The notes under the pieces were generated by a model. It had not been told where the DNA came from. It worked only from the letters and a program-made list of their open reading frames with translations, and searched no databases. This document shows positions 1 through 64,000 of a DNA stretch of 64,000 nt, in pieces (position 1 is the stretch's first letter; every line of letters begins with the position of its first letter). The translations under genes and the position numbers were made by a program. Source of the DNA: Actinomycetota bacterium (GTDB lineage: Bacteria > Actinomycetota > Acidimicrobiia > IMCC26256 > PALSA-555); NCBI GenBank assembly GCA_016870355.1, contig VGBR01000007.1, positions 1 to 64,000 on the forward strand. Reading direction: 5' to 3'.

Positions 1-526
1 GCCCATGTCGACCTCGCGCCGCTTCGTTCGTATTGGCATCCGGTTGCGAGTTCGAGCGCGGTGGGGGATGCACCGGTCGGGGTGACGTTGCTGGAAGAGG
101 ATCTGGTGCTGTTCCGGTCGGGGGATCGGGTGGCTGCGTTCGCGGATCTGTGTCCGCATCGGGGTACGCGCCTGTCGTTGGGTTCGGTGACGGCTGACGG
201 TTGTTTGCAGTGTCCGTATCACGGGTGGCAGTACGACGTCGATGGGCGGTGCGTGTTCATCCCGTCGCAGCCCAAGGATCACCAGCGGATCCCTTCGAAG
301 GCGCGCGCTGTGCAATATCGCGCTGAAGAGCGCTATGGCCTGGTGTGGGTGGCGTTGGCTGAGCCGCGTCGGCCGATTCCTGAGTATCCCGAGTTCGACG
401 ATCCCGGCTTCCACACCTGGATGAAGTCCTGCGGGCCTTGGGACGCCAGTGCCGGACGCATGACGGAGAACGCCCTGGATCTCGCCCACCTCGACTTCGT
501 CCACCCCGGTCTCCTCGGCGACCCCG
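1..526 (+). repeat. Near-identical direct repeat, matches 1510-2035
   Basis: Bases 1-526 equal 1510-2035 (offset 1509) except at 428 and 431. The repeat covers the Rieske domain and iron-ligand helix of both oxygenases and stops sharply inside the codons after LLGDP. Its left end lies outside the window. Confidence 0.95.
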
Positions 527-978
527 GAGATGCGGTGATCGAACCGTACGAGGTGAAGAGTCGTAAAGGCGCAGTCGTGATGCGCTACAGGAAATCTGCG
601 GTTGGCCCGGAGACGTTTGCGTCGGGTCCTGGTGAGGTGCGCCACGAAGTGACGATTGATCTCCCGTACACGTTCACGCTTCGATTCGCCACCGAAATCG
701 GGCGCACGGTGATCCTCGGAGTCCATCAGCCGATCACCCGTGATTCCTGTGCCCTTTGGCGTTTCGAGTCGCGCAATCATGCCCTCGAGCAGAGCGACGA
801 CGAGTTCATCGCATTCTTGGACAGATTGTTGCCTCAAGATCAGGCGATCATCGAGAGTCAGCGCCCACCCATGGTTCCGCTCGAGTTAAGCGAAGAGCTT
901 CACACGAAGATTGCTGACGCAGGCGAGGTCGAGTATCGGCGCGCGATGAGGCAGGACACGGGAATGTCGTACTGCTGA
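1..978 (+). CDS. Rieske non-heme iron oxygenase, copy A (5' end outside window)
   Basis: Oxygenase component of a Rieske ring-hydroxylating or O-demethylating enzyme; it would need a separate reductase to deliver electrons. The reading frame is open from base 1 and by comparison with copy B lacks only about 8 codons. The Rieske cluster motif CPHRGT with CPYHGW is present, followed by the mononuclear iron region ENALDLAHLDFVH. Up to base 526 it matches copy B (1510-2035) with only two differences, at 428 and 431 (Ser and Cys instead of Phe and Tyr). After base 526 the proteins fall to roughly 40-45% identity by eye. The stop overlaps the next gene as ATGA. No ferredoxin or reductase gene is adjacent. 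Substrate unknown. Confidence 0.9.
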   Translation, partial: AHVDLAPLRSYWHPVASSSAVGDAPVGVTLLEEDLVLFRSGDRVAAFADLCPHRGTRLSLGSVTADGCLQCPYHGWQYDVDGRCVFIPSQPKDHQRIPSKARAVQYRAEERYGLVWVALAEPRRPIPEYPEFDDPGFHTWMKSCGPWDASAGRMTENALDLAHLDFVHPGLLGDPGDAVIEPYEVKSRKGAVVMRYRKSAVGPETFASGPGEVRHEVTIDLPYTFTLRFATEIGRTVILGVHQPITRDSCALWRFESRNHALEQSDDEFIAFLDRLLPQDQAIIESQRPPMVPLELSEELHTKIADAGEVEYRRAMRQDTGMSYC

Positions 979-1418
979 TGACCGAAACATCGAGCAGCTT
1001 CTCTCGAGCAGGAGATTGGGAGGACATGGAGCACGAAGATGCCAAGACGATCCGGATCATCATCGATGCATTTCAGCGAGCGGACTGGGACACGGTCCGT
1101 AGCTATTGGGATGACAACATCGTTGTGCACTATTCAGGGCATGGACCGTTGGCCGGAGATCACCGGGGAAAGGACGCCGTGATCTCCATGCTGCAGCGGC
1201 TCGACGAATTGACCGAGAACACATTTCGATTGGAGATCCATGACGTTCTCGCGTCCGAAGACCATGTCGTGGTGCTCTACAACGAGAGCGCACGACGTGG
1301 TGGAGTGGACTTCGCCTGGAACTTGGTGGCCGTCTATCACCTCAGGGACGGCAAGATTGCCGAGGCATGGTTGCATCCTGGAGAGCAGGCCGAGCTCGAC
1401 GAGTTCCTGAGCCGATAG
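978..1418 (+). CDS. SnoaL-like / nuclear transport factor 2 fold protein
   Basis: 146-residue protein of the SnoaL/NTF2-like cone fold, a small ligand-binding or isomerase-like family. Seen: the N-terminal helix pattern DAFQRADWDTVRSYWDD, a GKDAVISMLQRL stretch, and a C-terminal YHLRDGKIAEAWLHP strand pair, all in the usual order. The ATG at 978 overlaps the stop of the preceding oxygenase, suggesting translational coupling. About 17 residues precede the recognisable domain; a later ATG at 1026 has GGAGG only 2 nt away, too close for a normal start. Lying between the two Rieske genes it may act on their product; the reaction is unknown. Confidence 0.75.
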   Translation: MTETSSSFSRAGDWEDMEHEDAKTIRIIIDAFQRADWDTVRSYWDDNIVVHYSGHGPLAGDHRGKDAVISMLQRLDELTENTFRLEIHDVLASEDHVVVLYNESARRGGVDFAWNLVAVYHLRDGKIAEAWLHPGEQAELDEFLSR

Positions 1419-1485
1419 ATCTTCTCGGATGTCAACATCGCTTCGTACCCCGCAAGCCGGCACCTCTCGAGATCGGAATCGCCCG

Positions 1486-2493
1486 ATGATGACCCTCACG
1501 CACCAAGAAGCCCATGTCGACCTCGCGCCGCTTCGTTCGTATTGGCATCCGGTTGCGAGTTCGAGCGCGGTGGGGGATGCACCGGTCGGGGTGACGTTGC
1601 TGGAAGAGGATCTGGTGCTGTTCCGGTCGGGGGATCGGGTGGCTGCGTTCGCGGATCTGTGTCCGCATCGGGGTACGCGCCTGTCGTTGGGTTCGGTGAC
1701 GGCTGACGGTTGTTTGCAGTGTCCGTATCACGGGTGGCAGTACGACGTCGATGGGCGGTGCGTGTTCATCCCGTCGCAGCCCAAGGATCACCAGCGGATC
1801 CCTTCGAAGGCGCGCGCTGTGCAATATCGCGCTGAAGAGCGCTATGGCCTGGTGTGGGTGGCGTTGGCTGAGCCGCGTCGGCCGATTCCTGAGTATCCCG
1901 AGTTCGACGATCCCGGCTTCCACACCTGGATGAAGTTCTACGGGCCTTGGGACGCCAGTGCCGGACGCATGACGGAGAACGCCCTGGATCTCGCCCACCT
2001 CGACTTCGTCCACCCCGGTCTCCTCGGCGACCCCGAGGATCCGGATGCAGCCGAGATCCAACCCTACGAGACGACGGTCGAGGAAGACGCTGTCCTGACC
2101 ACCTACTACAAGGCGTTCCCGTCGGCTGAGACCTTCGCACCCGAGAACTCCGTGATACGTCACGACGCCAGAGTCGACATCCCGTTCATCTTCACCATTC
2201 GGATCTATTCGGACCAGGGGACCGTTGCGCTCTACTTCGCGACGTACCCGATCGCGGCGAACCGATCGGCGTTCTGGCTCTTCGAGGCGCGCAACTACGC
2301 GTTGGACGAGCCGGATGATCGATTCATCGCCTTCAACGACGTGCTCGAGACCCAGGATCGACGCGTGATTGAGGCGCAGCGGCCCGAGCTCCTTCCATGC
2401 GACCTGAGCGAGGAACTGCACCTCAAGGGTCCCGATGCCGCTGCGATCGAGTATCGACGCTTGCTGGCACGACGAGGGATCCGCCACGCGTGA
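1486..2493 (+). CDS. Rieske non-heme iron oxygenase, copy B
   Basis: Complete 335-residue Rieske oxygenase. Cluster ligands are Cys59, His61, Cys79 and His82 when counted from the ATG at 1486; the iron-site helix ENALDLAHLDFVH follows. A GAGATCGG stretch about 8 nt upstream favours 1486; GTC-rich sequence before an in-frame ATG at 1429 has no ribosome site, but 1429 is possible. The first half is nearly identical to copy A, the C-terminal catalytic half is clearly different, so the two probably differ in substrate choice while sharing one electron donor. A KshB-like reductase lies 25 kb away (27427-28482) and could be the partner; this is inference. Confidence 0.88.
   Translation: MMTLTHQEAHVDLAPLRSYWHPVASSSAVGDAPVGVTLLEEDLVLFRSGDRVAAFADLCPHRGTRLSLGSVTADGCLQCPYHGWQYDVDGRCVFIPSQPKDHQRIPSKARAVQYRAEERYGLVWVALAEPRRPIPEYPEFDDPGFHTWMKFYGPWDASAGRMTENALDLAHLDFVHPGLLGDPEDPDAAEIQPYETTVEEDAVLTTYYKAFPSAETFAPENSVIRHDARVDIPFIFTIRIYSDQGTVALYFATYPIAANRSAFWLFEARNYALDEPDDRFIAFNDVLETQDRRVIEAQRPELLPCDLSEELHLKGPDAAAIEYRRLLARRGIRHA
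1510..2035 (+). repeat. Near-identical direct repeat, second copy of 1-526
   Basis: Second copy of the 526-bp repeat within the two Rieske genes, with two mismatches. Flanking coding sequence on the right is diverged, which points to recent gene conversion or an unequal exchange rather than a simple recent duplication of the whole gene. Confidence 0.95.
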
Positions 2494-2562
2494 TGTGGCG
2501 CCACCCCGCACGACGGGGCGGCAGTCAAGCAAGCCCGACACCGGGGTCCTCCCGACGGGCCC

Positions 2563-2602
2563 TTGACACCGCTGGCTCCATCGTACATTCTATCCAATAT
2601 TG
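2563..2602 (+). promoter_or_regulatory. Possible promoter and small palindrome before LLM gene
   Basis: A perfect TTGACA at 2563-2568 is followed by the AT-rich stretch CATTCTATCCAATATTG; a -10 element could be CATTCT (17 bp spacing) or TTCTAT (19 bp). CAATATTG at 2595-2602 is an 8-bp palindrome that could bind a regulator. This AT-rich block stands out from its surroundings, but no consensus for a known regulator is matched. Confidence 0.4.
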
Positions 2603-2651
2603 CAGGTAATCGGGCCCTGCGTCCGGTCGCGTTGATGCTCTCGGGGAGAAC

Positions 2652-3779
2652 GTGATGATGAACGACGACGAGCACGGGCCCATCCAACGGCCGTTGTACT
2701 GGGCTGTGTTCGATCATCTTGCCCACAAGGGCACCATGTCGGTGGGCGAGAGGCTGGACGAGTTCGCGCGGGAGGCGGCGCTGGCTGATCGCCTCGGCCT
2801 CGACTACTACTTCACGACCGAGCATCACTTCAGCAAGGACTTCTCGCTCTCTCCGTCGCAGTCGATCTCGCTGACCGTGATCGCGCGGGAAACCTCGCGA
2901 ATCCGCTTCGGCCCGTTGGTCGTCATCCTCCCGGTGTCCCAGCCGCTGCGGGTCGCCGAAGAGCTCACGCTCCTTGACCACCTCTCGAACGGTCGGCTGG
3001 AGGTCGGGCTGGGGCGCGGGATCCGAGAGCACGAGCTCCTCACCTACGGAGTGGATCCGGACACTGCGGTGCAACGGGTCGAAGAAGGTCTCGACGTCAT
3101 CCGCCAGGCATGGAGCACCGAAGGTCGCTTCTCGTTCTCTGGCGAGCACTATCAGTACGCGGAGGTGGAGATGCCGTGGCGGCCGGTGCAGAAGCCGCAC
3201 CCACCGATCTGGATGCCGTCGAATACCCCTGCGAACGCGGAGGAACATGGCCGCAACGGCTTTGGGGGCGGAGGCTTCTCGTTTCTTACCGCGAGCTTCT
3301 ACGCGCCGGTTGCCGCTGCCTATGAGCGGGGGTACCAGGCATCAGGGCTCCCGGAGTCGCAGTATCGATGGGCGTGGATGACGCCGTTGCTCGTCGCAGA
3401 GACCGACGAGCAAGCCCGCGATCTTTGCTACGAGGCGTTCGAGTACCAAGTGGGCCTCTTCGAGTACGAGGCACAACGGTCCCACGAGATGGTTGACGAC
3501 GCCCGCAAGCCCGCGATCGAAGCCGGACTGGAGCGATTTCGGCAGATGAAGAGCAATCTCGAGGAGTCCGACGAGCTCTTGCGCTTCATGTGCGGAAGCC
3601 CCGACACTGTGATCGAGAAGATCCAGGCGGTGCGTAGCCAGCTCCCCGTCAACGTCATCATGGGCGAGTTCTCCTTCGGCCTCCTCGATTGGAAGTACGT
3701 CGAGCAGAGCTATCGCCTTCTTGCCGAGAAGGTCATGCCTGCCTTTCCACGAGCCGCGCCCCAGTCTGCATCTCGATGA
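2652..3779 (+). CDS. LLM-class flavin-dependent oxidoreductase
   Basis: 375-residue luciferase-like monooxygenase (bacterial luciferase TIM-barrel; FMN or F420 dependent). Seen: N-terminal barrel strand with TTEHHFSKDF, the conserved GLGRGIREHELLTYGVD region around residue 120, and RPVQKPHPPIWMPSNTP near residue 180. Start could be the GTG at 2652 or the ATGs at 2655 and 2658; GGGGAGA at 2643-2649 fits the latter two best. The stop overlaps the next gene as ATGA, so the two are probably co-translated. In such enzymes the cofactor-reduced oxygen attacks a carbonyl, C-N, C-S or aromatic substrate; which one is unknown. Confidence 0.88.
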   Translation: MMMNDDEHGPIQRPLYWAVFDHLAHKGTMSVGERLDEFAREAALADRLGLDYYFTTEHHFSKDFSLSPSQSISLTVIARETSRIRFGPLVVILPVSQPLRVAEELTLLDHLSNGRLEVGLGRGIREHELLTYGVDPDTAVQRVEEGLDVIRQAWSTEGRFSFSGEHYQYAEVEMPWRPVQKPHPPIWMPSNTPANAEEHGRNGFGGGGFSFLTASFYAPVAAAYERGYQASGLPESQYRWAWMTPLLVAETDEQARDLCYEAFEYQVGLFEYEAQRSHEMVDDARKPAIEAGLERFRQMKSNLEESDELLRFMCGSPDTVIEKIQAVRSQLPVNVIMGEFSFGLLDWKYVEQSYRLLAEKVMPAFPRAAPQSASR

Positions 3780-4627
3780 TCATCCAATACCCGATCGAGG
3801 CCGGCGGCGTGGTGCTCCGCGTTCTCGAGGCTGGTACCGGCGATCGATCGATGCTCATGCTGCACGGCGTCGGTGCACGGGCAGATCGTTGGCGTTCGAA
3901 TCTCGAAGGGCTCGCGGCCGCGGGTTATCACGTCTACGCCATCGACCTCCCCGGCCACGGGCTCTCTGAGAAGGGAGCAAAGTTCGACCACTCCGTGGGT
4001 GCCTACTCCCGCGTGGTCCGCGCCTTCGCACGCGAGATCGCCGACAACGATCTCATCTTGGTGGGGACATCGCTGGGTGGGCACGTGAGCGCCGCAGTTG
4101 CGTGTGAAGAGCAAGACCTCGCCAAGGGCATCGTGCTCGTCGGAACGCTCGGCTTCGTACCGCTCGGCCAAGACGTAAGGGCCTCGCTTGCGCGCCTCGT
4201 GCAAGAGACGAGTATCGAAGGGATCCGTTCAAAGCTTCAGGCAGTGCTCGAGGACCAGAGCCTCATCACAGAAGAGTTGGTGCTAGAGGAGTTCCGTATC
4301 AACAACTCGCCTGGTGCGAAGGAAGCGTTCGCTCGCATCGCCACGTACTTCCGCGATCACATCGATGACGATCTCATCGCTGCCGACATGGTCGCAAAGT
4401 GTGCCGGATTGCCTACGTTGTTGGTGTGGGGGCGAGAGGATCGTGCTGTTCCCCTGTCGGTCGGCTTGACGGTCCGGAAGATCTTGCCGGATTCGACGCT
4501 AGCCATTCTCGACAAGACAGCTCACGCGCCGTACTACGAGCGTCCGGAGGCGTTTCAGGGAGTAGTACTCGCGTTTCTTGCTGATCAACTCGGAGAGAGA
4601 CCAGTGCCGGGAATCGAATTGATCTGA
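3776..4627 (+). CDS. Alpha/beta hydrolase
   Basis: 283-residue alpha/beta-hydrolase fold enzyme. Seen: oxyanion region MLMLHGVGAR (residues 27-36), nucleophile elbow VGTSLGG with Ser99, acid WGREDRAVP, and C-terminal His in DKTAHAPYYERP. The ATG at 3776 overlaps the stop of the luciferase-like gene, which fixes the start; an upstream in-frame start at 3689 would lie inside that gene. Likely a C-C or ester hydrolase acting on a ring-opened or oxygenated product of the cluster. No further specificity can be read. Confidence 0.85.
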   Translation: MIIQYPIEAGGVVLRVLEAGTGDRSMLMLHGVGARADRWRSNLEGLAAAGYHVYAIDLPGHGLSEKGAKFDHSVGAYSRVVRAFAREIADNDLILVGTSLGGHVSAAVACEEQDLAKGIVLVGTLGFVPLGQDVRASLARLVQETSIEGIRSKLQAVLEDQSLITEELVLEEFRINNSPGAKEAFARIATYFRDHIDDDLIAADMVAKCAGLPTLLVWGREDRAVPLSVGLTVRKILPDSTLAILDKTAHAPYYERPEAFQGVVLAFLADQLGERPVPGIELI

Positions 4628-4675
4628 TCGAATGCAGCAATTCTCGTAGCGGCTGCATGGTGGCAATTGGACGGG

Positions 4676-5875
4676 ATGGAATCATTGGTCGACTTCGCAT
4701 TCGATGACTCAACGCAACGACTCACTGAAGCAACGCGAGAGTTCATCGCCGAGGTCATCCTCTCGGTCGAATCAGACCTCGTCGGTGACCTTCATTCGAT
4801 CTCGAATGCTGCGCGACTTGACCTTCATCATGCTGCAGCCGTGCGAGGACTGCTGGCCCCCACTGCCCCGTTGGAATGGGGTGGACTCGGATTGGATATG
4901 CGCAGACAAGCCCCAGTTCTCGAGGAGGCGGGCTATTCGGTTGTTGGGCCGCTCGCCATGAACTGCGCGGCGCCAGACGAGGGGAACATGCATCTGCTCG
5001 CGCGGGTTGCAAGTGCGGAGCAGAAGGAGCGCTTCCTCGTACCGTTGGTACGCGGAGAGACTCGGTCGTGCTTCGCGATGACCGAACCACTCCCTGGTGC
5101 AGGCTCCGATCCACGAGCTTTGATGACGAGCGCAGCTCGCGTTTCTGGTGGCTGGCGGATCAATGGGCGGAAGTGGTTTATCACGGGCGCCAAGACGGCC
5201 GATTTCGTGATCTGCGTGGCTCGCACCAAAGGGTCGCCTGGGGATGCGGGTGGCGCAAGCATGTTCCTTGTCCCTCGAGACGCGCCCGGGATGGCGATCA
5301 CGCGCAACATCGAGACACTCGATTCGGCCATGTTGGGTGGGCACAGCGAGGTGTCCTTCGAGGACTGTTTCGTGCCCGATGATTCCGTCTTGGGTGAGGT
5401 CCATGAAGGTTTCGCGGCGGCGCAGGAACGTCTCGAACCGGCGCGTCTCACGCATTGCATGCGATGGCTGGGTGCTGCACGACGCGCGCGTGACATCGCT
5501 CTCGGTCATTCCATCAACCGCGAGGTCTTTGGCTCGCGCCTTGCTGATCTCGGGATGGTGCAGCAGATGTTGGCGGACATGGAAATCGAGATCACCGCAA
5601 GCCGCACCCTTGTTCTTCGCGCAGCCTGGGAACTAGACGTCGAGGGACACGCACCTCAGACGACAGCGATCACCAAGGTATTCGTCTCCGAGGCTGTCGA
5701 TCGAGTCATCGACCGAGCGGTGCAAATCTGTGGGGCAATCGGGATATCCAACGATCTTCAGCTCGCGCAGCTCTATCGCGAGGTGCGCCCATTTCGGATC
5801 TATGACGGGCCTTCGGAGGCGCATCGCTGGGTGATCGCGAAGCGAATGGTCAAGAGCCATCGCACGTTGGCTTGA
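4676..5875 (+). CDS. Acyl-CoA dehydrogenase family protein
   Basis: About 400-residue acyl-CoA dehydrogenase (FAD flavoprotein). Seen: helical N-terminal domain, FAMTEPLPGAGSDP (FAD/substrate signature), INGRKWFITGA, and C-terminal QICGAIGISNDLQLAQLYR then IYDGPSEAHRWVIAKRM. At the usual catalytic Glu position the sequence has Asp (DGPSE), as in ACAD10/11-like members, so it may act on unusual or branched acyl chains. ATG 4676 chosen; a TTG at 4667 is also in frame. Last gene of the + strand catabolic run. Confidence 0.88.
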   Translation: MESLVDFAFDDSTQRLTEATREFIAEVILSVESDLVGDLHSISNAARLDLHHAAAVRGLLAPTAPLEWGGLGLDMRRQAPVLEEAGYSVVGPLAMNCAAPDEGNMHLLARVASAEQKERFLVPLVRGETRSCFAMTEPLPGAGSDPRALMTSAARVSGGWRINGRKWFITGAKTADFVICVARTKGSPGDAGGASMFLVPRDAPGMAITRNIETLDSAMLGGHSEVSFEDCFVPDDSVLGEVHEGFAAAQERLEPARLTHCMRWLGAARRARDIALGHSINREVFGSRLADLGMVQQMLADMEIEITASRTLVLRAAWELDVEGHAPQTTAITKVFVSEAVDRVIDRAVQICGAIGISNDLQLAQLYREVRPFRIYDGPSEAHRWVIAKRMVKSHRTLA

Positions 5876-6041
5876 GGGCGCTTCCTGTTCGTTGGGATCG
5901 TCCATGAGTGCTCCTGGAGCTGGATCGGACTCTGGTTGCGTTGTGGAACCGGGAGAGAACCGTCGCGAGGATCGTCGGTCCGACGCACCGCGTTTGGAGA
6001 CTCAGACCCTCGGAAACGACGGGTGAGGATCTCCAGAACGG

Positions 6042-6776
6042 TCAGATCTTCTCGTCGGAGAGGTAGGTCGCTTCGATCTCGTCGAGGCGGCCACTCACCT
6101 CGTCGACCGTGCCCGAGATCACGATGTGGCCGCGCTGCATCACGTAGACGCGATCCGCGATGCCGAGTGCCTGACGGACGTGCTGCTCCACGAGGAGCAC
6201 GCCAGTCGAGCGCTCGGTCGCCGCCCGACGAACGGTCTCCAGCAGCCGCTTCACCAACAGCGGGGCGAGTCCCAGTGACAGCTCGTCGGCTAGCAGCAAG
6301 GCGGGCTTGCGCGCCAGTGCGCGCGCCAGCGTGAGCATCTGCTGCTCGCCACCCGACAGCAGTCCCGCGGTGCGGTCCATGAGTGGCGTGAGCTCGGGGA
6401 ACAGCTCGACCGCGTCTTGCGGAGCGACGCCGGCAACCTTGAGGTTCTCAGCGGCGGTGAGACGCATGAACACCGAGCGCTCTTCGGTGACGAACCCCAT
6501 CCCGCGTTGCGCCCTTCGGAACAGCGGTGCCTTCGTCGCGGCACCCTGGAACAGGATCTCACCGGCGATCGCTGGGAGCTCACCCGCGAGCGTGAGCAGG
6601 GTCGTGGTCTTGCCGGCCCCGTTCGGTCCGATGAGTGCGACGACCTCGCCGGGCTCGACGTGCAAGTCGACGTCGCGCACGACCGCCATGCCGCCGTACC
6701 CCGCCGCCAGGTCGCGACATTCGAGGAGCGCGCTCGGAGCGCCGGTCGGCGAGCTCGTCGCCTGTACATCGGTCAC
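6042..6776 (-). CDS. livF: LIV-type ABC transporter ATP-binding protein (LivF), system 1
   Basis: 244-residue ABC ATPase of the branched-chain amino acid/amide importer family. Walker A GPNGAGKTT at about residues 53-61, signature LSGGEQQML, Walker B LLLADELSLGLAP; ELSLGLAP is typical of LivF. The GTG start overlaps the stop of the upstream fusion gene by 4 bp, so translation is coupled. Last gene of a three-gene operon: binding protein, LivH-M-G fusion, LivF. The transported ligand (amino acid, urea, amide or small acid) cannot be told. Confidence 0.93.
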   Translation of the reverse strand: MTDVQATSSPTGAPSALLECRDLAAGYGGMAVVRDVDLHVEPGEVVALIGPNGAGKTTTLLTLAGELPAIAGEILFQGAATKAPLFRRAQRGMGFVTEERSVFMRLTAAENLKVAGVAPQDAVELFPELTPLMDRTAGLLSGGEQQMLTLARALARKPALLLADELSLGLAPLLVKRLLETVRRAATERSTGVLLVEQHVRQALGIADRVYVMQRGHIVISGTVDEVSGRLDEIEATYLSDEKI

Positions 6777-9565
6777 TTTGCCGGTTCCCCATCAGGCAGC
6801 GCAGACGTGTCTTCGCCGAGGTACGCACCAATCACTGCCGCGTTGCTCCGCACCTCGGCCGGGGTGCCCTCCGCGATCTTGTGGCCGAAGTCGAGCACCA
6901 CGATCCGATCGCAGATCCCGAGCACGAGGTTCACGTCGTGTTCGATCAGGAGCACCGCCATGCCGCGGTCATGCGCGAGCCGGCGCACGAGGTTCCCCAG
7001 CTCGGCGGTCTCGGTCTCGTCGAGGCCCGACGCCGGTTCGTCGAGCAACAGCACCGACGGCGCCGACGCGACCGCGCGCGCGATGCCGACGAGCCGACGC
7101 CGCCCGTAGGGGAGCTCGCCCGGCAACCGATCGAGATCGTCCTCGAGTGCGAACTCTTTGACGCTGCTCACTGCGGTTGGAGGGAGCGGATGCCGTCCGG
7201 GCGAGAAGAGGTCGCGCAGGCCGGCGAGCGGGGTGTGCTCGCCCGCGCCAGCGTGCAGGTTCTCGGCCACAGAGATGTCTTCGAACAGCTCGAGCGACTG
7301 GAACGAGCGGCGAACGCCGGCGCGCGCCCGGCGAGCCGGGCTCCAGGACCGTCCAGCCATTGGCGTGCCGTCGAGCGTCACCTGACCCGCGCTGGGCTTG
7401 ATGAAGCCGGTCACCGCGTCGACGACCGTGGTCTTTCCCGCGCCGTTCGGGCCGATGAGTCCGACCACCTCGCCGGGGCTGACGCGGAAGCTCACGTCGT
7501 CGAGCGCTACCACCGCGCCGAATCGCACGGTGAGGCTCTCGACGTCCAGCGTCGCCGGTGCCACCGACTGGATCTCCACATCGGGGAGCTCCTCGCGGTG
7601 GGGCTTGCGCCGCAGCTTCAACCGCAGCTTGCCGATGCCGCGCTCGTCCTTCAACGCGACGCTGGCGATGCCGTTCGGGTTGAACATGATGATCAGGATG
7701 AGCACGATGCCGCCGATCGCGACGAGCCACGAGCCGAGATCGACGAAGTCCAAGAAGATCGTGCCGACCCCGCCTTCTGCGAACTGCCCGCCGAACACCG
7801 AGCCGAACACCCAGCCGATGCCGCCAGCCACGGCGTTGCCGATCACGTTGATCGAGTTGAACGGCTGGAACCGGTTGTAGTTCACGGTCGTGTCTTTGAA
7901 CGCCAGCAAGACCCCCGCGAACGACGCGATGGCGGCACCGACCGCGAACGCGTAGATCTTGGCGCCGAACACGCTGATCCCGAGCGACGCTGCCGCGCGC
8001 TCGTTGTTCCGTACCGCAATGAGTCGCCGACCGGAACGGGATCGGCGGAGGTTGGCGACCATCAGCGCGGAGACGACGAGCACGAAGAGGCACACGACGA
8101 AGTAGCGGTCGGGGTGTTCGGCCGAGCTGACATCCCAACCGAACACCTCGATGTTGCCGATTGTGGTGACCGATCCGAAGTCGCCAGTGAAGTAGTCGTT
8201 CGTGAAGATCATGTTCTGCACCGCGAAGCCCAACCCGAGCGTGACCACCGCGAGGTTCACGCCCCGAGTCCGGAGCGCGGGGAGAGCGAAGATCACGCCG
8301 ACGACGATGGCGAACACGACGCCGGCGAGGAACGCCAGCTCGGCTGGCCAGCCGTCGTCAGCGACCAGGCGCGACGCGAAGAGCGCACCCAGACCGCCGA
8401 CGGCGTATTGAGCGAGTGAGAGCTGCCCTGCGTAGCCCGTCAGCACGACCATCGACAGGATGAACACGCCCACGATCATCGAAGTGAACAACGACTGTGA
8501 CCACTTCTCGTCGAATGCGAAGTTGTTCAGCAGGAGCATCACGCCAACGGTGGTGATCAGGAACCACCGAGTGACGACGCCGGTCCCGAGGTCGGGAAGT
8601 CGCTCCAGCACGTGGCTGCGCAGTGGGAGCGCCTTCCCGCGGACGACGAGCACGACCACGATCACGAGGAACGGGAGCCCGCGTTGAAGTCCGGTCGCGC
8701 CGTTCCTGATCCCGAAGGTGTCGTCGAGGAAGTTGGAGATGTCGGTCGAATAGGTCAGCACCTCGGTCTCGGCGATGCCGAGTGCGATGCCGCCGAGCAA
8801 CGTCAAGGGGAAGGAGCTGAAACCGCCGATCAACGCGACTGCCAGCGCCGACACCGTCACCACGATCGTGAACACGGTGAGGCTCAATCCGGTGTTCGGC
8901 GCGAGGAGGATGCCGGCGAAGCCCGCAGTGGCGCCGCCGATGCCCCAGGTGATCGTCGCGAGCAGGTTCGGCGACCAGCCCAGCGCGGACGCGGCACGCT
9001 CGTTCTCCGCGCTCGCGGAGATCGCGAGGCCGACTCTCGTATAGCGGGTGAACGCCCAGAGCGCGAACGTCAGCACGATCGCAATGCCGAGCAAGACGAG
9101 CCGGTTCAGCTGCACGACCACTTCGCCCATGTCACCTGAGAAGCCGAACCACTCGTTGAGCGTGAAGGGCGCGGTGTCGGGAAACAGGAACTGGTCGATT
9201 GGGTGGAACTCGGTGTCCCAGAGCTGCTGCCCAGCCAGTCCTTGGAGCACGATGAGGACGCCGAGCGTGGCGACCAGCCGGACGAGCGGCGCGGTGTTGC
9301 GCATGAACCGCAGCACCCCGTTCTGGATGAAGATGCCGAGCAAGCCGGCGAGCAGCACCGACACGGGGATCGCGAGCTCCACCGGCCACTCGTGCTTCTC
9401 GACGAGCGTGAGGAAGCAGAAGAACGACGTGAACATGGCGATGCCGCCATGCGCGAAGTTGACGATCCCCGAGCCGCGATAGATGAGGACGATCCCTTGC
9501 GCGAGCAGCGTGTAGGCCGCGCCCGCGCCCAATCCGAGGATCGCGAACTGGATCGCCCGCGCCAC
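6773..9565 (-). CDS. Three-domain LIV permease-permease-ATPase fusion (LivH-LivM-LivG)
   Basis: 930-residue single chain joining three normally separate subunits. Residues about 1-305 are a LivH permease (AAYTLLAQGIVLIYRGSGIV near the N-terminus, multiple membrane helices). About 315-645 is a LivM permease (VVLTGYAGQLSLAQYAVGG motif). About 680-930 is a LivG ATPase with Walker A GPNGAGKTT, YGRRRLVGIARA and Walker B LLLDEPASGLDETE. The hydrophilic linker with RKPHREELPDVEI before the ATPase shows a clean join. GTG start with AGAGGA about 5 nt upstream. With LivF and one binding protein this makes a complete importer with only one LivG-type and one LivF-type ATPase domain. Confidence 0.92.
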   Translation of the reverse strand: MARAIQFAILGLGAGAAYTLLAQGIVLIYRGSGIVNFAHGGIAMFTSFFCFLTLVEKHEWPVELAIPVSVLLAGLLGIFIQNGVLRFMRNTAPLVRLVATLGVLIVLQGLAGQQLWDTEFHPIDQFLFPDTAPFTLNEWFGFSGDMGEVVVQLNRLVLLGIAIVLTFALWAFTRYTRVGLAISASAENERAASALGWSPNLLATITWGIGGATAGFAGILLAPNTGLSLTVFTIVVTVSALAVALIGGFSSFPLTLLGGIALGIAETEVLTYSTDISNFLDDTFGIRNGATGLQRGLPFLVIVVVLVVRGKALPLRSHVLERLPDLGTGVVTRWFLITTVGVMLLLNNFAFDEKWSQSLFTSMIVGVFILSMVVLTGYAGQLSLAQYAVGGLGALFASRLVADDGWPAELAFLAGVVFAIVVGVIFALPALRTRGVNLAVVTLGLGFAVQNMIFTNDYFTGDFGSVTTIGNIEVFGWDVSSAEHPDRYFVVCLFVLVVSALMVANLRRSRSGRRLIAVRNNERAAASLGISVFGAKIYAFAVGAAIASFAGVLLAFKDTTVNYNRFQPFNSINVIGNAVAGGIGWVFGSVFGGQFAEGGVGTIFLDFVDLGSWLVAIGGIVLILIIMFNPNGIASVALKDERGIGKLRLKLRRKPHREELPDVEIQSVAPATLDVESLTVRFGAVVALDDVSFRVSPGEVVGLIGPNGAGKTTVVDAVTGFIKPSAGQVTLDGTPMAGRSWSPARRARAGVRRSFQSLELFEDISVAENLHAGAGEHTPLAGLRDLFSPGRHPLPPTAVSSVKEFALEDDLDRLPGELPYGRRRLVGIARAVASAPSVLLLDEPASGLDETETAELGNLVRRLAHDRGMAVLLIEHDVNLVLGICDRIVVLDFGHKIAEGTPAEVRSNAAVIGAYLGEDTSALPDGEPAK

Positions 9566-9609
9566 AACGTCCTCTCAGTTAGGGGAGCGTAATCAGCGTC
9601 AGTTCGGGA

Positions 9610-10863
9610 TTACCCGGTGTACTCGGTGATGTCGATCGGATCGTTGGTGCTCACCACTTTCTTGCCATCGAAGTGCGAGATGAACACGGAGTGGTTCGAG
9701 CTCGACGTGAACACGCTGAAACCTGGCGTCGACGGGGTCCACGGCGGAGTCAACCCGAGCAGGTCGATGTCTTGCGCAGTCTGCAACGCCTCCGTGACGG
9801 TCTCGCTCGTGAAGGTGTCGAGGTCTCTCGTGAGCTCGACGAACGCGAGCACTCCGACCCAAGGGCTGAAGGACCGGGTGTCGATGTTCGCGGGCTGGAG
9901 GTTCTCCACCCCCGACGCCTTCATGTCCTTGAACCACTGCTTGAGACCAGGGAACTCCTTGGTGTTGTTCTTGGTGGGGTACGGGAAGGATTCGACCAGG
10001 ACGGTCCCCTTGGTGACGGCCTTGTGCTCCCGCAGGGTCTCGAGCTTGAACGTCCCAGGGGCACCACCCATCGGGATCTTGAAGTTCAGCTGCGACATCG
10101 CCGAGATGAGCTGGGTGGCGGCATCTCCGCCGACCGAGAGGAGCACGGCGTCAGCCTCCGTGCGCTCGATCTCGGAGACGTAGGGCGCGTAGTCGGTAGC
10201 ACCGGTCGCGAGCGGGATGTCACCGACGATCTCGACACCGGCCGCGTTGAACAGCGGCTCGACGAAGCCGCGGAACGATGCGCCGGTCGCCGCATCCGTG
10301 CGCACCAGCGTGACGGTCTCGTACCCGTTGTCGGCGAAGTCGACCGCAGCACCGATGTACGCCGCGATGGCACCGGCCGAGATCGGATACGACACGCTCG
10401 ACGCGAACTCGGAGAGGTTGGTCGGCAGCAGGCCGATCCGCGGTATGCCGGCAGCCTCCATCACCTCGACGACACCCTCGGGGTTGTTGAAGGCGAGGTC
10501 GTTGACGGTCGCGACCACGCCTTCTTCTTCCAGCTCCCGTGCGCACTCGACCTCGGCGTTGGCGTCGGCGCGGCTGTCGCACACCACGGCCTCCAGCTCC
10601 AGGCCGTTCACGCCGACCCCGCCGCGCTTGTTGAACGCGTCGACCGCGGCCTGGAGCGCGTCGCCGTTGTCTGGGGTGGAGGTGATCGCGCCGGTGATCG
10701 GCGCGATCATGCCGATCTTCACGGTCTCAGCCGACTCACCGGCACCGGCCGCCTGCAGCGGCACAGCCAGCAAGATCGCGAGGACCGCCGGGGCGAGCAG
10801 CCTCAGCCGCGATCGACGCCCAGCGTGTGGTGCGAGCAACGTCGTTCCGGTCAGCGTGCCCAT
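9610..10863 (-). CDS. LIV-type ABC transporter substrate-binding protein, system 1
   Basis: 417-residue exported binding protein (Leu/Ile/Val-binding fold, peripla_BP_6). ATG at 10863 is preceded by GGGGGGAA and followed by a signal peptide: basic residues, hydrophobic LLAPAVLAILLAVPL, then a small-residue cleavage region. The mature part starts VKIGMIAPITGAI, the usual first strand. An upstream in-frame start at 10950 would add a non-signal stretch and is rejected. First gene of the operon with the H-M-G fusion and LivF. Ligand unknown. Confidence 0.92.
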   Translation of the reverse strand: MGTLTGTTLLAPHAGRRSRLRLLAPAVLAILLAVPLQAAGAGESAETVKIGMIAPITGAITSTPDNGDALQAAVDAFNKRGGVGVNGLELEAVVCDSRADANAEVECARELEEEGVVATVNDLAFNNPEGVVEVMEAAGIPRIGLLPTNLSEFASSVSYPISAGAIAAYIGAAVDFADNGYETVTLVRTDAATGASFRGFVEPLFNAAGVEIVGDIPLATGATDYAPYVSEIERTEADAVLLSVGGDAATQLISAMSQLNFKIPMGGAPGTFKLETLREHKAVTKGTVLVESFPYPTKNNTKEFPGLKQWFKDMKASGVENLQPANIDTRSFSPWVGVLAFVELTRDLDTFTSETVTEALQTAQDIDLLGLTPPWTPSTPGFSVFTSSSNHSVFISHFDGKKVVSTNDPIDITEYTG

Positions 10864-11079
10864 GGTTCCCCCCGAGGTCGGCACCTGTTGCTGGGAAAGG
10901 TAAGGCAGTGGGCCGCGGAGCGCCAACCGGCGGAGCCGGATCCCGAGCACCCGGATGTGACTTCGGCGAGAGCCTTCCCAAGGGCATCATCTGCGCGACG
11001 CAACCCACCTAGCCGACGAAGCCGACCGCACCGCCCTGCCCGAACCCCTCAGACCCGCCCGTTCTGCGCGTAGCGCGCG

Positions 11080-11967
11080 CTACGAGCAGTCCAGCGCGAC
11101 GCGGATCTTCTCGAGGTTGGTGCGCATCACGCTCAGGTAGTCCTCGCCGCGGTCGCGCTCGTTCGCCGAGAGTGATTCGAGCGGGTTCAGCACTGCGGTT
11201 CTGAGACCGCCGGCCTCAGCGGCGAGCGTCTCCGCGATCTTCGGTGACACCCGCGCTTCGGTGAAGATCGTGGTGACACCTTCGTCGCGCACGAGATCGC
11301 TCAGCTCCGCCAGTCTTTGCGGCTTGGGCTCTTGCTCGGGATCGATGCCGGCGACGCCCTGTTGCCGAATGCCGTAGCGGCGGGTGAGCCATCCGAACGC
11401 TTCGTGCGCCGTGACGAGAAGGTCGCGCTCGCAGTCCACCAGACCCGAAGTGAATTCGCCGTCGAGCTCATCGAGCTCTGCGATGAGCGCCGTCGCCTCG
11501 CGGTCGTAGGCCGCGGCGTGCTGTGTGTCGATCGCGGCGAGCCGCCGAGCGACCGCGTCGACGATCTCCTGCATCACGAGCGGGTCGAGCCAGATGTGGG
11601 GGTCACGTTCGGCCCGTCGCTGTTGGCTCGCGCTCAGCGCCCGGCGCACATCCAGCGTCGGTCCGTCCCGCTGCTCGGCTGACTCCTCGACTGCGGGTTG
11701 GAACCCACCGCTGAGCACGACGAGCAGGTCCGCGTCCTCGATCGCGGCGCGGTCGTCGGTCGTCAGCTCGAGGTCGTGCGGTTCGGCGCCCGCAGGGGTG
11801 AGGCCGGTCACGTCGACGTGCTCGTCGCCGACACGATCTGTGGCCCATTCGAGGGGATAGAAGGCGGCCAGGACGCGGGCCCGATCGCGCCCCGCATCCG
11901 CCGGGCTCACGGTCCCCGCCCAGGCCAACGCCACCACGAGCACAGGGCGGAGGGCTCCTCGCAACAT
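11080..11967 (-). CDS. znuA: Zinc/manganese ABC transporter substrate-binding protein (ZnuA-like)
   Basis: 295-residue cluster A-I metal-binding protein. Signal peptide (LRPVLVVALAWAGTV) without a lipobox Cys. Metal ligands of the family are visible: His64 in AEPHDLEL, His in DPHIWLDP, His in TAHEAFGW, and the acidic TEARVSPKIAETLA segment. There is no long His-rich loop between the first two sites, only a short acidic one. ATG 11967 lies within a palindrome shared with the divergent permease gene. No Shine-Dalgarno is possible upstream, so the mRNA is probably leaderless. Supplies Zn or Mn to the ZnuB permease. Confidence 0.9.
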   Translation of the reverse strand: MLRGALRPVLVVALAWAGTVSPADAGRDRARVLAAFYPLEWATDRVGDEHVDVTGLTPAGAEPHDLELTTDDRAAIEDADLLVVLSGGFQPAVEESAEQRDGPTLDVRRALSASQQRRAERDPHIWLDPLVMQEIVDAVARRLAAIDTQHAAAYDREATALIAELDELDGEFTSGLVDCERDLLVTAHEAFGWLTRRYGIRQQGVAGIDPEQEPKPQRLAELSDLVRDEGVTTIFTEARVSPKIAETLAAEAGGLRTAVLNPLESLSANERDRGEDYLSVMRTNLEKIRVALDCS

Positions 11968-11995
11968 GAGAATTGATCTTAGACTAGTTCTCATG
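11965..11995. promoter_or_regulatory. Divergent overlapping promoters inside a palindrome (znuA/znuB)
   Basis: CATGAGAA at 11965-11972 is mirrored by TTCTCATG at 11988-11995, an 8-bp perfect inverted repeat whose outer three bases are the start codons of both genes. Inside lie two -10-like hexamers on opposite strands: TAGACT (+, 11980-11985), 7 nt before the znuB ATG, and TAAGAT (-, 11981-11976), 8 nt before the znuA ATG. Both transcripts would then be leaderless. A metal-sensing repressor is the likely ligand, but the sequence does not match a Zur, Fur or DtxR consensus closely. Confidence 0.7.
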
Positions 11996-12805
11996 CCGTG
12001 GCCAATCGAATACGAGTTCATGCAGTACGCCCTCGCGGCCGGGCTCATCGTCGGCGCGACCGCGCCGCTGGTTGGCGTGTTCCTCGTGCAGAAGCGGCTG
12101 TCGCTCATGGGCGACGGCATCGGTCATGTCGCCTTCGCGGGTGTGGCCGTGGGTTTGCTGCTGGACATCTGGCCCGTGTGGGCCGCGCTGGCCGTCGCCG
12201 TCGGCGGCGCGCTACTCATCGAGTGGCTCCGCAGCCGACGCGAGGCGACGGGTGACCTCGCGCTGTCGTTGATCCTCTACGAAGGCCTCGCCGGGGGCAT
12301 CGTCCTCGTCGGCAAGGCCGACGCAGGCAACGAGAGCGTCGTCCCATACCTCTTTGGCTCGCTGCTGACTGTCGACGCGGGAGAGCTCGGGTTGCTCCTC
12401 GGGATGGGCCTCACGATCGGCATCGTGCTCCTGATCACCGGACGCGCGCTGCTCGCGACCGTCATCGACGAGGAATCAGCGCGCGTCGCGGGGATCCCGG
12501 TCGGGCTGTGCAACAACTTGCTGGCGGTGCTCACCGCGGTCACGGTCGTCGCAGCCATGCGCGCGGTCGGGATCCTCCTCGTCGCCGCGCTCATGGTGCT
12601 CCCCGTCGCGTCGTCACGGCTCGTGGCGCGCTCGTTCCGCGGGATCGTGATCGTCTCGAGCGCGATCGGCATCGGCTCAGTCGTGTTGGGACTGGTCGCA
12701 GCCCGCGCGTGGGACCTCGCACCGGGCGGCGCGATCGTCCTCACCGCCGGCGTGTTCTTCCTCGGCGCGGCCGCGGCTGGCCGTCGCCTCCAACGCGCCA
12801 CCTGA
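11993..12805 (+). CDS. znuB: Zinc/manganese ABC transporter permease (ZnuB-like)
   Basis: 270-residue ABC-3 family permease with about eight membrane helices. Seen: YALAAGLIVGATAPLVGVFL, the MGDGIGHVAFAGVA motif typical of metal ABC permeases, and AAMRAVGILLVAALMVLPVA. ATG 11993 is chosen because it sits 7 nt after a -10-like TAGACT; an in-frame ATG at 11966 lies inside the operator. Opposite and 25 bp from znuA. The expected ATPase gene (znuC) is absent on either side, so the complex must borrow an ATPase encoded elsewhere. Confidence 0.92.
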   Translation: MPWPIEYEFMQYALAAGLIVGATAPLVGVFLVQKRLSLMGDGIGHVAFAGVAVGLLLDIWPVWAALAVAVGGALLIEWLRSRREATGDLALSLILYEGLAGGIVLVGKADAGNESVVPYLFGSLLTVDAGELGLLLGMGLTIGIVLLITGRALLATVIDEESARVAGIPVGLCNNLLAVLTAVTVVAAMRAVGILLVAALMVLPVASSRLVARSFRGIVIVSSAIGIGSVVLGLVAARAWDLAPGGAIVLTAGVFFLGAAAAGRRLQRAT

Positions 12806-12816
12806 GCTGCGGCGGG

Positions 12817-12863
12817 TTTTCGGCACGCTGAACCCCACTATTTGTTGTTCAGCGTGCCGAAAA
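12817..12863. terminator. Bidirectional hairpin, repeated element copy 1
   Basis: Arms 12817-12833 and 12847-12863 are 17-bp perfect inverted repeats (core TCGGCACGCTGAAC), loop of 13 nt. It lies between convergent genes and begins and ends with T and A runs, so it can terminate from both sides. The same stem recurs at 34112-34156 with another loop. Confidence 0.8.
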
Positions 12864-12871
12864 TCCTGGGG

Positions 12872-13675
12872 TCAGGCAGTCGGGTTGGTGACGACGTCGT
12901 CGGCCCAGTCGGCCAGCGTCGGCGCGAGCATCGGCCAGCGAGCGAACAGTCCTTCACCGCGCAGCTCGCGCGCTTCGCCACGCTCGATCCACTCGCGATC
13001 ACCCCACGGCGGCTCGACGAGGCGACCGCCCGGCAGCACATCGGCGAGCTGCTCGGAGGTGGCGCGCGTGTGGTGCGGATCGCTCCCGCCACTGCGGAAC
13101 ACGAGTGTCGGGAGGTCGAGTGCCTTGGCATCCTTGACAGATAGGCCCGGCACGACATCACTGCTGTTCGGGCAGTAGACGGCCATCCATCGCTCCATGG
13201 TGGCGATGAACTCCTTGGCGTCCTGGTCGAGGAAGCGTTGGCGGTTCGACGGGTTGCGCTCGAGCACCTCGGTCCACTCGGGAAGCGCGGCAACGGCTTC
13301 CATGCCGCCGGTCCACGCGGCCCGGATGTTCTCGCCGCAGTAGTGGGTGCCGAGGGTGATGAGGCCGTACACACCACCGCTGATCCACCACATCGAGAGT
13401 GCGGCGGCGAGCTCACGATGACGCGCGGCCGTCAGCAGCGACACGCGCGCGCCGCCCGATCCGCCGACGATCACCGCTGGCATCATCTCGAGCTGGGTGA
13501 GGAGTCCCGCGAGCGCGTCGGCCTGCATTGCCGACTCCGAGTCACCGGTGAAGCACACATCCGACGCGCCACAGTTCGGCCGATCCCAGATGAGCACGCG
13601 GTTGTTGCGTTCGGCGAGCGCTTGCGCCAGCTCCCGGACGCTGGGGTCGTCCTTGCTGAAGCGGCCACCTGGCGC
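12872..13675 (-). pseudogene. Alpha/beta hydrolase lacking its N-terminus
   Basis: Coding sequence for an alpha/beta hydrolase: GGRFSKDDPSVRELAQAL, then RVLIWDRPNCGASDVCF, nucleophile elbow VGGSGGARVS and C-terminal GDREW region. The family normally begins about 25-30 residues before the GGRF motif with a first beta strand and start codon; here the frame runs into opposite-strand coding sequence at about 13675 without a start in the right place. The frame is otherwise clean, so loss is recent or the protein uses an internal start. Shares its break point with the truncated isomerase on the + strand. Confidence 0.7.
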
Positions 13676-14329
13676 GCGTCGAGCTACTCGCCGCTCGACG
13701 CCATCTTGCAGGGCGACGCCAGCACCGCGTCGCTGGACGCGACCGCCCACCGACTCGACATCGCCGCCCGCGTCGGTGCGCCCGGCGCGCTCGTCTGCAC
13801 CGGTCCACTCGGCGCGCGACCGATCGCGGACGCGGACGCGGTCGCGGCATGCCAGGAGTGGCTGGCGGATGCGGCACCGCTCGCCGTCGAGCGGGGTCTG
13901 CGGATCATGGTCGAGCCGATCCATCCGCTGATGCGGCGCTGGTCCTATGTGCACACCTTGCGGCACGCGTTGGACCTGACGGACGGCATCACGGGGGTGG
14001 GCGTGCTGCTCGACGTCGGCCATGTGTGGTGGGAGCAGGGGCTCGAGACGATCATCGGGGAGCACGTCGACGAGATCGTGTCGGTGCAGGTGACCAACGT
14101 CGATCGCGCGGCGTTGGACGAGCTGCGGTACGAGCGGACGGCACTCGATGCCGGCGACGTGCCGGTGGCAGCACTCGTCGCCACGATCGAGGCCGCGGGC
14201 TACGGCGGTTGGTATGAGCAAGAGATCCGCGCCCGCATCCCGCGGGACGAACGCCTCGCCGCGCTCCGAGCGTCAAGCGAGTGGTTCGCCGCCCTCGAAC
14301 CCGGAGGCGAAGGGCATCTCGGCGGCTAG
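13676..14329 (+). pseudogene. Sugar phosphate isomerase/epimerase lacking its N-terminus
   Basis: C-terminal two thirds of an AP-endonuclease-2-type TIM barrel. Metal-site residues are visible: Glu in IMVEPIHP, Asp/His in LLDVGHVWWEQG, Gln in VSVQVTNVD and Glu in YEQEIRA. The first barrel strands (roughly 80-90 residues) and a start codon are missing; the open frame continues backwards only as antisense of the hydrolase. Junction at about 13670-13680. Substrate class would be a sugar or hydroxy-acid. Either a pseudogene from a deletion that removed both 5' ends, or an assembly join. Confidence 0.7.
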
Positions 14330-14378
14330 GTACGCTGATCTGACAGTCACGTCACATCGAGTCGTCCGGAGGGGTTCC

Positions 14379-15602
14379 GTGGAGCTGCCGAAGATCATCA
14401 GCGTCGACGACCACGTGGTCGAGCCCGCCCACGTGTGGCAGACCTGGTTGCCCGCCAAGCACCGCGAGAAGGGCCCGCGGGTCGAGCGCAAGAAGTGGGG
14501 CGCCTTCAAGCTCTTGAAGGGCGCGAAGTACGACATGTCGGAAGACCCCGACGGGCAGTGGGGCGACGCCTGGATCTACGAAGACCAGCTCATCTACGTC
14601 CAGAAGAAGTTCGTCGCCATCCCGCAAGAAGCCACGCCTGATGGTGACGTTTCCAAGTTCGACAAGACGAAGATGACGATGACGGCGTGCACGTACGACG
14701 ACATGCGTCCCGGTTGCTTCGACGCCAAGGAGCGCAAGAAGGACTTCGAGATCGCGTGGGTGGACGGTTCATTGCCGTTCCCGACCTTCCCGCGCTTCTG
14801 CGGCCAGACGTTCATGGAAGCCGACGACCGGGAGCTCGCGCTCGCGTGCGTGCAGGCGTACAACGACTGGATGGTCGAGGAGTGGTGCGACCCGTCGATC
14901 GGGCTCAACATCCCGCTCTGCATCATGCCGCTGTGGGACCCGCAGCTCGCGGCGGTTGAGATCAAGCGCAACGCCGACCGGGGCGTACGCGCGGTGTGCT
15001 TCTCCGAGCTCCCCACGAAGCTCGACCTGCCGAGCGTGCACAGCGGTCACTGGGACCCGATGTTCCAGGTGTGCAACGACACCGGCACGACCGTGTGCAT
15101 GCACGTCGGCTCGTCGTCGACCGATCCGTTCTCGTCGAAGGACGCGCCGCCAGGCGTCGGGAGCATGGTCGGCTTCAACAACTCGATGGCGTCGCTCGGC
15201 GACTACCTCTTCGGCGGGATCATGCACCGCTTCCCGAAGCTCAAGATCGCGTACTCCGAAGGGCAGATCGGCTGGCTCCCGTACGCGCTCGAGCGGGCTG
15301 ACACCGTGTGGGAAGAGCACAACGCGTGGCAGCACTCCAAGCGTCTGTGCCCGGAGCCGCCGTCGACCTACTACTACGACCGCGTGTTCGGCTGCTTCAC
15401 GTGGGACCGCCACGGTGTGCGCTCGCTCGACGAGGTCGGTGAGAACAACATCTGCTTCGAGACCGACTACCCGCACACCGACACCACCTGGCCCAACACC
15501 AAGGCGTACTGCGAGAAGATGCTCGAGGGCGTCACCGAGGAGCAGGCGTACAAGATCGTGCGCGGCAACGCCATCACGATGCTCGAGCTCGACCGCGTCT
15601 GA
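14379..15602 (+). CDS. Amidohydrolase-2 family metal-dependent hydrolase
   Basis: 407-residue TIM-barrel hydrolase of the amidohydrolase-2/ACMSD-like group. Metal site and barrel motifs: N-terminal SVDDHVVEP (DxH), TVCMHVGSSST (strand 5 His), YSEGQIGWLPYALER and C-terminal ETDYPHTDTTWP (Asp). GTG 14379 is preceded by GGAGGGG at 14368-14374. One of four paralogs in the window; nearest relative by motif layout is the one at 55636-56826. These enzymes decarboxylate or hydrolyse aromatic or cyclic substrates; the exact one is unknown. Confidence 0.88.
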   Translation: MELPKIISVDDHVVEPAHVWQTWLPAKHREKGPRVERKKWGAFKLLKGAKYDMSEDPDGQWGDAWIYEDQLIYVQKKFVAIPQEATPDGDVSKFDKTKMTMTACTYDDMRPGCFDAKERKKDFEIAWVDGSLPFPTFPRFCGQTFMEADDRELALACVQAYNDWMVEEWCDPSIGLNIPLCIMPLWDPQLAAVEIKRNADRGVRAVCFSELPTKLDLPSVHSGHWDPMFQVCNDTGTTVCMHVGSSSTDPFSSKDAPPGVGSMVGFNNSMASLGDYLFGGIMHRFPKLKIAYSEGQIGWLPYALERADTVWEEHNAWQHSKRLCPEPPSTYYYDRVFGCFTWDRHGVRSLDEVGENNICFETDYPHTDTTWPNTKAYCEKMLEGVTEEQAYKIVRGNAITMLELDRV

Positions 15603-15658
15603 TCGAGACCATGACCGTGATCCTCGACGACGCGCCGAAAGGCTACGAGTAGTCCTTC

Positions 15659-15940
15659 ATGAGCAAGGTCACCGAGAAGATCGCTGCACTCCTCCACGAG
15701 GCCGGTGAGACCCACCACCAGGTCTATCGGATCGTCGACGGTGAGGATCCCGACTGGGCGTCCCGGTACGCGGACTGGTTGCTGAACCTCTCCGAGCTGC
15801 CCGATCTACTCGGTCGGCCACCGGTGCGCAGCGAGCTGGTCTTCCGGTTGGTCGGGCTCGACAAGGAGTACGCAGCCGCGAACCCCGATGAGCCATGGCC
15901 CGACTACTACGCCACGCGCTTGGTCGAGCACTTCACCTGA
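15659..15940 (+). CDS. Small conserved-looking hypothetical protein
   Basis: 93-residue soluble protein, acidic, rich in Trp, Tyr and Leu, predicted helical, without membrane segment or Cys. Third codon positions are G/C rich as in neighbours, so it is probably translated. No ribosome site is evident before the ATG. 56 bp after the amidohydrolase and possibly co-transcribed. Function not recognised. Confidence 0.6.
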   Translation: MSKVTEKIAALLHEAGETHHQVYRIVDGEDPDWASRYADWLLNLSELPDLLGRPPVRSELVFRLVGLDKEYAAANPDEPWPDYYATRLVEHFT

Positions 15941-15951
15941 CGCGGCGTGCG

Positions 15952-16158
15952 TCAGCCGGACTTCTTGTCATCCTTCGACAGGAGCTTGTCGACGATCGCC
16001 CGGAGCTCCGGAGAGACGAACGAGCGGTCTTCCGCGGTGAGCGCGAAGTCGAGCGTGGCGTTCAGCGCGCGCTCGAGGTGCAAGTTGAGGATCCGCTTGG
16101 TGTCCTCGGTCGCTCGACGTGGGAGCGCGGCGATGCGCTGCGCGCCCGCCGCGACCTC
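15952..16158 (-). pseudogene. 3' remnant of an enoyl-CoA hydratase gene
   Basis: About 68 codons reading TEVAAGAQRIAALPRRATED and later LNLHLERALNATLDFALTA, ending SKDDKKSG: the C-terminal helices of a crotonase-family enzyme. The frame is closed by a stop just inside the end of the LivG-LivF gene and has no usable start. The oxyanion-hole and active-site parts are gone. It begins exactly where the transporter gene ends, so it looks like a deletion or insertion scar. Confidence 0.7.
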
Positions 16159-16160
16159 TG

Positions 16161-17732
16161 TCAGCGGTGCGCCTCAGTGCCCTGGATCGCCAGCAGCCGT
16201 TCGGAGACATCTCCGAGCTCGGCGACCGATCCGTCGTATACCACTTCACCGTGCTTGAGCAGCACCACCGAGTCGGCGATCCGCAAGGCGTGGCCGACGT
16301 ACTGCTCGATGATGAGCAGCGTCGTGCCGGTCTGTCGTACCTTCTCCAACGTCGCATAGACCTCGTCGACGACGATCGGCGCGAGCCCGAGCGACAGCTC
16401 GTCGACGATGAGCAACCGCGGTGGGCGCACCAGCACCCGTGCGAGCGCGAGCATCCGCTGCTCGCCGCCGGAGAGCGTGCCGGCCAACTGCGTGCGGCGC
16501 TCGCCGAGCCGGGGGAAGAGCTCGAACGCACGCTCGAGCCCGCCAGCGACGGCATGCCGGCCGAGGTTTCGTCGGAAGTCGAGGGTCAGGTTCTCCTCGA
16601 CCGTGAGGGAGCTGAACACGGACCGACCTTCGGGTGCATGCACGACGCCACGCAGTGCGATGTCCCAGGGCGGCATGCCGGTGATAGTGGCTCCGTCGAA
16701 GATCACCTCACCGTCGGTGACGGGCACCAAGCCGGTGATGACTCGGGCGATCGTCGTCTTGCCGGCACCGTTCCCGCTGAGCAGTGCCGTGACGCTCTTC
16801 TCCGGGAGCGAGAACGAGACCCCGAACAGCGCTCGGAACGGACCATATGCCGCATCGACGTCCTTCATCTCGAGCAGTGGTCGACCGGGGGCTCCAGCCG
16901 CAGTTGCCTCGGCACCGGACGTGGTGACGGCCGCGTTCGTGCTCTCGGTGTCCTCGGCGTGCGTCGTGCCGTGCTCACCGAGGTAGGCATGCTGCACCGC
17001 GCCATCCTTCATCACGTCGGCGGTCGGCCCTTGTGCGATCAGCGTGCCGAAGTCGAGGACGTAGAGACGCTTTGCGAACGCTTGGACCATGCCGATGTCG
17101 TGCTCGACGAGCAGGATCGCGGTCCCGCGCTCACGCTGCACCTCCTGGAGCATCTGCACGACCTCTTGGGTCTCGTGCTGGTCGAGTCCGGACGACGGCT
17201 CGTCGAGCAGCAGCAGCTTCGGCTCGGTCATGAGCGCTCGACCGAGCTCCACGAGCCGGGCTCGTCCGAGGCTGAGCGCCTCGATGCGCTTGTCCCCGAC
17301 GTCGTCGAGTCCGAGGAGCGTGAGCGTCGCTTGGGCGCGCCCCAGCTCGTCTTCGGTTGGGCGGGAAAGGTTGAGGCAGTCCTTCCAGAGCCGACCCGTC
17401 CCCAGGCGCGCGCGCTCCGCGACGAGCAGGTGCTCACGAACCGTCATGCCACCGAAGAGCTCGATCCGCTGGAACGTCCGACCGAAGCCGAGGCGGGCGC
17501 GCGTGTGGACCGGGTGACGAGTGATGTTCGTCCCGTCGAAGTGGACCCTGCCGGAATCGGGCTTGAGCATTCCGAGCAGGCAGTTGAAGAACGTGGTCTT
17601 TCCGGCGCCGTTCGGGCCGATGAGGCCGACCGCCTCGCCCGCGTCGACGGTGAGCGACACGTTGTCGAGTGCGGTGATGCCGGCAAACCGCTTGGTGATC
17701 CCGCGGGCGTCGAGCAAGGTCACATCGTTCAT
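16161..17732 (-). CDS. LIV-type double ATPase fusion (LivG-LivF), system 2
   Basis: 523-residue protein with two ABC ATPase domains. Residues about 1-260 are LivG-like (Walker A GPNGAGKTT, signature LSLGRARLVELG, Walker B LLLDEPSSGLDQHE). About 280-523 is LivF-like (Walker A SGNGAGKTT, LSGGEQRMLALAR, Walker B LIVDELSLGLAP). A Thr/Ala/Glu-rich linker separates them. ATG overlaps the stop of the permease fusion (ATGA). In the second half Walker A has Ser-Gly-Asn instead of Gly-Pro-Asn. Energises the LivH-LivM fusion encoded just upstream. Confidence 0.92.
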   Translation of the reverse strand: MNDVTLLDARGITKRFAGITALDNVSLTVDAGEAVGLIGPNGAGKTTFFNCLLGMLKPDSGRVHFDGTNITRHPVHTRARLGFGRTFQRIELFGGMTVREHLLVAERARLGTGRLWKDCLNLSRPTEDELGRAQATLTLLGLDDVGDKRIEALSLGRARLVELGRALMTEPKLLLLDEPSSGLDQHETQEVVQMLQEVQRERGTAILLVEHDIGMVQAFAKRLYVLDFGTLIAQGPTADVMKDGAVQHAYLGEHGTTHAEDTESTNAAVTTSGAEATAAGAPGRPLLEMKDVDAAYGPFRALFGVSFSLPEKSVTALLSGNGAGKTTIARVITGLVPVTDGEVIFDGATITGMPPWDIALRGVVHAPEGRSVFSSLTVEENLTLDFRRNLGRHAVAGGLERAFELFPRLGERRTQLAGTLSGGEQRMLALARVLVRPPRLLIVDELSLGLAPIVVDEVYATLEKVRQTGTTLLIIEQYVGHALRIADSVVLLKHGEVVYDGSVAELGDVSERLLAIQGTEAHR

Positions 17733-19699
17733 GTGGTGGCGACCTCCGGTCCAGGATCGTTGCGCCGATCGATGCGGCGCTGCATCCGCTCGAGCTGTTT
17801 GCGCTTGCCCGCCTCGACCAGCCCTTCTGGGTGCTTGGCGTAGCTGAATGCCGCGAGCCCGAAGAGCACGAACCGCAGCTCACCGGGGAAGCCGATCGCT
17901 TCGAGGAGCTCCGGGAAGAGCGCGAACGCGAGGCCGGCCTGGATCGCGCCTTCGACCGTGCGCGACCCGAGGGTCACCACCAGCACCAACCAGAACAGAC
18001 CCAAGAACGGTGAGAAGTTCACCCCGTAGTTGGCTTGCTCCTCGTGCAGCGAGAGCAACCCACCACCGAGACCCGCGATCGCCGCAGAGAGGGCAAAGGC
18101 GGTCACGCGCGCCCGCGCCGCACTGATGCCCAACGCCGTTGCCGCAGTCTCGCTGCCGCGCAGCGCATCGAGGAACTTCCCGGTGGTTCCGCGCCGGACG
18201 AACGCCACCAGCGTTCCGACGATGGCAAGCATCACGACGCTGAAGATGAAGAACGCTTGGTTCTCGTCCAGGAAGTCCGGTCGAGTGACCTGTGGCGGCA
18301 GCGTGCCGCCGCCGACCGCTTCGAGCGGCACGATGACGCTGTCGAAGAAGAGTGCGAACGCCAGGGTGGCCAGGGCGAGGTAGATGCCCCCGAGCCGTAG
18401 TGAGGGGATCGCGAGCAGCGCGCCGATGATCGCGGCGAACACGACGCCGACGACCAACGAGAGCAGCGGAGCCCCGACGTTGTCCGCGAGCTGCGCGGTC
18501 GAGAAGCAGCCGACGGCCGCGAACGTCGCTTGACTCAGCGAGATCTGGCCGGCCATCCCCGTGATCACGGTGATCGACAGGAAGATCAGCGAGAAGATGA
18601 CCGCCTTCGTGACGATGCCGACCCAGAAGACGTCGAGCGTGGTGAGCGTCACGACGATCGCGGCGATCGTGACGATCGCGCCGAACACCCAGGTGCCGAT
18701 CGTGAGGCTGCGGCTCCGCTCGGCCGCCGCGAGCCCCGGAGGCGGCGGGTCGACTCCCGACAGGGGGTCGGTCAGCTCCGCCTTCTGCCGCAGGCCCGGC
18801 CAGAAGAGCAAGAGGAGGAAGAGCACGACGAACGGCAACGACGGGCGCAGGCCGGTCGAGACGATGTTCCAGAACTCGCCGGCATTCGTCGGGAGATAGC
18901 CCGCGAGCATTCCCTGGAGGATGCCGAGGAGGATGCCCCCGAGGAGGGCCAGGGGGATGCTTGTGAGTCGGGCGAACGCCGCCGCGGCGATGGCCGCGAC
19001 GAGCAGCTGCGTGAAGCTGGTGACCTCGGTCTGCGCGTACAGCGGAGCGATCAGCACGCCGGCGAGGCCGGCGATGAAGCTGGAAAGCATCCATGCAACC
19101 ATGCTCACGCGGTCGGCGTTGATCCCGACGAGTGAGGTCATGCGCGGGCTCTCGACGACCGCCCGCATCTGGAGACCGATCGCCGAGTAGCGGAACAGGA
19201 GCGTCAGGATCACCACCGCAAAGACGGTCACGACCATCGTGACCGCCTGGCCGCCGTCGATCCCGTACCGCGCGCCGATCGGGTGGTAGATCTTGAACAC
19301 GCCGACGTCGAACGGCCAGATCGTCGGGGGCGAGTACTTGGTGTCTGCCCCGAACCACACCAGCTTGACGATCTCAGGGATCGCGACGAGAAGACCGAGT
19401 GAGGTGACGAGCTTCGCGAGCGCGGGCGCCGTGCGCAGGTAGCGGAACAGGAACCGGTCGAGCACGAGGCCGAGCAACGGCGCCAACACGACGACCGACA
19501 CGACAAAAGCCGGGAGGATGCCCCACTCCTCGTCGTTGCGCAGCGTGTAATAGGCCGCCGCGGACGTGAACGCCTGTGCCGCGAAGGCGAGGTTGAAGAC
19601 GCCAGAGGTCTTGTAGGCGAGGACGATGCCGACCGCGACGAGACCGAACACGCACCCGAATGGGAGCCCGCGGATGATGTAGCCGAGGAGCTCGCTCAC
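17729..19699 (-). CDS. LIV-type double permease fusion (LivH-LivM), system 2
   Basis: 656-residue membrane protein joining both permease subunits. First part: LivH with FGCVFGLVAVGIVLAYKTSG. Second part from about residue 335: LivM with VITGMAGQISLSQATFAAVG. GTG 19699 has AAGGA 4 nt upstream; an in-frame start at 19807 would add 36 non-membrane residues. The protein ends in a basic tail. Divergent from its presumed binding-protein gene by 179 bp. Differs from system 1, where LivG is also fused. Confidence 0.92.
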   Translation of the reverse strand: MSELLGYIIRGLPFGCVFGLVAVGIVLAYKTSGVFNLAFAAQAFTSAAAYYTLRNDEEWGILPAFVVSVVVLAPLLGLVLDRFLFRYLRTAPALAKLVTSLGLLVAIPEIVKLVWFGADTKYSPPTIWPFDVGVFKIYHPIGARYGIDGGQAVTMVVTVFAVVILTLLFRYSAIGLQMRAVVESPRMTSLVGINADRVSMVAWMLSSFIAGLAGVLIAPLYAQTEVTSFTQLLVAAIAAAAFARLTSIPLALLGGILLGILQGMLAGYLPTNAGEFWNIVSTGLRPSLPFVVLFLLLLFWPGLRQKAELTDPLSGVDPPPPGLAAAERSRSLTIGTWVFGAIVTIAAIVVTLTTLDVFWVGIVTKAVIFSLIFLSITVITGMAGQISLSQATFAAVGCFSTAQLADNVGAPLLSLVVGVVFAAIIGALLAIPSLRLGGIYLALATLAFALFFDSVIVPLEAVGGGTLPPQVTRPDFLDENQAFFIFSVVMLAIVGTLVAFVRRGTTGKFLDALRGSETAATALGISAARARVTAFALSAAIAGLGGGLLSLHEEQANYGVNFSPFLGLFWLVLVVTLGSRTVEGAIQAGLAFALFPELLEAIGFPGELRFVLFGLAAFSYAKHPEGLVEAGKRKQLERMQRRIDRRNDPGPEVATT

Positions 19700-19878
19700 C
19701 CGGTCCTTCCCTCCCGGCGGTACGCGTCGTGTCGCCAGCCCAGCACCCCAGGGGCGCTCTGGTGGGCGAGCGACGTGAGTGTTATAGATGGCGCTTCGGC
19801 AGGACACCAGCCGGTCGCGTGGTTCGTGGCTGGCTCACGACGTCATCGGGGGAACCGGATGTCAGGTGCTGTGTTCGC

Positions 19879-21144
19879 GTGAAACGTCGGGCCGCACTCG
19901 TGGCGGCGGTTGCGCTGATCGCCGCAGGGTCAGCGTCGATGGCCAGCGCTCAGGGCGACTTCCCGGCGGTCGACCAGCCCGGGGTGAGCGACACCGAGAT
20001 CCGGGTGGGTGGCGTGCTCACCGACACGATGAACCCGACGGGGGTCTCCTACGGTCCTGCGTTCGGCGGCGTCGAGGCCTACTTCGCGTACATCAACAAG
20101 ACCGAAGGCGGTGTGTACGGCCGCGAGCTCGTGCTGGCGTCCAAGCGCGACGACCAGCTCGGCAAGAACCGCGAGCAGGCCCAGGCGCTCGTCACGCAGG
20201 ACGACGTGTTCGCCGCGCTTCCGTTGGCAACCGCCCTCTTCACCGGCGCGTCGGTCTTCGTCGAGGAAGGGATCCCGGCCTTCGGCTGGAACATCAACGC
20301 GGAGTTCGGCAATGAGGACAACACGCCCGGGCCCGCGAACCTGTTCGGAACCGCGGGCTCCTTCAGCTGCTTCACGTGTGCCCAGGCAGGGCTCGGCACC
20401 TGGTTGCCCCGGGAGATCGGCGCCAAGAAGGTCGGCATCCTCGCGTACGGCGTCGTGCAGTCGGCCGCCTGCGCGACGGGGAGCGAGAACAGTTTCGAGA
20501 AGTACGAGACCGCCGAGGTCGTGTTCGTCGACAAGGCCCTCGCGTTCGGCAACCCCGACTTCAGTGCGCAGGTCGCGCAGATGGTCGACGAGGAGGTCGA
20601 CTACGTCGTGGCATGCATCGACTTCAACGGCATCATCAACCTTCGCAAGGAGATGCTGCGCCAGGGCTTGGAAGCAGCCCAACTGCTCCCGAATGCGTAC
20701 GAGCACGAGACGATTGCCGAGAACCAGCAGTTCCTGAACGGTCTCTACGTCGCGACGTTGTTCGCCCCGCTCGAGACCAAGCCCATGCCACCCGCGGTGA
20801 AGCTCTTCAAGAAGTGGATGAAGAAGACCGGTGCCGACATCACCGAGAACGCGATCATCGGCTGGATCAACGCCGATCTGTTCGTGACCGGTCTCAAGGC
20901 TGCGGGTGAGAACTTCACCCGCGAGAACGTGATCGATGCCATCAACCAGATGACCGACTACACCGCCAACGGGTTCCTCCCACCGGTCGACTGGACGACC
21001 GCGCACGAGGACGACCAGGACTGCATGGCGCTCCTGAAGATCGTGAACGGGAAGTTCAAGCCCGTGGTGGGTGAGAAGGGCAAGCCGTTCCTCTGCTTCT
21101 CCAATGACCTCGGGAAGGTGCCGAAGGATCCCGACACGGCGTAG
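19879..21144 (+). CDS. LIV-type ABC transporter substrate-binding protein, system 2
   Basis: 421-residue exported binding protein. Signal peptide: KRR, then ALVAAVALIAAGSASMASA and a likely cleavage after Ala-Gln. The mature N-terminus TEIRVGGVLTDTMNP is the first Leu/Ile/Val-binding-fold strand. Four Cys lie in the middle (SCFTCA and others), suggesting disulfides. GTG 19879 chosen because it starts the signal peptide directly; the ribosome site is weak. Divergent from the LivH-LivM/LivG-LivF operon, with which it would form importer 2. Confidence 0.9.
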   Translation: MKRRAALVAAVALIAAGSASMASAQGDFPAVDQPGVSDTEIRVGGVLTDTMNPTGVSYGPAFGGVEAYFAYINKTEGGVYGRELVLASKRDDQLGKNREQAQALVTQDDVFAALPLATALFTGASVFVEEGIPAFGWNINAEFGNEDNTPGPANLFGTAGSFSCFTCAQAGLGTWLPREIGAKKVGILAYGVVQSAACATGSENSFEKYETAEVVFVDKALAFGNPDFSAQVAQMVDEEVDYVVACIDFNGIINLRKEMLRQGLEAAQLLPNAYEHETIAENQQFLNGLYVATLFAPLETKPMPPAVKLFKKWMKKTGADITENAIIGWINADLFVTGLKAAGENFTRENVIDAINQMTDYTANGFLPPVDWTTAHEDDQDCMALLKIVNGKFKPVVGEKGKPFLCFSNDLGKVPKDPDTA

Positions 21145-21291
21145 CCGGGCCGATCATCACCCGCTTCGCCGACCGGCTCGTGTTCGAACCCACGCCCCGG
21201 TGATGAAGACAACCGGACCGTGCTCGCCGGTCAGCATCTTCTCTTTGTCAACCCGTCGTTGCGGGAAAGCGGAACAGCAAGCCTGGTATCT

Positions 21292-21306
21292 CTACTACCG
21301 TAGTAG
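21292..21306. promoter_or_regulatory. Palindromic operator of the toxin-antitoxin pair
   Basis: CTACTAC at 21292-21298 mirrors GTAGTAG at 21300-21306 around one central C, 12 bp before the antitoxin ATG. Antitoxins of this type normally repress their own promoter through such a palindrome; a -10-like TATCTC overlaps its left side. Confidence 0.65.
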
Positions 21307-21318
21307 TAGCCTTTGCGA

Positions 21319-21597
21319 ATGCCACGAGGAAGGCCGTCACCGAAGCTGGCGATCACCGTCGACGCCGATGTGCACGATCGTGTCCTCGACGCTGCCGCCG
21401 CCGAAGGTCTCAGCGTCTCGGCTTGGATGACGAACGCAGCGCGTCGCGCGCTGCTCGTTCGCGATGGCCTGGCTGCCGTCGCCGAATGGGAAGCCGAGCA
21501 CGGACCACTCACCGAGGCCGAGCTGGCCGCGGCCCACCAGCGTGTCGCCTCACAGGTCGGCAGGACCGCGGCCGGGGCGCGGCGGCGCTCAGCGTGA
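21319..21597 (+). CDS. Antitoxin (VapB-like, CopG/ribbon-helix-helix type)
   Basis: 92-residue small DNA-binding antitoxin. The N-terminal KLAITVDADVHDRVLDAAAA is a beta strand followed by helices as in ribbon-helix-helix proteins, then SVSAWMTNAARRALL; the C-terminal half is Ala/Glu rich and would wrap the toxin. ATG 21319 preferred to the upstream TTG at 21313. The stop overlaps the toxin start (GTGA), giving coupled synthesis. Preceded by a palindromic operator. Confidence 0.8.
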   Translation: MPRGRPSPKLAITVDADVHDRVLDAAAAEGLSVSAWMTNAARRALLVRDGLAAVAEWEAEHGPLTEAELAAAHQRVASQVGRTAAGARRRSA

Positions 21598-21971
21598 GCG
21601 TCGTGTACGACTCCGGGGCGCTGATTGCTGCGGAGCGGTCCGACCGAACGGTGTGGGCGGATCATCGTGCGCGTCTCGAGCTGGGACTCGTACCGATCGC
21701 CACGGCTCCGGTCGTTGCCCAAGTGAGTCGATCAGGGCGACAAGCGCAGCTACGCCGTTTCCTGCGGGGCTGCGACATCGTGCCATTCGCGCACGACGAA
21801 GCGCACGACGTTGGTGAGCTCGCCGGTCGATCGGGTTCATCAGATGTCGTCGACGTTCACCTCATAGCGATTGCTCATCGACGACAGGTCGGCGTCGTGA
21901 CATCCGATGAGAACGATCTCACGCCAATCGCCGATGCGCGTCGACCGCGGGTCGCTCTCATTCGCGTCTGA
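21594..21971 (+). CDS. PIN-domain toxin ribonuclease (VapC-like)
   Basis: 125-residue PIN-domain protein, a Mg-dependent RNase toxin. Acidic active-site residues: Asp6 in VVYDSGAL, Glu14, the Asp pair in SSDVVDVHLIAIA, and Asp in VTSDENDL near the C-terminus. GTG 21594 overlaps the antitoxin stop. Length and arrangement are those of VapC-type toxins, which cut tRNA or rRNA; the target here is unknown. Confidence 0.85.
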   Translation: MSVVYDSGALIAAERSDRTVWADHRARLELGLVPIATAPVVAQVSRSGRQAQLRRFLRGCDIVPFAHDEAHDVGELAGRSGSSDVVDVHLIAIAHRRQVGVVTSDENDLTPIADARRPRVALIRV

Positions 21972-22122
21972 GACCGCCACCGGCTCCGAACGCATTCTCG
22001 TGCAGGGCGCCAATCCATCCATCTCAGGAGAGAGCACCCCGGCACCGCAGCGTTCGTGCGCTCGACGTACGGTGAGGTGCTCGCCTCCGGGCGTTTGTGC
22101 AGGTCAGGTGCTTGTTCGGGGC

Positions 22123-22142
22123 TGTCACACCCCTGTGGTTCA
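22123..22142 (+). promoter_or_regulatory. Promoter-region motif shared with 55339-55358
   Basis: TGTCACACCC followed by CTGTGGTTCA. The same motif with changes only at two or three positions lies before the 64-residue gene at 55368. It is about 90 bp before the DUF222 start. Spacing and position suggest a promoter or regulator site; the regulator is unknown. Confidence 0.5.
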
Positions 22143-22231
22143 CTGCATCGGTAGCGCCTCGCGGACGGGCCTGACGTCCTGCCACTGGATCCGGCCGGCA
22201 GCTCGCCGGACGGTCGAGACGGAGCAGAGCC

Positions 22232-23365
22232 ATGTCCGTGGTGCCCGCGGCGATCGACGTCGCCAGCCAGGAGAGGTTCGACTTCTCGGCGCGCGTCGAT
22301 GCCTTGCGCGCCCAGCCCAACGCGGCGCTGCGCGAGAGGGTCCAGTGGGCGCGGCTCCAGCAGGAGCGCTGGTGGCTCGAGGAGCTCGCCGCGACCCGCG
22401 TGCTCGACGATCGCGAGGCGCTGGCGTCGCTGCCCGATGCGACCCAGTCCACGCGCACCAACCGGACGAACCTGCGGGTGGCCCGGGAGCTGGAGTCGCT
22501 GCCCGAGATCGCGGCGGCCGCGCACGAGGGCGAGATCTCACGGGATCAGCTGTCGCCATTGGTGGAGGTCGCCACTCCAGAGACCGATGGGGACTGGGCT
22601 CGGCGGGGGGCGCGCATGCCGGCCAACGACCTGGAGCGCATGGCGCGCCGGGTCCAGAAGGTCACCGCCGCCGACGCCGCGGCCCGCAATCAGGCGCGCG
22701 AGCTGCGAATGTGGCGCGACGGCGCGCGGGGGATGGCGCTGGGTCGCTGGTCGTTGCCCGACGTGAACGGCGTGTTGGTCGAGAAGGTGCTCGACCACAT
22801 GGCCGAGCGCATGCGCCCCGCACGCGGCCAGAAGTGGGACTCGCTCGAACACCGGCGCGCCGATGCGCTCGTCGCGCTCGTCACCACGTATGCCGAGCTC
22901 GAACCGACCGGCAAGTTCCGCATCGAGATCGTCAACATCCACGATCCCAACGCCGTGTCGTTCGGTGCTTCCATCGACGGCATCCCCCTGCCCGACGAGA
23001 CCATCGCGGCATTGATGCCCAGGGCCAAGGTGCGCGACTGCGTCCCCGACGACAACGGTGTGGCCCGCACGGTCGACAAGCCGCGCCAAGCGCTGCCCAA
23101 GGACATCGAACGGCACGTGCGCCGCCGCGACCTCAGCTGTCGCTGTGGCTGCGGCGAGACCCGCAATCTGCACATCCATCACACCGATCCGGTCAGCCAA
23201 CACGGCGACAGCTGGGATGTTCGCAAGCTCGCGCTCGTCGCCAGCTACCACCATTCACTCTTCGAACCTCACGGTCCCTACCGCATGATCGGCAACGCCG
23301 AAGAGCCCGGGGACCTGCGCGTCGTGCACCGCGACGATCTGGCCCGCGAGGGTCCCGATCCCTAG
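22232..23365 (+). CDS. DUF222 / 13E12-repeat protein with HNH endonuclease domain
   Basis: 377-residue protein of the actinobacterial DUF222 (REP13E12) family. Residues about 1-280 are the helical DUF222 part (AARNQARELRMW, LVEKVLDHMAERM). The C-terminus is an HNH nuclease: Cys pairs in CRCGCGETR, then NLHIHHTDP and LVASYHHSLFEPHG. GGAG 8 nt before the ATG fixes the start. Such genes occur in many copies in actinobacteria and may behave as selfish or recombination-prone elements; biological role unsettled. Usually longer relatives (400-500 residues) exist. Confidence 0.88.
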   Translation: MSVVPAAIDVASQERFDFSARVDALRAQPNAALRERVQWARLQQERWWLEELAATRVLDDREALASLPDATQSTRTNRTNLRVARELESLPEIAAAAHEGEISRDQLSPLVEVATPETDGDWARRGARMPANDLERMARRVQKVTAADAAARNQARELRMWRDGARGMALGRWSLPDVNGVLVEKVLDHMAERMRPARGQKWDSLEHRRADALVALVTTYAELEPTGKFRIEIVNIHDPNAVSFGASIDGIPLPDETIAALMPRAKVRDCVPDDNGVARTVDKPRQALPKDIERHVRRRDLSCRCGCGETRNLHIHHTDPVSQHGDSWDVRKLALVASYHHSLFEPHGPYRMIGNAEEPGDLRVVHRDDLAREGPDP

Positions 23366-23425
23366 CGACCCCGTGCGGTGGTGGTCACTTCCCCGCCAGC
23401 TCCTTGACAACTGAAGATGCACGAC

Positions 23426-23458
23426 CGGGCGCGCTCGAAGCGAGGGCGAGCGCGCCCG
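23426..23458. terminator. Bidirectional hairpin between convergent genes
   Basis: Arms CGGGCGCGCTCG (23426-23437) and CGAGCGCGCCCG (23447-23458) pair perfectly over 12 bp with a 9-nt loop, between the DUF222 gene and the hydrolase on the other strand. There is no T run. Confidence 0.7.
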
Positions 23459-23483
23459 CGCCCTCGACGGGGGTCACCGTCGT

Positions 23484-24182
23484 TCAGCGCGCGAGGTCGT
23501 CGAGGACGGCCGCGACCGTCTCGGGCTGGCTGACCATGCACATGTGGCCGGCGTCGAGATCGACCAGCTTGCAGTGACCGACGTTGTTCGCGAATCGCAG
23601 TTGCTTCTCCGCAGAGACGATGGCGTCCTGCAAGGTGCGGATCCAGGTGCGGGGCATGCTCGATCGCAATGGTGTGAGATCGACCGCGTCAGTCGTCAGG
23701 CGCGGTGCTTCGGCCACGAGGCGCTCGACGCACCACGCGAACTGTGCCTCATCGAGATCCTCGCCGAGCACGAGCTTGGCCACCGCTTCGTCCATCACCC
23801 GAGGTTCGATGTCGCCGTTCGCGCGTACGAGCTCCAGGACCTCGGGGTCGAGGGTGTCGAGGCACGACGTTCCGTCGTCGGGGACCGTGCACGCGATGAA
23901 CACCGCGTGACGCACGCGCTCGCCGAGCCTTCCGATGATGGTGGGCATCGACGCACCCGCGAGCGAGTGCCCGACGAGCACGAGCTCGTCGAAGCCCGCG
24001 GCATCGACGTCGGCGAGCACCGACGCGGCGCAGTCGGCGAACGTCACCGCACGCAGGTCCGCCGGATGCCGGCCGCGGCCGGGGAGATCGACGGCGAGCG
24101 CAGGGCCGGCGAGGTGCGGCACCAGGAGGTCCCAGCACCGGTGGTCCAAGCCGCCCCCGTGGACGAGCACGATCGGGGTCAC
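23484..24182 (-). CDS. Alpha/beta hydrolase (esterase-like)
   Basis: 232-residue alpha/beta hydrolase. Seen: N-terminal PIVLVHGGGLDHRCW (oxyanion hole), DLPGRGRHPADLR, nucleophile VGHSLAGAS, and C-terminal DAGHMCMVSQPETVAAVLD carrying the catalytic His. GTG 24182 overlaps the stop of the enoyl-CoA hydratase gene. Last gene of a six-gene run that starts at 27305. Resembles methyl/salicylic esterase-type small hydrolases; substrate unknown. Confidence 0.85.
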   Translation of the reverse strand: MTPIVLVHGGGLDHRCWDLLVPHLAGPALAVDLPGRGRHPADLRAVTFADCAASVLADVDAAGFDELVLVGHSLAGASMPTIIGRLGERVRHAVFIACTVPDDGTSCLDTLDPEVLELVRANGDIEPRVMDEAVAKLVLGEDLDEAQFAWCVERLVAEAPRLTTDAVDLTPLRSSMPRTWIRTLQDAIVSAEKQLRFANNVGHCKLVDLDAGHMCMVSQPETVAAVLDDLAR

Positions 24183-24904
24183 GGGTTGCCGGCTTCCCCG
24201 TCGCGCGCCCGCCATGCGTCGGCCGCGTCCCGTTCCAGACGGAGGGCATCGCCGAACGGCAGCCGCTGGGTGCGGCGGAAGAGGTCGACCTGGCGCCGGA
24301 CGGCGTCCTGGTCGTTGGCACGGATCGACTGCGCGAGCTCGTACGTGCGAGGAAGCAACGCGTCGTGGGGCACGACGTGGTTGACGAGTCCGATCCGCAG
24401 GGCTTCCGGCGCGTCGACGAGCGTCCCGGTGAGCGAGAGCTCGACGGCCTTGCGACGGCCCACCGCGGCGGGGAGCGCCGCGCTCATGCCCCATCCGGGC
24501 ATCAAGCCGGCCTTGGCGTGGGTGTCGCCGAAGCGCGCCCGCTCCGACGCGACGATCAGGTCGCAGGCGAGCGCGAGCTCGAGCGCGCCGGTCACACACA
24601 CGCCGTTCACCGCGGCGATGGTCGGCTTCGGACAGGCGCGCACCGCCACGGTCGGGTCGAGGCGCTTCGGGAGCCCGCCGGGCGCCCGGATCTCCTTGAT
24701 GTCGGCGCCGGCCGAGAAGCTCGGGTCGGCGCCCGTGATCACGACGACGTCGATGCCGTCGTTCTCGCCCGCGCCGGTGAACAGCTCAGCGATGCGCTCT
24801 CGCATCGCCAGCGTCATCGCGTTGCGAGCTTCGGGACGGTCGATCGTGATCGTGCGCACCCCATCGGCATCGGCGACCCTCACCTGTTCGGCGGGGTCGC
24901 TCAC
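24179..24904 (-). CDS. Enoyl-CoA hydratase/isomerase family protein
   Basis: 241-residue crotonase. Seen: TITIDRPEARNAM, SAGADIKEI (oxyanion-hole strand) and AAVNGVCVTGALELALACDL. The loop at the usual catalytic Glu pair reads FGDTHAKAGLMPGWGM, with neither Glu conserved, so it may be an isomerase-type or other crotonase rather than a true hydratase. Overlaps both neighbours by 4 bp. Confidence 0.88.
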   Translation of the reverse strand: MSDPAEQVRVADADGVRTITIDRPEARNAMTLAMRERIAELFTGAGENDGIDVVVITGADPSFSAGADIKEIRAPGGLPKRLDPTVAVRACPKPTIAAVNGVCVTGALELALACDLIVASERARFGDTHAKAGLMPGWGMSAALPAAVGRRKAVELSLTGTLVDAPEALRIGLVNHVVPHDALLPRTYELAQSIRANDQDAVRRQVDLFRRTQRLPFGDALRLERDAADAWRARDGEAGNP

Positions 24905-25359
24905 GACAGCGGGATTCGTGAGTTGTCCCAGGTGAGGACCCGGGCGTCGGGCACGAGCTCGAACAGCACGCGACCCGGCGCTTCGTAGACCGCACGGGTC
25001 TCGTTCGGCATGCTCGAACGCTGACTGCGGTACGAGCCGTACTTGTCGTGCAGCGCCTGCTCCACGCGTTGCGTCGTGGCGTCGTCGGTGACCTCGCGCG
25101 CGTCACCGGTCACGAGCACGGCCTTCAGCTCGCGCCAGTACGTCCCCGACTCCACGAGGAGACAGCAACGCGGGTTGTTGCGCAGACGGGCGACCTTCTT
25201 CGTGCGGGCGGGACCACCGAAGTAGATGCGCCGGTCGATGACCACGAACCACAGTGGGAGCGAGATCGGTGTGCCGTCGGCCTTCATGCTCGTGACGATG
25301 CCGGTGTGGGCGCGGGCGAGCTCGTCCCAGGCTTCCTCGAGCGACAGCCGGATGCTCAC
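24901..25359 (-). CDS. Pyridoxamine 5'-phosphate oxidase-fold flavin/F420-binding protein
   Basis: 152-residue split-barrel protein of the PPOX family; actinobacterial members often bind F420 or FMN. Seen: THTGIVTSMKADGTPISLPLW style core (shown here in part), RTKKVARLRNNPRCCLLV, and the VLTWDNSRI end. GTG 25359 chosen; a longer frame from 25446 covers the small upstream gene. Overlaps by 4 bp with both neighbours. Probably a small reductase in the cluster. Confidence 0.85.
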   Translation of the reverse strand: MSIRLSLEEAWDELARAHTGIVTSMKADGTPISLPLWFVVIDRRIYFGGPARTKKVARLRNNPRCCLLVESGTYWRELKAVLVTGDAREVTDDATTQRVEQALHDKYGSYRSQRSSMPNETRAVYEAPGRVLFELVPDARVLTWDNSRIPLS

Positions 25360-25493
25360 CCGACCTGCTTGCGTCGTGTGGTCCGCTCCGAGATGCGACC
25401 GAGCAGCTTGGTCAGCACGCGGGAGTGCAGGTTGCCCGAGTGCCACTGCGTGACGACCTTCCCGGTGGGAGACGTGAAGTAGTTGTTGCTCAT
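25356..25493 (-). CDS. 45-residue hypothetical protein
   Basis: Very small gene starting MSNNYFTSPTGKVVTQWHSG and ending RTTRRKQVG. Third positions are almost all G/C and a GAGG ribosome site precedes the ATG, so it is likely translated. Its stop overlaps the next start (GTGA), as for all genes of this run. Basic C-terminus, no membrane segment. It could be the N-terminal part of a deazaflavin-type protein, but nothing is recognisable with certainty. Confidence 0.55.
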   Translation of the reverse strand: MSNNYFTSPTGKVVTQWHSGNLHSRVLTKLLGRISERTTRRKQVG

Positions 25494-25542
25494 CGTCCAG
25501 CCTCGCTGAGGCTGTCGACCGCGGGAAGCGGGATCGGCAACG

Positions 25543-26484
25543 TCACCGGCTGACCTGTCGCGCCAACCAATCGTCGACGTCACTCAAGGCGCGCTTCACC
25601 ATCGCCGCGCCCGGCACCAAGCCGTACCCGTGCGGCAACCCGGGGTAGACGTGCAGCTCGCACGGCACCCCGGCCTGGTTCAGCCGGGTCGCGTAGTCGA
25701 CGTCCTCGTCGCGGAAGCCGTCGATCGCGCCCACCGACACGAACGCGGGTGGCAGAGCGGCGAGATCAGTTGCCCGCGCCGCGGCGGCATAGATCGGAAG
25801 ATCCGAGGTGCCATAGAGATCACCGAGGTAGGACCGCCACCCGAACTCGTTGGATTCGCGAGTCCAGACGTAGAGGCCCTCGAGTCCGATCGACTGGGTG
25901 TGCTGCCGGTCATCGAGCATCGGGCAGTCGAGGAGCTGGAACGCGACCGGGAGCTCACCGCGGTCGCGGGCAAGCAGCGCAAGCGCGGCGCTGAGACCGC
26001 CGCCCGCGCTGATGCCGCCGATGCCGATGCGGTCGCGGTCGATGCCGAGCTCGTCAGCACGCTCGAACGTCCAGGCCAACGCGGCGTAGCAGTCGTCGAG
26101 CGCAGCAGGGTACGGGTGCTCTGGCGCGAGCCGGTAGTCGACCGACACCCCGACGATGTCCAGCTTCGGGCACCACCGGTCAAAGAGCTGTTCATCCATG
26201 GTGTAGCTGCCGATGATGTAGCCACCCCCGTGGATGTGGAGCAGCGCGGGCCGGGGCACATCGCTTTCGGAGGCCCGGTAGACGCGCACCGGCACCGCTG
26301 GGTCGCCGGGGACCTCGTGCTCGGTGTACTTCACGGCGCCCGAGCGCTCCACCGTCGGGAACGGGTTGGCACGGAACGTCGCCAGCACGTCGCGGTCGAG
26401 CGACGGCATCTCGAATGCACCGAGGATCTCTTGGAGCTCCGGATCGAGCAGCCTCTGCATGTCGATGGCCATGGCGAGCGTCAC
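25543..26484 (-). CDS. HSL-family alpha/beta hydrolase (carboxylesterase)
   Basis: 313-residue hormone-sensitive-lipase-type esterase. Seen: oxyanion motif HIHGGGYIIGS near residue 90, nucleophile GISAGGG (Ser), acid in VGAIDGFRDEDVDYA, and His in GLPHGYGLVPG. GTG 26484 overlaps the SDR stop; ATG 26472 is an alternative. Acts on short-chain esters or lactones. Second gene in the run behind the operator at 27348. Confidence 0.88.
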   Translation of the reverse strand: MTLAMAIDMQRLLDPELQEILGAFEMPSLDRDVLATFRANPFPTVERSGAVKYTEHEVPGDPAVPVRVYRASESDVPRPALLHIHGGGYIIGSYTMDEQLFDRWCPKLDIVGVSVDYRLAPEHPYPAALDDCYAALAWTFERADELGIDRDRIGIGGISAGGGLSAALALLARDRGELPVAFQLLDCPMLDDRQHTQSIGLEGLYVWTRESNEFGWRSYLGDLYGTSDLPIYAAAARATDLAALPPAFVSVGAIDGFRDEDVDYATRLNQAGVPCELHVYPGLPHGYGLVPGAAMVKRALSDVDDWLARQVSR

Positions 26485-27305
26485 CGGTTCAGGAGGAGGT
26501 TCGCGATCTCGGTCGCGCCGGGGAACGAACCGGTCATGCCCGAGCTCATGTATCCGGCGTCCGAGATCAGGGTGATCCCGTTGACGGCGCGCGCCGCGTC
26601 GCTGCACAGGAACACCAGCAGGTATGCCTGCTCGAGCGGGGTGGACGGCTCGATGCCGGTCTCGCCGCGGTAGTCGGAGCCGAAGCCCAGCCACACCTCC
26701 CTGTTGGCTTGCGCGAGCGGCGTGTCGGTAGGGCCAGGGCAGATCGCGTTGATCCGGATCCCGCGCTTCAACATCGGGAACGCCTCGCGCGCCACGTACG
26801 CACACATCGCCTGCTTCATCGACATGTAGTCGGCCTTGCCGTTCGCTTCGACCCATTTCACCGCACTGTCGAAGTCAGGCGTGTCGAGGAGCTCGTGGAG
26901 CTGCGCGAGGTTGGGCTCCCACCCGAGGCCCGCGGCCGACGAGATCATGCCGATCGCCGACCCACGCGGCAGCATGTCGTTGGCGAGCAACCGCTCGATC
27001 AGGTGCCGGTGCCCGATGAAGTTGATGCGCTCGATGCCGGGCGTGCCGTCGGCGACGCCCGCGCACGAGAACAGCGCATCGACCCTCGCGCCACACTCGT
27101 CGACGGCGGCATCGATCGACGCTGCCTCGGCGAGGTTCACATGGATGGCCTTCGCGCCGGCCAGCGTGACCTCGGCGAAGTCCATGACGACGACTTCGGC
27201 GCCGGCATCCTGCGCGAGCTCGGCCGCGGCCGCGCCCATCCCGGTGGCGCCGCCCACCACGAGCACGCGCTTGCCGTCGTAGCGGAACGCATCGAACAGA
27301 CCCAT
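26481..27305 (-). CDS. SDR-family oxidoreductase
   Basis: 274-residue short-chain dehydrogenase. Nucleotide-binding VVGGATGMGAAAAE near the N-terminus, catalytic ISSAAG and YMSMK (Tyr and Lys), and CPGPTDTPL. VVVMDF at the end of strand 2 suggests NAD preference. GGAGAG precedes the ATG. The 3-alpha-hydroxysteroid dehydrogenase-like layout (short loop, active site insertion of about 35 residues before Tyr) is notable. First gene of the run that ends at 23484. Confidence 0.88.
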   Translation of the reverse strand: MGLFDAFRYDGKRVLVVGGATGMGAAAAELAQDAGAEVVVMDFAEVTLAGAKAIHVNLAEAASIDAAVDECGARVDALFSCAGVADGTPGIERINFIGHRHLIERLLANDMLPRGSAIGMISSAAGLGWEPNLAQLHELLDTPDFDSAVKWVEANGKADYMSMKQAMCAYVAREAFPMLKRGIRINAICPGPTDTPLAQANREVWLGFGSDYRGETGIEPSTPLEQAYLLVFLCSDAARAVNGITLISDAGYMSSGMTGSFPGATEIANLLLNR

Positions 27306-27347
27306 GACTCTCCTCTTCCGGCACCGGGACGCTCCCGAGCGCGGACA

Positions 27348-27362
27348 GAGAATCTAATTCTC
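27348..27362. promoter_or_regulatory. Palindromic operator GAGAA-N5-TTCTC, site 1
   Basis: GAGAATCTAATTCTC, a perfect 15-bp palindrome around the central T, 42 bp upstream of the SDR start. A TetR-type repressor is the most likely binder (inference). Same arms as the site at 29294. Confidence 0.65.
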
Positions 27363-27426
27363 GCTGGAAGAGTGTGTGATGTCCGCGCGAGCAGGGGTGG
27401 TCTGTCCCACTCTCGAGTGAGTTGGA

Positions 27427-28482
27427 CTACGCGTCGTAGTCGATGACGACTTCTCGGCTCGTCGGCAGTGACTGGCAGGTGAGCACCCAGCCGTCCGTGA
27501 CCTCCTCGGGGGACAGCGCGTTGTTGACGCGCATCCTCACCGTGCCGGCGTCGAGATGCGCCATGCACGTCGCGCAGTGCCCCTGCTCGCAGGAGAACGG
27601 CGGGTTCAGGCCGGCTCTTCGTGCTGTCTCCAGGATGGTGTCACCCACTTGGTAGTCGATCGACTTCTCTTGCTTGGCGAGCTTGATCACGATCGACTCG
27701 GTGTCCGAGGTCTCGGACTCGCTCCCGGTGTCTTCGCTGAGCTCGAAGCGCTCGATGAACACGTGCGTTGGCTCGACGCCCAGTGTGGCGAGGCCGGCTT
27801 CGACGGTGTCCATGTAGGGCCCTGGACCGCAGATGTAGAAGTCGGCATCGACCTGCGCACCCGCCAGCTTGGCGCACGCGTCTGGGTCGAGGAACCCGCC
27901 GTCCGAATCGAGGTGGTGGTGCACGGACAGCCGATCGCCATTGCTTGCGATCAGTCGGTCGATCGCCTCGCGGAAGATCACAGAATCGGCGTCGCGGTTG
28001 GCGTACACAAGCCGGATCGGCCGGCCCGTCGTGACCAACGCGGTCTTGACGATCGAGATGACCGGCGTGATGCCGCTGCCTCCGGCGAAGGCGACGATCG
28101 GCGTGTCGTGCGGGTGCAACACGAACAAGCCTGAAGGGCGGAGCACGTCGATCGTGTCTCCGAGCGTGAGCGTGTCGTTCATCCAGTTCGACATGCGGCC
28201 GGTCGGTACCCGCTTCACCGTCGTCGTGAACGGATCACCAGTGTCGGGGGAGCTCGACATCGAATAGCAACGCACGACTTCGTCACCGTTGACGGTGGCT
28301 CGGAACGTGCAGAACTGTCCGGCGGTGTAGTGGAAGGTGTCCCGCAGCGTCGCGGGGATGTCGAGCACGAATGAGCGCGTGTCGGTGGTCTCGTCGTGGA
28401 TGTCGAGAATCGCAAGCGGGTGGTACTGGTGCTCGTGGAGCAGCAAGAGCGGGTCGGCGTCCGTCGACGCAGGGCAGTCCAC
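27427..28482 (-). CDS. Ferredoxin reductase with C-terminal 2Fe-2S domain (KshB-like)
   Basis: 351-residue electron-transfer reductase. FAD domain with RCYSMSSSP, NAD(P) domain with FAGGSGITPVISIV, and YICGPGPYMDTVE. An acidic linker leads to a plant-type ferredoxin domain: CEQGHCATC and later LTCQ. This layout is that of KshB/PaaE/HmpX reductases feeding Rieske oxygenases or ring epoxidases. GTG start 15 bp after the hydratase stop, so likely the same operon. It could serve the Rieske enzymes at 1-2493. Confidence 0.9.
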   Translation of the reverse strand: MDCPASTDADPLLLLHEHQYHPLAILDIHDETTDTRSFVLDIPATLRDTFHYTAGQFCTFRATVNGDEVVRCYSMSSSPDTGDPFTTTVKRVPTGRMSNWMNDTLTLGDTIDVLRPSGLFVLHPHDTPIVAFAGGSGITPVISIVKTALVTTGRPIRLVYANRDADSVIFREAIDRLIASNGDRLSVHHHLDSDGGFLDPDACAKLAGAQVDADFYICGPGPYMDTVEAGLATLGVEPTHVFIERFELSEDTGSESETSDTESIVIKLAKQEKSIDYQVGDTILETARRAGLNPPFSCEQGHCATCMAHLDAGTVRMRVNNALSPEEVTDGWVLTCQSLPTSREVVIDYDA

Positions 28483-28497
28483 GAGTAGGGGGTCGGC

Positions 28498-29277
28498 TCA
28501 GCGACCCCTCCACTCGGGGGCGCGCTTCTCGATGAACGCGGTCGCGCCTTCTTTGGCGTCCTCGCTGCTGAAGATGACGTCTTGCCACTCGGTGACGCGT
28601 GCGCGCGCAAGAGCGTGATCCGTCACGCCCAGGCGCACGAGCTCCTTCACTGCCTTCAGCGCGAGCGGTCCGTTCGCGGCCATGCGCTCGGCCAGGTCCA
28701 GCGCCGCACCGAGCACCTCGCTCGGAGCCACGACAGTGTTGATCAGGCCGAGCTCGTAGGCGCGCGCCGCGCTGATCCGATCTCCGGTCAGGGTCATCTC
28801 GAGCGCGATGCCGAGCGGTACACGCGTGCCGAGGAACGTGCCTCCGCCCGCCGGGAACAGGCCGCGCTTCACCTCGGGAAGCCCGAACTCGGCCTCGGAC
28901 GACGCCACGATCACGTCACACCCGAGCAGCAGCTCGAAGCCGCCGGCCACCGCGGTGGCGTTCGCCGCACCCACGACCGGCACCGCGACCTCACCCTGGA
29001 TCAGTCGGAAGAAGCCACGCGTCGTGTCCGGATCGTCGATGCCGGTGTCGTCGTCGGCGGCGAACGCCGCCAGGTCCATCCCGGCGCAGAAGGCGCGGTC
29101 ACCCGTGCCGATCAGCACCAGCGCGCGGACCTCAGGGTCGTCCTCTGCCGTCGTGACGGCATCACTGATCCCGCGGAGCATTGCCCCGTTCAGCGCGTTG
29201 CGCGCGTCGGGGCGGTTCAGGCGAGCGACCAGCACCGCATCGTGACGCTCCTGCACCAGCTCGTCCGTCGTTGACAC
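28498..29277 (-). CDS. Enoyl-CoA hydratase/isomerase family protein
   Basis: 259-residue crotonase. Seen: LNRPDARNALNGAM, FCAGMDLAAF, ANATAVAGGFELLLGCD and FGLPEVKRGLFPAGGGTFLG (Glu present at the first active-site position). GTG start with GGAG about 5 nt before it. First gene of a two-gene unit with the KshB-like reductase, directly behind the operator at 29294. Confidence 0.88.
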   Translation of the reverse strand: MSTTDELVQERHDAVLVARLNRPDARNALNGAMLRGISDAVTTAEDDPEVRALVLIGTGDRAFCAGMDLAAFAADDDTGIDDPDTTRGFFRLIQGEVAVPVVGAANATAVAGGFELLLGCDVIVASSEAEFGLPEVKRGLFPAGGGTFLGTRVPLGIALEMTLTGDRISAARAYELGLINTVVAPSEVLGAALDLAERMAANGPLALKAVKELVRLGVTDHALARARVTEWQDVIFSSEDAKEGATAFIEKRAPEWRGR

Positions 29278-29293
29278 GGCGCTCCTGTCCCAT

Positions 29294-29308
29294 GAGAATC
29301 CGGTTCTC
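29294..29308. promoter_or_regulatory. Palindromic operator GAGAA-N5-TTCTC, site 2
   Basis: GAGAATCCGGTTCTC, 16 bp before the hydratase GTG and 86 bp before the secreted hydrolase on the + strand. Matches the site at 27348 in both arms and in six of seven left positions, so both promoters probably share a regulator. Confidence 0.65.
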
Positions 29309-29393
29309 GTACGCCGGAGACCACCCTATTGGGATGGGCTTCTCGGGACGGCCCTCTTGGGATGGGGTTCTGGCTGCTTGCAAAGGGGGAGCA

Positions 29394-30902
29394 GTGGCTT
29401 GGAGCCTTCATCGTTGTGCCGCGATCGCAGCGGCGATCGCGTGGTCCGTAGCAGCCAGCGCGACCGTGGCCGTCGCAGGTCCTGACGTGGCGACGCCCGT
29501 CTCCGAAGGGCCGATCACCGCGGGTGGGAACCCGAGCCTGCTGGGCCCGAACATGACGGGCGCCGGCTACGTGCTCGAGGAGTTCTTCATCGAAGGCGAA
29601 GCCACCGCGTACGAACCGATCGGCAAGCTCGGCGCCAACGGCAAGTGGCGGGTCGAGCCAACGACGACAGCTCCGTTCAAGACGCGCATCGTGATGTGGC
29701 GGCCTGCCGACCCCGCCGACTTCAACGGCACGGTCTTCGCTGAGTGGTTGAACGTGAGTCCGGGCTTTGACAACCCACCCGACTGGCTCAACGGCCACAA
29801 CTACTACGTGCGTGAGGGCGCGGTGTGGGCCGGCATCTCGGCGCAGGCCGCAAGCGTGAACGGGGGCGAGATCCGGGTCGAGGCCGGCGAGGAGGTGCCA
29901 CCTCCCGGTGGACTGGTCGGCCAGAACCCCGAGCGTTACGGCACGCTCGAGCACGCAGGGGACGAGTTCTCCTTCGACGTGTTCAGCCAGGCCGGGGCCG
30001 CGCTGTTCGGCAACGCCGAGGGATCGATCCCACTCGACGGCTTCGAGGTCGAGCGTGTGATCGCGGTCGGCGAGTCGCAGTCGGCGTTCCGGATGACCAC
30101 GTACATCAACGCGGTCCACCCGATCGCGCAGGTGTACGACGGGTTCCTCGTGCATAGCCGTGGGGCTCAGGCCGCGCCGTTCGGTGAGCAAGAGCTCGGC
30201 GAAGCGCAAGAGGAGATGCCGACGGGTGTGAAGATCCGCGCCGACGTCGGCGTGCCGGTCCTCAACGTCCAGATGGAAGGCGACCTCATCGCCCTTGGCT
30301 CGTTCCCGGCGCGTCAGAAAGACACCAAGAACTTCCGACTGTGGGAGGTTGCCGGCACCGCGCACGCGGATGCGTATCTCGCCGGGATGTCGTTGGGCGA
30401 TCTCGGAGACGGCAGCGCGGAAATCCAGCTCCTCGATCCCGCCGCGGCCAGTGGGGGTATCCTCGGGTGCGAGGAGCCAATCAACGCGCACGGGCAGTAT
30501 GCGGTGATCATCGCCGCGCTCGACGCGCTCGACGGCTGGATCCAGACGGGCAAGGCACCGGCGAGGGCACCCCGGCTCGAGGCGACCAGTGACGGTGACT
30601 CGCTGACCATCGAACGCGACGAGCACGGCATCGCGGTCGGCGGCATTCGGACACCCGTCGTCGACGTCCCGATTGCCACGAACGACGGCGAGCTGAACAT
30701 CGGCCAGACGTTCTGCCGGTTGTTCGGCCACACCATCCCGTTCGATGCCGCCACGCTCGCGGAGCTGTATCCAAACGGAGAAGCCGAGTACGTAGCGGCG
30801 TTCGAAGAGTCAGCGGACGCGACTGTCGCCTCGGGCTACTGGCTGGACGTCGAAGCCGAGCACTGGAAGGCGGCGGCCGCCACGATCACGTTCCCCGAGT
30901 AA
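29394..30902 (+). CDS. Secreted alpha/beta-hydrolase-domain protein
   Basis: 502-residue exported protein. Signal peptide: AAIAAAIAWSVAASATVAVA. The body matches the large alpha/beta hydrolase domain of unknown substrate found in proteobacteria and actinobacteria: GTVFAEWLNVSPG, nucleophile AVGESQSAFRM, LNVQMEGDLI, and VAGTAHADAYL with the His. GTG 29394 has AGGGGGA just upstream. Divergent from the hydratase/KshB unit. It may release substrates outside the cell. Confidence 0.8.
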   Translation: MAWSLHRCAAIAAAIAWSVAASATVAVAGPDVATPVSEGPITAGGNPSLLGPNMTGAGYVLEEFFIEGEATAYEPIGKLGANGKWRVEPTTTAPFKTRIVMWRPADPADFNGTVFAEWLNVSPGFDNPPDWLNGHNYYVREGAVWAGISAQAASVNGGEIRVEAGEEVPPPGGLVGQNPERYGTLEHAGDEFSFDVFSQAGAALFGNAEGSIPLDGFEVERVIAVGESQSAFRMTTYINAVHPIAQVYDGFLVHSRGAQAAPFGEQELGEAQEEMPTGVKIRADVGVPVLNVQMEGDLIALGSFPARQKDTKNFRLWEVAGTAHADAYLAGMSLGDLGDGSAEIQLLDPAAASGGILGCEEPINAHGQYAVIIAALDALDGWIQTGKAPARAPRLEATSDGDSLTIERDEHGIAVGGIRTPVVDVPIATNDGELNIGQTFCRLFGHTIPFDAATLAELYPNGEAEYVAAFEESADATVASGYWLDVEAEHWKAAAATITFPE

Positions 30903-30931
30903 CCGCGGAGCAGCCGAGCGTCCCGAAGGGC

Positions 30932-30954
30932 GGCCGCAGGTACCCTGCGGCCGA
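30932..30954. terminator. Bidirectional hairpin between convergent genes
   Basis: CGGCCGCAGG (30932-30941) and CCTGCGGCCG (30945-30954) form a 10-bp stem with a 3-nt loop, 30 bp after the hydrolase stop and 24 bp after the VOC gene stop on the other strand. Confidence 0.7.
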
Positions 30955-30977
30955 GCGAGCGCGACCATGGAGGCGCG

Positions 30978-31505
30978 TCAGCCCCTTGGAAGGGGGCGGA
31001 CGGGATCGGTGACGCCGTCCCAGTCTGCCGCCGCGGCGTCGAGGAGGTCGGCGAGTCCCTGCGCGGCGTCGTTGAGCTCGGCCACCTCGACGATCGTGGT
31101 GACGATCGGATCCGTCTCGTAGTACGCGAACGAGACCACGCCGTCACCCCGGAAGACCTGTGACCAGCCCGCCGCGTTCGCCGCTTGCGTCACAGCATCG
31201 AAGTCCCGCACCCACCACGCGAGCTGCTGGTAGCCCTCGTGGCCGGCATCGAGGAACTCGCGGTAGATGCTCGGCGTGTCATCGACCGGTTGGATGAGCT
31301 CGATCTGCATCGGCCCTGAGCTCGCGAACGCGACCGAGATGGTTGGTTCGCAGTGGTCGCCGCGATACCAGCAGTCGCGCAGCTGGTGATCGCCTGTCGT
31401 GTACCACGGGCCGACCCCGAGCGAGCACCAAGACTTCAACGCCGCCTGGAGATCGCGGACGACGAAGCCGACCTGTCGGATCGGGCCCTCGAGCACGGTG
31501 TGCAT
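30978..31505 (-). CDS. VOC-family (glyoxalase/dioxygenase-fold) protein
   Basis: 175-residue vicinal-oxygen-chelate protein. Starts with QVGFVVRDLQAALKSWCSLG (first beta-alpha-beta module), then GPWYTTGDH, MQIELIQPVDD and LAWWVRDFDAVTQAANAAG (second module). The family position of the first His is occupied by Gln in GPIRQVGFV, so metal binding is uncertain. ATG 31505. Similar proteins sit beside CoA-transferase genes and may be methylmalonyl-CoA-epimerase-like; not certain. Confidence 0.8.
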   Translation of the reverse strand: MHTVLEGPIRQVGFVVRDLQAALKSWCSLGVGPWYTTGDHQLRDCWYRGDHCEPTISVAFASSGPMQIELIQPVDDTPSIYREFLDAGHEGYQQLAWWVRDFDAVTQAANAAGWSQVFRGDGVVSFAYYETDPIVTTIVEVAELNDAAQGLADLLDAAAADWDGVTDPVRPLPRG

Positions 31506-31536
31506 CGCGGCGTGAGCATTGCACTCTCAAAAAAAC

Positions 31537-31551
31537 GAAAACTAGGTTCTT
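31537..31551. promoter_or_regulatory. Imperfect third copy of the GAGAA-N5-TTCTC operator
   Basis: GAAAACTAGGTTCTT: same length and spacing as sites at 27348 and 29294 with one change in each arm. It lies 31 bp before the VOC start and 131 bp before the CaiB start. Confidence 0.4.
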
Positions 31552-31682
31552 CCCCCAGCCATGGACACGCGGGACACTCCCGAACAGGCGGAGCTGCCAT
31601 CCGTGTGCGCGGCGGCGCCGGGGATCCTGTCCACGATGGACCTGCCACACATCACCCCCGCCGGCCCGCGGCGGACTGCGAC

Positions 31683-32804
31683 GTGACTGGTCCGCTCGCG
31701 GGCATCCGGGTGCTCGAGGTCGGGCACCTGCTCGCGGGCCCGTTCGGCGCGATGCTGCTCGCCGACCTCGGCGCCGACGTCATCAAGATCGAGCCGATCG
31801 GTGGTGACGTGTCGCGCCAGGTCGGGTCACGCGCGGTCGACGGTCACAACGTGTACTTCGCGAGCCTGAACCGCAACAAGCGAAGCGTGCACCTCGACCT
31901 CACCACGCCGGAGGGACAAGCCGCGTTTGGTGATCTCGTCGCATCCGCACACGCGCTGCTCGTCAACCTGCGCCCTTCCGCGATCAGGAAGCTCGGGCTC
32001 GACTACGAGTCGCTCCGGACGCGCAACCCGAAGCTCGTCTGCGTGGCGCTCACCGGCTTCGGTCTCGACGGGCCGGCACGTGAGTGGCCGGCGTTCGACT
32101 ACGTGATCCAGGCGAACACGGGTGTCGCGGCGATGACCGGCGAGCCCGATGGGCCGCCGGTGCTCGCGGGCTACTCGGCCGTCGACAACTCCGCGGGGAT
32201 CATGGCCGCACTCGGCCTCGTGGCGAAGGTGCTCGAGGGCAAGGGCGGCCAGATCGACATCTCGCTGTACGACGTCATGCTGTCGCAGCTCAACTACAAG
32301 GCTGCCGAGTACCTCAACGGCGGCGCGCCGCCCGCGCGCCAAGCCTTCGGCGCGCACACCTTCTATGTGCCGGCCCAGCTGTTCGAATGCGGGTCGGGAC
32401 ACCTTGCGATCTTCGTCACCCACGACGAGTTCTGGCGCCGGCTGTGCACCGAGGTCGGGCAGCCGGAGTGGGCCGACGATCCCCGGTTCGCAACCATGGC
32501 CGCGCGCTTCGAGCACCGAGAGCAGCTCCTTGCCGACCTGGGCGCGGTGCTGCGCCAGGCTCCAGCAGGGGAGTGGGTCGAACGCCTCCGCCCACTCGGG
32601 CTCGCGGTGGGTGAGGTGCTCGGGCTCGACGCCGCGCTCGACGGTGACCTCGCTCAGGCCCGAGGGATGGTCACGGGGATCGACACGCCCGATGGCCCGC
32701 TCCGCATGGTCGGCAACCCGATCCACGTGGTGGATCAGGAACCGGAGTACCGGCCGCCGCCGCGCCTCCACGAGCACACCGACGAGATCCTCGGTCAGGC
32801 GTAG
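31683..32804 (+). CDS. CaiB/BaiF-family CoA-transferase
   Basis: 373-residue class III CoA-transferase, moving CoA between carboxylic acids. Seen: GIRVLEVGHLLAGPFGAMLL, LGADVIKIEPIGGD, LNRNKRSVHLDL, FDYVIQANTGVAAMTG with the Asp expected to form the acyl intermediate, and GGQIDISLYDVMLSQL. GTG 31683; the ribosome site is weak. Shorter than the usual 390-410 residues, with the C-terminal small domain complete. Its stop overlaps the convergent gene by 10 bp. Confidence 0.9.
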   Translation: MTGPLAGIRVLEVGHLLAGPFGAMLLADLGADVIKIEPIGGDVSRQVGSRAVDGHNVYFASLNRNKRSVHLDLTTPEGQAAFGDLVASAHALLVNLRPSAIRKLGLDYESLRTRNPKLVCVALTGFGLDGPAREWPAFDYVIQANTGVAAMTGEPDGPPVLAGYSAVDNSAGIMAALGLVAKVLEGKGGQIDISLYDVMLSQLNYKAAEYLNGGAPPARQAFGAHTFYVPAQLFECGSGHLAIFVTHDEFWRRLCTEVGQPEWADDPRFATMAARFEHREQLLADLGAVLRQAPAGEWVERLRPLGLAVGEVLGLDAALDGDLAQARGMVTGIDTPDGPLRMVGNPIHVVDQEPEYRPPPRLHEHTDEILGQA

Positions 32805-33556
32805 GTACGCACGAGCGCGAGCACCATCTCCGCGTCGGGGCCCTCCGCGATGAGTCGAGTTGCGGCCGGCTCGACCCGTCGAGCGGCGACCGCGCACCAC
32901 TCGTCGCCGGGACCGGTGACGCGCGTCGTCGCGGTCGCTTCGTCGCCGAAGCGCCACTGCTTGCCATCCGGCCCATCGAGTGTGACAGCCACCGGTCCCA
33001 AGAGCGTCGAACCCTCACGCTCGAAGGCATACGGCAGGGTGGCCCACGCAAGCCACGCGATGTGATGCAAGCGATCGGCATCGCTCGGGAGGGTGATGCC
33101 GAGCGCGTCGGCGATGTCGCCGGTGTGGATCCACGACTCCGACAGGCGCGTGGTGGCGAGCGTTGCCGGTGACAACGTGTTCGTCACCCAGGGCAGACGC
33201 ACGCCAAGGTCGGCTGCCGACAACGCCGCGTGCTGTGCGACAGATCCGGCGCGCCATCGCCTCAGGAGCTCGCAGGACGACGCGCCACGCTCCATGTCGA
33301 CTGCCTCCGCCGCGCCCTCGTCGACGTTCGCGCCTTCTCGGAAGATCCGCGCCTGGCCTTCGAAGTCGCCACTCGCGCTCGCGGCGGCGAGCTCGTCGGT
33401 CTGGGCCAGGTGGACGACGACGTCGGCCACCGTCCACCCGGGGCAGCGGGGGACCGGCACCGCCCACTGGGCGTCGTCCAGGGAGTCGAGCATCGCGTCG
33501 AGGTCGGCATGCTGCGCGGTGAGCGCGGAGAGGATGCCTTCCATCCGGTCGGTCAT
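32795..33556 (-). CDS. Maleylpyruvate isomerase/DinB-fold metal-binding protein (TIGR03084-like)
   Basis: 253-residue protein with an N-terminal mycothiol-dependent-maleylpyruvate-isomerase/DinB four-helix domain: PRCPGWTVADVVVHLAQTD (His) and RLSESWIHTGDIADALG (second His and Asp), then a C-terminal domain with VTLDGPDGKQWRFG. Mycothiol-using thiol transferases of actinomycetes have this layout. Substrate unknown. Tail-to-tail overlap with the CaiB gene. Confidence 0.82.
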   Translation of the reverse strand: MTDRMEGILSALTAQHADLDAMLDSLDDAQWAVPVPRCPGWTVADVVVHLAQTDELAAASASGDFEGQARIFREGANVDEGAAEAVDMERGASSCELLRRWRAGSVAQHAALSAADLGVRLPWVTNTLSPATLATTRLSESWIHTGDIADALGITLPSDADRLHHIAWLAWATLPYAFEREGSTLLGPVAVTLDGPDGKQWRFGDEATATTRVTGPGDEWCAVAARRVEPAATRLIAEGPDAEMVLALVRTYA

Positions 33557-33604
33557 CGTGGCGATTCTTGTCCACGCCTCGTGTCGCGAGTCATGATGCG
33601 GGCC

Positions 33605-34102
33605 ATGGACGTCTCACACTTCAACCACTCCGATTCGATCACCATCGACCGCTCACCTGATGACGTGTACGCCATCGTCAGCGACGTGAGTCGCATGGGC
33701 GAGCTCAGCCCGGTCGCCACCGGCGGGGCTTGGGACGACCCGGCGACCGCCGGCACCGAGGGCGCGACCTTCAAGGGTGAGAACGCGATCGGTGACTTCA
33801 CGTGGACGACGCACTGCTGTGTGGTCGCTGCCGACCCGGGCAAGGAGTTCGCGTTCATCAACCGGGGTCAAGAGGGCAACCTCGACCTCGTGCGCTGGGG
33901 CTACACCTTCGAGCCCGAAGGCGACGGCACCAAGGTCACCGAGTCGTGGCAGGTGCTGTCCGACTACCCGGTGATGGTGCGCGACGGCGACGAGTCGATG
34001 GAGGTCGCGGCCATCGAAGCGCGCATCGAGGGCATGGCCCAGATGGCCCGCGACGGGATCCCCCAGACCCTCGCCAACCTCAAGCGCGTCGCCGAAGCCT
34101 GA
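33605..34102 (+). CDS. SRPBCC-family (START-like) protein
   Basis: 165-residue helix-grip protein of the polyketide cyclase/dehydrase group, a hydrophobic-ligand binder. Seen: ITIDRSPDDVYAIVSDVSRM at the N-terminus, GGAWDDPATAG, and the long C-terminal helix IEARIEGMAQMARDGIPQTL. Starts at 33593, 33596 and 33605 are all in frame; 33605 is preferred on homology grounds. Divergent from the preceding gene by under 50 bp. Role unknown. Confidence 0.85.
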   Translation: MDVSHFNHSDSITIDRSPDDVYAIVSDVSRMGELSPVATGGAWDDPATAGTEGATFKGENAIGDFTWTTHCCVVAADPGKEFAFINRGQEGNLDLVRWGYTFEPEGDGTKVTESWQVLSDYPVMVRDGDESMEVAAIEARIEGMAQMARDGIPQTLANLKRVAEA

Positions 34103-34111
34103 CCCCCGGGG

Positions 34112-34156
34112 TTTCGGCACGCTGAACAACACAGAGCTGGGTTCAGCGTGCCGAGA
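34112..34156. terminator. Bidirectional hairpin, repeated element copy 2
   Basis: Arms 34112-34127 and 34141-34156 with a 13-nt loop, stem core TCGGCACGCTGAAC identical to that at 12817-12863. Between convergent genes. The loop sequence is unrelated to copy 1. Confidence 0.8.
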
Positions 34157-34190
34157 AACCTGGCAGAACGGCAAGCCCCAACTAGGCAGA

Positions 34191-34697
34191 TCAGGCCGTC
34201 GTGAGGGCTCGGCCGAGGAAGACCATCGGGAACGGGTAGTCGTCGTAGGGCTCGATCTCCTCGAACCCGAGGGATCGATAGAGGTGGATGGCGCCGGTGC
34301 GCGACGGCACCACGTCGAGGACGATCCGCTCGTACCCCAGCCCGGCAGCGCGCTCGAGGCAGGCCTCCATCAGTGCCTTCGCGACGCCGGCGCGGCGGAA
34401 CTGGTGGCGTACCCACAGGCGCCGCACCTCGACGGCGCGTTCGTCCACGCGGGCGAGCCCGACCGACCCGGCCGCGTCGTTGCCGATCCACGCCACCACC
34501 AGCGCGCCATCCGGCGCGACATAGGGGCCGGGGAGCCGTGCGATGTCGAGTCGCATGAGCTCGAGCACACCCGGTGATTGCTCAGGGTTCGGCAGCCCGG
34601 TCTCCGCGATCGTGCCCTCGAGGTACTCAGTGAACAGCTCGCGCGCGAGCGCGAGGTCGGTGCACTCCGCGACGACGACGGATTCTTCTTGGCTCAC
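34191..34697 (-). CDS. GNAT-family N-acetyltransferase
   Basis: 168-residue acetyl-CoA-dependent acyltransferase. Seen: acetyl-CoA-binding RRLWVRHQFRRAGVAKAL, VLDVVPSRTGAIHLYRSLGF and the final strand with PMVFLGRAL. GTG 34697, 6 bp after the amidohydrolase stop, so probably in that operon. Substrate unknown. Confidence 0.88.
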   Translation of the reverse strand: MSQEESVVVAECTDLALARELFTEYLEGTIAETGLPNPEQSPGVLELMRLDIARLPGPYVAPDGALVVAWIGNDAAGSVGLARVDERAVEVRRLWVRHQFRRAGVAKALMEACLERAAGLGYERIVLDVVPSRTGAIHLYRSLGFEEIEPYDDYPFPMVFLGRALTTA

Positions 34698-34703
34698 GCC
34701 TCG

Positions 34704-35864
34704 CTACGCCGGCGCGTGGATGCCGTACAGCTCGGCCGCGTTCGCCCAGAGGATCTTGTGCCGTTGCTCTGGCGTCGCGTGCGCGAGGGCGCGGTCGATC
34801 TGCTCGCGAACGTTGCCGTAGAGACACGTGGGATGGGGGTAATCCGTCTCGAAGAGGATTCGGTCGACCGGGATCTCATCGAGCAATCGTTTCGGTGCGA
34901 CGGTCTCGAACCAGAAGCAGGCGTACACCTGACGCGCGAAGTACTCCGACGGCATCAGCTCCCATTCGCTCGTGCGATCCGGCCGTCCCTCGAGATAGGC
35001 GTAGTCGGCGGCTTCGAGCACGAAGGGCACCCACCCGATCCCGCTCTCGACCGACACGAACTTGAGATCCGGGAAGCGCGGCAGCACGCCACTCGTCAAG
35101 AGGTCGGCGACTTGAAGCCCGTTCTTCAAGAAGAGCTCGGTCGCGGTGTAGGCGTAGGTGGCCGCCGCGCCTTGTGCGGCGATCCGCTTCGGGGTGAACG
35201 ACGTGGACGGGTCGCCGCTGCCGATGTGGAAGTGGATGGCCATGCCGGCTTCTTGCGCCGCGCTCCAGATCGGATCCCAGTGCGGCTCACCGAGGAACGG
35301 AAGCCCGAACCGCTGCGGCTCGCCGGTGAACAGCACGCCGCGATGCCCGGTGCGCGCGCACCGCTCGATCTCCGCCACCGCCGCGTCGACGTCCCAGAAC
35401 GGCGTCGCCATGATCGTGATGAAGCGGCGCTCGTCGATCGACGCGAAGTCGCGCAGGAAGTCGTTGTACGCGCGCACGCACAGGAGCTTGAGCTCGTCGT
35501 CGTCGCTTTGGAGGAAGTGCTGGTTCCCGAAGCCGGCGACGTTGGGGTAGAGCACTTGTGCCCATACGCCGAGCTCGTCCATGTGGGCCAGGCGCGCCGT
35601 GGCGTCATGGGCCGCGGGCGGGCACTCCTCCATGGTGGCGGGGCCGCTGGGGAACGGTTGCGACCATCCGGCGGTTGCGGTCATGCCCACCACGCCCACG
35701 GTGCGCTTCCCGAACTGCCACACATCCCGACCCTGATCGTCACGGGTCATGCGGGGCACCTGGTCGACGTACTTGGCCGGCACCCGCGAGGTCCACAGAT
35801 CGGGTGGCTCGGTGAGATGCGTGTCGGCGTCGATGACCAGCTCGACGTCAGAAGCAATTGCCAT
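34704..35864 (-). CDS. Amidohydrolase-2 family metal-dependent hydrolase
   Basis: 386-residue TIM-barrel hydrolase of the ACMSD-like group. Seen: VIDADTHLTEPPD (DxH), PFWDVDAAVAEIERC, MAIHFHIGSGDP, VSVESGIGWVPFVLEAADY and LFETDYPHPTCLYG. ATG 35864 chosen; upstream in-frame start at 35969 would overlap the divergent fxsA. Second of four paralogs in the window. Aromatic or cyclic acid decarboxylase/hydrolase; substrate not inferable. Confidence 0.88.
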   Translation of the reverse strand: MAIASDVELVIDADTHLTEPPDLWTSRVPAKYVDQVPRMTRDDQGRDVWQFGKRTVGVVGMTATAGWSQPFPSGPATMEECPPAAHDATARLAHMDELGVWAQVLYPNVAGFGNQHFLQSDDDELKLLCVRAYNDFLRDFASIDERRFITIMATPFWDVDAAVAEIERCARTGHRGVLFTGEPQRFGLPFLGEPHWDPIWSAAQEAGMAIHFHIGSGDPSTSFTPKRIAAQGAAATYAYTATELFLKNGLQVADLLTSGVLPRFPDLKFVSVESGIGWVPFVLEAADYAYLEGRPDRTSEWELMPSEYFARQVYACFWFETVAPKRLLDEIPVDRILFETDYPHPTCLYGNVREQIDRALAHATPEQRHKILWANAAELYGIHAPA

Positions 35865-35910
35865 GCCGGGCAGGGTATCGAGATTGCCGCAGACGGGTAC
35901 TTTCGTCGTG

Positions 35911-36321
35911 ATGCCCATCCTCCTCTTGCTGTTCGTGGTGGTACCGCTCGTCGAGCTGTACGTGATCATCCAGGTGGGTCAGGAGATCGGCGCGCTGTGG
36001 ACGATCGTGCTCTTGCTGGCGATCTCGGTCGTCGGGGCCTGGCTCGCCAAACGAGAGGGCCTCGGTGTGTTCCGACGCATCAAGGCGCAAGTGGACGCGG
36101 GCAAGGTGCCCGGCGCCGAGCTCGTTGACGCTTTCCTCATCCTCCTCGCTGGCGCGCTGTTGCTCACGCCGGGTTTCGTCACCGACGTCTTTGGGATCGC
36201 GCTGCTGCTGCCACCGACGCGCGCGCTAGTCCGCCGAGTGGTGCGGGGGCACTTCAAGGGTCGGGTCGATCGCGTGCGCCGATGGACTGGGCGCGGACCG
36301 TCCCCTGAGATCGACGTCTGA
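35911..36321 (+). CDS. fxsA: FxsA-family membrane protein
   Basis: 136-residue membrane protein: first helix PILLLLFVVVPLVELYVII, then IVLLLAISVVGAWLAKREGL and the conserved LLLTPGFVTDVFGIALLLPP. FxsA-type proteins are small inner-membrane proteins named for relieving phage exclusion of T7 in E. coli; the actinobacterial role is unknown. C-terminus is basic. Divergent from the amidohydrolase by 46 bp. Confidence 0.88.
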   Translation: MPILLLLFVVVPLVELYVIIQVGQEIGALWTIVLLLAISVVGAWLAKREGLGVFRRIKAQVDAGKVPGAELVDAFLILLAGALLLTPGFVTDVFGIALLLPPTRALVRRVVRGHFKGRVDRVRRWTGRGPSPEIDV

Positions 36322-36364
36322 CGACGCGGCCCATGCAGCCGGTCCAATGTGTTGCGCGCATCGG

Positions 36365-36411
36365 GTCCCCAGCGCTGCTAGGGCTCAGATCCTCGCGGTC
36401 ACGCTGGGGAC
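36365..36411. terminator. Inverted repeat after fxsA
   Basis: GTCCCCAGCG (36365-36374) and CGCTGGGGAC (36402-36411) pair perfectly over 10 bp with a 27-nt loop, 44 bp after the fxsA stop. No T run; could be a weak terminator or a regulatory hairpin. Confidence 0.45.
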
Positions 36412-36462
36412 GGTCGACCACTGGATCAGCACGAGAGGGTCGGGGTCGGATACCCCTGACGG

Positions 36463-36488
36463 TTGACCGCGCGCGTCACTTGTACCGT
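36463..36488 (+). promoter_or_regulatory. Likely promoter of the LigD-type polymerase gene (leaderless)
   Basis: TTGACC at 36463-36468 and TACCGT at 36483-36488, the latter ending 6 nt before the GTG start. Spacing of 14 bp is short, but the position fits a leaderless transcript. Confidence 0.45.
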
Positions 36489-36494
36489 TGCTGC

Positions 36495-37505
36495 GTGGCC
36501 GACGGCGAGATCACGCTCGAAGTCGGTGGGCGCGAGGTGACCGTCTCGCATCCCGAGAAGGTCTTCTTCTCCGAGCACGGTGAGACCAAGCGCGACCTCG
36601 TCGACCACTACCTGCGCTTCGCGGAGCCGGTGATGCGCACGATGGGCGGACGCCCGACCATGCTCCAGCGCTTCCCTGACGGCGCCGACGGTCCGTCCTT
36701 CTACCAGAAGCGTGTTCCGAAGTCGGCGCCCGAATGGCTCGAGACCACGATCGTGAGCACACCGAACGGGACGACGTCACGAGCACTCGTGGTTGCCGAC
36801 CTCGCGCACGTGGTCTGGGCCGTGAACATGGGCTGCCTCGGGTTCCATCCATGGCCGTACCTCGCTGCTGACGCCGAGCACACCGACGAGCTCCGCCTCG
36901 ACCTCGATCCGCAACCGGGCACCGACTTCACGAACGTGCGCGCCGCAGCGGCAGCGCTGCGCGCTCTGCTCGATGAGCTCGGTGTCGTCGGCTACCCGAA
37001 GACCACCGGAAACCGTGGGTTGCACGTGTGCGTGCGACTCGAGCCGCGCTGGGACTCGTACCAGGTGCGCAGTGCGGCGGTCGCGATCGCCCGTGAGCTC
37101 GAGCGCCGCCACGGCGACCTCATCACCGCAGCATGGTGGAAGGAAGAACGAGGAGCGCGCGTGTTCCTCGACTTCAACCAGAACGCACCACACAAGACGG
37201 TCTTTGGCGCATGGTCGGCGCGATCACGCTCAGGTGGCCAGGTGTCCACCCCTCTGCGCTGGGAGGACGTCGATCAGGTCCATCCCGATGACCTGACGAT
37301 CGCGACGCTCCCGGATCGGATCGCCGCGAGTGGCGACCCGTGGGAGGGAATGAACGACGCACCTCAGTCCCTCGAACCAATGCTCGAGATGCACGACCGT
37401 GACCGAGCCAACGGCCTGATGGATGCTCCCTGGCCGCCCGTCTACCCGAAGCAGCCGGACGAGCCGCCCCGGGTGGCGCCGAGCCGCGCGAAGAAAGAGG
37501 ACTGA
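36495..37505 (+). CDS. LigD-type DNA/RNA polymerase domain protein (PolDom)
   Basis: 336-residue stand-alone homolog of the polymerase domain of bacterial NHEJ ligase D (archaeo-eukaryotic primase fold). Seen: motif I LRLDLDPQPG (two catalytic Asp), motif II TTGNRGLHVCVRLEP, and motif III RVFLDFNQNAPHKT. The N-terminus has EVTVSHPEKVFFSE and FYQKRVPKSAPEW, typical of this family. No ligase, nuclease or Ku gene is nearby. It would fill gaps or add ribonucleotides at broken ends. Stop and next GTG are adjacent (TGAGTG). Confidence 0.9.
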   Translation: MADGEITLEVGGREVTVSHPEKVFFSEHGETKRDLVDHYLRFAEPVMRTMGGRPTMLQRFPDGADGPSFYQKRVPKSAPEWLETTIVSTPNGTTSRALVVADLAHVVWAVNMGCLGFHPWPYLAADAEHTDELRLDLDPQPGTDFTNVRAAAAALRALLDELGVVGYPKTTGNRGLHVCVRLEPRWDSYQVRSAAVAIARELERRHGDLITAAWWKEERGARVFLDFNQNAPHKTVFGAWSARSRSGGQVSTPLRWEDVDQVHPDDLTIATLPDRIAASGDPWEGMNDAPQSLEPMLEMHDRDRANGLMDAPWPPVYPKQPDEPPRVAPSRAKKED

Positions 37506-38540
37506 GTGCCGCCGCTGACCAACCTCGACGCGCGTGGCCCGCACCAACCCGTCGCCGGCACTCCGTCGCGCGTGCCGGGCTCGATCCGCCGTACGAGCAG
37601 CATCGACTCGACGAGACACCGGCCGCCCGGCGATGTCGAAGGTGATCCCTGGGGCCAGATGACGATGGACGCGCGCGGGCGCGATCTGCGCACCGGCCCC
37701 GACGGCACGGCCAGCGTGATGCGGACCGCGTCGGTCACGGCCGAGGTGAGCGGCGTGTTCCGGGAGCTCGAAGCCCTGCGCGCCAAGCCCGAACGAGCCG
37801 AGCTCCAGCAGCTGGTTGGCACGCCGGTCGGTCCCGGCTTCCGAGCGAAGGTCGACGCGCTCGTTCCCGACGAACGAGACGCGCACTCGCTGCTCTACCT
37901 GCTGCTCGACGATCTTCCAGGTGCCGGCCTCGTGTCCGGCTACTCCATGCTGCAAGCCGACGCAGTGCCCAAGGCGGAGCCCGGTACCGAGCGCCACGAC
38001 GAGTACCTCATCGCGCGATCCGATCTCTGCGCGGGTTGGGCGGCCGACGGATCGATGATGACGATGATCCGCGAGCACGGAAAGAACCCCACACCGCTCG
38101 GACCAGAAGCGCCCGCGATCTGGGCCAGCGACAACGTTGGGTGGCACGACATCGAGCCGCTCGCTCCGACCGCCATGCGCCGCATCCGCCGCATCGACGT
38201 GCTGCCGACGGAGGACGGGCAGGTGCACCCGGTCGACGTCTTCTTTCGCGACAGCTACGCAAACGCCGAAGGCGTCGAGACCGTCGTCCACGAGTACTCG
38301 GTGTCGGCATGCATCGATGCGACCGAACGAACGGTGGCGAGCATCAACGCAACCGCGAACGTGCTGCCATGGCAAGAGTGCCCCGGCGCGATCGCCAGCG
38401 CAGGCCGACTGGTCGGTCACGCGCTGGCCGACCTGCGCCCGTGGGTGCGCGAGACGTTCACGGGCACCACCACCTGCACCCACCTCAACGACGTGCTGCG
38501 CGGCCTCTCCGACGTCGGTGTCCTGCTCGACTCGCTCTGA
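37506..38540 (+). CDS. DUF2889-like protein
   Basis: 344-residue protein that I place in the DUF2889 group from its C-terminal CTHLNDVLRGLSDVG and the preceding WQECPGAIASAGRLVG. Function unknown; relatives are often near aromatic-degradation genes. The first 60 residues are Pro/Arg rich and probably disordered (GSIRRTSSIDSTRH). GTG directly follows the stop of the polymerase gene, so the two are coupled, which is an odd pairing. Confidence 0.7.
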   Translation: MPPLTNLDARGPHQPVAGTPSRVPGSIRRTSSIDSTRHRPPGDVEGDPWGQMTMDARGRDLRTGPDGTASVMRTASVTAEVSGVFRELEALRAKPERAELQQLVGTPVGPGFRAKVDALVPDERDAHSLLYLLLDDLPGAGLVSGYSMLQADAVPKAEPGTERHDEYLIARSDLCAGWAADGSMMTMIREHGKNPTPLGPEAPAIWASDNVGWHDIEPLAPTAMRRIRRIDVLPTEDGQVHPVDVFFRDSYANAEGVETVVHEYSVSACIDATERTVASINATANVLPWQECPGAIASAGRLVGHALADLRPWVRETFTGTTTCTHLNDVLRGLSDVGVLLDSL

Positions 38541-38610
38541 CCCTCGGAAGACGCCCGCCCGCGACCCCCCCTCACAACCGCTCCTCGTGCGCCCGCCCGC
38601 CCGCGATCCC

Positions 38611-38629
38611 GGGGCCGCTTCGCGGCCCC
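38611..38629. terminator. GC hairpin between convergent genes
   Basis: GGGGCCGC (38611-38618) and GCGGCCCC (38622-38629) with TTC in the loop. It separates the DUF2889 gene from the enoyl-CoA hydratase on the other strand. Confidence 0.65.
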
Positions 38630-38679
38630 GACCGCACGAGCAGCGGCACGGGAGCGTCCCGGGCTCGTGTTCCCGTCTT

Positions 38680-39453
38680 TCAGCGGCCGGAGAAGGTGGC
38701 CTTTCCTGGGCCGTGCTCGAGGAAGCTCTTGACTCCGGTGCGCGCGTCTTCGCTGGTGAAGACTTCGACGAACGCGGCGGCTTCGAGATCAAGGCCGCGG
38801 TCAAGAGGGCCGTCGAGTCCTTGGTCGATGACACGCTTGGCGAGCGCGAGTGCGACGGTGGGGCCCGCGGCGTAGGTGGCGGCTTGCTCGAGTGCGCGGT
38901 CTAGGAGCTCGGCCGCGGGGACGACGCGGTCGACGAGTCCGATGACCAGTGCTTCCTCTGCGCCGATCTGGCGTCCGCTCCAGACGATCTCCTTCGCGCG
39001 GGCGGGGCCTACGAGACGGGTGAGGCGTTGCGTGCCGCCGGCACCGGGGATCAGGCCGAGCAGGACTTCGGGTTGTCCGACGCGCGCGGTTTCGGCGGCG
39101 ATGCGCAGGTCGCAGGCGAGCGCGAGCTCGAGTCCGCCGCCGAGGGCGACTCCGTGGATGGCGGCGATGACGGGGCGGGGGATCGCCGCGACCGCGTCGA
39201 AGGCGGCGCGGAAGCCGTCTTCGATTGCGCGTGCCTCTTCTGGTCCGCCGAACTCGGAGATGTCGGCTCCCGCGGCGAAGGCCTTTCCTGCACCGGTGAC
39301 GACGACGGCGCGCACCGCGGCGTCGTCGGCGAGTGCACAGGCCGTGTCGGCCAGCTCTGCCAACAACGCTCGCGACAGCGCGTTCACCGGCGGACGATCG
39401 AGCTGCACGATCGCAACGCCGTCGGCTCGAGTCTCGGAAGTCACATGAGGCAT
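38680..39453 (-). CDS. Enoyl-CoA hydratase
   Basis: 257-residue crotonase with both signatures of a true hydratase: AFAAGADISEF, IHGVALGGGLELALACDLRI, and QPEVLLGLIPGAGGTQRL carrying the first active-site Glu, with a second acidic candidate in IGAEEALVIGLVD. It ends with an FLEHGPGKATFSGR tail common to beta-oxidation hydratases. Third positions strongly G/C. Likely part of fatty-acid or ring-cleavage CoA degradation. Confidence 0.92.
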   Translation of the reverse strand: MPHVTSETRADGVAIVQLDRPPVNALSRALLAELADTACALADDAAVRAVVVTGAGKAFAAGADISEFGGPEEARAIEDGFRAAFDAVAAIPRPVIAAIHGVALGGGLELALACDLRIAAETARVGQPEVLLGLIPGAGGTQRLTRLVGPARAKEIVWSGRQIGAEEALVIGLVDRVVPAAELLDRALEQAATYAAGPTVALALAKRVIDQGLDGPLDRGLDLEAAAFVEVFTSEDARTGVKSFLEHGPGKATFSGR

Positions 39454-39487
39454 GGGAGCCAGCCTGTCATGCGCCGCTACCGGGGGA

Positions 39488-40414
39488 CTACCGGAACGCG
39501 TCGCGAGGGCGCTGCACGAGCTCGACCGGAACGCCGTCGGGATCGCTGGTGAAGGTGATCCACATGTCTGGGACGGGAGTGCCGTCGAGCGCTACGAGCA
39601 TCGGCGGTCGGTCGAACTTCCAACCCTGGGCGACCATCGCGTCGTAGCTCGCGCGGGTGTCGTCCACGCCGAGCGCGAAGCGGTACCAACCGGCATGGTT
39701 CGGACGGTCGTAGTGCTGGCCGACGGCCACGGGTTCGCGCCACTCGGCGAGCACGAGCTCCAACGGTTCGTCGGGCAACTGCAGTCGTTGTGCCGTCACC
39801 TCGACCCGTCCGAGATGGCCGACCGTTGCCCCGTCGGTCACGGCCACCGGTCGGCCCACGAGCTCGAAACCCAGGCCGTGATACCACTCGATGGAGCGCG
39901 AAAGGTCGGTGCACGTGATCCGCAGGTGATGGACGCGGCTCTCGCTGTCGGTCAGCTCGGGCCGTTCGACGACATCGATCGCGAACCCTCGCGGGTCGAC
40001 GACGGTCGCGCTCGGCGCGTCGAAGATCGGTGAGTGCCCCTTCGTGACGACCGATGCGCCGTGGGCATCGAGGTTCACCAGCGTTCGGTCGAGCCCACCC
40101 ACTCCGAAGCCGACGGCTCGAAGGCCGACCTGGCTCGCGTCCGCGACCGGTGCACCTTCGAGCACGGGGTCGATCCAGCTCTGCACCTCGACCGCGGGGC
40201 TGACGCGTGGGCCGCGGGCGTCGTAGACGAACGCTGCGACGTTCTGCACGTCGTAGTCCATGCCGAGGATCGCACCGCTGGCCGGCTCGCCATTGGTGCG
40301 CATGGTCTCGCGCAACCCGAGTCCATCGACGAGGAGCGCTACCGGTGCTTCGACATCGGCGCAGCAGTAGCAGACGTGCAGGCAGCGGCGCGCAGGACGA
40401 GTGGCATCGGCCAT
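39488..40414 (-). CDS. Two-domain VOC protein (extradiol-dioxygenase-like)
   Basis: 308-residue protein with two vicinal-oxygen-chelate modules: residues about 10-145 (LHVCYCCADVEAPVALLVDG) and about 160-300 (VHHLRITCTDLSRSIEWYHG). His in VHHLRIT and HAGWYRFALGV and Glu in VPVELVQRP are at metal positions in the second module, so the second half may bind iron as in type I extradiol enzymes. ATG 40414 with GGAG 6 nt before it; the GTG at 40429 is less likely. Divergent from the 3-hydroxyacyl-CoA dehydrogenase. Confidence 0.8.
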   Translation of the reverse strand: MADATRPARRCLHVCYCCADVEAPVALLVDGLGLRETMRTNGEPASGAILGMDYDVQNVAAFVYDARGPRVSPAVEVQSWIDPVLEGAPVADASQVGLRAVGFGVGGLDRTLVNLDAHGASVVTKGHSPIFDAPSATVVDPRGFAIDVVERPELTDSESRVHHLRITCTDLSRSIEWYHGLGFELVGRPVAVTDGATVGHLGRVEVTAQRLQLPDEPLELVLAEWREPVAVGQHYDRPNHAGWYRFALGVDDTRASYDAMVAQGWKFDRPPMLVALDGTPVPDMWITFTSDPDGVPVELVQRPRDAFR

Positions 40415-40458
40415 GCTCTGCTCCGTCACTCGGCCAGCCTACGAAGGAGTCGGAGCGC

Positions 40459-41208
40459 ATGCTGGAGGTCAAAGACGTGAAGGTAGGGGTGATCGGTGCC
40501 GGCGTGATGGGTAGCGGCATCGCGCAGGTCACTGCTACCGCCGGGTATCCATCGGTGTGTTACGACCTCGATCCCGGCGCCGTCGCCCGTGCCCGCGAGC
40601 ACGTGACCACTGGTCGGTACGGATTCGATCGGGGGGTGGAGCGAGGCAAGCTCACCCGCGAACACGCCGACGCTGCGCTCGAGCTCCTGGAGCTGACGAC
40701 CGAATTCGATGCCGCGACGAGCGCCGACGTGATCATCGAAGCCGTTCCCGAGCGACTCGATCTGAAGATCAAGGTGTTCCGCGATCTCGATCGTGCCGCG
40801 CCACCGAACACGATCCTGGCTTCGAACACGTCGGGCTTCTCGATCGCCGCGATTGGCGCCGCCACCGACCGTCCGGACCATGTGATCGGTTGGCACTGGG
40901 CGTCACCCGCGCCCGTGATGCGGTTCGCGGAGATCGTGCGCACACGCGACACCTCCGAGGAGGCCATCGATCGAGTCACCGAGCTCGCGACCGCGTGCGG
41001 GAAGAACCCGGTGGTCGTGCGCGACCACGACACCGCGTGGGGGTTCGTGGCCAACCGCATCTACGCGGCGGTCATGGACGAAGCCAAGCGGGTGGTTGAC
41101 GACGGCGTGGCGACACCCGAGCAGGTCGACCAGCTGATGATCGACTGCTACGGCTGGCCGACCGGGCCACACACGATGATCCAAGGGGCCCTCTCCGGCT
41201 GGACGTGA
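40459..41208 (+). CDS. 3-hydroxyacyl-CoA dehydrogenase
   Basis: 249-residue NAD-dependent beta-oxidation dehydrogenase. Seen: GVIGAGVMGSGIAQV (dinucleotide-binding), CYDLDPGAV, ADVIIEAVPERLDLKIKVF and SNTSGFSI, then a C-terminal domain ending GWPTGPHTMIQGALSGWT. The usual catalytic His (in GxHFFNP) is seen as GWHWASPAPVMRFAEIV. AGGAG 10 nt before ATG. Somewhat shorter than the 280-residue standard. Confidence 0.9.
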   Translation: MLEVKDVKVGVIGAGVMGSGIAQVTATAGYPSVCYDLDPGAVARAREHVTTGRYGFDRGVERGKLTREHADAALELLELTTEFDAATSADVIIEAVPERLDLKIKVFRDLDRAAPPNTILASNTSGFSIAAIGAATDRPDHVIGWHWASPAPVMRFAEIVRTRDTSEEAIDRVTELATACGKNPVVVRDHDTAWGFVANRIYAAVMDEAKRVVDDGVATPEQVDQLMIDCYGWPTGPHTMIQGALSGWT

Positions 41209-41274
41209 CGGGGTGTGGGGGATGAGCCCCACCAGTCACGGGCATCACTCGGGGCACGCCTCCCACGGGCGTTG

Positions 41275-41320
41275 CCGGAAAATCGGACATTCCGGTAATT
41301 TCGGTCGGGGCCTCGACCGA
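41275..41320. repeat. Two adjacent stem-loops before the NlpC/P60 gene
   Basis: CCGGAA (41275-41280)/TTCCGG (41290-41295) and TCGGTCG (41301-41307)/CGACCGA (41314-41320). Either termination of the upstream gene or leader structure of the peptidoglycan hydrolase. The known c-di-AMP riboswitch consensus is not evident. Confidence 0.45.
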
Positions 41321-41412
41321 ATCGGGACCCCTCACTACAGTGTGCGGCCGTCCCTCCCGACGTACCTCTGTGACCGGTCGCGGGCGTGCTCGAGTGGGCG
41401 TCCCCCCTCCTC

Positions 41413-42465
41413 ATGACCTCTTCTTCCCCCACGCGCCGCGTCGTGACGCTGGCGGTCCTTGCCGCGGCGCTCGCCTCGGTGGGGCTCGCACCGGGAGCGG
41501 GCGCGCAGTCGATCGATGACCTGCGGGTCCAGGCCGAGCAGATCCAGGACCAGATCGAGGCCACTGACCTCCAGATCAGCGCGCTGAGTCAGGATCTCGC
41601 CGCCGCCGAGGCGCGGCTCGCCGCAGCCAACCAGGCGATCGCTGATGCCGATGCGCAGATCCTCGCCGCGAAGGCCGAGGTGAAGCGGATCAAGAAGCTG
41701 CTGCGGCAGAACGCGGCGCAGCTGTACCGCAACTCGATGACCGGCAACACGATCGACGAGTTCGACCTCGAAAGCGTCGAGGACCTGAATCGTCGAAGCC
41801 GGTACTCCGAGGTGATGGCGAACCGCGACGACAAGCTGCTCGCGCAGCTCGAAGCGGCGCAAGAGGACCTCGCGGCGCGCAAGGCCGAGGCCGAGAAGGC
41901 ACGCGACGTGGCCGCAGCCGAGACGGCAACGATCGCGAGCGCGCAGGCATCGCTCCAAGCCGCGCAGGCGGAGCAACAAGCCGTGCTCGCGACCGTCCAG
42001 GGCGAGATCGCGGCGGCAGTGGCAGCTGAAGAGCGCCGTCGCGCGGAAGCGGCGCGTGCGCGTCTCGAGCGGGTGTCCGCGGGCCCGGTGTCGTACCCCG
42101 ACGTCGGTCCACCGAACGGCAGCGCCGCGCAGGCGATCGCGTACGCGCGTGGTGTGCTCGGCTCGCCGTACTCGACCAACCCGCGCATGGGGCCGAGCTA
42201 CGACTGCTCGGGCCTCACACACATGGCATGGCGCGCGGCGGGCATCATCATCCCGACCGTGTCCAACACGCAGTATGCGGGTCTCCCGCACGTGCCACTG
42301 AACGCGATCCAGCCGGGCGACCTCATCCTCTGGGGTCCGGAAGGATCCAGCCACGTGGCGCTCTACGTGGGCAACGGCATGATCATCGACGCATCCAGCA
42401 GCAAGAACGCCGTAGTGGAACGCCCCATCTGGGGCAACCCAGTGGGCGCAGCGCGCGTCACCTGA
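41413..42465 (+). CDS. NlpC/P60 peptidoglycan endopeptidase with coiled-coil domain
   Basis: 350-residue secreted cell-wall hydrolase. Signal peptide (VVTLAVLAAALASVGLAPGA), then about 190 residues of coiled coil rich in Ala/Glu/Gln (as in RipA and PcsB), then the catalytic domain with Cys265 in YDCSGLTHMAWR, His314 in SSHVALYVGNG and a third polar residue downstream. ATG 41413; no ribosome site. The coiled coil may be an autoinhibitory or FtsEX-interacting arm. Cuts peptide cross-bridges during division. Confidence 0.92.
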   Translation: MTSSSPTRRVVTLAVLAAALASVGLAPGAGAQSIDDLRVQAEQIQDQIEATDLQISALSQDLAAAEARLAAANQAIADADAQILAAKAEVKRIKKLLRQNAAQLYRNSMTGNTIDEFDLESVEDLNRRSRYSEVMANRDDKLLAQLEAAQEDLAARKAEAEKARDVAAAETATIASAQASLQAAQAEQQAVLATVQGEIAAAVAAEERRRAEAARARLERVSAGPVSYPDVGPPNGSAAQAIAYARGVLGSPYSTNPRMGPSYDCSGLTHMAWRAAGIIIPTVSNTQYAGLPHVPLNAIQPGDLILWGPEGSSHVALYVGNGMIIDASSSKNAVVERPIWGNPVGAARVT

Positions 42466-42480
42466 CAACGCTCGCGTCCA

Positions 42481-42713
42481 TCAGCCACGCGGGTCGGCCG
42501 AGCCGACAGCTCCCTGACCGCGAGGACACATCGGATGCTGGGGTCCTGCCCTACCTGCTCGTCGGTGGCTTCATCGGTGACGTGATGTTCGGCGTCGACT
42601 TCAACGAGGGCGCGATCGAGGGGTCCGGGATCGTCGGGTCGATCGTCGGCGCGGTGCTCGTGCTCCTCGCGTATCGCTCGATGAACCGCGCAGGCGCGTC
42701 ACACCGAGCCTGA
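42481..42713 (+). pseudogene. 5'-truncated GlsB/YeaQ/YmgE-type membrane protein
   Basis: Frame without any start codon reading PYLLVGGFIGDVMFG and IVGSIVGAVLVLLAYRSM, the last two membrane helices of the small YeaQ/YmgE stress-protein family. The first helix is missing because the sequence upstream is the end of the NlpC gene. Stop overlaps the convergent glycosidase by 15 bp. Probably a remnant. Confidence 0.6.
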
Positions 42714-44051
42714 GCTCTCCGTAGCCAAGAGGTCCAGGACGAGCGCGGCGGTCCACGAGAACTCTTCAGCGCCCATCGCCTCACCGGTGAGCGCAGAGAA
42801 GTACTCGGCGCAGCCGCCGCGCTCGACCAGACCGATCGTCCGTTCCGTCAGCTCGTTCACGACGGCGTGCTCGCCGTAGACCCGTAGTCCCTGGATCACG
42901 ATCCAGTTCGTGTTCACCCACGTCGGGCCCTTCCAGTAGCGCCGCTCCTGGAACTGCCGAGCGTTGGTCGGGACACTCGGGACCGGGTGAGCGGGCCAGA
43001 AGCCCTGATCCTCACTCTCGTTGCCTAGCAACCCGATCAGCCGACCTGCCCGCGCTTGGTCGACGACTCCGGCCCACAGCGGGAAAAACGTCGCCACCGT
43101 GGGGATGGTGAGCAGGTCACCGGTCACGGCGTTGCGGGAGCAGTAGTGCCCCGAGTCGTCGTCCCACAGCTGATCGAAGGCATGTGCGGTGAGATCGATC
43201 GAGCGAGCAAGGTCGCCATCGACGGTCTCACCGAGTTCCTCAGCGATCTGTCCGAGCGCGGTGTTGGACACGCACAGCAGTGAGTTGAAGGCCAAGTCCT
43301 CGATGAGCACCGACTCGTCGGGCGGCAAGCGTCGCAGCTCGAAGTCGTGGCGCTTCGCGTGGCGTGCGAGCGCCAGCATGCGCAGACCGTCGCCGTCGGA
43401 GGCGCGCTCGGCCGCGGGGATGAACTTCGTGTCCCGTCGAAACAGGCGTGCCACGCGAGCGAGGCGCAGCTTGAGTGCCATTCGCACCCACCAGGGCTCG
43501 GACATCTCGTGCAGGGCGCGCATCCATGGCGGTGTCGTGTCGAGGCCGCACTCCCACGGGTGCATCAAGGTCACGAGGCCGCGATCTTCGAGATCCCGTT
43601 CGCGATAGAGCCACCGGTGGTAGGCGACGAGGCGCGGGTATGCATTCGCGAGGAACGCCCGCCGCTCATCGACCGGGAGGTGTTGCGCGACTCGCCACGA
43701 CGCGATGGCCGGCAGCGGTGGTTGCGTGATGCACGAGGTCTCGACGTCGCGCGGCGCTTGGGCGTGCCGCTTGGATTGCCAGATGCGCTTGCTCCCGATG
43801 TCTTTGATCCGCGACGCGAAGATCATGTGGGGGAGCATCCCGTTGCCCCACTGTCCGCGGAAGAGCGCGTCGATCTCGCCCGCCGCGCGACGCGCGTCGT
43901 GGTGGGCAAGACCGATCGCGGTGAAGCACGAATCCCACAGCCATTGGTGCGGGTAGAGCGCCTTCGACGGGATCGTCCAGGTGCCGCGACGGTTGCGGTC
44001 GAGGACGCCACGGGCGCGGTCCGCGAGCGCGGCGCGCCCTTCTGGACTCAC
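42699..44051 (-). CDS. GH63-like glycoside hydrolase
   Basis: 450-residue (alpha/alpha)6-barrel glycosidase. Seen: PHQWLWDSCFTAIGLAHHD (acid Asp region), FRGQWGNGMLPHMIF, WECGLDTTPPWM, RYWKGPTWVNTNWIVIQGL and TGEAMGAEEFSWTAALVLDL (Glu). Resembles mannosylglycerate/glucosylglycerate hydrolases of GH63, acting on compatible-solute sugars. GTG 44051 overlaps the stop of the next gene upstream (GTGA). Confidence 0.85.
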   Translation of the reverse strand: MSPEGRAALADRARGVLDRNRRGTWTIPSKALYPHQWLWDSCFTAIGLAHHDARRAAGEIDALFRGQWGNGMLPHMIFASRIKDIGSKRIWQSKRHAQAPRDVETSCITQPPLPAIASWRVAQHLPVDERRAFLANAYPRLVAYHRWLYRERDLEDRGLVTLMHPWECGLDTTPPWMRALHEMSEPWWVRMALKLRLARVARLFRRDTKFIPAAERASDGDGLRMLALARHAKRHDFELRRLPPDESVLIEDLAFNSLLCVSNTALGQIAEELGETVDGDLARSIDLTAHAFDQLWDDDSGHYCSRNAVTGDLLTIPTVATFFPLWAGVVDQARAGRLIGLLGNESEDQGFWPAHPVPSVPTNARQFQERRYWKGPTWVNTNWIVIQGLRVYGEHAVVNELTERTIGLVERGGCAEYFSALTGEAMGAEEFSWTAALVLDLLATESSGSV

Positions 44052-44485
44052 GCGAAGTCGACCCGCAGGCGGGTGAGCACCAGCTTCGAGATGTGCCAGC
44101 GCCCGTCGTGCTTCTCGTACTCCTCGTGGTAGTGCCCGTATCCGTGCATCTCCCCGAGCGGCGCCCCCTCGGGCCAGCGCAGCATGTCCTCCCCCATTGG
44201 CTCGCTCGCTGCGGGCCGGGATACCCGACCCGCGGCCGCTCGCTCCTCGGCGAGCTCCCTGCGCTTCGCTCCGTTCGCCGCGCCGCGCACGCCCATCACC
44301 GCGTCGGGCGTGAACACCGCGTAGGCGGCGGCTTTGCCGACCGCCGGAGCAAGAGCCGCCGCCTGTCGGCGGCGACCAGTGGAGGCCGCGAAGCCGTCCC
44401 AGTCCTTGGTGTCCATGCACCGGAAGTAGCGCGCCTTGAGCTGCTTGATCTCCTCGATCGCGAGCAGGCGCTCGGCATCGTCCAT
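44048..44485 (-). CDS. SnoaL-like protein with palindrome-rich replacement
   Basis: 145-residue SnoaL-like protein. N-terminal LLAIEEIKQLKARYFRCMDT and C-terminal HGYGHYHEEYEKHDG then LVLTRLRVDF match the family exactly. Between them the expected core, with the HHGHMPEI strand, is absent; in its place are two stretches (residues about 35-56 and 70-96) rich in Ala, Arg and Gly, encoded by inverted repeats. The reading frame remains open, so the product may be made but is unlikely to fold normally. Coupled to the glycosidase. Confidence 0.7.
   Translation of the reverse strand: MDDAERLLAIEEIKQLKARYFRCMDTKDWDGFAASTGRRRQAAALAPAVGKAAAYAVFTPDAVMGVRGAANGAKRRELAEERAAAGRVSRPAASEPMGEDMLRWPEGAPLGEMHGYGHYHEEYEKHDGRWHISKLVLTRLRVDFA
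44198..44278. repeat. Palindromic insert 2 inside the SnoaL gene
   Basis: Inverted repeats GCGGGCCGGG/CCCGACCCGC (44211-44233, one mismatch, ATA loop) and GCTCGC/GCGAGC (44238-44255). It codes for ANGAKRRELAEERAAAGRVS and so on, unrelated to the domain. Looks like a small in-frame palindromic element. Confidence 0.55.
44318..44383. repeat. Palindromic insert 1 inside the SnoaL gene
   Basis: AGGCGGCGGCT (44323-44333) pairs with AGCCGCCGCCT (44354-44364) around a 20-nt loop, with TTGC/GCAA extending the stem past a one-base bulge. The 16-mer GGCGGCTTTGCCGACC (44327-44342) occurs again at 55575-55590. Confidence 0.6.
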
Positions 44486-44497
44486 CCCGGATCCCTG

Positions 44498-45043
44498 CTA
44501 CTCGTGCTCCCAGTGCCAGGCCTCTTCGCCTGGCGCGCCCTGTTGCTGGTTCGCTGGTTGGTAGAACCCGTACGTGCCGGCGTTCGCGGCCAGCCACAGG
44601 TACCCGGGCGACTCGAAGGTCAGCTCGCCGCGCTGGTCCTGGAAGTCGACGGCCCGCCCGAAGCCGTGCTTGCTCGAGCCCGGCGTCGCCGCCTTCTGAC
44701 ACTCGCCGATCGAGCAGTAGTAGTTGCGCCACCAGACCTGACCGTCGTAGCTGCGGTAGCACGACTCGATCTTCGGCGGCCCTGTGACTCCCGGCGGCAG
44801 GAAGCTGCTGCGCTCGGGCGCCAGACCCACACCTTCGGCGTTGGCCGCGTCAAGGAGCTCGCGCAGTGGTTGCGCGATGCGATTGATCACGAGGCACTCG
44901 TTGGTGATGACGGTCAGCGCGCCCGCAGGTGCCTGCCCGTTCTCGAACCCTGTGTCCATCGGCGGCGTCCACAAGTCGACGCACCCCGACAGGAGCACGG
45001 TCATGGAGAGCACGAGCCCCGCGAGGCGTCGAGGCGGCTCCAC
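44498..45043 (-). CDS. M15-family peptidase (VanY-like), lipoprotein
   Basis: 181-residue lipoprotein: signal peptide LAGLVLSMTVLLSGC with lipobox Cys. The catalytic domain is small: LDAANAEGVGL helix, SSKHGFGRAVDF (His and Asp Zn ligands), and AWHWEHE with the final His. This is the D-alanyl-D-alanine carboxypeptidase/dipeptidase fold; Cys residues may form a disulfide. GTG 45043 sits 7 nt after TATCGT, so probably leaderless; TTG 45046 is also possible. Divergent from the amidohydrolase. Confidence 0.82.
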   Translation of the reverse strand: MEPPRRLAGLVLSMTVLLSGCVDLWTPPMDTGFENGQAPAGALTVITNECLVINRIAQPLRELLDAANAEGVGLAPERSSFLPPGVTGPPKIESCYRSYDGQVWWRNYYCSIGECQKAATPGSSKHGFGRAVDFQDQRGELTFESPGYLWLAANAGTYGFYQPANQQQGAPGEEAWHWEHE

Positions 45044-45050
45044 CAACCAG

Positions 45051-45060
45051 ACGATAGTTT
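45051..45060. promoter_or_regulatory. Overlapping -10 elements of a divergent pair
   Basis: Minus strand TATCGT (45056-45051) lies 7 nt before GTG 45043; plus strand TAGTTT (45055-45060) lies 6 nt before ATG 45067. Only 23 bp separate the start codons, so both transcripts are probably leaderless and compete. Confidence 0.5.
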
Positions 45061-45066
45061 TCGCGC

Positions 45067-46296
45067 ATGACTCCCACTTCGTCCGCCCTTCGCTTCATCG
45101 ATTCCGATGGGCACATCCTCGAGCACCCCACGGCGATGCCCGACTACGCGCCGGAGGCGTTTCGCGACCGCATCTGGCACATCGAGACGGATGCTTCGGG
45201 TGAGGAATGGCTCCAGTACGACGAGATGCGCATCCCGGCGAACGGGCTCGCGCTCGCTGGCACCGCCGGCATGAGCGATGAGGACCGTGCACGCGCACAG
45301 CGCGGCGAGCTCCGCTACACCGAGGTGCGGCCGGCCGCGTACAACGCCAAGGCGCGGCTCCAAGACATGGACGAGGACGGCATCGACATCGCCGTCCTGT
45401 ATCCGACGATGCTCCTCGGCATCCAGGCACAGCCCGACGAGGAGTTCGCGGCCGTGCAGTGCCGCGCCTACAACGACTGGGCGTCGGACCACACGCTCGA
45501 AGGCGAAGGGCGACTGTTCGCAGCAGGCGCGATCCCGCCGATGAACGACGCCGAGGGCGTCGAGCGCGTCGCCGCGGAGATCCGGCGCGTCGCGGAGCTG
45601 CCCGGCATGGTGTCGGTGTTCGTGCGCCCGAACCCGGCCGTCGACTGGCGACCGTTCAACGACCCGGTCTACGACCCGATCTGGGCCGCGGCCCAGGACA
45701 CCGGGCTGCCGCTCGGCTTCCACCCGTTCCTCGCGCCGGACCTTCCGGGTGCATGCCGAGGCCTGTACCTTGGTCGCGGCCGCGACGCCGAGGGTCGCTA
45801 CGTGCCGCTCGATCAGATGGACGAGGGGTTCAACTCGTTCGCGAACGTCTACTTCACCCAGGCGATCGCCAACCCCGTCGACGTGATGATGGCGATCTGT
45901 TACCTGACCTCGGGTGGTGTGTGCGAGCGGTTCCCTGGGCTCAAGCTCATCTTCCTCGAAGCGAATGGCGGCTGGCTCGTGCCATGGCTCGAACGGCTCG
46001 ACCACCACGCGAAGAAGTTCCAGTGGGACGTGCCGTGGCTGAAGATGCTCCCGTCGGAGTACTTCCGGCGGCAGTGCTGGATCAGCTTCGACCCTGACGA
46101 GGCGATGCTCGCGTTCACCGCGTTGTCACCACTCTGCGGCGCCGACCGCATCATCTGGGCGTCGGACTACCCGCACCCCGACGCGAAGTTCCCGGGTGTC
46201 ACCGAGGAGCTGGCCGAGGCGGTCGAGTCGCTCGACATCGAGCAGCAGCGCCAGGTCACGAGCGAGAGCGCACGCGCGCTCTACGGGATCGGTTGA
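45067..46296 (+). CDS. Amidohydrolase-2 family metal-dependent hydrolase
   Basis: 409-residue TIM-barrel hydrolase, third of four paralogs. Seen: RFIDSDGHILEHP (DxH), IAVLYPTMLLG, LPLGFHPFLAPD, FLEANGGWLVPWLERLDHH and IIWASDYPHPDAKFPG. The strand-5 His is in GFHPF, where others have IHIG. Start ATG 45067 with -10-like TAGTTT directly before. The stop is 1 bp from the convergent gene stop. Confidence 0.9.
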   Translation: MTPTSSALRFIDSDGHILEHPTAMPDYAPEAFRDRIWHIETDASGEEWLQYDEMRIPANGLALAGTAGMSDEDRARAQRGELRYTEVRPAAYNAKARLQDMDEDGIDIAVLYPTMLLGIQAQPDEEFAAVQCRAYNDWASDHTLEGEGRLFAAGAIPPMNDAEGVERVAAEIRRVAELPGMVSVFVRPNPAVDWRPFNDPVYDPIWAAAQDTGLPLGFHPFLAPDLPGACRGLYLGRGRDAEGRYVPLDQMDEGFNSFANVYFTQAIANPVDVMMAICYLTSGGVCERFPGLKLIFLEANGGWLVPWLERLDHHAKKFQWDVPWLKMLPSEYFRRQCWISFDPDEAMLAFTALSPLCGADRIIWASDYPHPDAKFPGVTEELAEAVESLDIEQQRQVTSESARALYGIG

Positions 46297-46297
46297 G

Positions 46298-46813
46298 CTA
46301 GCAGTACTCGAACTGGGCGGCACGCGCGCCACCCTCGGAGATCGCGGCCTGGAAGTTGTTGAGGCACGTTCGCACCTGCGAGAGCTCGTTCGCCAGCGCG
46401 TCGGACTCAGGTGTGCCGGCGATGCCGCCATTCGGATCGGCCAGCGACCAGAGCTTGGTCTCGAGGCTGTTGAGTCGCGTCTCGACCGCCACCATCTGAG
46501 CCTTCGTCGCCGCGTTCACCGCTTCGGCCGGTGCGATCGGACGGTGCGGTTCCTCCACTCGCTGCCAGAGCAGCACGACGACGGCGAACAACGACATGAT
46601 CGACACGACGCCCACGACGGCCAGGAAGCGCGCACCGCGCGACGCCACGACCCGCCCGACGGTGATCGAGTCGGGGACCGGATGCCAGACGTCGGGTTTG
46701 GGCACGTCGATGAACGGCGCGGGCGGTGCCGACTGGCGCGCGGGAACGACATCAGGGATGAATGGCGCCAGCGTTGCCACCCGGGGACGCGCGGGCACCA
46801 TCGACGTGCCCAC
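46298..46813 (-). CDS. Membrane protein of unknown function, start uncertain
   Basis: At least 171 residues: cytoplasmic Pro-rich part, one membrane helix (FLAVVGVVSIMSLFAVVVLL), and an extracellular helical part ending in Cys. GTG 46813 is the first usual start codon, but the same frame stays open back to about 47087 with normal codon use, encoding LQLEIDLTVEASDGLVPIRW and an Asn-Gly-Ser repeat. That part has no ATG, GTG or TTG. A lost start codon, a non-standard start such as CTG, or a frameshift upstream would explain it. Function unknown. Confidence 0.6.
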   Translation of the reverse strand: MGTSMVPARPRVATLAPFIPDVVPARQSAPPAPFIDVPKPDVWHPVPDSITVGRVVASRGARFLAVVGVVSIMSLFAVVVLLWQRVEEPHRPIAPAEAVNAATKAQMVAVETRLNSLETKLWSLADPNGGIAGTPESDALANELSQVRTCLNNFQAAISEGGARAAQFEYC

Positions 46814-46826
46814 TGTCGCGAAAGGA

Positions 46827-46886
46827 CCGTTGCCGTTCGACCCGTTGCCATTGGACCCGTTGGCATCGGATCCATTGCCGTTCGGC
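46827..46886. repeat. Four 15-bp tandem repeats encoding an NGS-rich linker
   Basis: Units such as CCGTTGCCGTTCGAC repeat at 46827, 46842, 46857 and 46872 with 1-5 changes each. Read on the minus strand they give Asn-Gly-Ser-Asn-Gly repeats, a flexible linker likely to vary in length. Confidence 0.7.
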
Positions 46887-47194
46887 GAGTACGAGACCGG
46901 GCTGAGATGGTGCGCGCCGTCGCTGGATCCGTTGCCGACGGTGGGGTGGGGGGGCGATCCATTGCCGGCGGCTGCGGCCGCGCGCTCGTGGGGTCCGACC
47001 CACCGGATCGGGACGAGCCCATCCGACGCCTCGACCGTCAGGTCGATCTCGAGCTGTAGTCGTCCCGGCCCAGCATGTTGCCCCTACTCCCAGCACGGGC
47101 GCCCAACCCGCGCCTCAGCATCGCACCCCACCCAGCGTGAGCGCACGTCGGTACCCTGCCGCTCTGGGCGGTGCCAGCGAGGCGGGGGCAGGGG

Positions 47195-47662
47195 CTATGA
47201 GAGGTCGGAGGCCTGCCCTCGTTGCCCGAGCCGTTGGCCCACAAGGGCCCCGAGCATCCCGAGGGTGGCGGCGATCATGAGGTGGCCGAAGATCTGGCCC
47301 GGCCGCAGGGCGGCCTCGCGGCCCGAGAAGAGCCCCCGGTCGTCCTCACGAATGGCCCAGATGATGACCCGGATCGGGATCCAGGCGATGAGCACCCCGA
47401 CGCCCGCGATCGTGCCGTGGATGAGCGGCGTGGCTGGCCGGTCCCGACTCGCCACCCAACCCGCTGCGAAGTAGCCAGCGAGGATCAGCAGGAAGAGCGG
47501 ATAGACCCATCCGCTGTCGTCGAAGTCGTCGAGCTCCCGGTCGAGCACGACGCGCACGATCGTGGTTGGCACGATCACGGCCAACCCGAGGAGCGCGCCA
47601 CGCACGCACGCGCGCCAGTCGATCGACTCGTCGGCTGCCGCTGGCGTGGGCGGTCCGGTCAC
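47195..47662 (-). CDS. Membrane protein of unknown function (four helices)
   Basis: 155-residue membrane protein with helices near GALLGLAVIVPTTIVRVV, PLFLLILAGYFAAGWVA, LIHGTIAGVGVLIAW and IFGHLMIAATLGMLGALVG. GTG 47662 overlaps the stop of the exchanger gene, so both form an operon. Looks like small conserved actinobacterial membrane proteins; no function assigned. Confidence 0.75.
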   Translation of the reverse strand: MTGPPTPAAADESIDWRACVRGALLGLAVIVPTTIVRVVLDRELDDFDDSGWVYPLFLLILAGYFAAGWVASRDRPATPLIHGTIAGVGVLIAWIPIRVIIWAIREDDRGLFSGREAALRPGQIFGHLMIAATLGMLGALVGQRLGQRGQASDLS

Positions 47663-48954
47663 GCGGGCGTGCCCGAGGACGGCGTCGGCTCCTCGTGACT
47701 CAGCTGGTGCACCGGGGTTCGGATCCCATCCCTGAACATCGGGACGACCGAGCTGCGCTGGCGCAGGATCATCCAGAACGCGAGCACGAGATAGAGGATC
47801 GCGACGCCGATGCGCTCGTACTGACGGATGTCCTCGGGGAGGACACCGCCGAGGATGAACTGACTGATGAAGAGGAAGAAGAGACCGAGCGCCTCTCGCA
47901 CGTCGATGCTGCGACTCATCAACACTGCGACCGCGAACACCGATTGCGCCGCGGTCAAGAACAGCTCTTCGCGTTGGAGATCGTCGAGCGGGAGCCCTGC
48001 GCTCGAGCCGCCGGCGATGAGGAACACGATGGGAAGCGACCCCACCAACAGCGTCCACTGATTGACCTTCGACGACACGAGCGTGCCGAGACCGGCGTTG
48101 GTGTTGAGCCGGAGTGCGAACAAGCAGGCGACGACGAGCTCCGGGCTCTCGGACGCCAACGGCGCAAGCCATTGGACGAGAAGGAACTCATCAATGCCGA
48201 GCTCGGATCCGCTTTCGACCAGCCCCTCGGCGAAGGGTTCCGCGCTCAGCACGATGATGACGGCCGCGAAGATCAGCATGGCCGCCACGGTCATGCGCCG
48301 TCGGCTCACGCTGAGCGAGCCGATGAGCTGTGCGGGGCCAACCAGATGAGGTTCTCCGGCCGGCGCGCGCGACACGCGTACCAGATACAGAAGGAACAGG
48401 GCAACGAGGATCACTGCGTCCGGAAACAGCGTCAACCGGTGACGCAGGGGGAGCGAGAGCGAGTACAGCGTCGCCACCGCGAGGAACGCGATCTCGATCG
48501 AGTGCGGGCGACTGAGGTGGACCTCGGTGTCGACCTCGCCCGAGTAGCCACGCTCGCGGGCGATCCTTCGGATCTTCCACGCGGCGAGCAGCACGACGAG
48601 CGACCAACCGACGCCGATCAGCAGCCGGTTCCCGCCGGTCATGTTGGCGAGCGCGAGCGGTGCGAACTTGTCGGGGTTGTCGCCGGCCTTGTACGCGAAC
48701 GTGAAGTCCACCGCGTACTCGGGGAGCACGGCGATCAGCGCGAGGACGGCGAGCGCGAGCCCCTTCGAGACGTCGAGCTCGAGCGCCTCGGCGCCCCAGG
48801 CGAGCAGGAACGCCGCGCCCACGACGGCCAAGCCGAACACGAAGCTGCCGAGGACCGGGGCCGGATGGGTGTCGGAGATCCGCAAGGCCAGGGCGGGCCC
48901 GGTGGCTGCGGCAGCCACGACGATCGCGACCAGATTTCCCTTGCGATGGGTCAC
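47659..48954 (-). CDS. CaCA-family Na+/Ca2+ antiporter-like protein
   Basis: 431-residue membrane protein with two inverted alpha repeats: ALIAVLPEYAVDFTFAYKAG and LAPLASESPELVVACLFALR, the P-E pairs being the cation site of the CaCA superfamily. About ten or eleven helices. An in-frame start at 49200 would overlap the whiB gene on the other strand; GTG 48954, just before the first helix, is chosen. Function: cation/proton or calcium export (inference). Confidence 0.85.
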   Translation of the reverse strand: MTHRKGNLVAIVVAAAATGPALALRISDTHPAPVLGSFVFGLAVVGAAFLLAWGAEALELDVSKGLALAVLALIAVLPEYAVDFTFAYKAGDNPDKFAPLALANMTGGNRLLIGVGWSLVVLLAAWKIRRIARERGYSGEVDTEVHLSRPHSIEIAFLAVATLYSLSLPLRHRLTLFPDAVILVALFLLYLVRVSRAPAGEPHLVGPAQLIGSLSVSRRRMTVAAMLIFAAVIIVLSAEPFAEGLVESGSELGIDEFLLVQWLAPLASESPELVVACLFALRLNTNAGLGTLVSSKVNQWTLLVGSLPIVFLIAGGSSAGLPLDDLQREELFLTAAQSVFAVAVLMSRSIDVREALGLFFLFISQFILGGVLPEDIRQYERIGVAILYLVLAFWMILRQRSSVVPMFRDGIRTPVHQLSHEEPTPSSGTPA

Positions 48955-49070
48955 GGGGTGCTCGCGCTCGAGGTGGTGTGGAGGTCCGTCACTCCCGGCG
49001 ATCCTACGGGTCGCTCTCAGCGTTCCCGGGTCGTAGGGCTCAGGTTCGGGCCCCTCGGGGCCGACAACCT

Positions 49071-49097
49071 GGAATACGGGGGTAGGGACCGTGGTTG
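49071..49097 (+). promoter_or_regulatory. SigH/SigR-like promoter before whiB
   Basis: GGAAT at 49071-49075, 18 bp, then GTTG at 49094-49097: the consensus of thiol-stress ECF sigma factors in mycobacteria and Streptomyces. It would start transcription about 35-40 bp before the whiB ATG. Confidence 0.5.
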
Positions 49098-49140
49098 GAC
49101 CAATGCTGCCCTCCCCCGGGTCAGCAAGGAGCTGGTTGCG

Positions 49141-49377
49141 ATGAGTGGCACCTGGCGCGACCAGGCGCGGTGCCGGGGCATCGACCCCCAGGTCTTCCAT
49201 CCCGCCGATGACGACGAAGTCGGTTCCACGGCAGCCAAGGAGATCTGCGAGGTGTGCCCTGTGCGCGAGCCATGTCTGGAGTTCGCGATCTCGACGCGTG
49301 AGAAGGACGGCGTGTGGGGCGGTCTCACCGCCCGTGAGCGCCGCCGACTCATCCGCCAGCGCCGCCGGACCGCATAG
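49141..49377 (+). CDS. WhiB-family iron-sulfur regulator
   Basis: 78-residue WhiB protein. Four Cys that bind 4Fe-4S: Cys11, Cys36, Cys39 and Cys45 (CRG...CEVCPVREPC), then the GVWGGLTARERR turn and a basic tail RRLIRQRRR for DNA binding. AAGGAGCT 7 nt before the ATG. WhiB proteins bind sigma factor and sense redox or NO. The subtype (WhiB1-like or other) cannot be told from the core alone. Confidence 0.95.
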   Translation: MSGTWRDQARCRGIDPQVFHPADDDEVGSTAAKEICEVCPVREPCLEFAISTREKDGVWGGLTARERRRLIRQRRRTA

Positions 49378-49422
49378 CTACGCCGCGGACGGGCACCGGA
49401 GGGAACCCCGTATCCTTCTCCG

Positions 49423-50589
49423 GTGCAGTTCGACCTCTCGCCGGAGCTGGCCGAGCTCCAGCTGAGCGTCCGCAAGCTCGCTCAGGAGCGTGTCGCGCCG
49501 CGGGCGCGTGAGATCGACCGCACCCAGGAGTACCCCCAGGATCTCTTCGAAGTGTTCGTCGACGCCGGGCTCACCGGTCTCTGCGTTCCCGAAGAGCTCG
49601 GGGGGAGCGGGGCCGGGATCCTCGGCCTGACCCTGGCCATCGAAGAAGTCTCGAAGTACTCGCAAACGGCCGCGCTGATGCTGTTGCTCACGCGGCTGCC
49701 GACCGGCCCGTTGCTCATCGCGGGGAGCGAGGAGCTCCAGCGGCGCTACGTCACGCCCGTCGCGACCGGCGAGGCCCGGGGCGCGTTCGGGCTGTCCGAG
49801 CCGCAGGCCGGCAGCGACGTGATGGGGATCCGAACCCGGGCCCGCCCCGACGGCGACGACTGGGTGCTCTGCGGCACCAAGTGCTGGATGTCGGGCGTGC
49901 GCCAGGCCGACTGGTACTGCGTGTTCGCGAAGACCGGGCCACCCGAGTCGCGTGCCCACGACAGCGTCACCGCGTTCGTCGTCGAGCGGAGCTGGCCCGG
50001 CGTCGACGTCGGTCGGGTCGACGCCAAGATGGGCGTGAAGGGCGTCGACACCGGCGAGCTGATCCTCGACGAGGTGCGCGTCCCTGCCGAGAACGTGGTG
50101 GGGGAGATCGGTGGCTTCCGGCTTGCGATGCTCGGCCTCAACTCGATGCGACCGATCGTCGCCGCACGCGGCATCGGGCTCGCCGAAGGCGCGCTCATGT
50201 ACGCCGTTCAGTACGTGAAGGAACGGCGCGCGTTCGACCAGCGCGTCTCCGACTTCCAGGGCATCCAGTGGAAGATCGCCGAGCTCGCCTCGGAGATCGA
50301 AGCGGCGCGCCTGCTCACATATCGCGCGGCGGCGATGGCCGACGACGGCAAGTTCACCAAGGAGTTCGTGCCGTACCTGTCGATGGCGAAGTACCTCGCC
50401 ACTGAGCTCGCGGTGAAGGTGTCGGGCGAGGCACTCCAGATGCTCGGCGCGGCTGGCTACATGGAGGATCACCCGCTCGAGCTCTACTACCGCGACGCGA
50501 AGCAGCTGACGATCGTTGAAGGCACCACCCAGGTGCAGCTCGGCTTGATCGCACGCGGCGTCCTCGACCACGACCTGTGGTGGGACTGA
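49423..50589 (+). CDS. Acyl-CoA dehydrogenase
   Basis: 388-residue FAD acyl-CoA dehydrogenase. Seen: FGLSEPQAGSDVMGIRTRA, SGVRQADWYCVFAKTG, GEALQMLGAAGYMEDHPLEL, and TIVEGTTQVQLGLIARGVL with the catalytic Glu. GTG 49423; TATCCT at 49411-49416 ends 6 nt before it, so the transcript is probably leaderless. The stop overlaps trpD by 1 bp as TGATG. Confidence 0.92.
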   Translation: MQFDLSPELAELQLSVRKLAQERVAPRAREIDRTQEYPQDLFEVFVDAGLTGLCVPEELGGSGAGILGLTLAIEEVSKYSQTAALMLLLTRLPTGPLLIAGSEELQRRYVTPVATGEARGAFGLSEPQAGSDVMGIRTRARPDGDDWVLCGTKCWMSGVRQADWYCVFAKTGPPESRAHDSVTAFVVERSWPGVDVGRVDAKMGVKGVDTGELILDEVRVPAENVVGEIGGFRLAMLGLNSMRPIVAARGIGLAEGALMYAVQYVKERRAFDQRVSDFQGIQWKIAELASEIEAARLLTYRAAAMADDGKFTKEFVPYLSMAKYLATELAVKVSGEALQMLGAAGYMEDHPLELYYRDAKQLTIVEGTTQVQLGLIARGVLDHDLWWD

Positions 50590-51647
50590 TGAGCGAACTG
50601 TCTTTGTGGCCCGACGTCCTGGGGCGACTGATGCGTCGCGAAGATCTTCCCGACGATGTCGTCGCGCAGGCGCTGCGCGCGATCCTCGCTGGCGACGCCA
50701 CTGACGCGCAGATCGCCGGGTTCGCCGTCGCGCTCCGCGCCAAGGGCGAGACGACGTCGGAGCTCGCGACGCTCGTGCGGACGATGCTTGAGTTCGCGGC
50801 TCGGGTCGACGTGGACCGTCCCGAGACGCTCATCGACACTTGCGGCACGGGCGGTGACCGTTCCGGCACGGTGAACGTCTCCACGATGGCCGCCGTCATC
50901 GCGGCAGGCGCCGGCGCGAGGGTCGCGAAGCACGGCAACCGCGCGCAGTCATCGGACTGTGGCTCGGCCGACGTGCTCGAGGCGCTGGGCGTCGCAATCG
51001 ACCTCGACGGCAAGGGCGTCGCCCGGTGCATCGACGAGGCCGGCATCGGCTTCTGCCTCGCACCCACGTTCCATCCCGCGATGCGTTTCGCCGGACCGCC
51101 GCGCCGGGAGCTCGGTGTGCCCACGACCTTCAACTTCCTCGGTCCGCTGGCGAACCCCGCGGGAGTGCGACGCCAGTCGATCGGCGTTTCCGACCCGGTG
51201 ATGGCCGAGCGGGTCGTCGGCGCGCTCGCTGAGCTCGGTGCTGAACGTGCGCTCGTGTACTTCGGTGATGACGGGCTCGACGAGCTGACCACGACCACGA
51301 CCTCGACCGTGTTCGAGCTCCGTGACGGCGCGGTGACCCGATCGTCGGTCGACCCGACTGTCTTCGGTCTGCCGGTTGCCGACCGAAGGAGCCTCGCGGG
51401 AGGCGACGCGGCGGCCAACGCCGCCGTTGTGATCCGCACGCTCGAGGGTGAGCCCGGGCCCGTGCGGGACATCGCCGTGCTCAATGCTGCGGCGGCTTTG
51501 GTGGTGGCGGGGATCGCTGATGATCTGGCTGGTGGCGTCGAGGTGGCTGCCGCGGTCATTGATGACGGCCGCGCGCGTGCCACGCTTGATGCCTTCGTGC
51601 GTGCGAGCGTGTCGGCCCGGGACGCCGGATTCGAGAGCGGGAGCTGA
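50589..51647 (+). CDS. trpD: Anthranilate phosphoribosyltransferase
   Basis: 352-residue TrpD. Seen: LIDTCGTGGDRSGTVNVST (PRPP loop), KHGNRAQSSDCGSADVLEAL, FLAPTFHPAM-like region FCLAPTFHPAMRFAGPPRREL and FNFLGPLANPAGVRRQ. Catalyses anthranilate plus PRPP to phosphoribosyl anthranilate in tryptophan synthesis. No other trp gene is in the window; start coupled to the acyl-CoA dehydrogenase. RR in place of VR in the anthranilate site is within family variation. Confidence 0.95.
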   Translation: MSELSLWPDVLGRLMRREDLPDDVVAQALRAILAGDATDAQIAGFAVALRAKGETTSELATLVRTMLEFAARVDVDRPETLIDTCGTGGDRSGTVNVSTMAAVIAAGAGARVAKHGNRAQSSDCGSADVLEALGVAIDLDGKGVARCIDEAGIGFCLAPTFHPAMRFAGPPRRELGVPTTFNFLGPLANPAGVRRQSIGVSDPVMAERVVGALAELGAERALVYFGDDGLDELTTTTTSTVFELRDGAVTRSSVDPTVFGLPVADRRSLAGGDAAANAAVVIRTLEGEPGPVRDIAVLNAAAALVVAGIADDLAGGVEVAAAVIDDGRARATLDAFVRASVSARDAGFESGS

Positions 51648-51651
51648 GGGG

Positions 51652-52374
51652 ATGGCCGAGTCGTTGACCTGTCCGGCGTGCGGCGCGCGCAACCGGGTTG
51701 GTTCGCCGGTCCCCGACACCGCGACGTGTGGGCGCTGCGGCCGGAAGCTGCCGGTCAGCGCATCTGCAGGTGCGGACGTGGCGCCACCGCCGCGGCGCCG
51801 CCGCTCGCGCGGAGCCGCTCAAGACGCGGCACCGGAGGGTGCAGGCGCAGGGCGCGCAGTCTCGTCAGGAGGCGCCGCGCCGCCAGCACCTCGTCGGCGT
51901 CGACGCGGAGCCGAAGGACCGCCAGAGAGCGGAGGTCCGGACACCGCCGTCCTCCAGCCGGCGCCCTCGGGCCGTTCCGCGGCCTCGAGCGGTGCCGGCC
52001 CGGTCACGGTCTCCGCACCACCCGAACGTGGAGCCGCTCCGGCGCGGGCTCGCAGTGATGGCGCGGGCCCCTCGCGACTCGTGCGCGTGCTCGCGTGGAT
52101 CGTCGCGCTCCCCATCGCCCTCGTCGCCGTGGGCATCCCGGCGCGCAAGGCGGGCTACCTCAACAGTGAGCGCCTGCTCGATGTGATCGCGAAGCAGAAC
52201 ATCGATCGCTTCCTGCCGCTCGTCGTGATCGTGTTGCTCTGGGCGTTGGCGACCGCGATCCTCGTCACGCTGTTCCTCGAAGGCGTGAAGCGACTTCGGC
52301 GCGATCGGGCGGAGGGCTCGGTCGCCGTCGCGAATGGCGGGGGACGCGCCCGCGCCGGCGCCGGTCGCTCCTGA
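51652..52374 (+). CDS. Zinc-ribbon membrane protein
   Basis: 240-residue protein. N-terminal zinc ribbon (CPACGARN and CGRCGRKL), a long Pro/Arg/Ala/Gly-rich disordered middle (residues about 45-145), then helices LVRVLAWIVALPIALVAVGI and LPLVVIVLLWALATAILVTL. GAGGGG directly before ATG 51652. 5 bp after trpD, so likely same transcript. Function unknown. Confidence 0.75.
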   Translation: MAESLTCPACGARNRVGSPVPDTATCGRCGRKLPVSASAGADVAPPPRRRRSRGAAQDAAPEGAGAGRAVSSGGAAPPAPRRRRRGAEGPPESGGPDTAVLQPAPSGRSAASSGAGPVTVSAPPERGAAPARARSDGAGPSRLVRVLAWIVALPIALVAVGIPARKAGYLNSERLLDVIAKQNIDRFLPLVVIVLLWALATAILVTLFLEGVKRLRRDRAEGSVAVANGGGRARAGAGRS

Positions 52375-52384
52375 CGAACACCTG

Positions 52385-52413
52385 TTCGAAATCCGAGGCG
52401 AGCCAGGTACACT
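52385..52413 (+). promoter_or_regulatory. Promoter of the CxxC gene (leaderless)
   Basis: TTCGAA at 52385-52390, 17 bp, TACACT at 52408-52413, then 6 nt to the ATG at 52420. A clean leaderless arrangement. Confidence 0.55.
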
Positions 52414-52419
52414 CGCCCC

Positions 52420-52644
52420 ATGGGCATCCGCTACCGGTGCTCCGCGTGCGGCAACCTCACTCGCTTCGACGTGGTGGCGTCGCGGCGGACGCGCGCGTTC
52501 CACCACTTCAGCGTCGGCGGTGAGCTGACGGTCGAAGACGAAGCGGTGCTCGACGAGCGGGTCGAGGAGGTCACCTGCCGGTGGTGTGGTGCGTCGGGTG
52601 ACGCGATCGACACCATGCCGGCGGAGGCGCCGGTAGAGACGTGA
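52420..52644 (+). CDS. Small zinc-ribbon protein with two CxxC pairs
   Basis: 74-residue protein: CSACGNLTRFDVVASRRTRAF (in part) and CRWCGASGDAIDTM give two CxxC knuckles around an acidic centre (VEDEAVLDERVEEVT). Probably a zinc-binding protein; widespread in actinobacteria by its look but not characterised. Starts directly after a promoter. Confidence 0.75.
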   Translation: MGIRYRCSACGNLTRFDVVASRRTRAFHHFSVGGELTVEDEAVLDERVEEVTCRWCGASGDAIDTMPAEAPVET

Positions 52645-52657
52645 CCGTGGCCGCGAC

Positions 52658-53080
52658 CTACACGCCCATCAGCTGCACCACGACGCGGCGCGAGCGGGGG
52701 CGGTCGTCGAAGTCCACGCACATGATCCGTTGCCAGGTGCCGAGATCGAGGGTCCCGTCGTGCACAGGAACCGTCACTGACGGGCCGATCAGCGCGGCGC
52801 GCACGTGGCTGTGCCCGTTCGTGTCGGCATTGCGCTCGTTGTGCAGCCAACGCGCACCGGCTGGGGCGATGCCGTCGAGCACCGTGTTGAGATCGGCGTT
52901 GCAGCCGGGTTCGGCCTCGATCGTCGTCACTCCGCAGGTCGAATGGGCGACGAACACCGTGCACAGGCCGTCACGAACGCCGCGAGCAGCCACCACTTGC
53001 TGGGCATCGCCAGTGAGATCGATGACTTCGCCATCACCGGCAGTCTTGATCCACAGCTCGTCGCGCGTGGTCTGCACCAC
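52658..53080 (-). CDS. YjbQ/UPF0047-family protein
   Basis: 140-residue YjbQ-type protein, a thiamine-phosphate-synthase-like fold found in all domains. Seen: FVAHSTCGVTTIEAEPG, LHNERNADTNGHSHVRAALIG and the C-terminal strand RRVVVQLMGV. AGAGGAG before GTG 53080. Weak thiamine-phosphate synthase activity is known for some members; the physiological role is unclear. Confidence 0.88.
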   Translation of the reverse strand: MVQTTRDELWIKTAGDGEVIDLTGDAQQVVAARGVRDGLCTVFVAHSTCGVTTIEAEPGCNADLNTVLDGIAPAGARWLHNERNADTNGHSHVRAALIGPSVTVPVHDGTLDLGTWQRIMCVDFDDRPRSRRVVVQLMGV

Positions 53081-53134
53081 GGCTCCTCTCGTCCTCGATC
53101 GTCGCCGAGTCTACGAGCGCGCACCTTCTGGCCG

Positions 53135-54529
53135 ATGAGCGCGGCGAGCCGTCAGACGGCCTTCGACACGACACTTCCGGTGCCGGAGTCGCTGCTCGTT
53201 CCGTTGCTCGACGACGCGGCCAAGGTGCTCACGAAGATGGCGTCGACCGGCGACGCGCCACCGGCCCTGCGCGCGCTGGTCGGGTTCGATCCCAGGAAGC
53301 TCGGGAGTGGTCCAGCTCGCCTCCAGCTCCGGCGCGCGTTGGATGTCGACGAAGCGTTCCGTCACGAAGTGGTGGCGCGGTTCGAAGCACGTCCCGGAGT
53401 CGACAAGGCCATCGCGGGGTGGAGCGTCGACACCGCGCTCGAACGCGTCACCGAGGCGTCGGTGCGCTCCGATCTCCCGTTGCTCGCGTCAGCGCTCTAC
53501 GCACTTCGCCCGACCGGATGGACGTTCGGGCTCGGCGCGATCTGCGCGGCCGCCGAACGTGATCGTGCGGACCGGGAGCAGACCGACGACGCCAAAGCGT
53601 GGGAAGTTCGGCTCGGCACGGTCGAGGAAGCCCGTCGCCGCGCTGACGAGGGCCGCGACGAGGCTCTCGCCGACGTCGCTCGACTCGAGACCGAGCTGCG
53701 CGACCAGCGTGCGGCTCGGCGCACGAGAGAACAGGGCGCGACCGACGCGGTCGACGATGCCGAACGACGTCGTCGCGACGCCGAGACCGTGGCCGAGCAG
53801 GCGACGGCTCGCGCTGACACGGCCGAGTCACGGCTTGCCCGCGAGGCGGCTCGCGCTCGTACTGCGGAACACGACCTTCGCATGCTCCGACGGGAAGTGG
53901 ATGCCCAGGCCCGCGCCGATGCGGACCGCCCCGCGGGTCTCACCCGAGATGATCTCGACGCGCTCGCGGCCGCGGCCGAGCACGCGCGGAAGCTCACCGC
54001 TTCGCTCGATGGTCTGACGCGGCGCGCTCGGGACCAGCAGCCTGAGCCGCGACCCGATCCCGATCCGGCCGCGGTGGTCAAGCGAAAGAAGGTGCCGAGC
54101 CCGCCCGGCATGTTGTCCGACACGACCGAGGCCCTCGACACGATGATCCGCACGCGCGGCGTCGTGTTGGTGATCGATGGTTACAACGTGTCCATGACGG
54201 GTTGGCCTGACGCGCCACCGCTCGAGCAGCGCGAGCGACTGCTCGCCGCGTTGGAGCGACTGCATCTGCGGGTGCGTTGTGACGTCATCGTTGTCTTTGA
54301 CGGAGCGGATGTGGAAGCCGTTCCTACCCCGCGGCGGTCCGGGGTTCGGGTCGTGTTCTCGGACGCGGGGGAAGAGGCGGATCCCGTGGTCGTGCGTGAG
54401 GTAGCTGCGCGGCCCAAGCGGGTGCCGGTGATCGTGGTGTCGTCCGACGGCTGGGTGAAGGAGCACGCCGAAGCCGAAGGCGCCACGGTCGCACCCAAGG
54501 AGACGCTCCTCGCCTTGCTGCGTCAGTAG
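53135..54529 (+). CDS. NYN/YacP-type RNase with coiled coil
   Basis: 464-residue protein. N-terminal helical part, then a coiled coil of about 130 residues (Arg/Glu/Ala heptads, residues about 150-300), then a NYN (PIN-like) nuclease domain from about residue 345: VVLVIDGYNVSMTG, VVFDGADVEA, and VIVVSSDGWVKEHAEAEG. Related to YacP/Rae1 that cuts mRNA on ribosomes. ATG 53135. Divergent from yjbQ. Confidence 0.88.
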   Translation: MSAASRQTAFDTTLPVPESLLVPLLDDAAKVLTKMASTGDAPPALRALVGFDPRKLGSGPARLQLRRALDVDEAFRHEVVARFEARPGVDKAIAGWSVDTALERVTEASVRSDLPLLASALYALRPTGWTFGLGAICAAAERDRADREQTDDAKAWEVRLGTVEEARRRADEGRDEALADVARLETELRDQRAARRTREQGATDAVDDAERRRRDAETVAEQATARADTAESRLAREAARARTAEHDLRMLRREVDAQARADADRPAGLTRDDLDALAAAAEHARKLTASLDGLTRRARDQQPEPRPDPDPAAVVKRKKVPSPPGMLSDTTEALDTMIRTRGVVLVIDGYNVSMTGWPDAPPLEQRERLLAALERLHLRVRCDVIVVFDGADVEAVPTPRRSGVRVVFSDAGEEADPVVVREVAARPKRVPVIVVSSDGWVKEHAEAEGATVAPKETLLALLRQ

Positions 54530-54536
54530 CCGCGCG

Positions 54537-54932
54537 TCAGTTGCAGCTTTTTGGCGAGCACGACATCGACGCCGCGTCTTCGAGCACCGTGTACCACTCC
54601 CACGGACCGTGCGGCCCTTCGACCCAGACCTTGTCCTGCACGGCGTAGCAACACGTCGTGCCGTCTTCGCCAACCGTCGCGAGGCCCGCGTCGGAGATGC
54701 GCTGCGCGGCCTTCTTGACCTCTTCGGTCGTCGCCACCTCGACGCCGAGGTGGTTGAGCCGCTCGGAGCCTTCGGGCGCCTCGAACAACACGAGCTTCAG
54801 CGGGGGATCGGCGACGGCGAAGTTGGCGTAGCCGGGCTTGCGCTTGTTCGGCTCGACACCGAACAGCTTGGAGTAGAAGTCGACCGCCCCGTCGAGGTCG
54901 GCCACGTTCAGAGCGAGCTGCACTCGGGCCAT
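54537..54932 (-). CDS. cadI: Cadmium/arsenic-inducible VOC protein
   Basis: 131-residue protein closely resembling mycobacterial CadI and ArsI: VQLALNVADLDGAVDFYSKL, KPGYANFAVADPPLKLVLFE, GVEVATTEEVKKAA and TTCCYAVQDKVWV with the Cys94-Cys95 pair that binds soft metals. Tail ends in SCSPKSCN, more Cys. ATG 54932 after GGGAGG. In ArsI the enzyme breaks C-As bonds; CadI function is less clear. Paired with an ArsR regulator. Confidence 0.9.
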   Translation of the reverse strand: MARVQLALNVADLDGAVDFYSKLFGVEPNKRKPGYANFAVADPPLKLVLFEAPEGSERLNHLGVEVATTEEVKKAAQRISDAGLATVGEDGTTCCYAVQDKVWVEGPHGPWEWYTVLEDAASMSCSPKSCN

Positions 54933-54966
54933 CGGTGGCCCTCCCTTCCTATGTATCGACATCGGT

Positions 54967-54985
54967 CAATGTATCCGATAGATTG
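54967..54985. promoter_or_regulatory. Operator between cadI and arsR
   Basis: CAATGTATC (54967-54975) and GATAGATTG (54977-54985) form an inverted repeat with one mismatch, the usual target shape of an ArsR repressor. It sits 35 bp from cadI and 26 bp from the arsR start. Confidence 0.65.
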
Positions 54986-55010
54986 ATCCTGGTCAATACG
55001 AGGAGGAGCC

Positions 55011-55337
55011 GTGGATCTCGAGGCGTGCTGCGAGCCGGTGCTCGAGACCGCGCTCACCGAGCGCGAGGCCGACGAGCTCGCGCGTGCGTTCAAGGTTCTC
55101 GCCGACCCGGCCCGGTTGCGCTTGCTCAGCCTGGTCGCGAACGCGCCGGCCGGTGAGGTGTGCGGCTGCGAGCTCGTGCCCACGCTGGGCAAGAGCCAGC
55201 CCACGGTCTCGCACCACCTGTCCACGCTGGTGGACGCCGGCCTGCTCACCCGCGAGCAGCGTGGAAAGTGGGCCTGGTTCCGAGCCGTCCCCGAGCGGGT
55301 CGCGCTGCTCAGAGACGCCCTGGCGGTGAGGGCCTGA
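55011..55337 (+). CDS. ArsR-family metal-sensing repressor
   Basis: 108-residue winged-helix repressor. DNA-binding helix KSQPTVSHHLSTLVDAGLL, wing RGKWAWFRAV. Metal site Cys51 and Cys53 in EVCGCELV (alpha-3 position of ArsR/CmtR), with more Cys at the N-terminus (EACCEP). GGAGGAG before GTG 55011. It probably represses the divergent cadI and itself and is released by As or Cd. Confidence 0.92.
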   Translation: MDLEACCEPVLETALTEREADELARAFKVLADPARLRLLSLVANAPAGEVCGCELVPTLGKSQPTVSHHLSTLVDAGLLTREQRGKWAWFRAVPERVALLRDALAVRA

Positions 55338-55338
55338 C

Positions 55339-55358
55339 TGTCACACCCTCGTGGTTCG
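55339..55358 (+). promoter_or_regulatory. Promoter-region motif shared with 22123-22142
   Basis: TGTCACACCC followed by TCGTGGTTCG; the TTCGAT that overlaps its end is 7 nt before the ATG of the next gene and could be its -10 element. Confidence 0.5.
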
Positions 55359-55367
55359 ATCTCGTCC

Positions 55368-55562
55368 ATGAGGATCATCGACTGTGACGAGTGCGTGATG
55401 CAGCACACCCCAGCCTGCGGCGAGTGCGTGGTGATGTTCGTGACCAGCCGGGAGCCCGGCGACGCGCTGGTGATCGACGTGGAGGAGGAGCGGGCCGTCC
55501 GGGCGCTCCAGCGCGCCGGACTCTTGCCGGACCTCCGGTACGCGTCCCACACGGGTCAGTAG
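55368..55562 (+). CDS. Small Cys-rich hypothetical protein
   Basis: 64-residue protein with CDECVMQHTPACGECVV: two CxxC pairs close together, likely a zinc site. The rest is a small alpha/beta part (ALVIDVEEERAVRALQRAG). Possible leaderless start. 30 bp after arsR. Conserved-looking, function unknown. Confidence 0.65.
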   Translation: MRIIDCDECVMQHTPACGECVVMFVTSREPGDALVIDVEEERAVRALQRAGLLPDLRYASHTGQ

Positions 55563-55600
55563 CGGCGGCGACCGGGCGGCTTTGCCGACCCGCCGCACAG
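55563..55600. terminator. Imperfect hairpin between convergent genes
   Basis: GCGGC and GCCGC ends enclose GGGCGGC/GCCGACCC around TTT. It contains the 16-mer GGCGGCTTTGCCGACC also found inside the SnoaL gene at 44327. Confidence 0.5.
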
Positions 55601-55635
55601 GAGACGGAGCTTGCGGAGTCGACCCAGAACGGCGC

Positions 55636-56826
55636 TCAGTCCCTCACCTCGGCCCGCAGCGCCCCGACGGTGCATGTGTCCTTGGGCCGGTGCTCGAACG
55701 GGTCGAACTGGTAGATCCGGCATGCGTTCTCGTAGGTGATCTTCGCGACCTCGTCGTCGGGGACGCCCTCGATCTGCTTGGCCATCGCCTCGGGTGAGTT
55801 CGGCCAGGTGGAGTCGGAGTGCGGGTAGTCGCACTCCCACGTGATGTGGTCGATGCCGATGCGGTGCCGGTCTTCGACGCCGGCGCGGTCGCTGATGAAG
55901 CAGAAGCTGAAGTGGTCGAGCGCCACCTGGCTCGGGAGTTGGTCGCCGAAGTCCTGGTGCGTCCAGAAGCGGTGCTGCTGGTACGTGTAATCGGCGCGCT
56001 CGAGCCAGTAGGGCACCCAGCCGGTGCCGCCCTCGGACAGCGCGAACTGAAGGTCGGGGAACTGGCGCAGCACCTTCGACCACAGCAGGTCGGTCGCCGC
56101 GTGCATCGTGTTGAGCGGTGTGAGCTGGATCATCACGTCCATCGGCGCGCCCGGCTCGAGCGCGAGCGTCGTCGACGACGACCCGATGTGCAGGCAGATG
56201 ACCATGCCCTCTTCCTGACATGCGGCGAAGAACGGGTCCCAGTGCCCACCGAAGATGTGCGGCCAGCCGAGGCGCGCCGGGTTCTCGGAGAACGTGACCG
56301 CGTGCGCGCCCTTCTTGGCGACGCGGTGCACCTCGTCGGCCATGAGCTGGGGGTCCCAGATCGGCGGGATCGTGAGCGGGATGTGACGGCCGGGGTACGA
56401 GCCGCACCACTCGTCGATGTGCCAGTCGTTGTACGCGCGCAGCAGGTTGAGCCCCATGTCGAGGTCCTTGGAGCGCGAGAACAGCTGCCCGCAGAACTGC
56501 ACGAAGCTCGGGAAGCACATCGAGCCGAGCACGCCGTTGCGGTTCATGTCGTTGATGCGCTCGTGGATGTTCCAGCAGCCTTCGCGGATGCCGGCGAGCG
56601 ACGTGGGCTCGATGCCGTACTCCTCGGGCGGCTTGCCGGCGACGGCGTTCAGCCCGATGTTCGGGATCTCGCTGCCTTCGTACTGCCACACATCGGTGCC
56701 GTCGTCCTTGTGCACGAACTTGGGCGCGAACTCCATCCACTTCTCTGGGAGGTGTCCCTGGAAGAGGTCGGGGGGTTCGACGACGTGGTCGTCGACGCTG
56801 ACAAGGATGAGGTCCTCGGTCTGCAT
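55636..56826 (-). CDS. Amidohydrolase-2 family metal-dependent hydrolase
   Basis: 396-residue TIM-barrel hydrolase, fourth paralog. Seen: VSVDDHVVEPPDLF (DxH), SENPARLGWPHIFGGHWDPF, VICLHIGSSSTTLA, ALSEGGTGWVPYWLERADY and WECDYPHSDSTWP. Very like the enzyme at 14379-15602 in motif layout. GGGGGTG before the ATG. The C-terminus after DPFEHRPKDTC is longer. Substrate unknown. Confidence 0.9.
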   Translation of the reverse strand: MQTEDLILVSVDDHVVEPPDLFQGHLPEKWMEFAPKFVHKDDGTDVWQYEGSEIPNIGLNAVAGKPPEEYGIEPTSLAGIREGCWNIHERINDMNRNGVLGSMCFPSFVQFCGQLFSRSKDLDMGLNLLRAYNDWHIDEWCGSYPGRHIPLTIPPIWDPQLMADEVHRVAKKGAHAVTFSENPARLGWPHIFGGHWDPFFAACQEEGMVICLHIGSSSTTLALEPGAPMDVMIQLTPLNTMHAATDLLWSKVLRQFPDLQFALSEGGTGWVPYWLERADYTYQQHRFWTHQDFGDQLPSQVALDHFSFCFISDRAGVEDRHRIGIDHITWECDYPHSDSTWPNSPEAMAKQIEGVPDDEVAKITYENACRIYQFDPFEHRPKDTCTVGALRAEVRD

Positions 56827-56945
56827 GGCACACCCCCAGGGAGCCTGACGAAGCTGTCAGCCTAGGCCGACTTCGCAAGAGAGGGAGCGAGGCCCGCTCG
56901 CATGGCTGGCTGAACCGGTAGGTTCACGGCCCTCGAGGAGGTGGC

Positions 56946-57476
56946 ATGAGCGATCAGGACGTGGTCGACGGCGCTCTGGCTCTCGCGCGCGCGTGGGTGG
57001 GTGTGGTGATGTTCGCCCACGGGTGGCGGCACCTGAAGTCGGTGCGCAGCGGCCCTGGCATGGTGAACTGGTTCGAGAGCCTGGGCTTGAAGCCCGGCAA
57101 GCTCCACGCCTGGAACGTCACGCTCACCGAGCTCGCGGTCGGACCGGCGCTCATCTTCGGGCTGTTCACGCCCATTGCGTATGGCGGTACCGCGGCGATC
57201 GTGTTGGTCGCGCTGGTCACGAACCACAAGAAGAACGGCTTCTGGAGCAACAACCCGGGGGAGGGGTGGGAGTACACGGCCACCTTGGCGGTGCTGTCGA
57301 TAGCCCTGGGCTCGCTCGGGCCCGGACATTGGTCGCTCGACGACGCGTTCGGCTTCTCGTTCGTGTCGGACTTGAAGCTCACTGCCCTCGAAGCCTTTGT
57401 CGTCGGCATCGGTGGGACGACAGCGTTCCTGACGGCGTTCTGGCGCCCGCCCAAGGAGACGGCCAAAGCCGCCTAA
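56946..57476 (+). CDS. DoxX-family membrane protein
   Basis: 176-residue DoxX-type protein with four membrane helices: ALARAWVGVVMFAHGWRHL at the start, ELAVGPALIFGLFTPIAYGG, LAVLSIALGSLGPGHWSLDD. GAGGAGG precedes ATG 56946. Family members are quinol or thiosulfate-linked or oxidative-stress membrane proteins. Stop overlaps the convergent gene by 4 bp. Confidence 0.88.
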   Translation: MSDQDVVDGALALARAWVGVVMFAHGWRHLKSVRSGPGMVNWFESLGLKPGKLHAWNVTLTELAVGPALIFGLFTPIAYGGTAAIVLVALVTNHKKNGFWSNNPGEGWEYTATLAVLSIALGSLGPGHWSLDDAFGFSFVSDLKLTALEAFVVGIGGTTAFLTAFWRPPKETAKAA

Positions 57477-58144
57477 CCCGGCTCCCGCGGCGTGCGCGAC
57501 ACCACGCGCAACGCGTGTGTGTCAACTGTTGGCGCGATGGTTGGTGTTGCGAGCTGGTCCGCCGCCACCGTGCGGATCAGCTCCGCGGGTACCAGCGCAC
57601 GCGCGGTGGGTGATGCCCCGCATGGCTGGATGAGGTCAGCCGCACACGACACGACGGCGGGCATCTCGACCGTCAGCTGCACCCACTCATCCTCGTGCTC
57701 ACAGCGCACGTGCAGTCGCCGGGCTTGCACGCTGAGGTATCGCGCCCAGGCCGCGAACGGCATCCCGAGCAGCGGGGCAAGGTTCGTACCCAAGAGCCCA
57801 GTGGCATCGTCGCTGGACCGACCCCCGAGCAGCACGACGTCGAAGGGCTCGAGGGAGGCAAGCGTGGCCGCGAGGATGCCGGCCGCCGCGGCTGGGGTGG
57901 CGTGGTTCGCCGCGTCGGATGTCACGAGCACCCCCTCGGTCATGACGCTGCATGCGCGACCCCATGCGATCGTCTCGCGCAGCACGTCCTCCGCGCTTGT
58001 TGGTCCGAGGCTGATTGCCGTCACCGTGCCGTCGCCGACGGCGGCGGCGAGCTCCGCCCCTTGGGCAGCCGCCCGGCGCGAGAGCGCGTCCATCTCGGGA
58101 CCCGCGTCGGTGTTGACCTGCTTGACGAGGACGGCGATGTTCAT
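57473..58144 (-). CDS. ETF beta-like protein, shortened
   Basis: 223-residue electron-transfer-flavoprotein beta homolog. Seen: NIAVLVKQVNTDAGPEMDAL, AISLGPTSAEDVLRETIAWG and LGGRSSDDATGLLGTNLAPLLG (AMP-binding part). Shorter than the 250-residue norm because the region after VKQV that normally has the NEIDERALEEAL helix is missing. No alpha subunit (etfA) is adjacent. It may be a specialised ETF or degenerating. Confidence 0.72.
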   Translation of the reverse strand: MNIAVLVKQVNTDAGPEMDALSRRAAAQGAELAAAVGDGTVTAISLGPTSAEDVLRETIAWGRACSVMTEGVLVTSDAANHATPAAAAGILAATLASLEPFDVVLLGGRSSDDATGLLGTNLAPLLGMPFAAWARYLSVQARRLHVRCEHEDEWVQLTVEMPAVVSCAADLIQPCGASPTARALVPAELIRTVAADQLATPTIAPTVDTHALRVVSRTPREPG

Positions 58145-58180
58145 CGCGCGATCAGCGTCGTGCGCAGCGGCACCTAGGCG

Positions 58181-58618
58181 TCAGCCGCGTGGCGTCATGT
58201 CCATGTCGGGCGGCGGCATCTCGGGGATCTTCCAGCGGAGATACGGCTTGTCGTAGAGCTCGTGGTAGGCGTTCGCGTGCTCGACCATCTCCTGGAACGC
58301 GGCTTGGAACCCGTCCCAGTCCTCGGAGTCGATCGCCTTCTTCACGACGTCGACCTGCTCCTCGATGAACTTGTACATGTTGTCCGTGTACTTCGGACGC
58401 AGGAGCACGCCCATCTCCATGAGGTTCACGGCTTCCTTGAGTTGGAACGCAGCGAGTGGCTTGTTCTTGGCCTTGCCCGCGTAATAGCACTTCCAGATCC
58501 GGGCGCCGACCTCTGGCATCACGCGCGCCATCCCCGGCTGCACGTGCCCGAGCTCCTCGAGGGTGAGATGGCTCTTGCCGGTGTCGATGATGTGGTCGTG
58601 CTCGGGGACTTGCGCCAT
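58181..58618 (-). CDS. Helical hypothetical protein (cytochrome-c-like fold without heme motif)
   Basis: 145-residue helical protein: RIWKCYYAGKAKNKPLAAFQL and LLRPKYTDNMYKFIEEQVDV resemble the small secreted helical-bundle c-type proteins in which a CNACH motif precedes the final strand. Here that place reads ANAYHELYDKPYLRW, without Cys, so no covalent heme. No signal peptide. Function unknown; likeness is a visual judgement. Confidence 0.5.
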   Translation of the reverse strand: MAQVPEHDHIIDTGKSHLTLEELGHVQPGMARVMPEVGARIWKCYYAGKAKNKPLAAFQLKEAVNLMEMGVLLRPKYTDNMYKFIEEQVDVVKKAIDSEDWDGFQAAFQEMVEHANAYHELYDKPYLRWKIPEMPPPDMDMTPRG

Positions 58619-58776
58619 CGTGTGCTCCTCAGCAAGGTCGTTCTCGGTATGCGCGATGTTCTACCGCATCGCCGCGGCTGGGGTGGAGTCTGAGCAGTCC
58701 TCGCTACCATTCGCGGAACAAGACGTGATGGAGGCGTGACCGGACGGTCGGGACGCCGGAATGGAGTCGCATCCAG

Positions 58777-59961
58777 ATGGCAAGAGAAGCCGTCATCGTC
58801 GACACGCTCCGCACGCCCATCGGCAAGCGCAAGGGCGCGCTGGCCGGGTGGCACCCGAGTGATCTGCTCGGCTTCGCGTTGAGAGAGCTGGTCGACCGCA
58901 ACGACTTCGACCCTGGCGCGATCGATGACGTCGTCGGTGGCTGCGTGAGCCAGGCCGGCGAGCAGGGCTGCAACGTCACTCGCAATGCCTGGGTCGCGGC
59001 CGGGCTGCCATGGCACGTGCCGGCTACCAGCGTCGACCGCCAATGCGGGTCGTCGCAGCAGGCGATGCACTTCGTCGCGCAGGGTGTGATGGCCGGTGCG
59101 TACGACCTCGCCATCGCGTGCGGTGTCGAGTCGATGACGCGAGCCCCGATGTCGAGCAATGCCAAGGGCGGGATCGGGCCGTTCAGCCCGGCGTTCCTCG
59201 AAGCGTGCAACGGGGTGCTCGGCACCCAGTTCTGGGTCTCGCAGGTGCTCGCGGAGAAGTTCGGGGTCACTCGCGAGGAGATGGACGCGTTCGCGACCGA
59301 GAGTCATCGCCGGGCACACGAGAACACCGAGAACGGTCACTTCGCCAAGGAGCTCTTGCCCGTTCCGATCCGTGATGAGCACGGCAACGAGACCGGCGCG
59401 ATGCTCGAAGCCGACGAAGGCATTCGGCCGGGCACCACCACCGAGATCCTGGCGAAGCTCGAGCCGGTGTGGATGCCCGAGGATCAGCCCGCACCCGACA
59501 TCACTGCCGGCAACTCGTCCCAGATGAGCGACGGTGCCGCGGCCATGCTGATCGCCGACCGCCAGAGGGCCGAACGACTCGGACTTCCCATCCGCGCTCG
59601 CTTCGTACACTTCGCCGTGCTGGCTGATGACCCCGTGCTCGTGCTCTCGGCGCCGAACCCGGTCACGCGCAAGCTGCTCGAGCGCACGGGAATGAAGATC
59701 GACGACTTCGACGCCATGGAGTGCAACGAAGCGTTCGCCGCGATCGCGCTCATGTGGGCCAAGGAGTTCAAGCCCGACATGGAGAAGTACAACCCGCGGG
59801 GCGGCGCGATTGCGATCGGTCACCCGTTGGGTGCGAGCGGCGTGCGCATCATGACGACGATGCTCAACCACCTCGAGGCGACGAACGGTCGCTACGGCTT
59901 CCAGACCATGTGCGAGGGCGGCGGCCAAGCGAACGCAACCGTCATCGAACGCCTGGCGTGA
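58777..59961 (+). CDS. Thiolase (acetyl-CoA acyltransferase)
   Basis: 394-residue thiolase of the beta-oxidation type. Active Cys90 in SVDRQCGSSQQAMH, ECNEAFAAIAL, AIGHPLGASGVRIMT (His) and CEGGGQANATVIE (second Cys). All catalytic residues present. ATG 58777, GGAG about 9 nt upstream. Cleaves 3-ketoacyl-CoA to acetyl-CoA and a shorter acyl-CoA. Confidence 0.93.
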   Translation: MAREAVIVDTLRTPIGKRKGALAGWHPSDLLGFALRELVDRNDFDPGAIDDVVGGCVSQAGEQGCNVTRNAWVAAGLPWHVPATSVDRQCGSSQQAMHFVAQGVMAGAYDLAIACGVESMTRAPMSSNAKGGIGPFSPAFLEACNGVLGTQFWVSQVLAEKFGVTREEMDAFATESHRRAHENTENGHFAKELLPVPIRDEHGNETGAMLEADEGIRPGTTTEILAKLEPVWMPEDQPAPDITAGNSSQMSDGAAAMLIADRQRAERLGLPIRARFVHFAVLADDPVLVLSAPNPVTRKLLERTGMKIDDFDAMECNEAFAAIALMWAKEFKPDMEKYNPRGGAIAIGHPLGASGVRIMTTMLNHLEATNGRYGFQTMCEGGGQANATVIERLA

Positions 59962-59989
59962 TCTAGCACACCCAGTCCGAGGTCGAGCC

Positions 59990-61210
59990 GTGGGAACTGA
60001 TCGCGCGCCGACGACGACGTCCGCGCGACGCGGCTGGGGTCAGCGAGTGCTCGACGCGTTGCCCAACTCGGTGTGGCTGCCGCTCGTCATGGCGCTGATC
60101 GGCGCTTCGGTGTTCGTCGGGGTACGAGTTGCGTGGGCAGGCGAAGGTGATGTCTCCCGCTTCGTCGCTGCCGGTTCGGTGTTCACGACGCCGTCCGAAG
60201 CGCCGCCGAACCTGCACGTCAACTCTGGCTTTGGCTACGACGGCCAGCTCTTCTACCGCCTCGCCCTCGATCCTCTCGAGGTCGACACGGTGGCGAACGG
60301 CATCAGGATCGATCTGCCGATCCGCACGCAGCGCATCGCCTACCCGATGCTGGCTTACGTGGCCTCGGGTGGTACCGACGCGGCCGTTCCCTGGGCACTG
60401 GTGATCGTCAACGTGGTTGGGCTCGCCGCGCTCGGCGGTCTTGGTGGCCTCGTCGCGAAGCAGTCGGGGCGACACGCGATCTACGGACTCTGGTTCGCGG
60501 TGTTCTTCGGATACGTGTTCACGCTGTCGCGAGACCTGAGCGAGATCACCGAGGCGGCGTTCGTCCTTGGCGGACTGCTGGCGTTACGCCGCGAGCGGTG
60601 GGGGCTCGCGGCGGTCTTGCTCTCGGGTGCGGTCTTGACGCGCGAGCAGGCGTTGCTCGTGGTCGGTGCCGTGGGGCTCTGCCGTGTGGTCGAGATGGTC
60701 CGATCCCGGGTCCGGCCCGGTGCTCAAGACGTCGCGTGGATCGCGCCGATGGGCGCGTTCGTGGCGTGGCAGGCCTACTGCCGGATCGACACCGGCGTGG
60801 TCCCGATGTTCGAAGCGGGCGAGGGCGATCAAGGCATCACGTTCCCGTTCGCCGATCTGATCGACGCCGTCCCAGGTCTGATTCGACAGCTCGACAGTGG
60901 GACGGGTCTCCTTCACCTCGGTGAGGTCGTCGTGATGCTCGGCATCATCGGGCTCGCGATCGTCGCTCTTCGCTCGACGACAGCACCGGTTCAAGAGCGC
61001 GTTGCGTTCGTGCTCTTGGTGGTCTTCATGTTCACGGTCGCAACCGGAACCAACGTATGGCACGAGCGCTTCGATCTGCGCCCGCTTGCAGACCTGTACG
61101 TCGTTGCGGGACTGGTGCTGTTCGGCACGCGGTTGCCGGTGGTGGCGCCTGGTGTGCTCGTGGCCGGCAGCACGGCCGCAGCCGCGGCATTGCGCGTCTC
61201 GACGGTCTGA
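59990..61210 (+). CDS. Polytopic membrane protein, glycosyltransferase-like
   Basis: 406-residue membrane protein with about ten helices. The N-terminal outer loop with GYDGQLFYRLALDPL and RIAYPMLAYVAS resembles the lipid-linked-sugar glycosyltransferases of the GT-C type (ArnT/DUF2029-like). YGYVFTLSRDLSEITEAAFV and ALLSGAVLTREQALLV follow. GTG start. Probably transfers a sugar to the cell envelope; uncertain. Confidence 0.7.
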   Translation: MGTDRAPTTTSARRGWGQRVLDALPNSVWLPLVMALIGASVFVGVRVAWAGEGDVSRFVAAGSVFTTPSEAPPNLHVNSGFGYDGQLFYRLALDPLEVDTVANGIRIDLPIRTQRIAYPMLAYVASGGTDAAVPWALVIVNVVGLAALGGLGGLVAKQSGRHAIYGLWFAVFFGYVFTLSRDLSEITEAAFVLGGLLALRRERWGLAAVLLSGAVLTREQALLVVGAVGLCRVVEMVRSRVRPGAQDVAWIAPMGAFVAWQAYCRIDTGVVPMFEAGEGDQGITFPFADLIDAVPGLIRQLDSGTGLLHLGEVVVMLGIIGLAIVALRSTTAPVQERVAFVLLVVFMFTVATGTNVWHERFDLRPLADLYVVAGLVLFGTRLPVVAPGVLVAGSTAAAAALRVSTV

Positions 61211-61228
61211 GGCCTGGCCGCCGCGGCG

Positions 61229-62098
61229 TCAGCCGACGAGCTCTGGCATGGCTGCCAGCTGCTCGCAGTAGTGGTCGACGGAGTGGTGCACGAATCGCAA
61301 CGACATCCCGGTCACGCCCGCTTCTCGGAGGCGGTCGACGCGTGCGCGTGTCCCGTCGGCATCGCCCAGCGGATCAACCGGGGGATTGGGTTGCACGAGG
61401 ATCTCGAGTGGCGTCGCGCGCGCGGCCCAGGCGTCGGTCGCACTCGCACGCTCGATCAGCTGCGCGAGCTCCTCGCGTGACAGCCCGAAGGGCGCCCACG
61501 CGTCGGCCAGCTCAACCGCCCGGCGCAGCGATCGACCCGTCCGTCCGCCGATCCACACCTCGACGTCACGCCGCGCGCCGGCGGGCTCCACGACGAAGTC
61601 CGAGAACCTGTAGTGCGTGCCCTGGTACTCCGGTCGGAGCTCACCAAAGGACGCCTTGATGGCGCGGATCGCGTCGTCGCCACGCTCGCCCCGACCATCG
61701 AACGGTGCGTCGAGGAGGTCGAACTCTTCTTGGAGCGAGCCGACGCCGACGCCGAGGATCACCCGACCGCCGGACACCACGTCGAGCGTGCCGTAGCGCT
61801 TCACGATCGCGAGGGGATGGTGATACCCGAGCACCAGCACGAACGTGGCCATCTTGATGGTCGACGTGCGCGCCGCGAGGTAGCCGAACACCGAGAGCGG
61901 GTCCCAGTACGTCGCGCCCCGCTCCTCGGCGACGCTCGCTGGCACCGCTACGTGCTCGCTGCACGTGATGTGGTCGTAGCCCAGACGTTCGGCCTCGACG
62001 ACGACACGCTCGACCTCGGCGATCCCGGCTTCACGTTCCCATTGCGCATGGGCACGCGGGAGACGGGTGAGGACCGGTGTGACGATCCCCAATCGCAT
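61229..62098 (-). CDS. LLM-class F420-dependent oxidoreductase
   Basis: 289-residue luciferase-like protein of the F420 type (shorter than the FMN monooxygenases). Seen: LGYDHITCSEHVAVPAS, LVLGYHHPLAIVKRYGTLDV, GRVILGVGVGSLQEEFDLLD and VEVWIGGRTGRSLRRAVELA. ATG 62098. Second luciferase-like enzyme in the window. Substrate unknown. Confidence 0.88.
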   Translation of the reverse strand: MRLGIVTPVLTRLPRAHAQWEREAGIAEVERVVVEAERLGYDHITCSEHVAVPASVAEERGATYWDPLSVFGYLAARTSTIKMATFVLVLGYHHPLAIVKRYGTLDVVSGGRVILGVGVGSLQEEFDLLDAPFDGRGERGDDAIRAIKASFGELRPEYQGTHYRFSDFVVEPAGARRDVEVWIGGRTGRSLRRAVELADAWAPFGLSREELAQLIERASATDAWAARATPLEILVQPNPPVDPLGDADGTRARVDRLREAGVTGMSLRFVHHSVDHYCEQLAAMPELVG

Positions 62099-62116
62099 CT
62101 GCGTGAGTGGCGCGCG

Positions 62117-63325
62117 CTACTTGTTCGTCATCAGCGCGCGGTCAGCGATGATGTTCTTCTGCACCTCGGTCGCGCCGGCGCCGATGGTCGTGTACCGCTG
62201 GAAGCTGTACGAGCGGGTCCAGGAACCGCCGTCCACCGAGTCGGGTGACCCCTTGGCGAGGAGACCGTTCGGGCCGAGGAGGTCGAGCGCGAGCTCGGCA
62301 AGCGCCTGCGCGAGGTAGCTCCATTGGAGCTTCGCGAGCGGCACCTCGGGCCAGTTCTTCTGGCCCTTGAGGATCTTGGTGAGCGCTCGGTAGTTCAGCA
62401 GCTTCGTGTGCTCGATCTCGGTGTACAGCCTCGCGATGCGCTCACGGATGGCCGGGTCTTCGAGCGCGTCGGGGTTGACGGCGCGCGCGGCCGAGATCAT
62501 CGCCCGGAGATCAGCCGCCATCGTGATCGCTTGACCAGCGGTGCCGACTCGCTCGCGGCCGAGGGTTCCCATCGCTACCTGCCACCCGGCACCTTCGTCA
62601 CCGAGACGATCAGTCGCCGGGATGCGCGCGTCGGCGAAGAAGACCTCGTTGAACATCTCTTCACCGGTGATGTCGCGAATGGGTCGGCACTCCACGCCGG
62701 GCGTCTCCATGTCGACGATGAACGCGGTGATCCCTTCGTGCTTCGCACCGCGCTCGATCGCCTCAGGATCGGTTCGGAAGAGGAAGAGGCCCCACTTGGC
62801 GAGGTGCGCGGTCGAGATCCAGATCTTCTGACCGTTGATGACGTATTCGTCGCCGTCGCGGATGGCAGTCGTGCGCAGGTTGGCGAGGTCGGAGCCGGCC
62901 TGGGGCTCGCTGAACCCCTGACACCAGTGGACGTCGGCCGAGAGGATTCCGGGGAGCCAACGCTGCTGCTGGTCTTCGGTGCCCCACGCGATGATCATCG
63001 GACCGATCTGCCAGAGGCCGTTCGCGTTGTAGATGCCGGGTGCGCGGGCTCGCGCCATCTCTTCGGCGTAGATCACGTTCTGAGCCGGGGTCGCGTCGCG
63101 GCCGTTCCAGTCCTTGGGCCAGTTGATCGCGGCCCACTTGCCTTCGTTCAGTCGCCGCTGCCAGTCGCGTCGCCGCTCCTGGGTACGGCCAATCGCCGCG
63201 AGTCGACCACCGCCAGGATCGTCGTCGCTGGTCCAGTCAGCGAGAAACTTCGGAAGGTTCTCGTCGAGCCAGCTGCACAGCTCTTCACGGAACGCGACGT
63301 CTTCAGGGCTGTAGGCGAAGTCCAC
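62117..63325 (-). CDS. Acyl-CoA dehydrogenase (FadE/ChsE-type)
   Basis: 402-residue acyl-CoA dehydrogenase of the actinobacterial FadE group: INWPKDWNGRDATP, WCQGFSEPQAGSDLANLRTT, KIWISTAHLAKWGLFLFRTD, GRERVGTAGQA and RYTTIGAGATEVQKNIIADR. The C-terminal GAGATE lacks the usual catalytic Glu, as in ChsE-type subunits that act on steroid side chains as heteromers. GTG 63325. Third member in the window. Confidence 0.9.
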   Translation of the reverse strand: MDFAYSPEDVAFREELCSWLDENLPKFLADWTSDDDPGGGRLAAIGRTQERRRDWQRRLNEGKWAAINWPKDWNGRDATPAQNVIYAEEMARARAPGIYNANGLWQIGPMIIAWGTEDQQQRWLPGILSADVHWCQGFSEPQAGSDLANLRTTAIRDGDEYVINGQKIWISTAHLAKWGLFLFRTDPEAIERGAKHEGITAFIVDMETPGVECRPIRDITGEEMFNEVFFADARIPATDRLGDEGAGWQVAMGTLGRERVGTAGQAITMAADLRAMISAARAVNPDALEDPAIRERIARLYTEIEHTKLLNYRALTKILKGQKNWPEVPLAKLQWSYLAQALAELALDLLGPNGLLAKGSPDSVDGGSWTRSYSFQRYTTIGAGATEVQKNIIADRALMTNK

Positions 63326-63373
63326 GGACGCGACCCTAGGGGCGGCTTCGATGACCCGGCCAGTCCGACGGGC

Positions 63374-63991
63374 TCAGCCGCGCTGCTCCCACTGCTCGAT
63401 GGCCTGCTCGAGCGTGAGCACACCGGCTTGCATCTCCGCGAGCGCGGTCGCGGACTGTGAAAGTGGCTTGTTCGTCTGCGCTAAGGCCTCGTGATAGGTC
63501 TGCGTCCAGAGCGCGACCTGGTTTGCTGCAAGGACCGCGTCGTCGAGCAGCTCGCGCTCCTCGCCGTCGGCTTCACTCGCAAGCTGGGTCAGCACCTCGG
63601 CCTGTCGCTGCATCACCCCGAGCTCTCGGAGCACCACCTCGCTGAACTGATCGATCTCCTCGAACCGAGTGATCTCGGGAAGCGCCGCTTCGGCGGTGTG
63701 AACCGCATCGATGATCCGCTGGGCTGAGCGCACGAACGTGCTCTCGCCGCCACCTCGACCGAGGACGAGCACACCCACGACCACGACCACGAGGAGGAGT
63801 GCTCCGGAGGCGAGCATGACGACGGGCGACGCGGGAGGCCGCTGAGTTCGGGTTCGTTGGCGCGGGAGGCCGCTCGGGTAGCCGTACGGGGGCGCCCCGC
63901 GCCGCGGCACGCCGTACGGCATCGGCGCGGGCCGACGACCGACCGGCGGGGCATACGGAAGGCGTGGGCCGGGTGCTTGCGGACGCCGCAC
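63374..63991 (-). CDS. Membrane-anchored protein with coiled coil (possibly partial)
   Basis: 205 residues seen: Pro/Arg/Gly-rich cytoplasmic N-terminus (RRGAPPYGYPSGLPRQRTR), one membrane helix (PVVMLASGALLLVVVVVGVL), then helical extracytoplasmic part with no Cys. The frame reaches the right edge of the window; GTG 63991 is the first start seen, and the true start may lie beyond. Function unknown. Confidence 0.6.
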   Translation of the reverse strand: MRRPQAPGPRLPYAPPVGRRPAPMPYGVPRRGAPPYGYPSGLPRQRTRTQRPPASPVVMLASGALLLVVVVVGVLVLGRGGGESTFVRSAQRIIDAVHTAEAALPEITRFEEIDQFSEVVLRELGVMQRQAEVLTQLASEADGEERELLDDAVLAANQVALWTQTYHEALAQTNKPLSQSATALAEMQAGVLTLEQAIEQWEQRG

Positions 63992-64000
63992 GACCCGTGG

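Follow-up and report, generated by a model that had tools for sequence, protein, structure and literature searches.

Zinc-transporter genes that diverge from a short, shared control region have a published and partly tested precedent in C. glutamicum. There, cg0042 (znuB2) and cg0043 (znuC2) are separated by a 29-bp gap with one Zur motif, TAATGATAACGGTTATCATTT, and Zn-dependent binding and repression by Zur have been described for the pair (PMC2823685). For each of the two genes, the reported transcription start is the A of its ATG; that of cg0042 was mapped by RACE, and that of cg0043 was deduced or predicted according to the figure legend (PMC2823685). In E. coli, PznuABC has a Zur-controlled operator with overlapping recognition sites, on which two dimers cover about 31 bp (PMC4219657). 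Bidirectional promoters with symmetric −10 elements place their start sites near 18, 10 or 23 bp apart, with small variations allowed (PMC12825309), and actinobacterial promoters often lack a −35 element, as leaderless promoters of M. tuberculosis usually do (PMC3898074).

Here we analyse a 64,000-nt stretch of DNA (the window) in which a znuA-like and a znuB-like gene diverge across a gap of 25 bp. The locus joins the familiar design. As in C. glutamicum, a divergent zinc-transporter pair is separated by a short gap and has a Zur-type motif, although starts at the ATGs are only predicted for the window. Its own features are two overlapping 15-bp boxes in place of one 21-bp motif, a different gene pair (binding protein and permease, compared with permease and ATPase in C. 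glutamicum) and a broken-up operon, with the ATPase gene on another contig; the gap is also shorter, at 25 bp compared with 29 bp. With E. coli PznuABC, the locus would share a single Zur-controlled operator at a znu promoter, with overlapping sites that extend over about 31 bp. The window boxes, however, are offset by 12 bp, and leaderless starts, which we predict here, are not described for E. coli in the consulted passages of that source. From the arrangement of these sequence elements and their recurrence in relatives, we consider it likely that the 25 bp between the start codons act as a compact bidirectional promoter under a Fur-family metalloregulator, most likely Zur, and that both promoters are leaderless and jointly repressed.

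The znuA–znuB junction and its palindrome

The znuA-like gene (11080–11967, minus strand) encodes a product of 295 aa (read from the ATG at 11967), the periplasmic metal-binding component of a Zn/Mn ABC transporter, and matches PF01297 (E = 2.5e-71). The znuB-like gene (11993–12805, plus strand) encodes an ABC-3 permease of 270 aa (read from the ATG at 11993) and matches PF00950 (E = 7.8e-60). These matches bear out the names znuA and znuB, which an earlier, sequence-only reading had given to the divergent pair. Orthologues of the permease, with 56–64% identity, occur in about 25 related genomes (the named ones are Acidimicrobiia and Actinomycetota bins and IMCC26256), and the alignment runs from residue 1. 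Starts further inside the junction, at which the genes would overlap (ATG 11966 for znuB and ATG 11994 for znuA), were rejected because the permeases of relatives align from 11993 and because the start at 11967 gives a normal signal peptide, as judged by eye.

The junction forms an imperfect palindrome of 31 bp, CATGAGAATTGATCTTAGACTAGTTCTCATG (11965–11995), with 12 of 15 pairs matched. It reads CATGAGAA TTGATCTTAGACTAG TTCTCATG and holds both start codons in its outer arms, exactly as the sequence-only reading had described: CAT at 11965–11967 is the minus-strand ATG of the znuA-like gene and ATG at 11993–11995 is the start of the permease, with 25 bp (11968–11992) between them. The pattern TGAGAA-N15-TTCTCA, for which that reading had proposed a genome search, has a single occurrence in the 2.8-Mb genome, and the string CATGAGAA-N15-TTCTCATG occurred in none of 100 shuffles of the window. 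As a bare palindrome of any sequence, the element is only mildly unusual: one site with 12 of 15 pairs and the outer 8 exact was found in the window, compared with 0.2 expected from shuffles, and outer-8-exact palindromes of any sequence numbered 8 in the window and 2.2 in shuffles. What stands far above chance is that both halves are Fur/Zur-type boxes and that they sit on a zinc-transporter gene pair. We give next to no credence to a chance palindrome without regulatory role; the rate of about 0.2 such palindromes per window is in its favour, but the identity and position of the boxes speak against it, as does the conservation of the same parts at the znu promoters of relatives. None of the other 57 genomes in the order has the exact palindrome with two starts in its arms, which is what a recent junction would lead one to expect. 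Conservation in related genomes, on which the sequence-only reading had let its case depend, is thus lacking for the exact palindrome and present for its parts.

Two overlapping Fur/Zur-type boxes

In about 25 Acidimicrobiia-type genomes, 15-bp boxes of 7-1-7 geometry and the form TGAGAATNATTCTCA are found at the starts of znuA and znuC. We built a weight matrix from 26 such boxes of relatives, collected by hand and with this genome excluded, and the two best matrix sites in the 64-kb window are the two halves of the palindrome. Box 1, TGAGAATTGATCTTA (11967–11981), overlaps the predicted znuA −10 element and start and scores 17.1; the weaker box 2, TTAGACTAGTTCTCA (reverse TGAGAACTAGTCTAA; 11979–11993), overlaps those of znuB and scores 13.0; the next unrelated site scores 9.3. 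With the same matrix, the box of the genome's own znuC (G000:C3:118451–119188, where G000 is this genome; L086:6446–7198, minus strand) tops its 16-kb region at 15.5, the next site scoring 4.3. Because the two halves rank first and second by the matrix of the relatives, the palindrome is best described as two boxes with an offset of 12 bp and an overlap of 3 bp. The earlier proposal of one operator thus holds for an operator region, and its single conserved 31-bp element gives way to two overlapping 15-bp boxes.

It is only position that gives the motif meaning, because its number of occurrences equals that of a control: a pattern search of the whole genome with up to two mismatches to the core pattern returned 12 box-like places, of which three are box 1, box 2 and the own znuC promoter, and the reversed pattern also returned 12. 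In terms of position, the putative Zur operator sits at a zinc-uptake promoter and the box is recurrent at the orthologous promoters of relatives. The consensus box of the relatives fits the S. coelicolor Zur motif tGaNNatSatNNtCa, which has the actinobacterial 7-1-7 form (PMC5472717), and boxes 1 and 2 of the window match it partly. DtxR/MntR was set aside as the regulator because the conserved boxes show the 7-1-7 geometry of the Fur family.

The two boxes differ in strength. Box 2 lies below every training site (the weakest of which scores 17.1), and in the related genomes G002 (TTAGAATGGGCGGCA) and G003 (TTAGAATGGGTCTCG) the second half has decayed while box 1 is intact, as would be expected if box 1 were the sole real operator, box 2 a by-product of the TAGANT −10 element and the TCTCATG start, and a single dimer sufficient to shut off both promoters. 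This is quite possible, although we lean against it: box 2 is still the second-best site in the whole window, two boxes are carried by several relatives, and G001 retains the second box, with one mismatch and again offset by 12 bp. Occupancy of the site by two dimers is uncertain.

Predicted leaderless promoters and the candidate regulator

The segment ATCTTAGACT (11976–11985) consists of two opposed, overlapping −10 elements, ANNNTANNNT. The predicted znuB element, TAGACT (11980–11985, plus strand), and the predicted znuA element, TAAGAT (11981–11976, minus strand), both have the form TANNNT and lie 7 nt and 8 nt before their respective ATGs. They share the TA step at 11980–11981, in agreement with the overlap of two −10-like boxes at the centre that had been noticed before. 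No sigma-70 −35 elements were found at the predicted znuA and znuB promoters. TAGACT-7-ATG and TAAGAT-8-ATG, without a −35 element, show the pattern of leaderless promoters, which makes leaderless transcription of both genes a well-supported prediction.

The same spacings recur in relatives. The znuC promoters of three same-genus genomes line up, base by base, with the znuB side of the junction: the box TGAGAATCACTCTTA is followed by TAGAAT (of the TAGANT pattern), exactly 7 nt and an ATG or GTG. For the znuA side, the znuA gene of the related genome G022 has TAGGAT 8 nt before its ATG, inside the same box context. Among relatives, an in-frame TANNNT 6–8 nt before the start was found at 13 of 34 znuC starts, with 2.1 expected from a local shuffle control; znuA starts show only a slight excess (8 of 29, the znuA of the window being counted among them, with 3.8 expected). 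At the own znuC promoter (L086:7240–7285, minus strand), the box is in addition located within a further inverted repeat, AGAGCAGTT-TTGAG-AACTGCTCT, whose 9-bp perfect arms lie just before the TAGAAT −10 element.

In the mechanism that we propose, each of the back-to-back TANNNT elements would direct transcription to begin on the A of its ATG or on a neighbouring base; both mRNAs would then be leaderless and would be translated as such. The boxes at 11967–11981 and 11979–11993 would extend across the −10 elements and start sites of both genes, and a zinc-loaded repressor, bound as one dimer or two, would keep RNA polymerase off both promoters at once. When zinc is short, the repressor would leave and znuA and znuB would be made together; the unlinked znuC on the other contig, controlled through a separate copy of the box, would be released together with them. 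Because the −10 elements overlap, the site would probably take one polymerase at a time, as in bidirectional promoters (PMC12825309). The likeness to those promoters lies in opposed −10 elements with common bases, and the shared TA step would place the site in the 23-bp class by its own geometry, although the start separation is 26 bp if transcription starts at the ATGs and the −10-to-start spacers are longer than in that class. In contrast to those promoters, the ones in the window are predicted only, and they would drive leaderless, protein-coding transcripts in both directions under a common repressor. A repressor that blocks both leaderless promoters, as the sequence-only reading had envisaged, remains the explanation that best fits the sequence and has comparative support, whereas the single palindrome on which it was thought to act does not.

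The genome has two Fur-family genes. One of them (C3:123336–123686) lies about 4–5 kb from znuC, and its orthologues, whose products are 62–86% identical, lie about 5–6 kb from the nearest znu gene in G001–G004 and G007; we regard its product as the best candidate for Zur. The second paralogue, on contig C6, scores best with PerR models and adjoins a rubrerythrin-like gene (by reading). The znu-linked protein scores no better with Zur models than with iron Fur and PerR models, and these mixed scores mean that sequence alone does not fix its metal. A regulator that senses iron or manganese would be compatible with these scores, as would a transporter that imports Mn or Fe and boxes that are Fur or Mur sites, and the binding protein of the window also resembles Mn-binding SBPs, if less well. 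We nevertheless consider this unlikely, given that the closest NCBIfam models for the ZnuA-like protein and the permease, both below cut-off, are the zinc-binding protein AztC and the zinc-transport protein AztB, respectively, that six genomes have the regulator gene in linkage with znu genes, and that the relatives' boxes have a consensus which agrees with the actinobacterial Zur motif.

A transporter split between two loci

In relatives, the permease gene lies directly after the znuC ATPase gene, and in many of them a divergent znuA is found on the other side of znuC. The two-start arrangement in the window goes with a local rearrangement, in that znuC, which usually separates znuA from znuB, is missing there; it stands by itself on a different contig, preceded by a box of its own. 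This znuC is 81% identical to the znuC of same-genus genomes and groups with them at 100/100 support. Its neighbourhood is that of the same-genus znuC–znuB pair, with a convergent peptidase-like gene directly after znuC, where same-genus genomes have znuB. Searches with tblastn found no znuC remnant at the window locus and no znuB remnant behind the own znuC. The genome therefore combines a znuA–znuB unit minus znuC with a znuC unit minus znuB, and reciprocal loss between two loci would be the simplest reading. The trees do not prove such a loss, because the window permease, at only 59% identity to the same-genus permease, still groups weakly with the genus (83/69). A PF01297 binding protein was not detected in G001–G003, although znuC–znuB is kept there.

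The segment 10254–14370 (znuA, znuB and a hydrolase gene) has no near same-genus DNA match, znuB reaching about 70%, and its flanks match same-genus contigs at 80–87% identity; znuA–znuB may thus belong to a small segment that varies within the genus. Where znuB and the hydrolase gene converge, the stretch 12817–12863 between their ends contains a 16-bp perfect inverted repeat, TTTTCGGCACGCTGAA...TTCAGCGTGCCGAAAA, with a fold z-score of −6.2 and a single copy in the window, which looks like a bidirectional terminator. Further on, at 13672/13673, an alpha/beta hydrolase gene (minus strand) and a xylose-isomerase-like TIM-barrel gene (plus strand) meet, both without their N-termini; in relatives, the two genes lie on separate contigs and the matches break exactly at 13672/13673. 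The joint stems either from a rearrangement or from chimeric assembly.

A suspicious joint on the same contig, together with an arrangement that is unique among the 58 genomes of the order, could mean that the znuA–znuB junction at the palindrome is itself an assembly artefact of the metagenome bin. We judge this highly improbable: the genes that meet are functional partners, and their start codons, −10 spacings and boxes are all in register; the znuC promoter on the other contig shares no more than short motifs with the junction, too short for a k-mer misjoin; and both flanks match the same genus. The contigs of G003 and G001 end near the znuA–znuB breakpoint.

We suggest, tentatively and as something short of probable, that the combination of two Fur-family dimers 12 bp apart, shared −10 bases and both starts nested in 31 bp formed on loss of the ATPase gene, and that the shared operator motif holds the two-locus transporter together. 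If the mRNAs are leaderless, repressor site, core promoter and start codon would lie on the same bases and form a very compact dual-gene switch. With this locus, the design known from C. glutamicum would reach an uncultured lineage of Acidimicrobiia type, and a usable Zur-type motif is gained for this group. The split transporter, with znuA–znuB at one locus, znuC at another and a box at each, suggests that the genes for one complex can stay under joint control through a common operator even when their operon has broken up.
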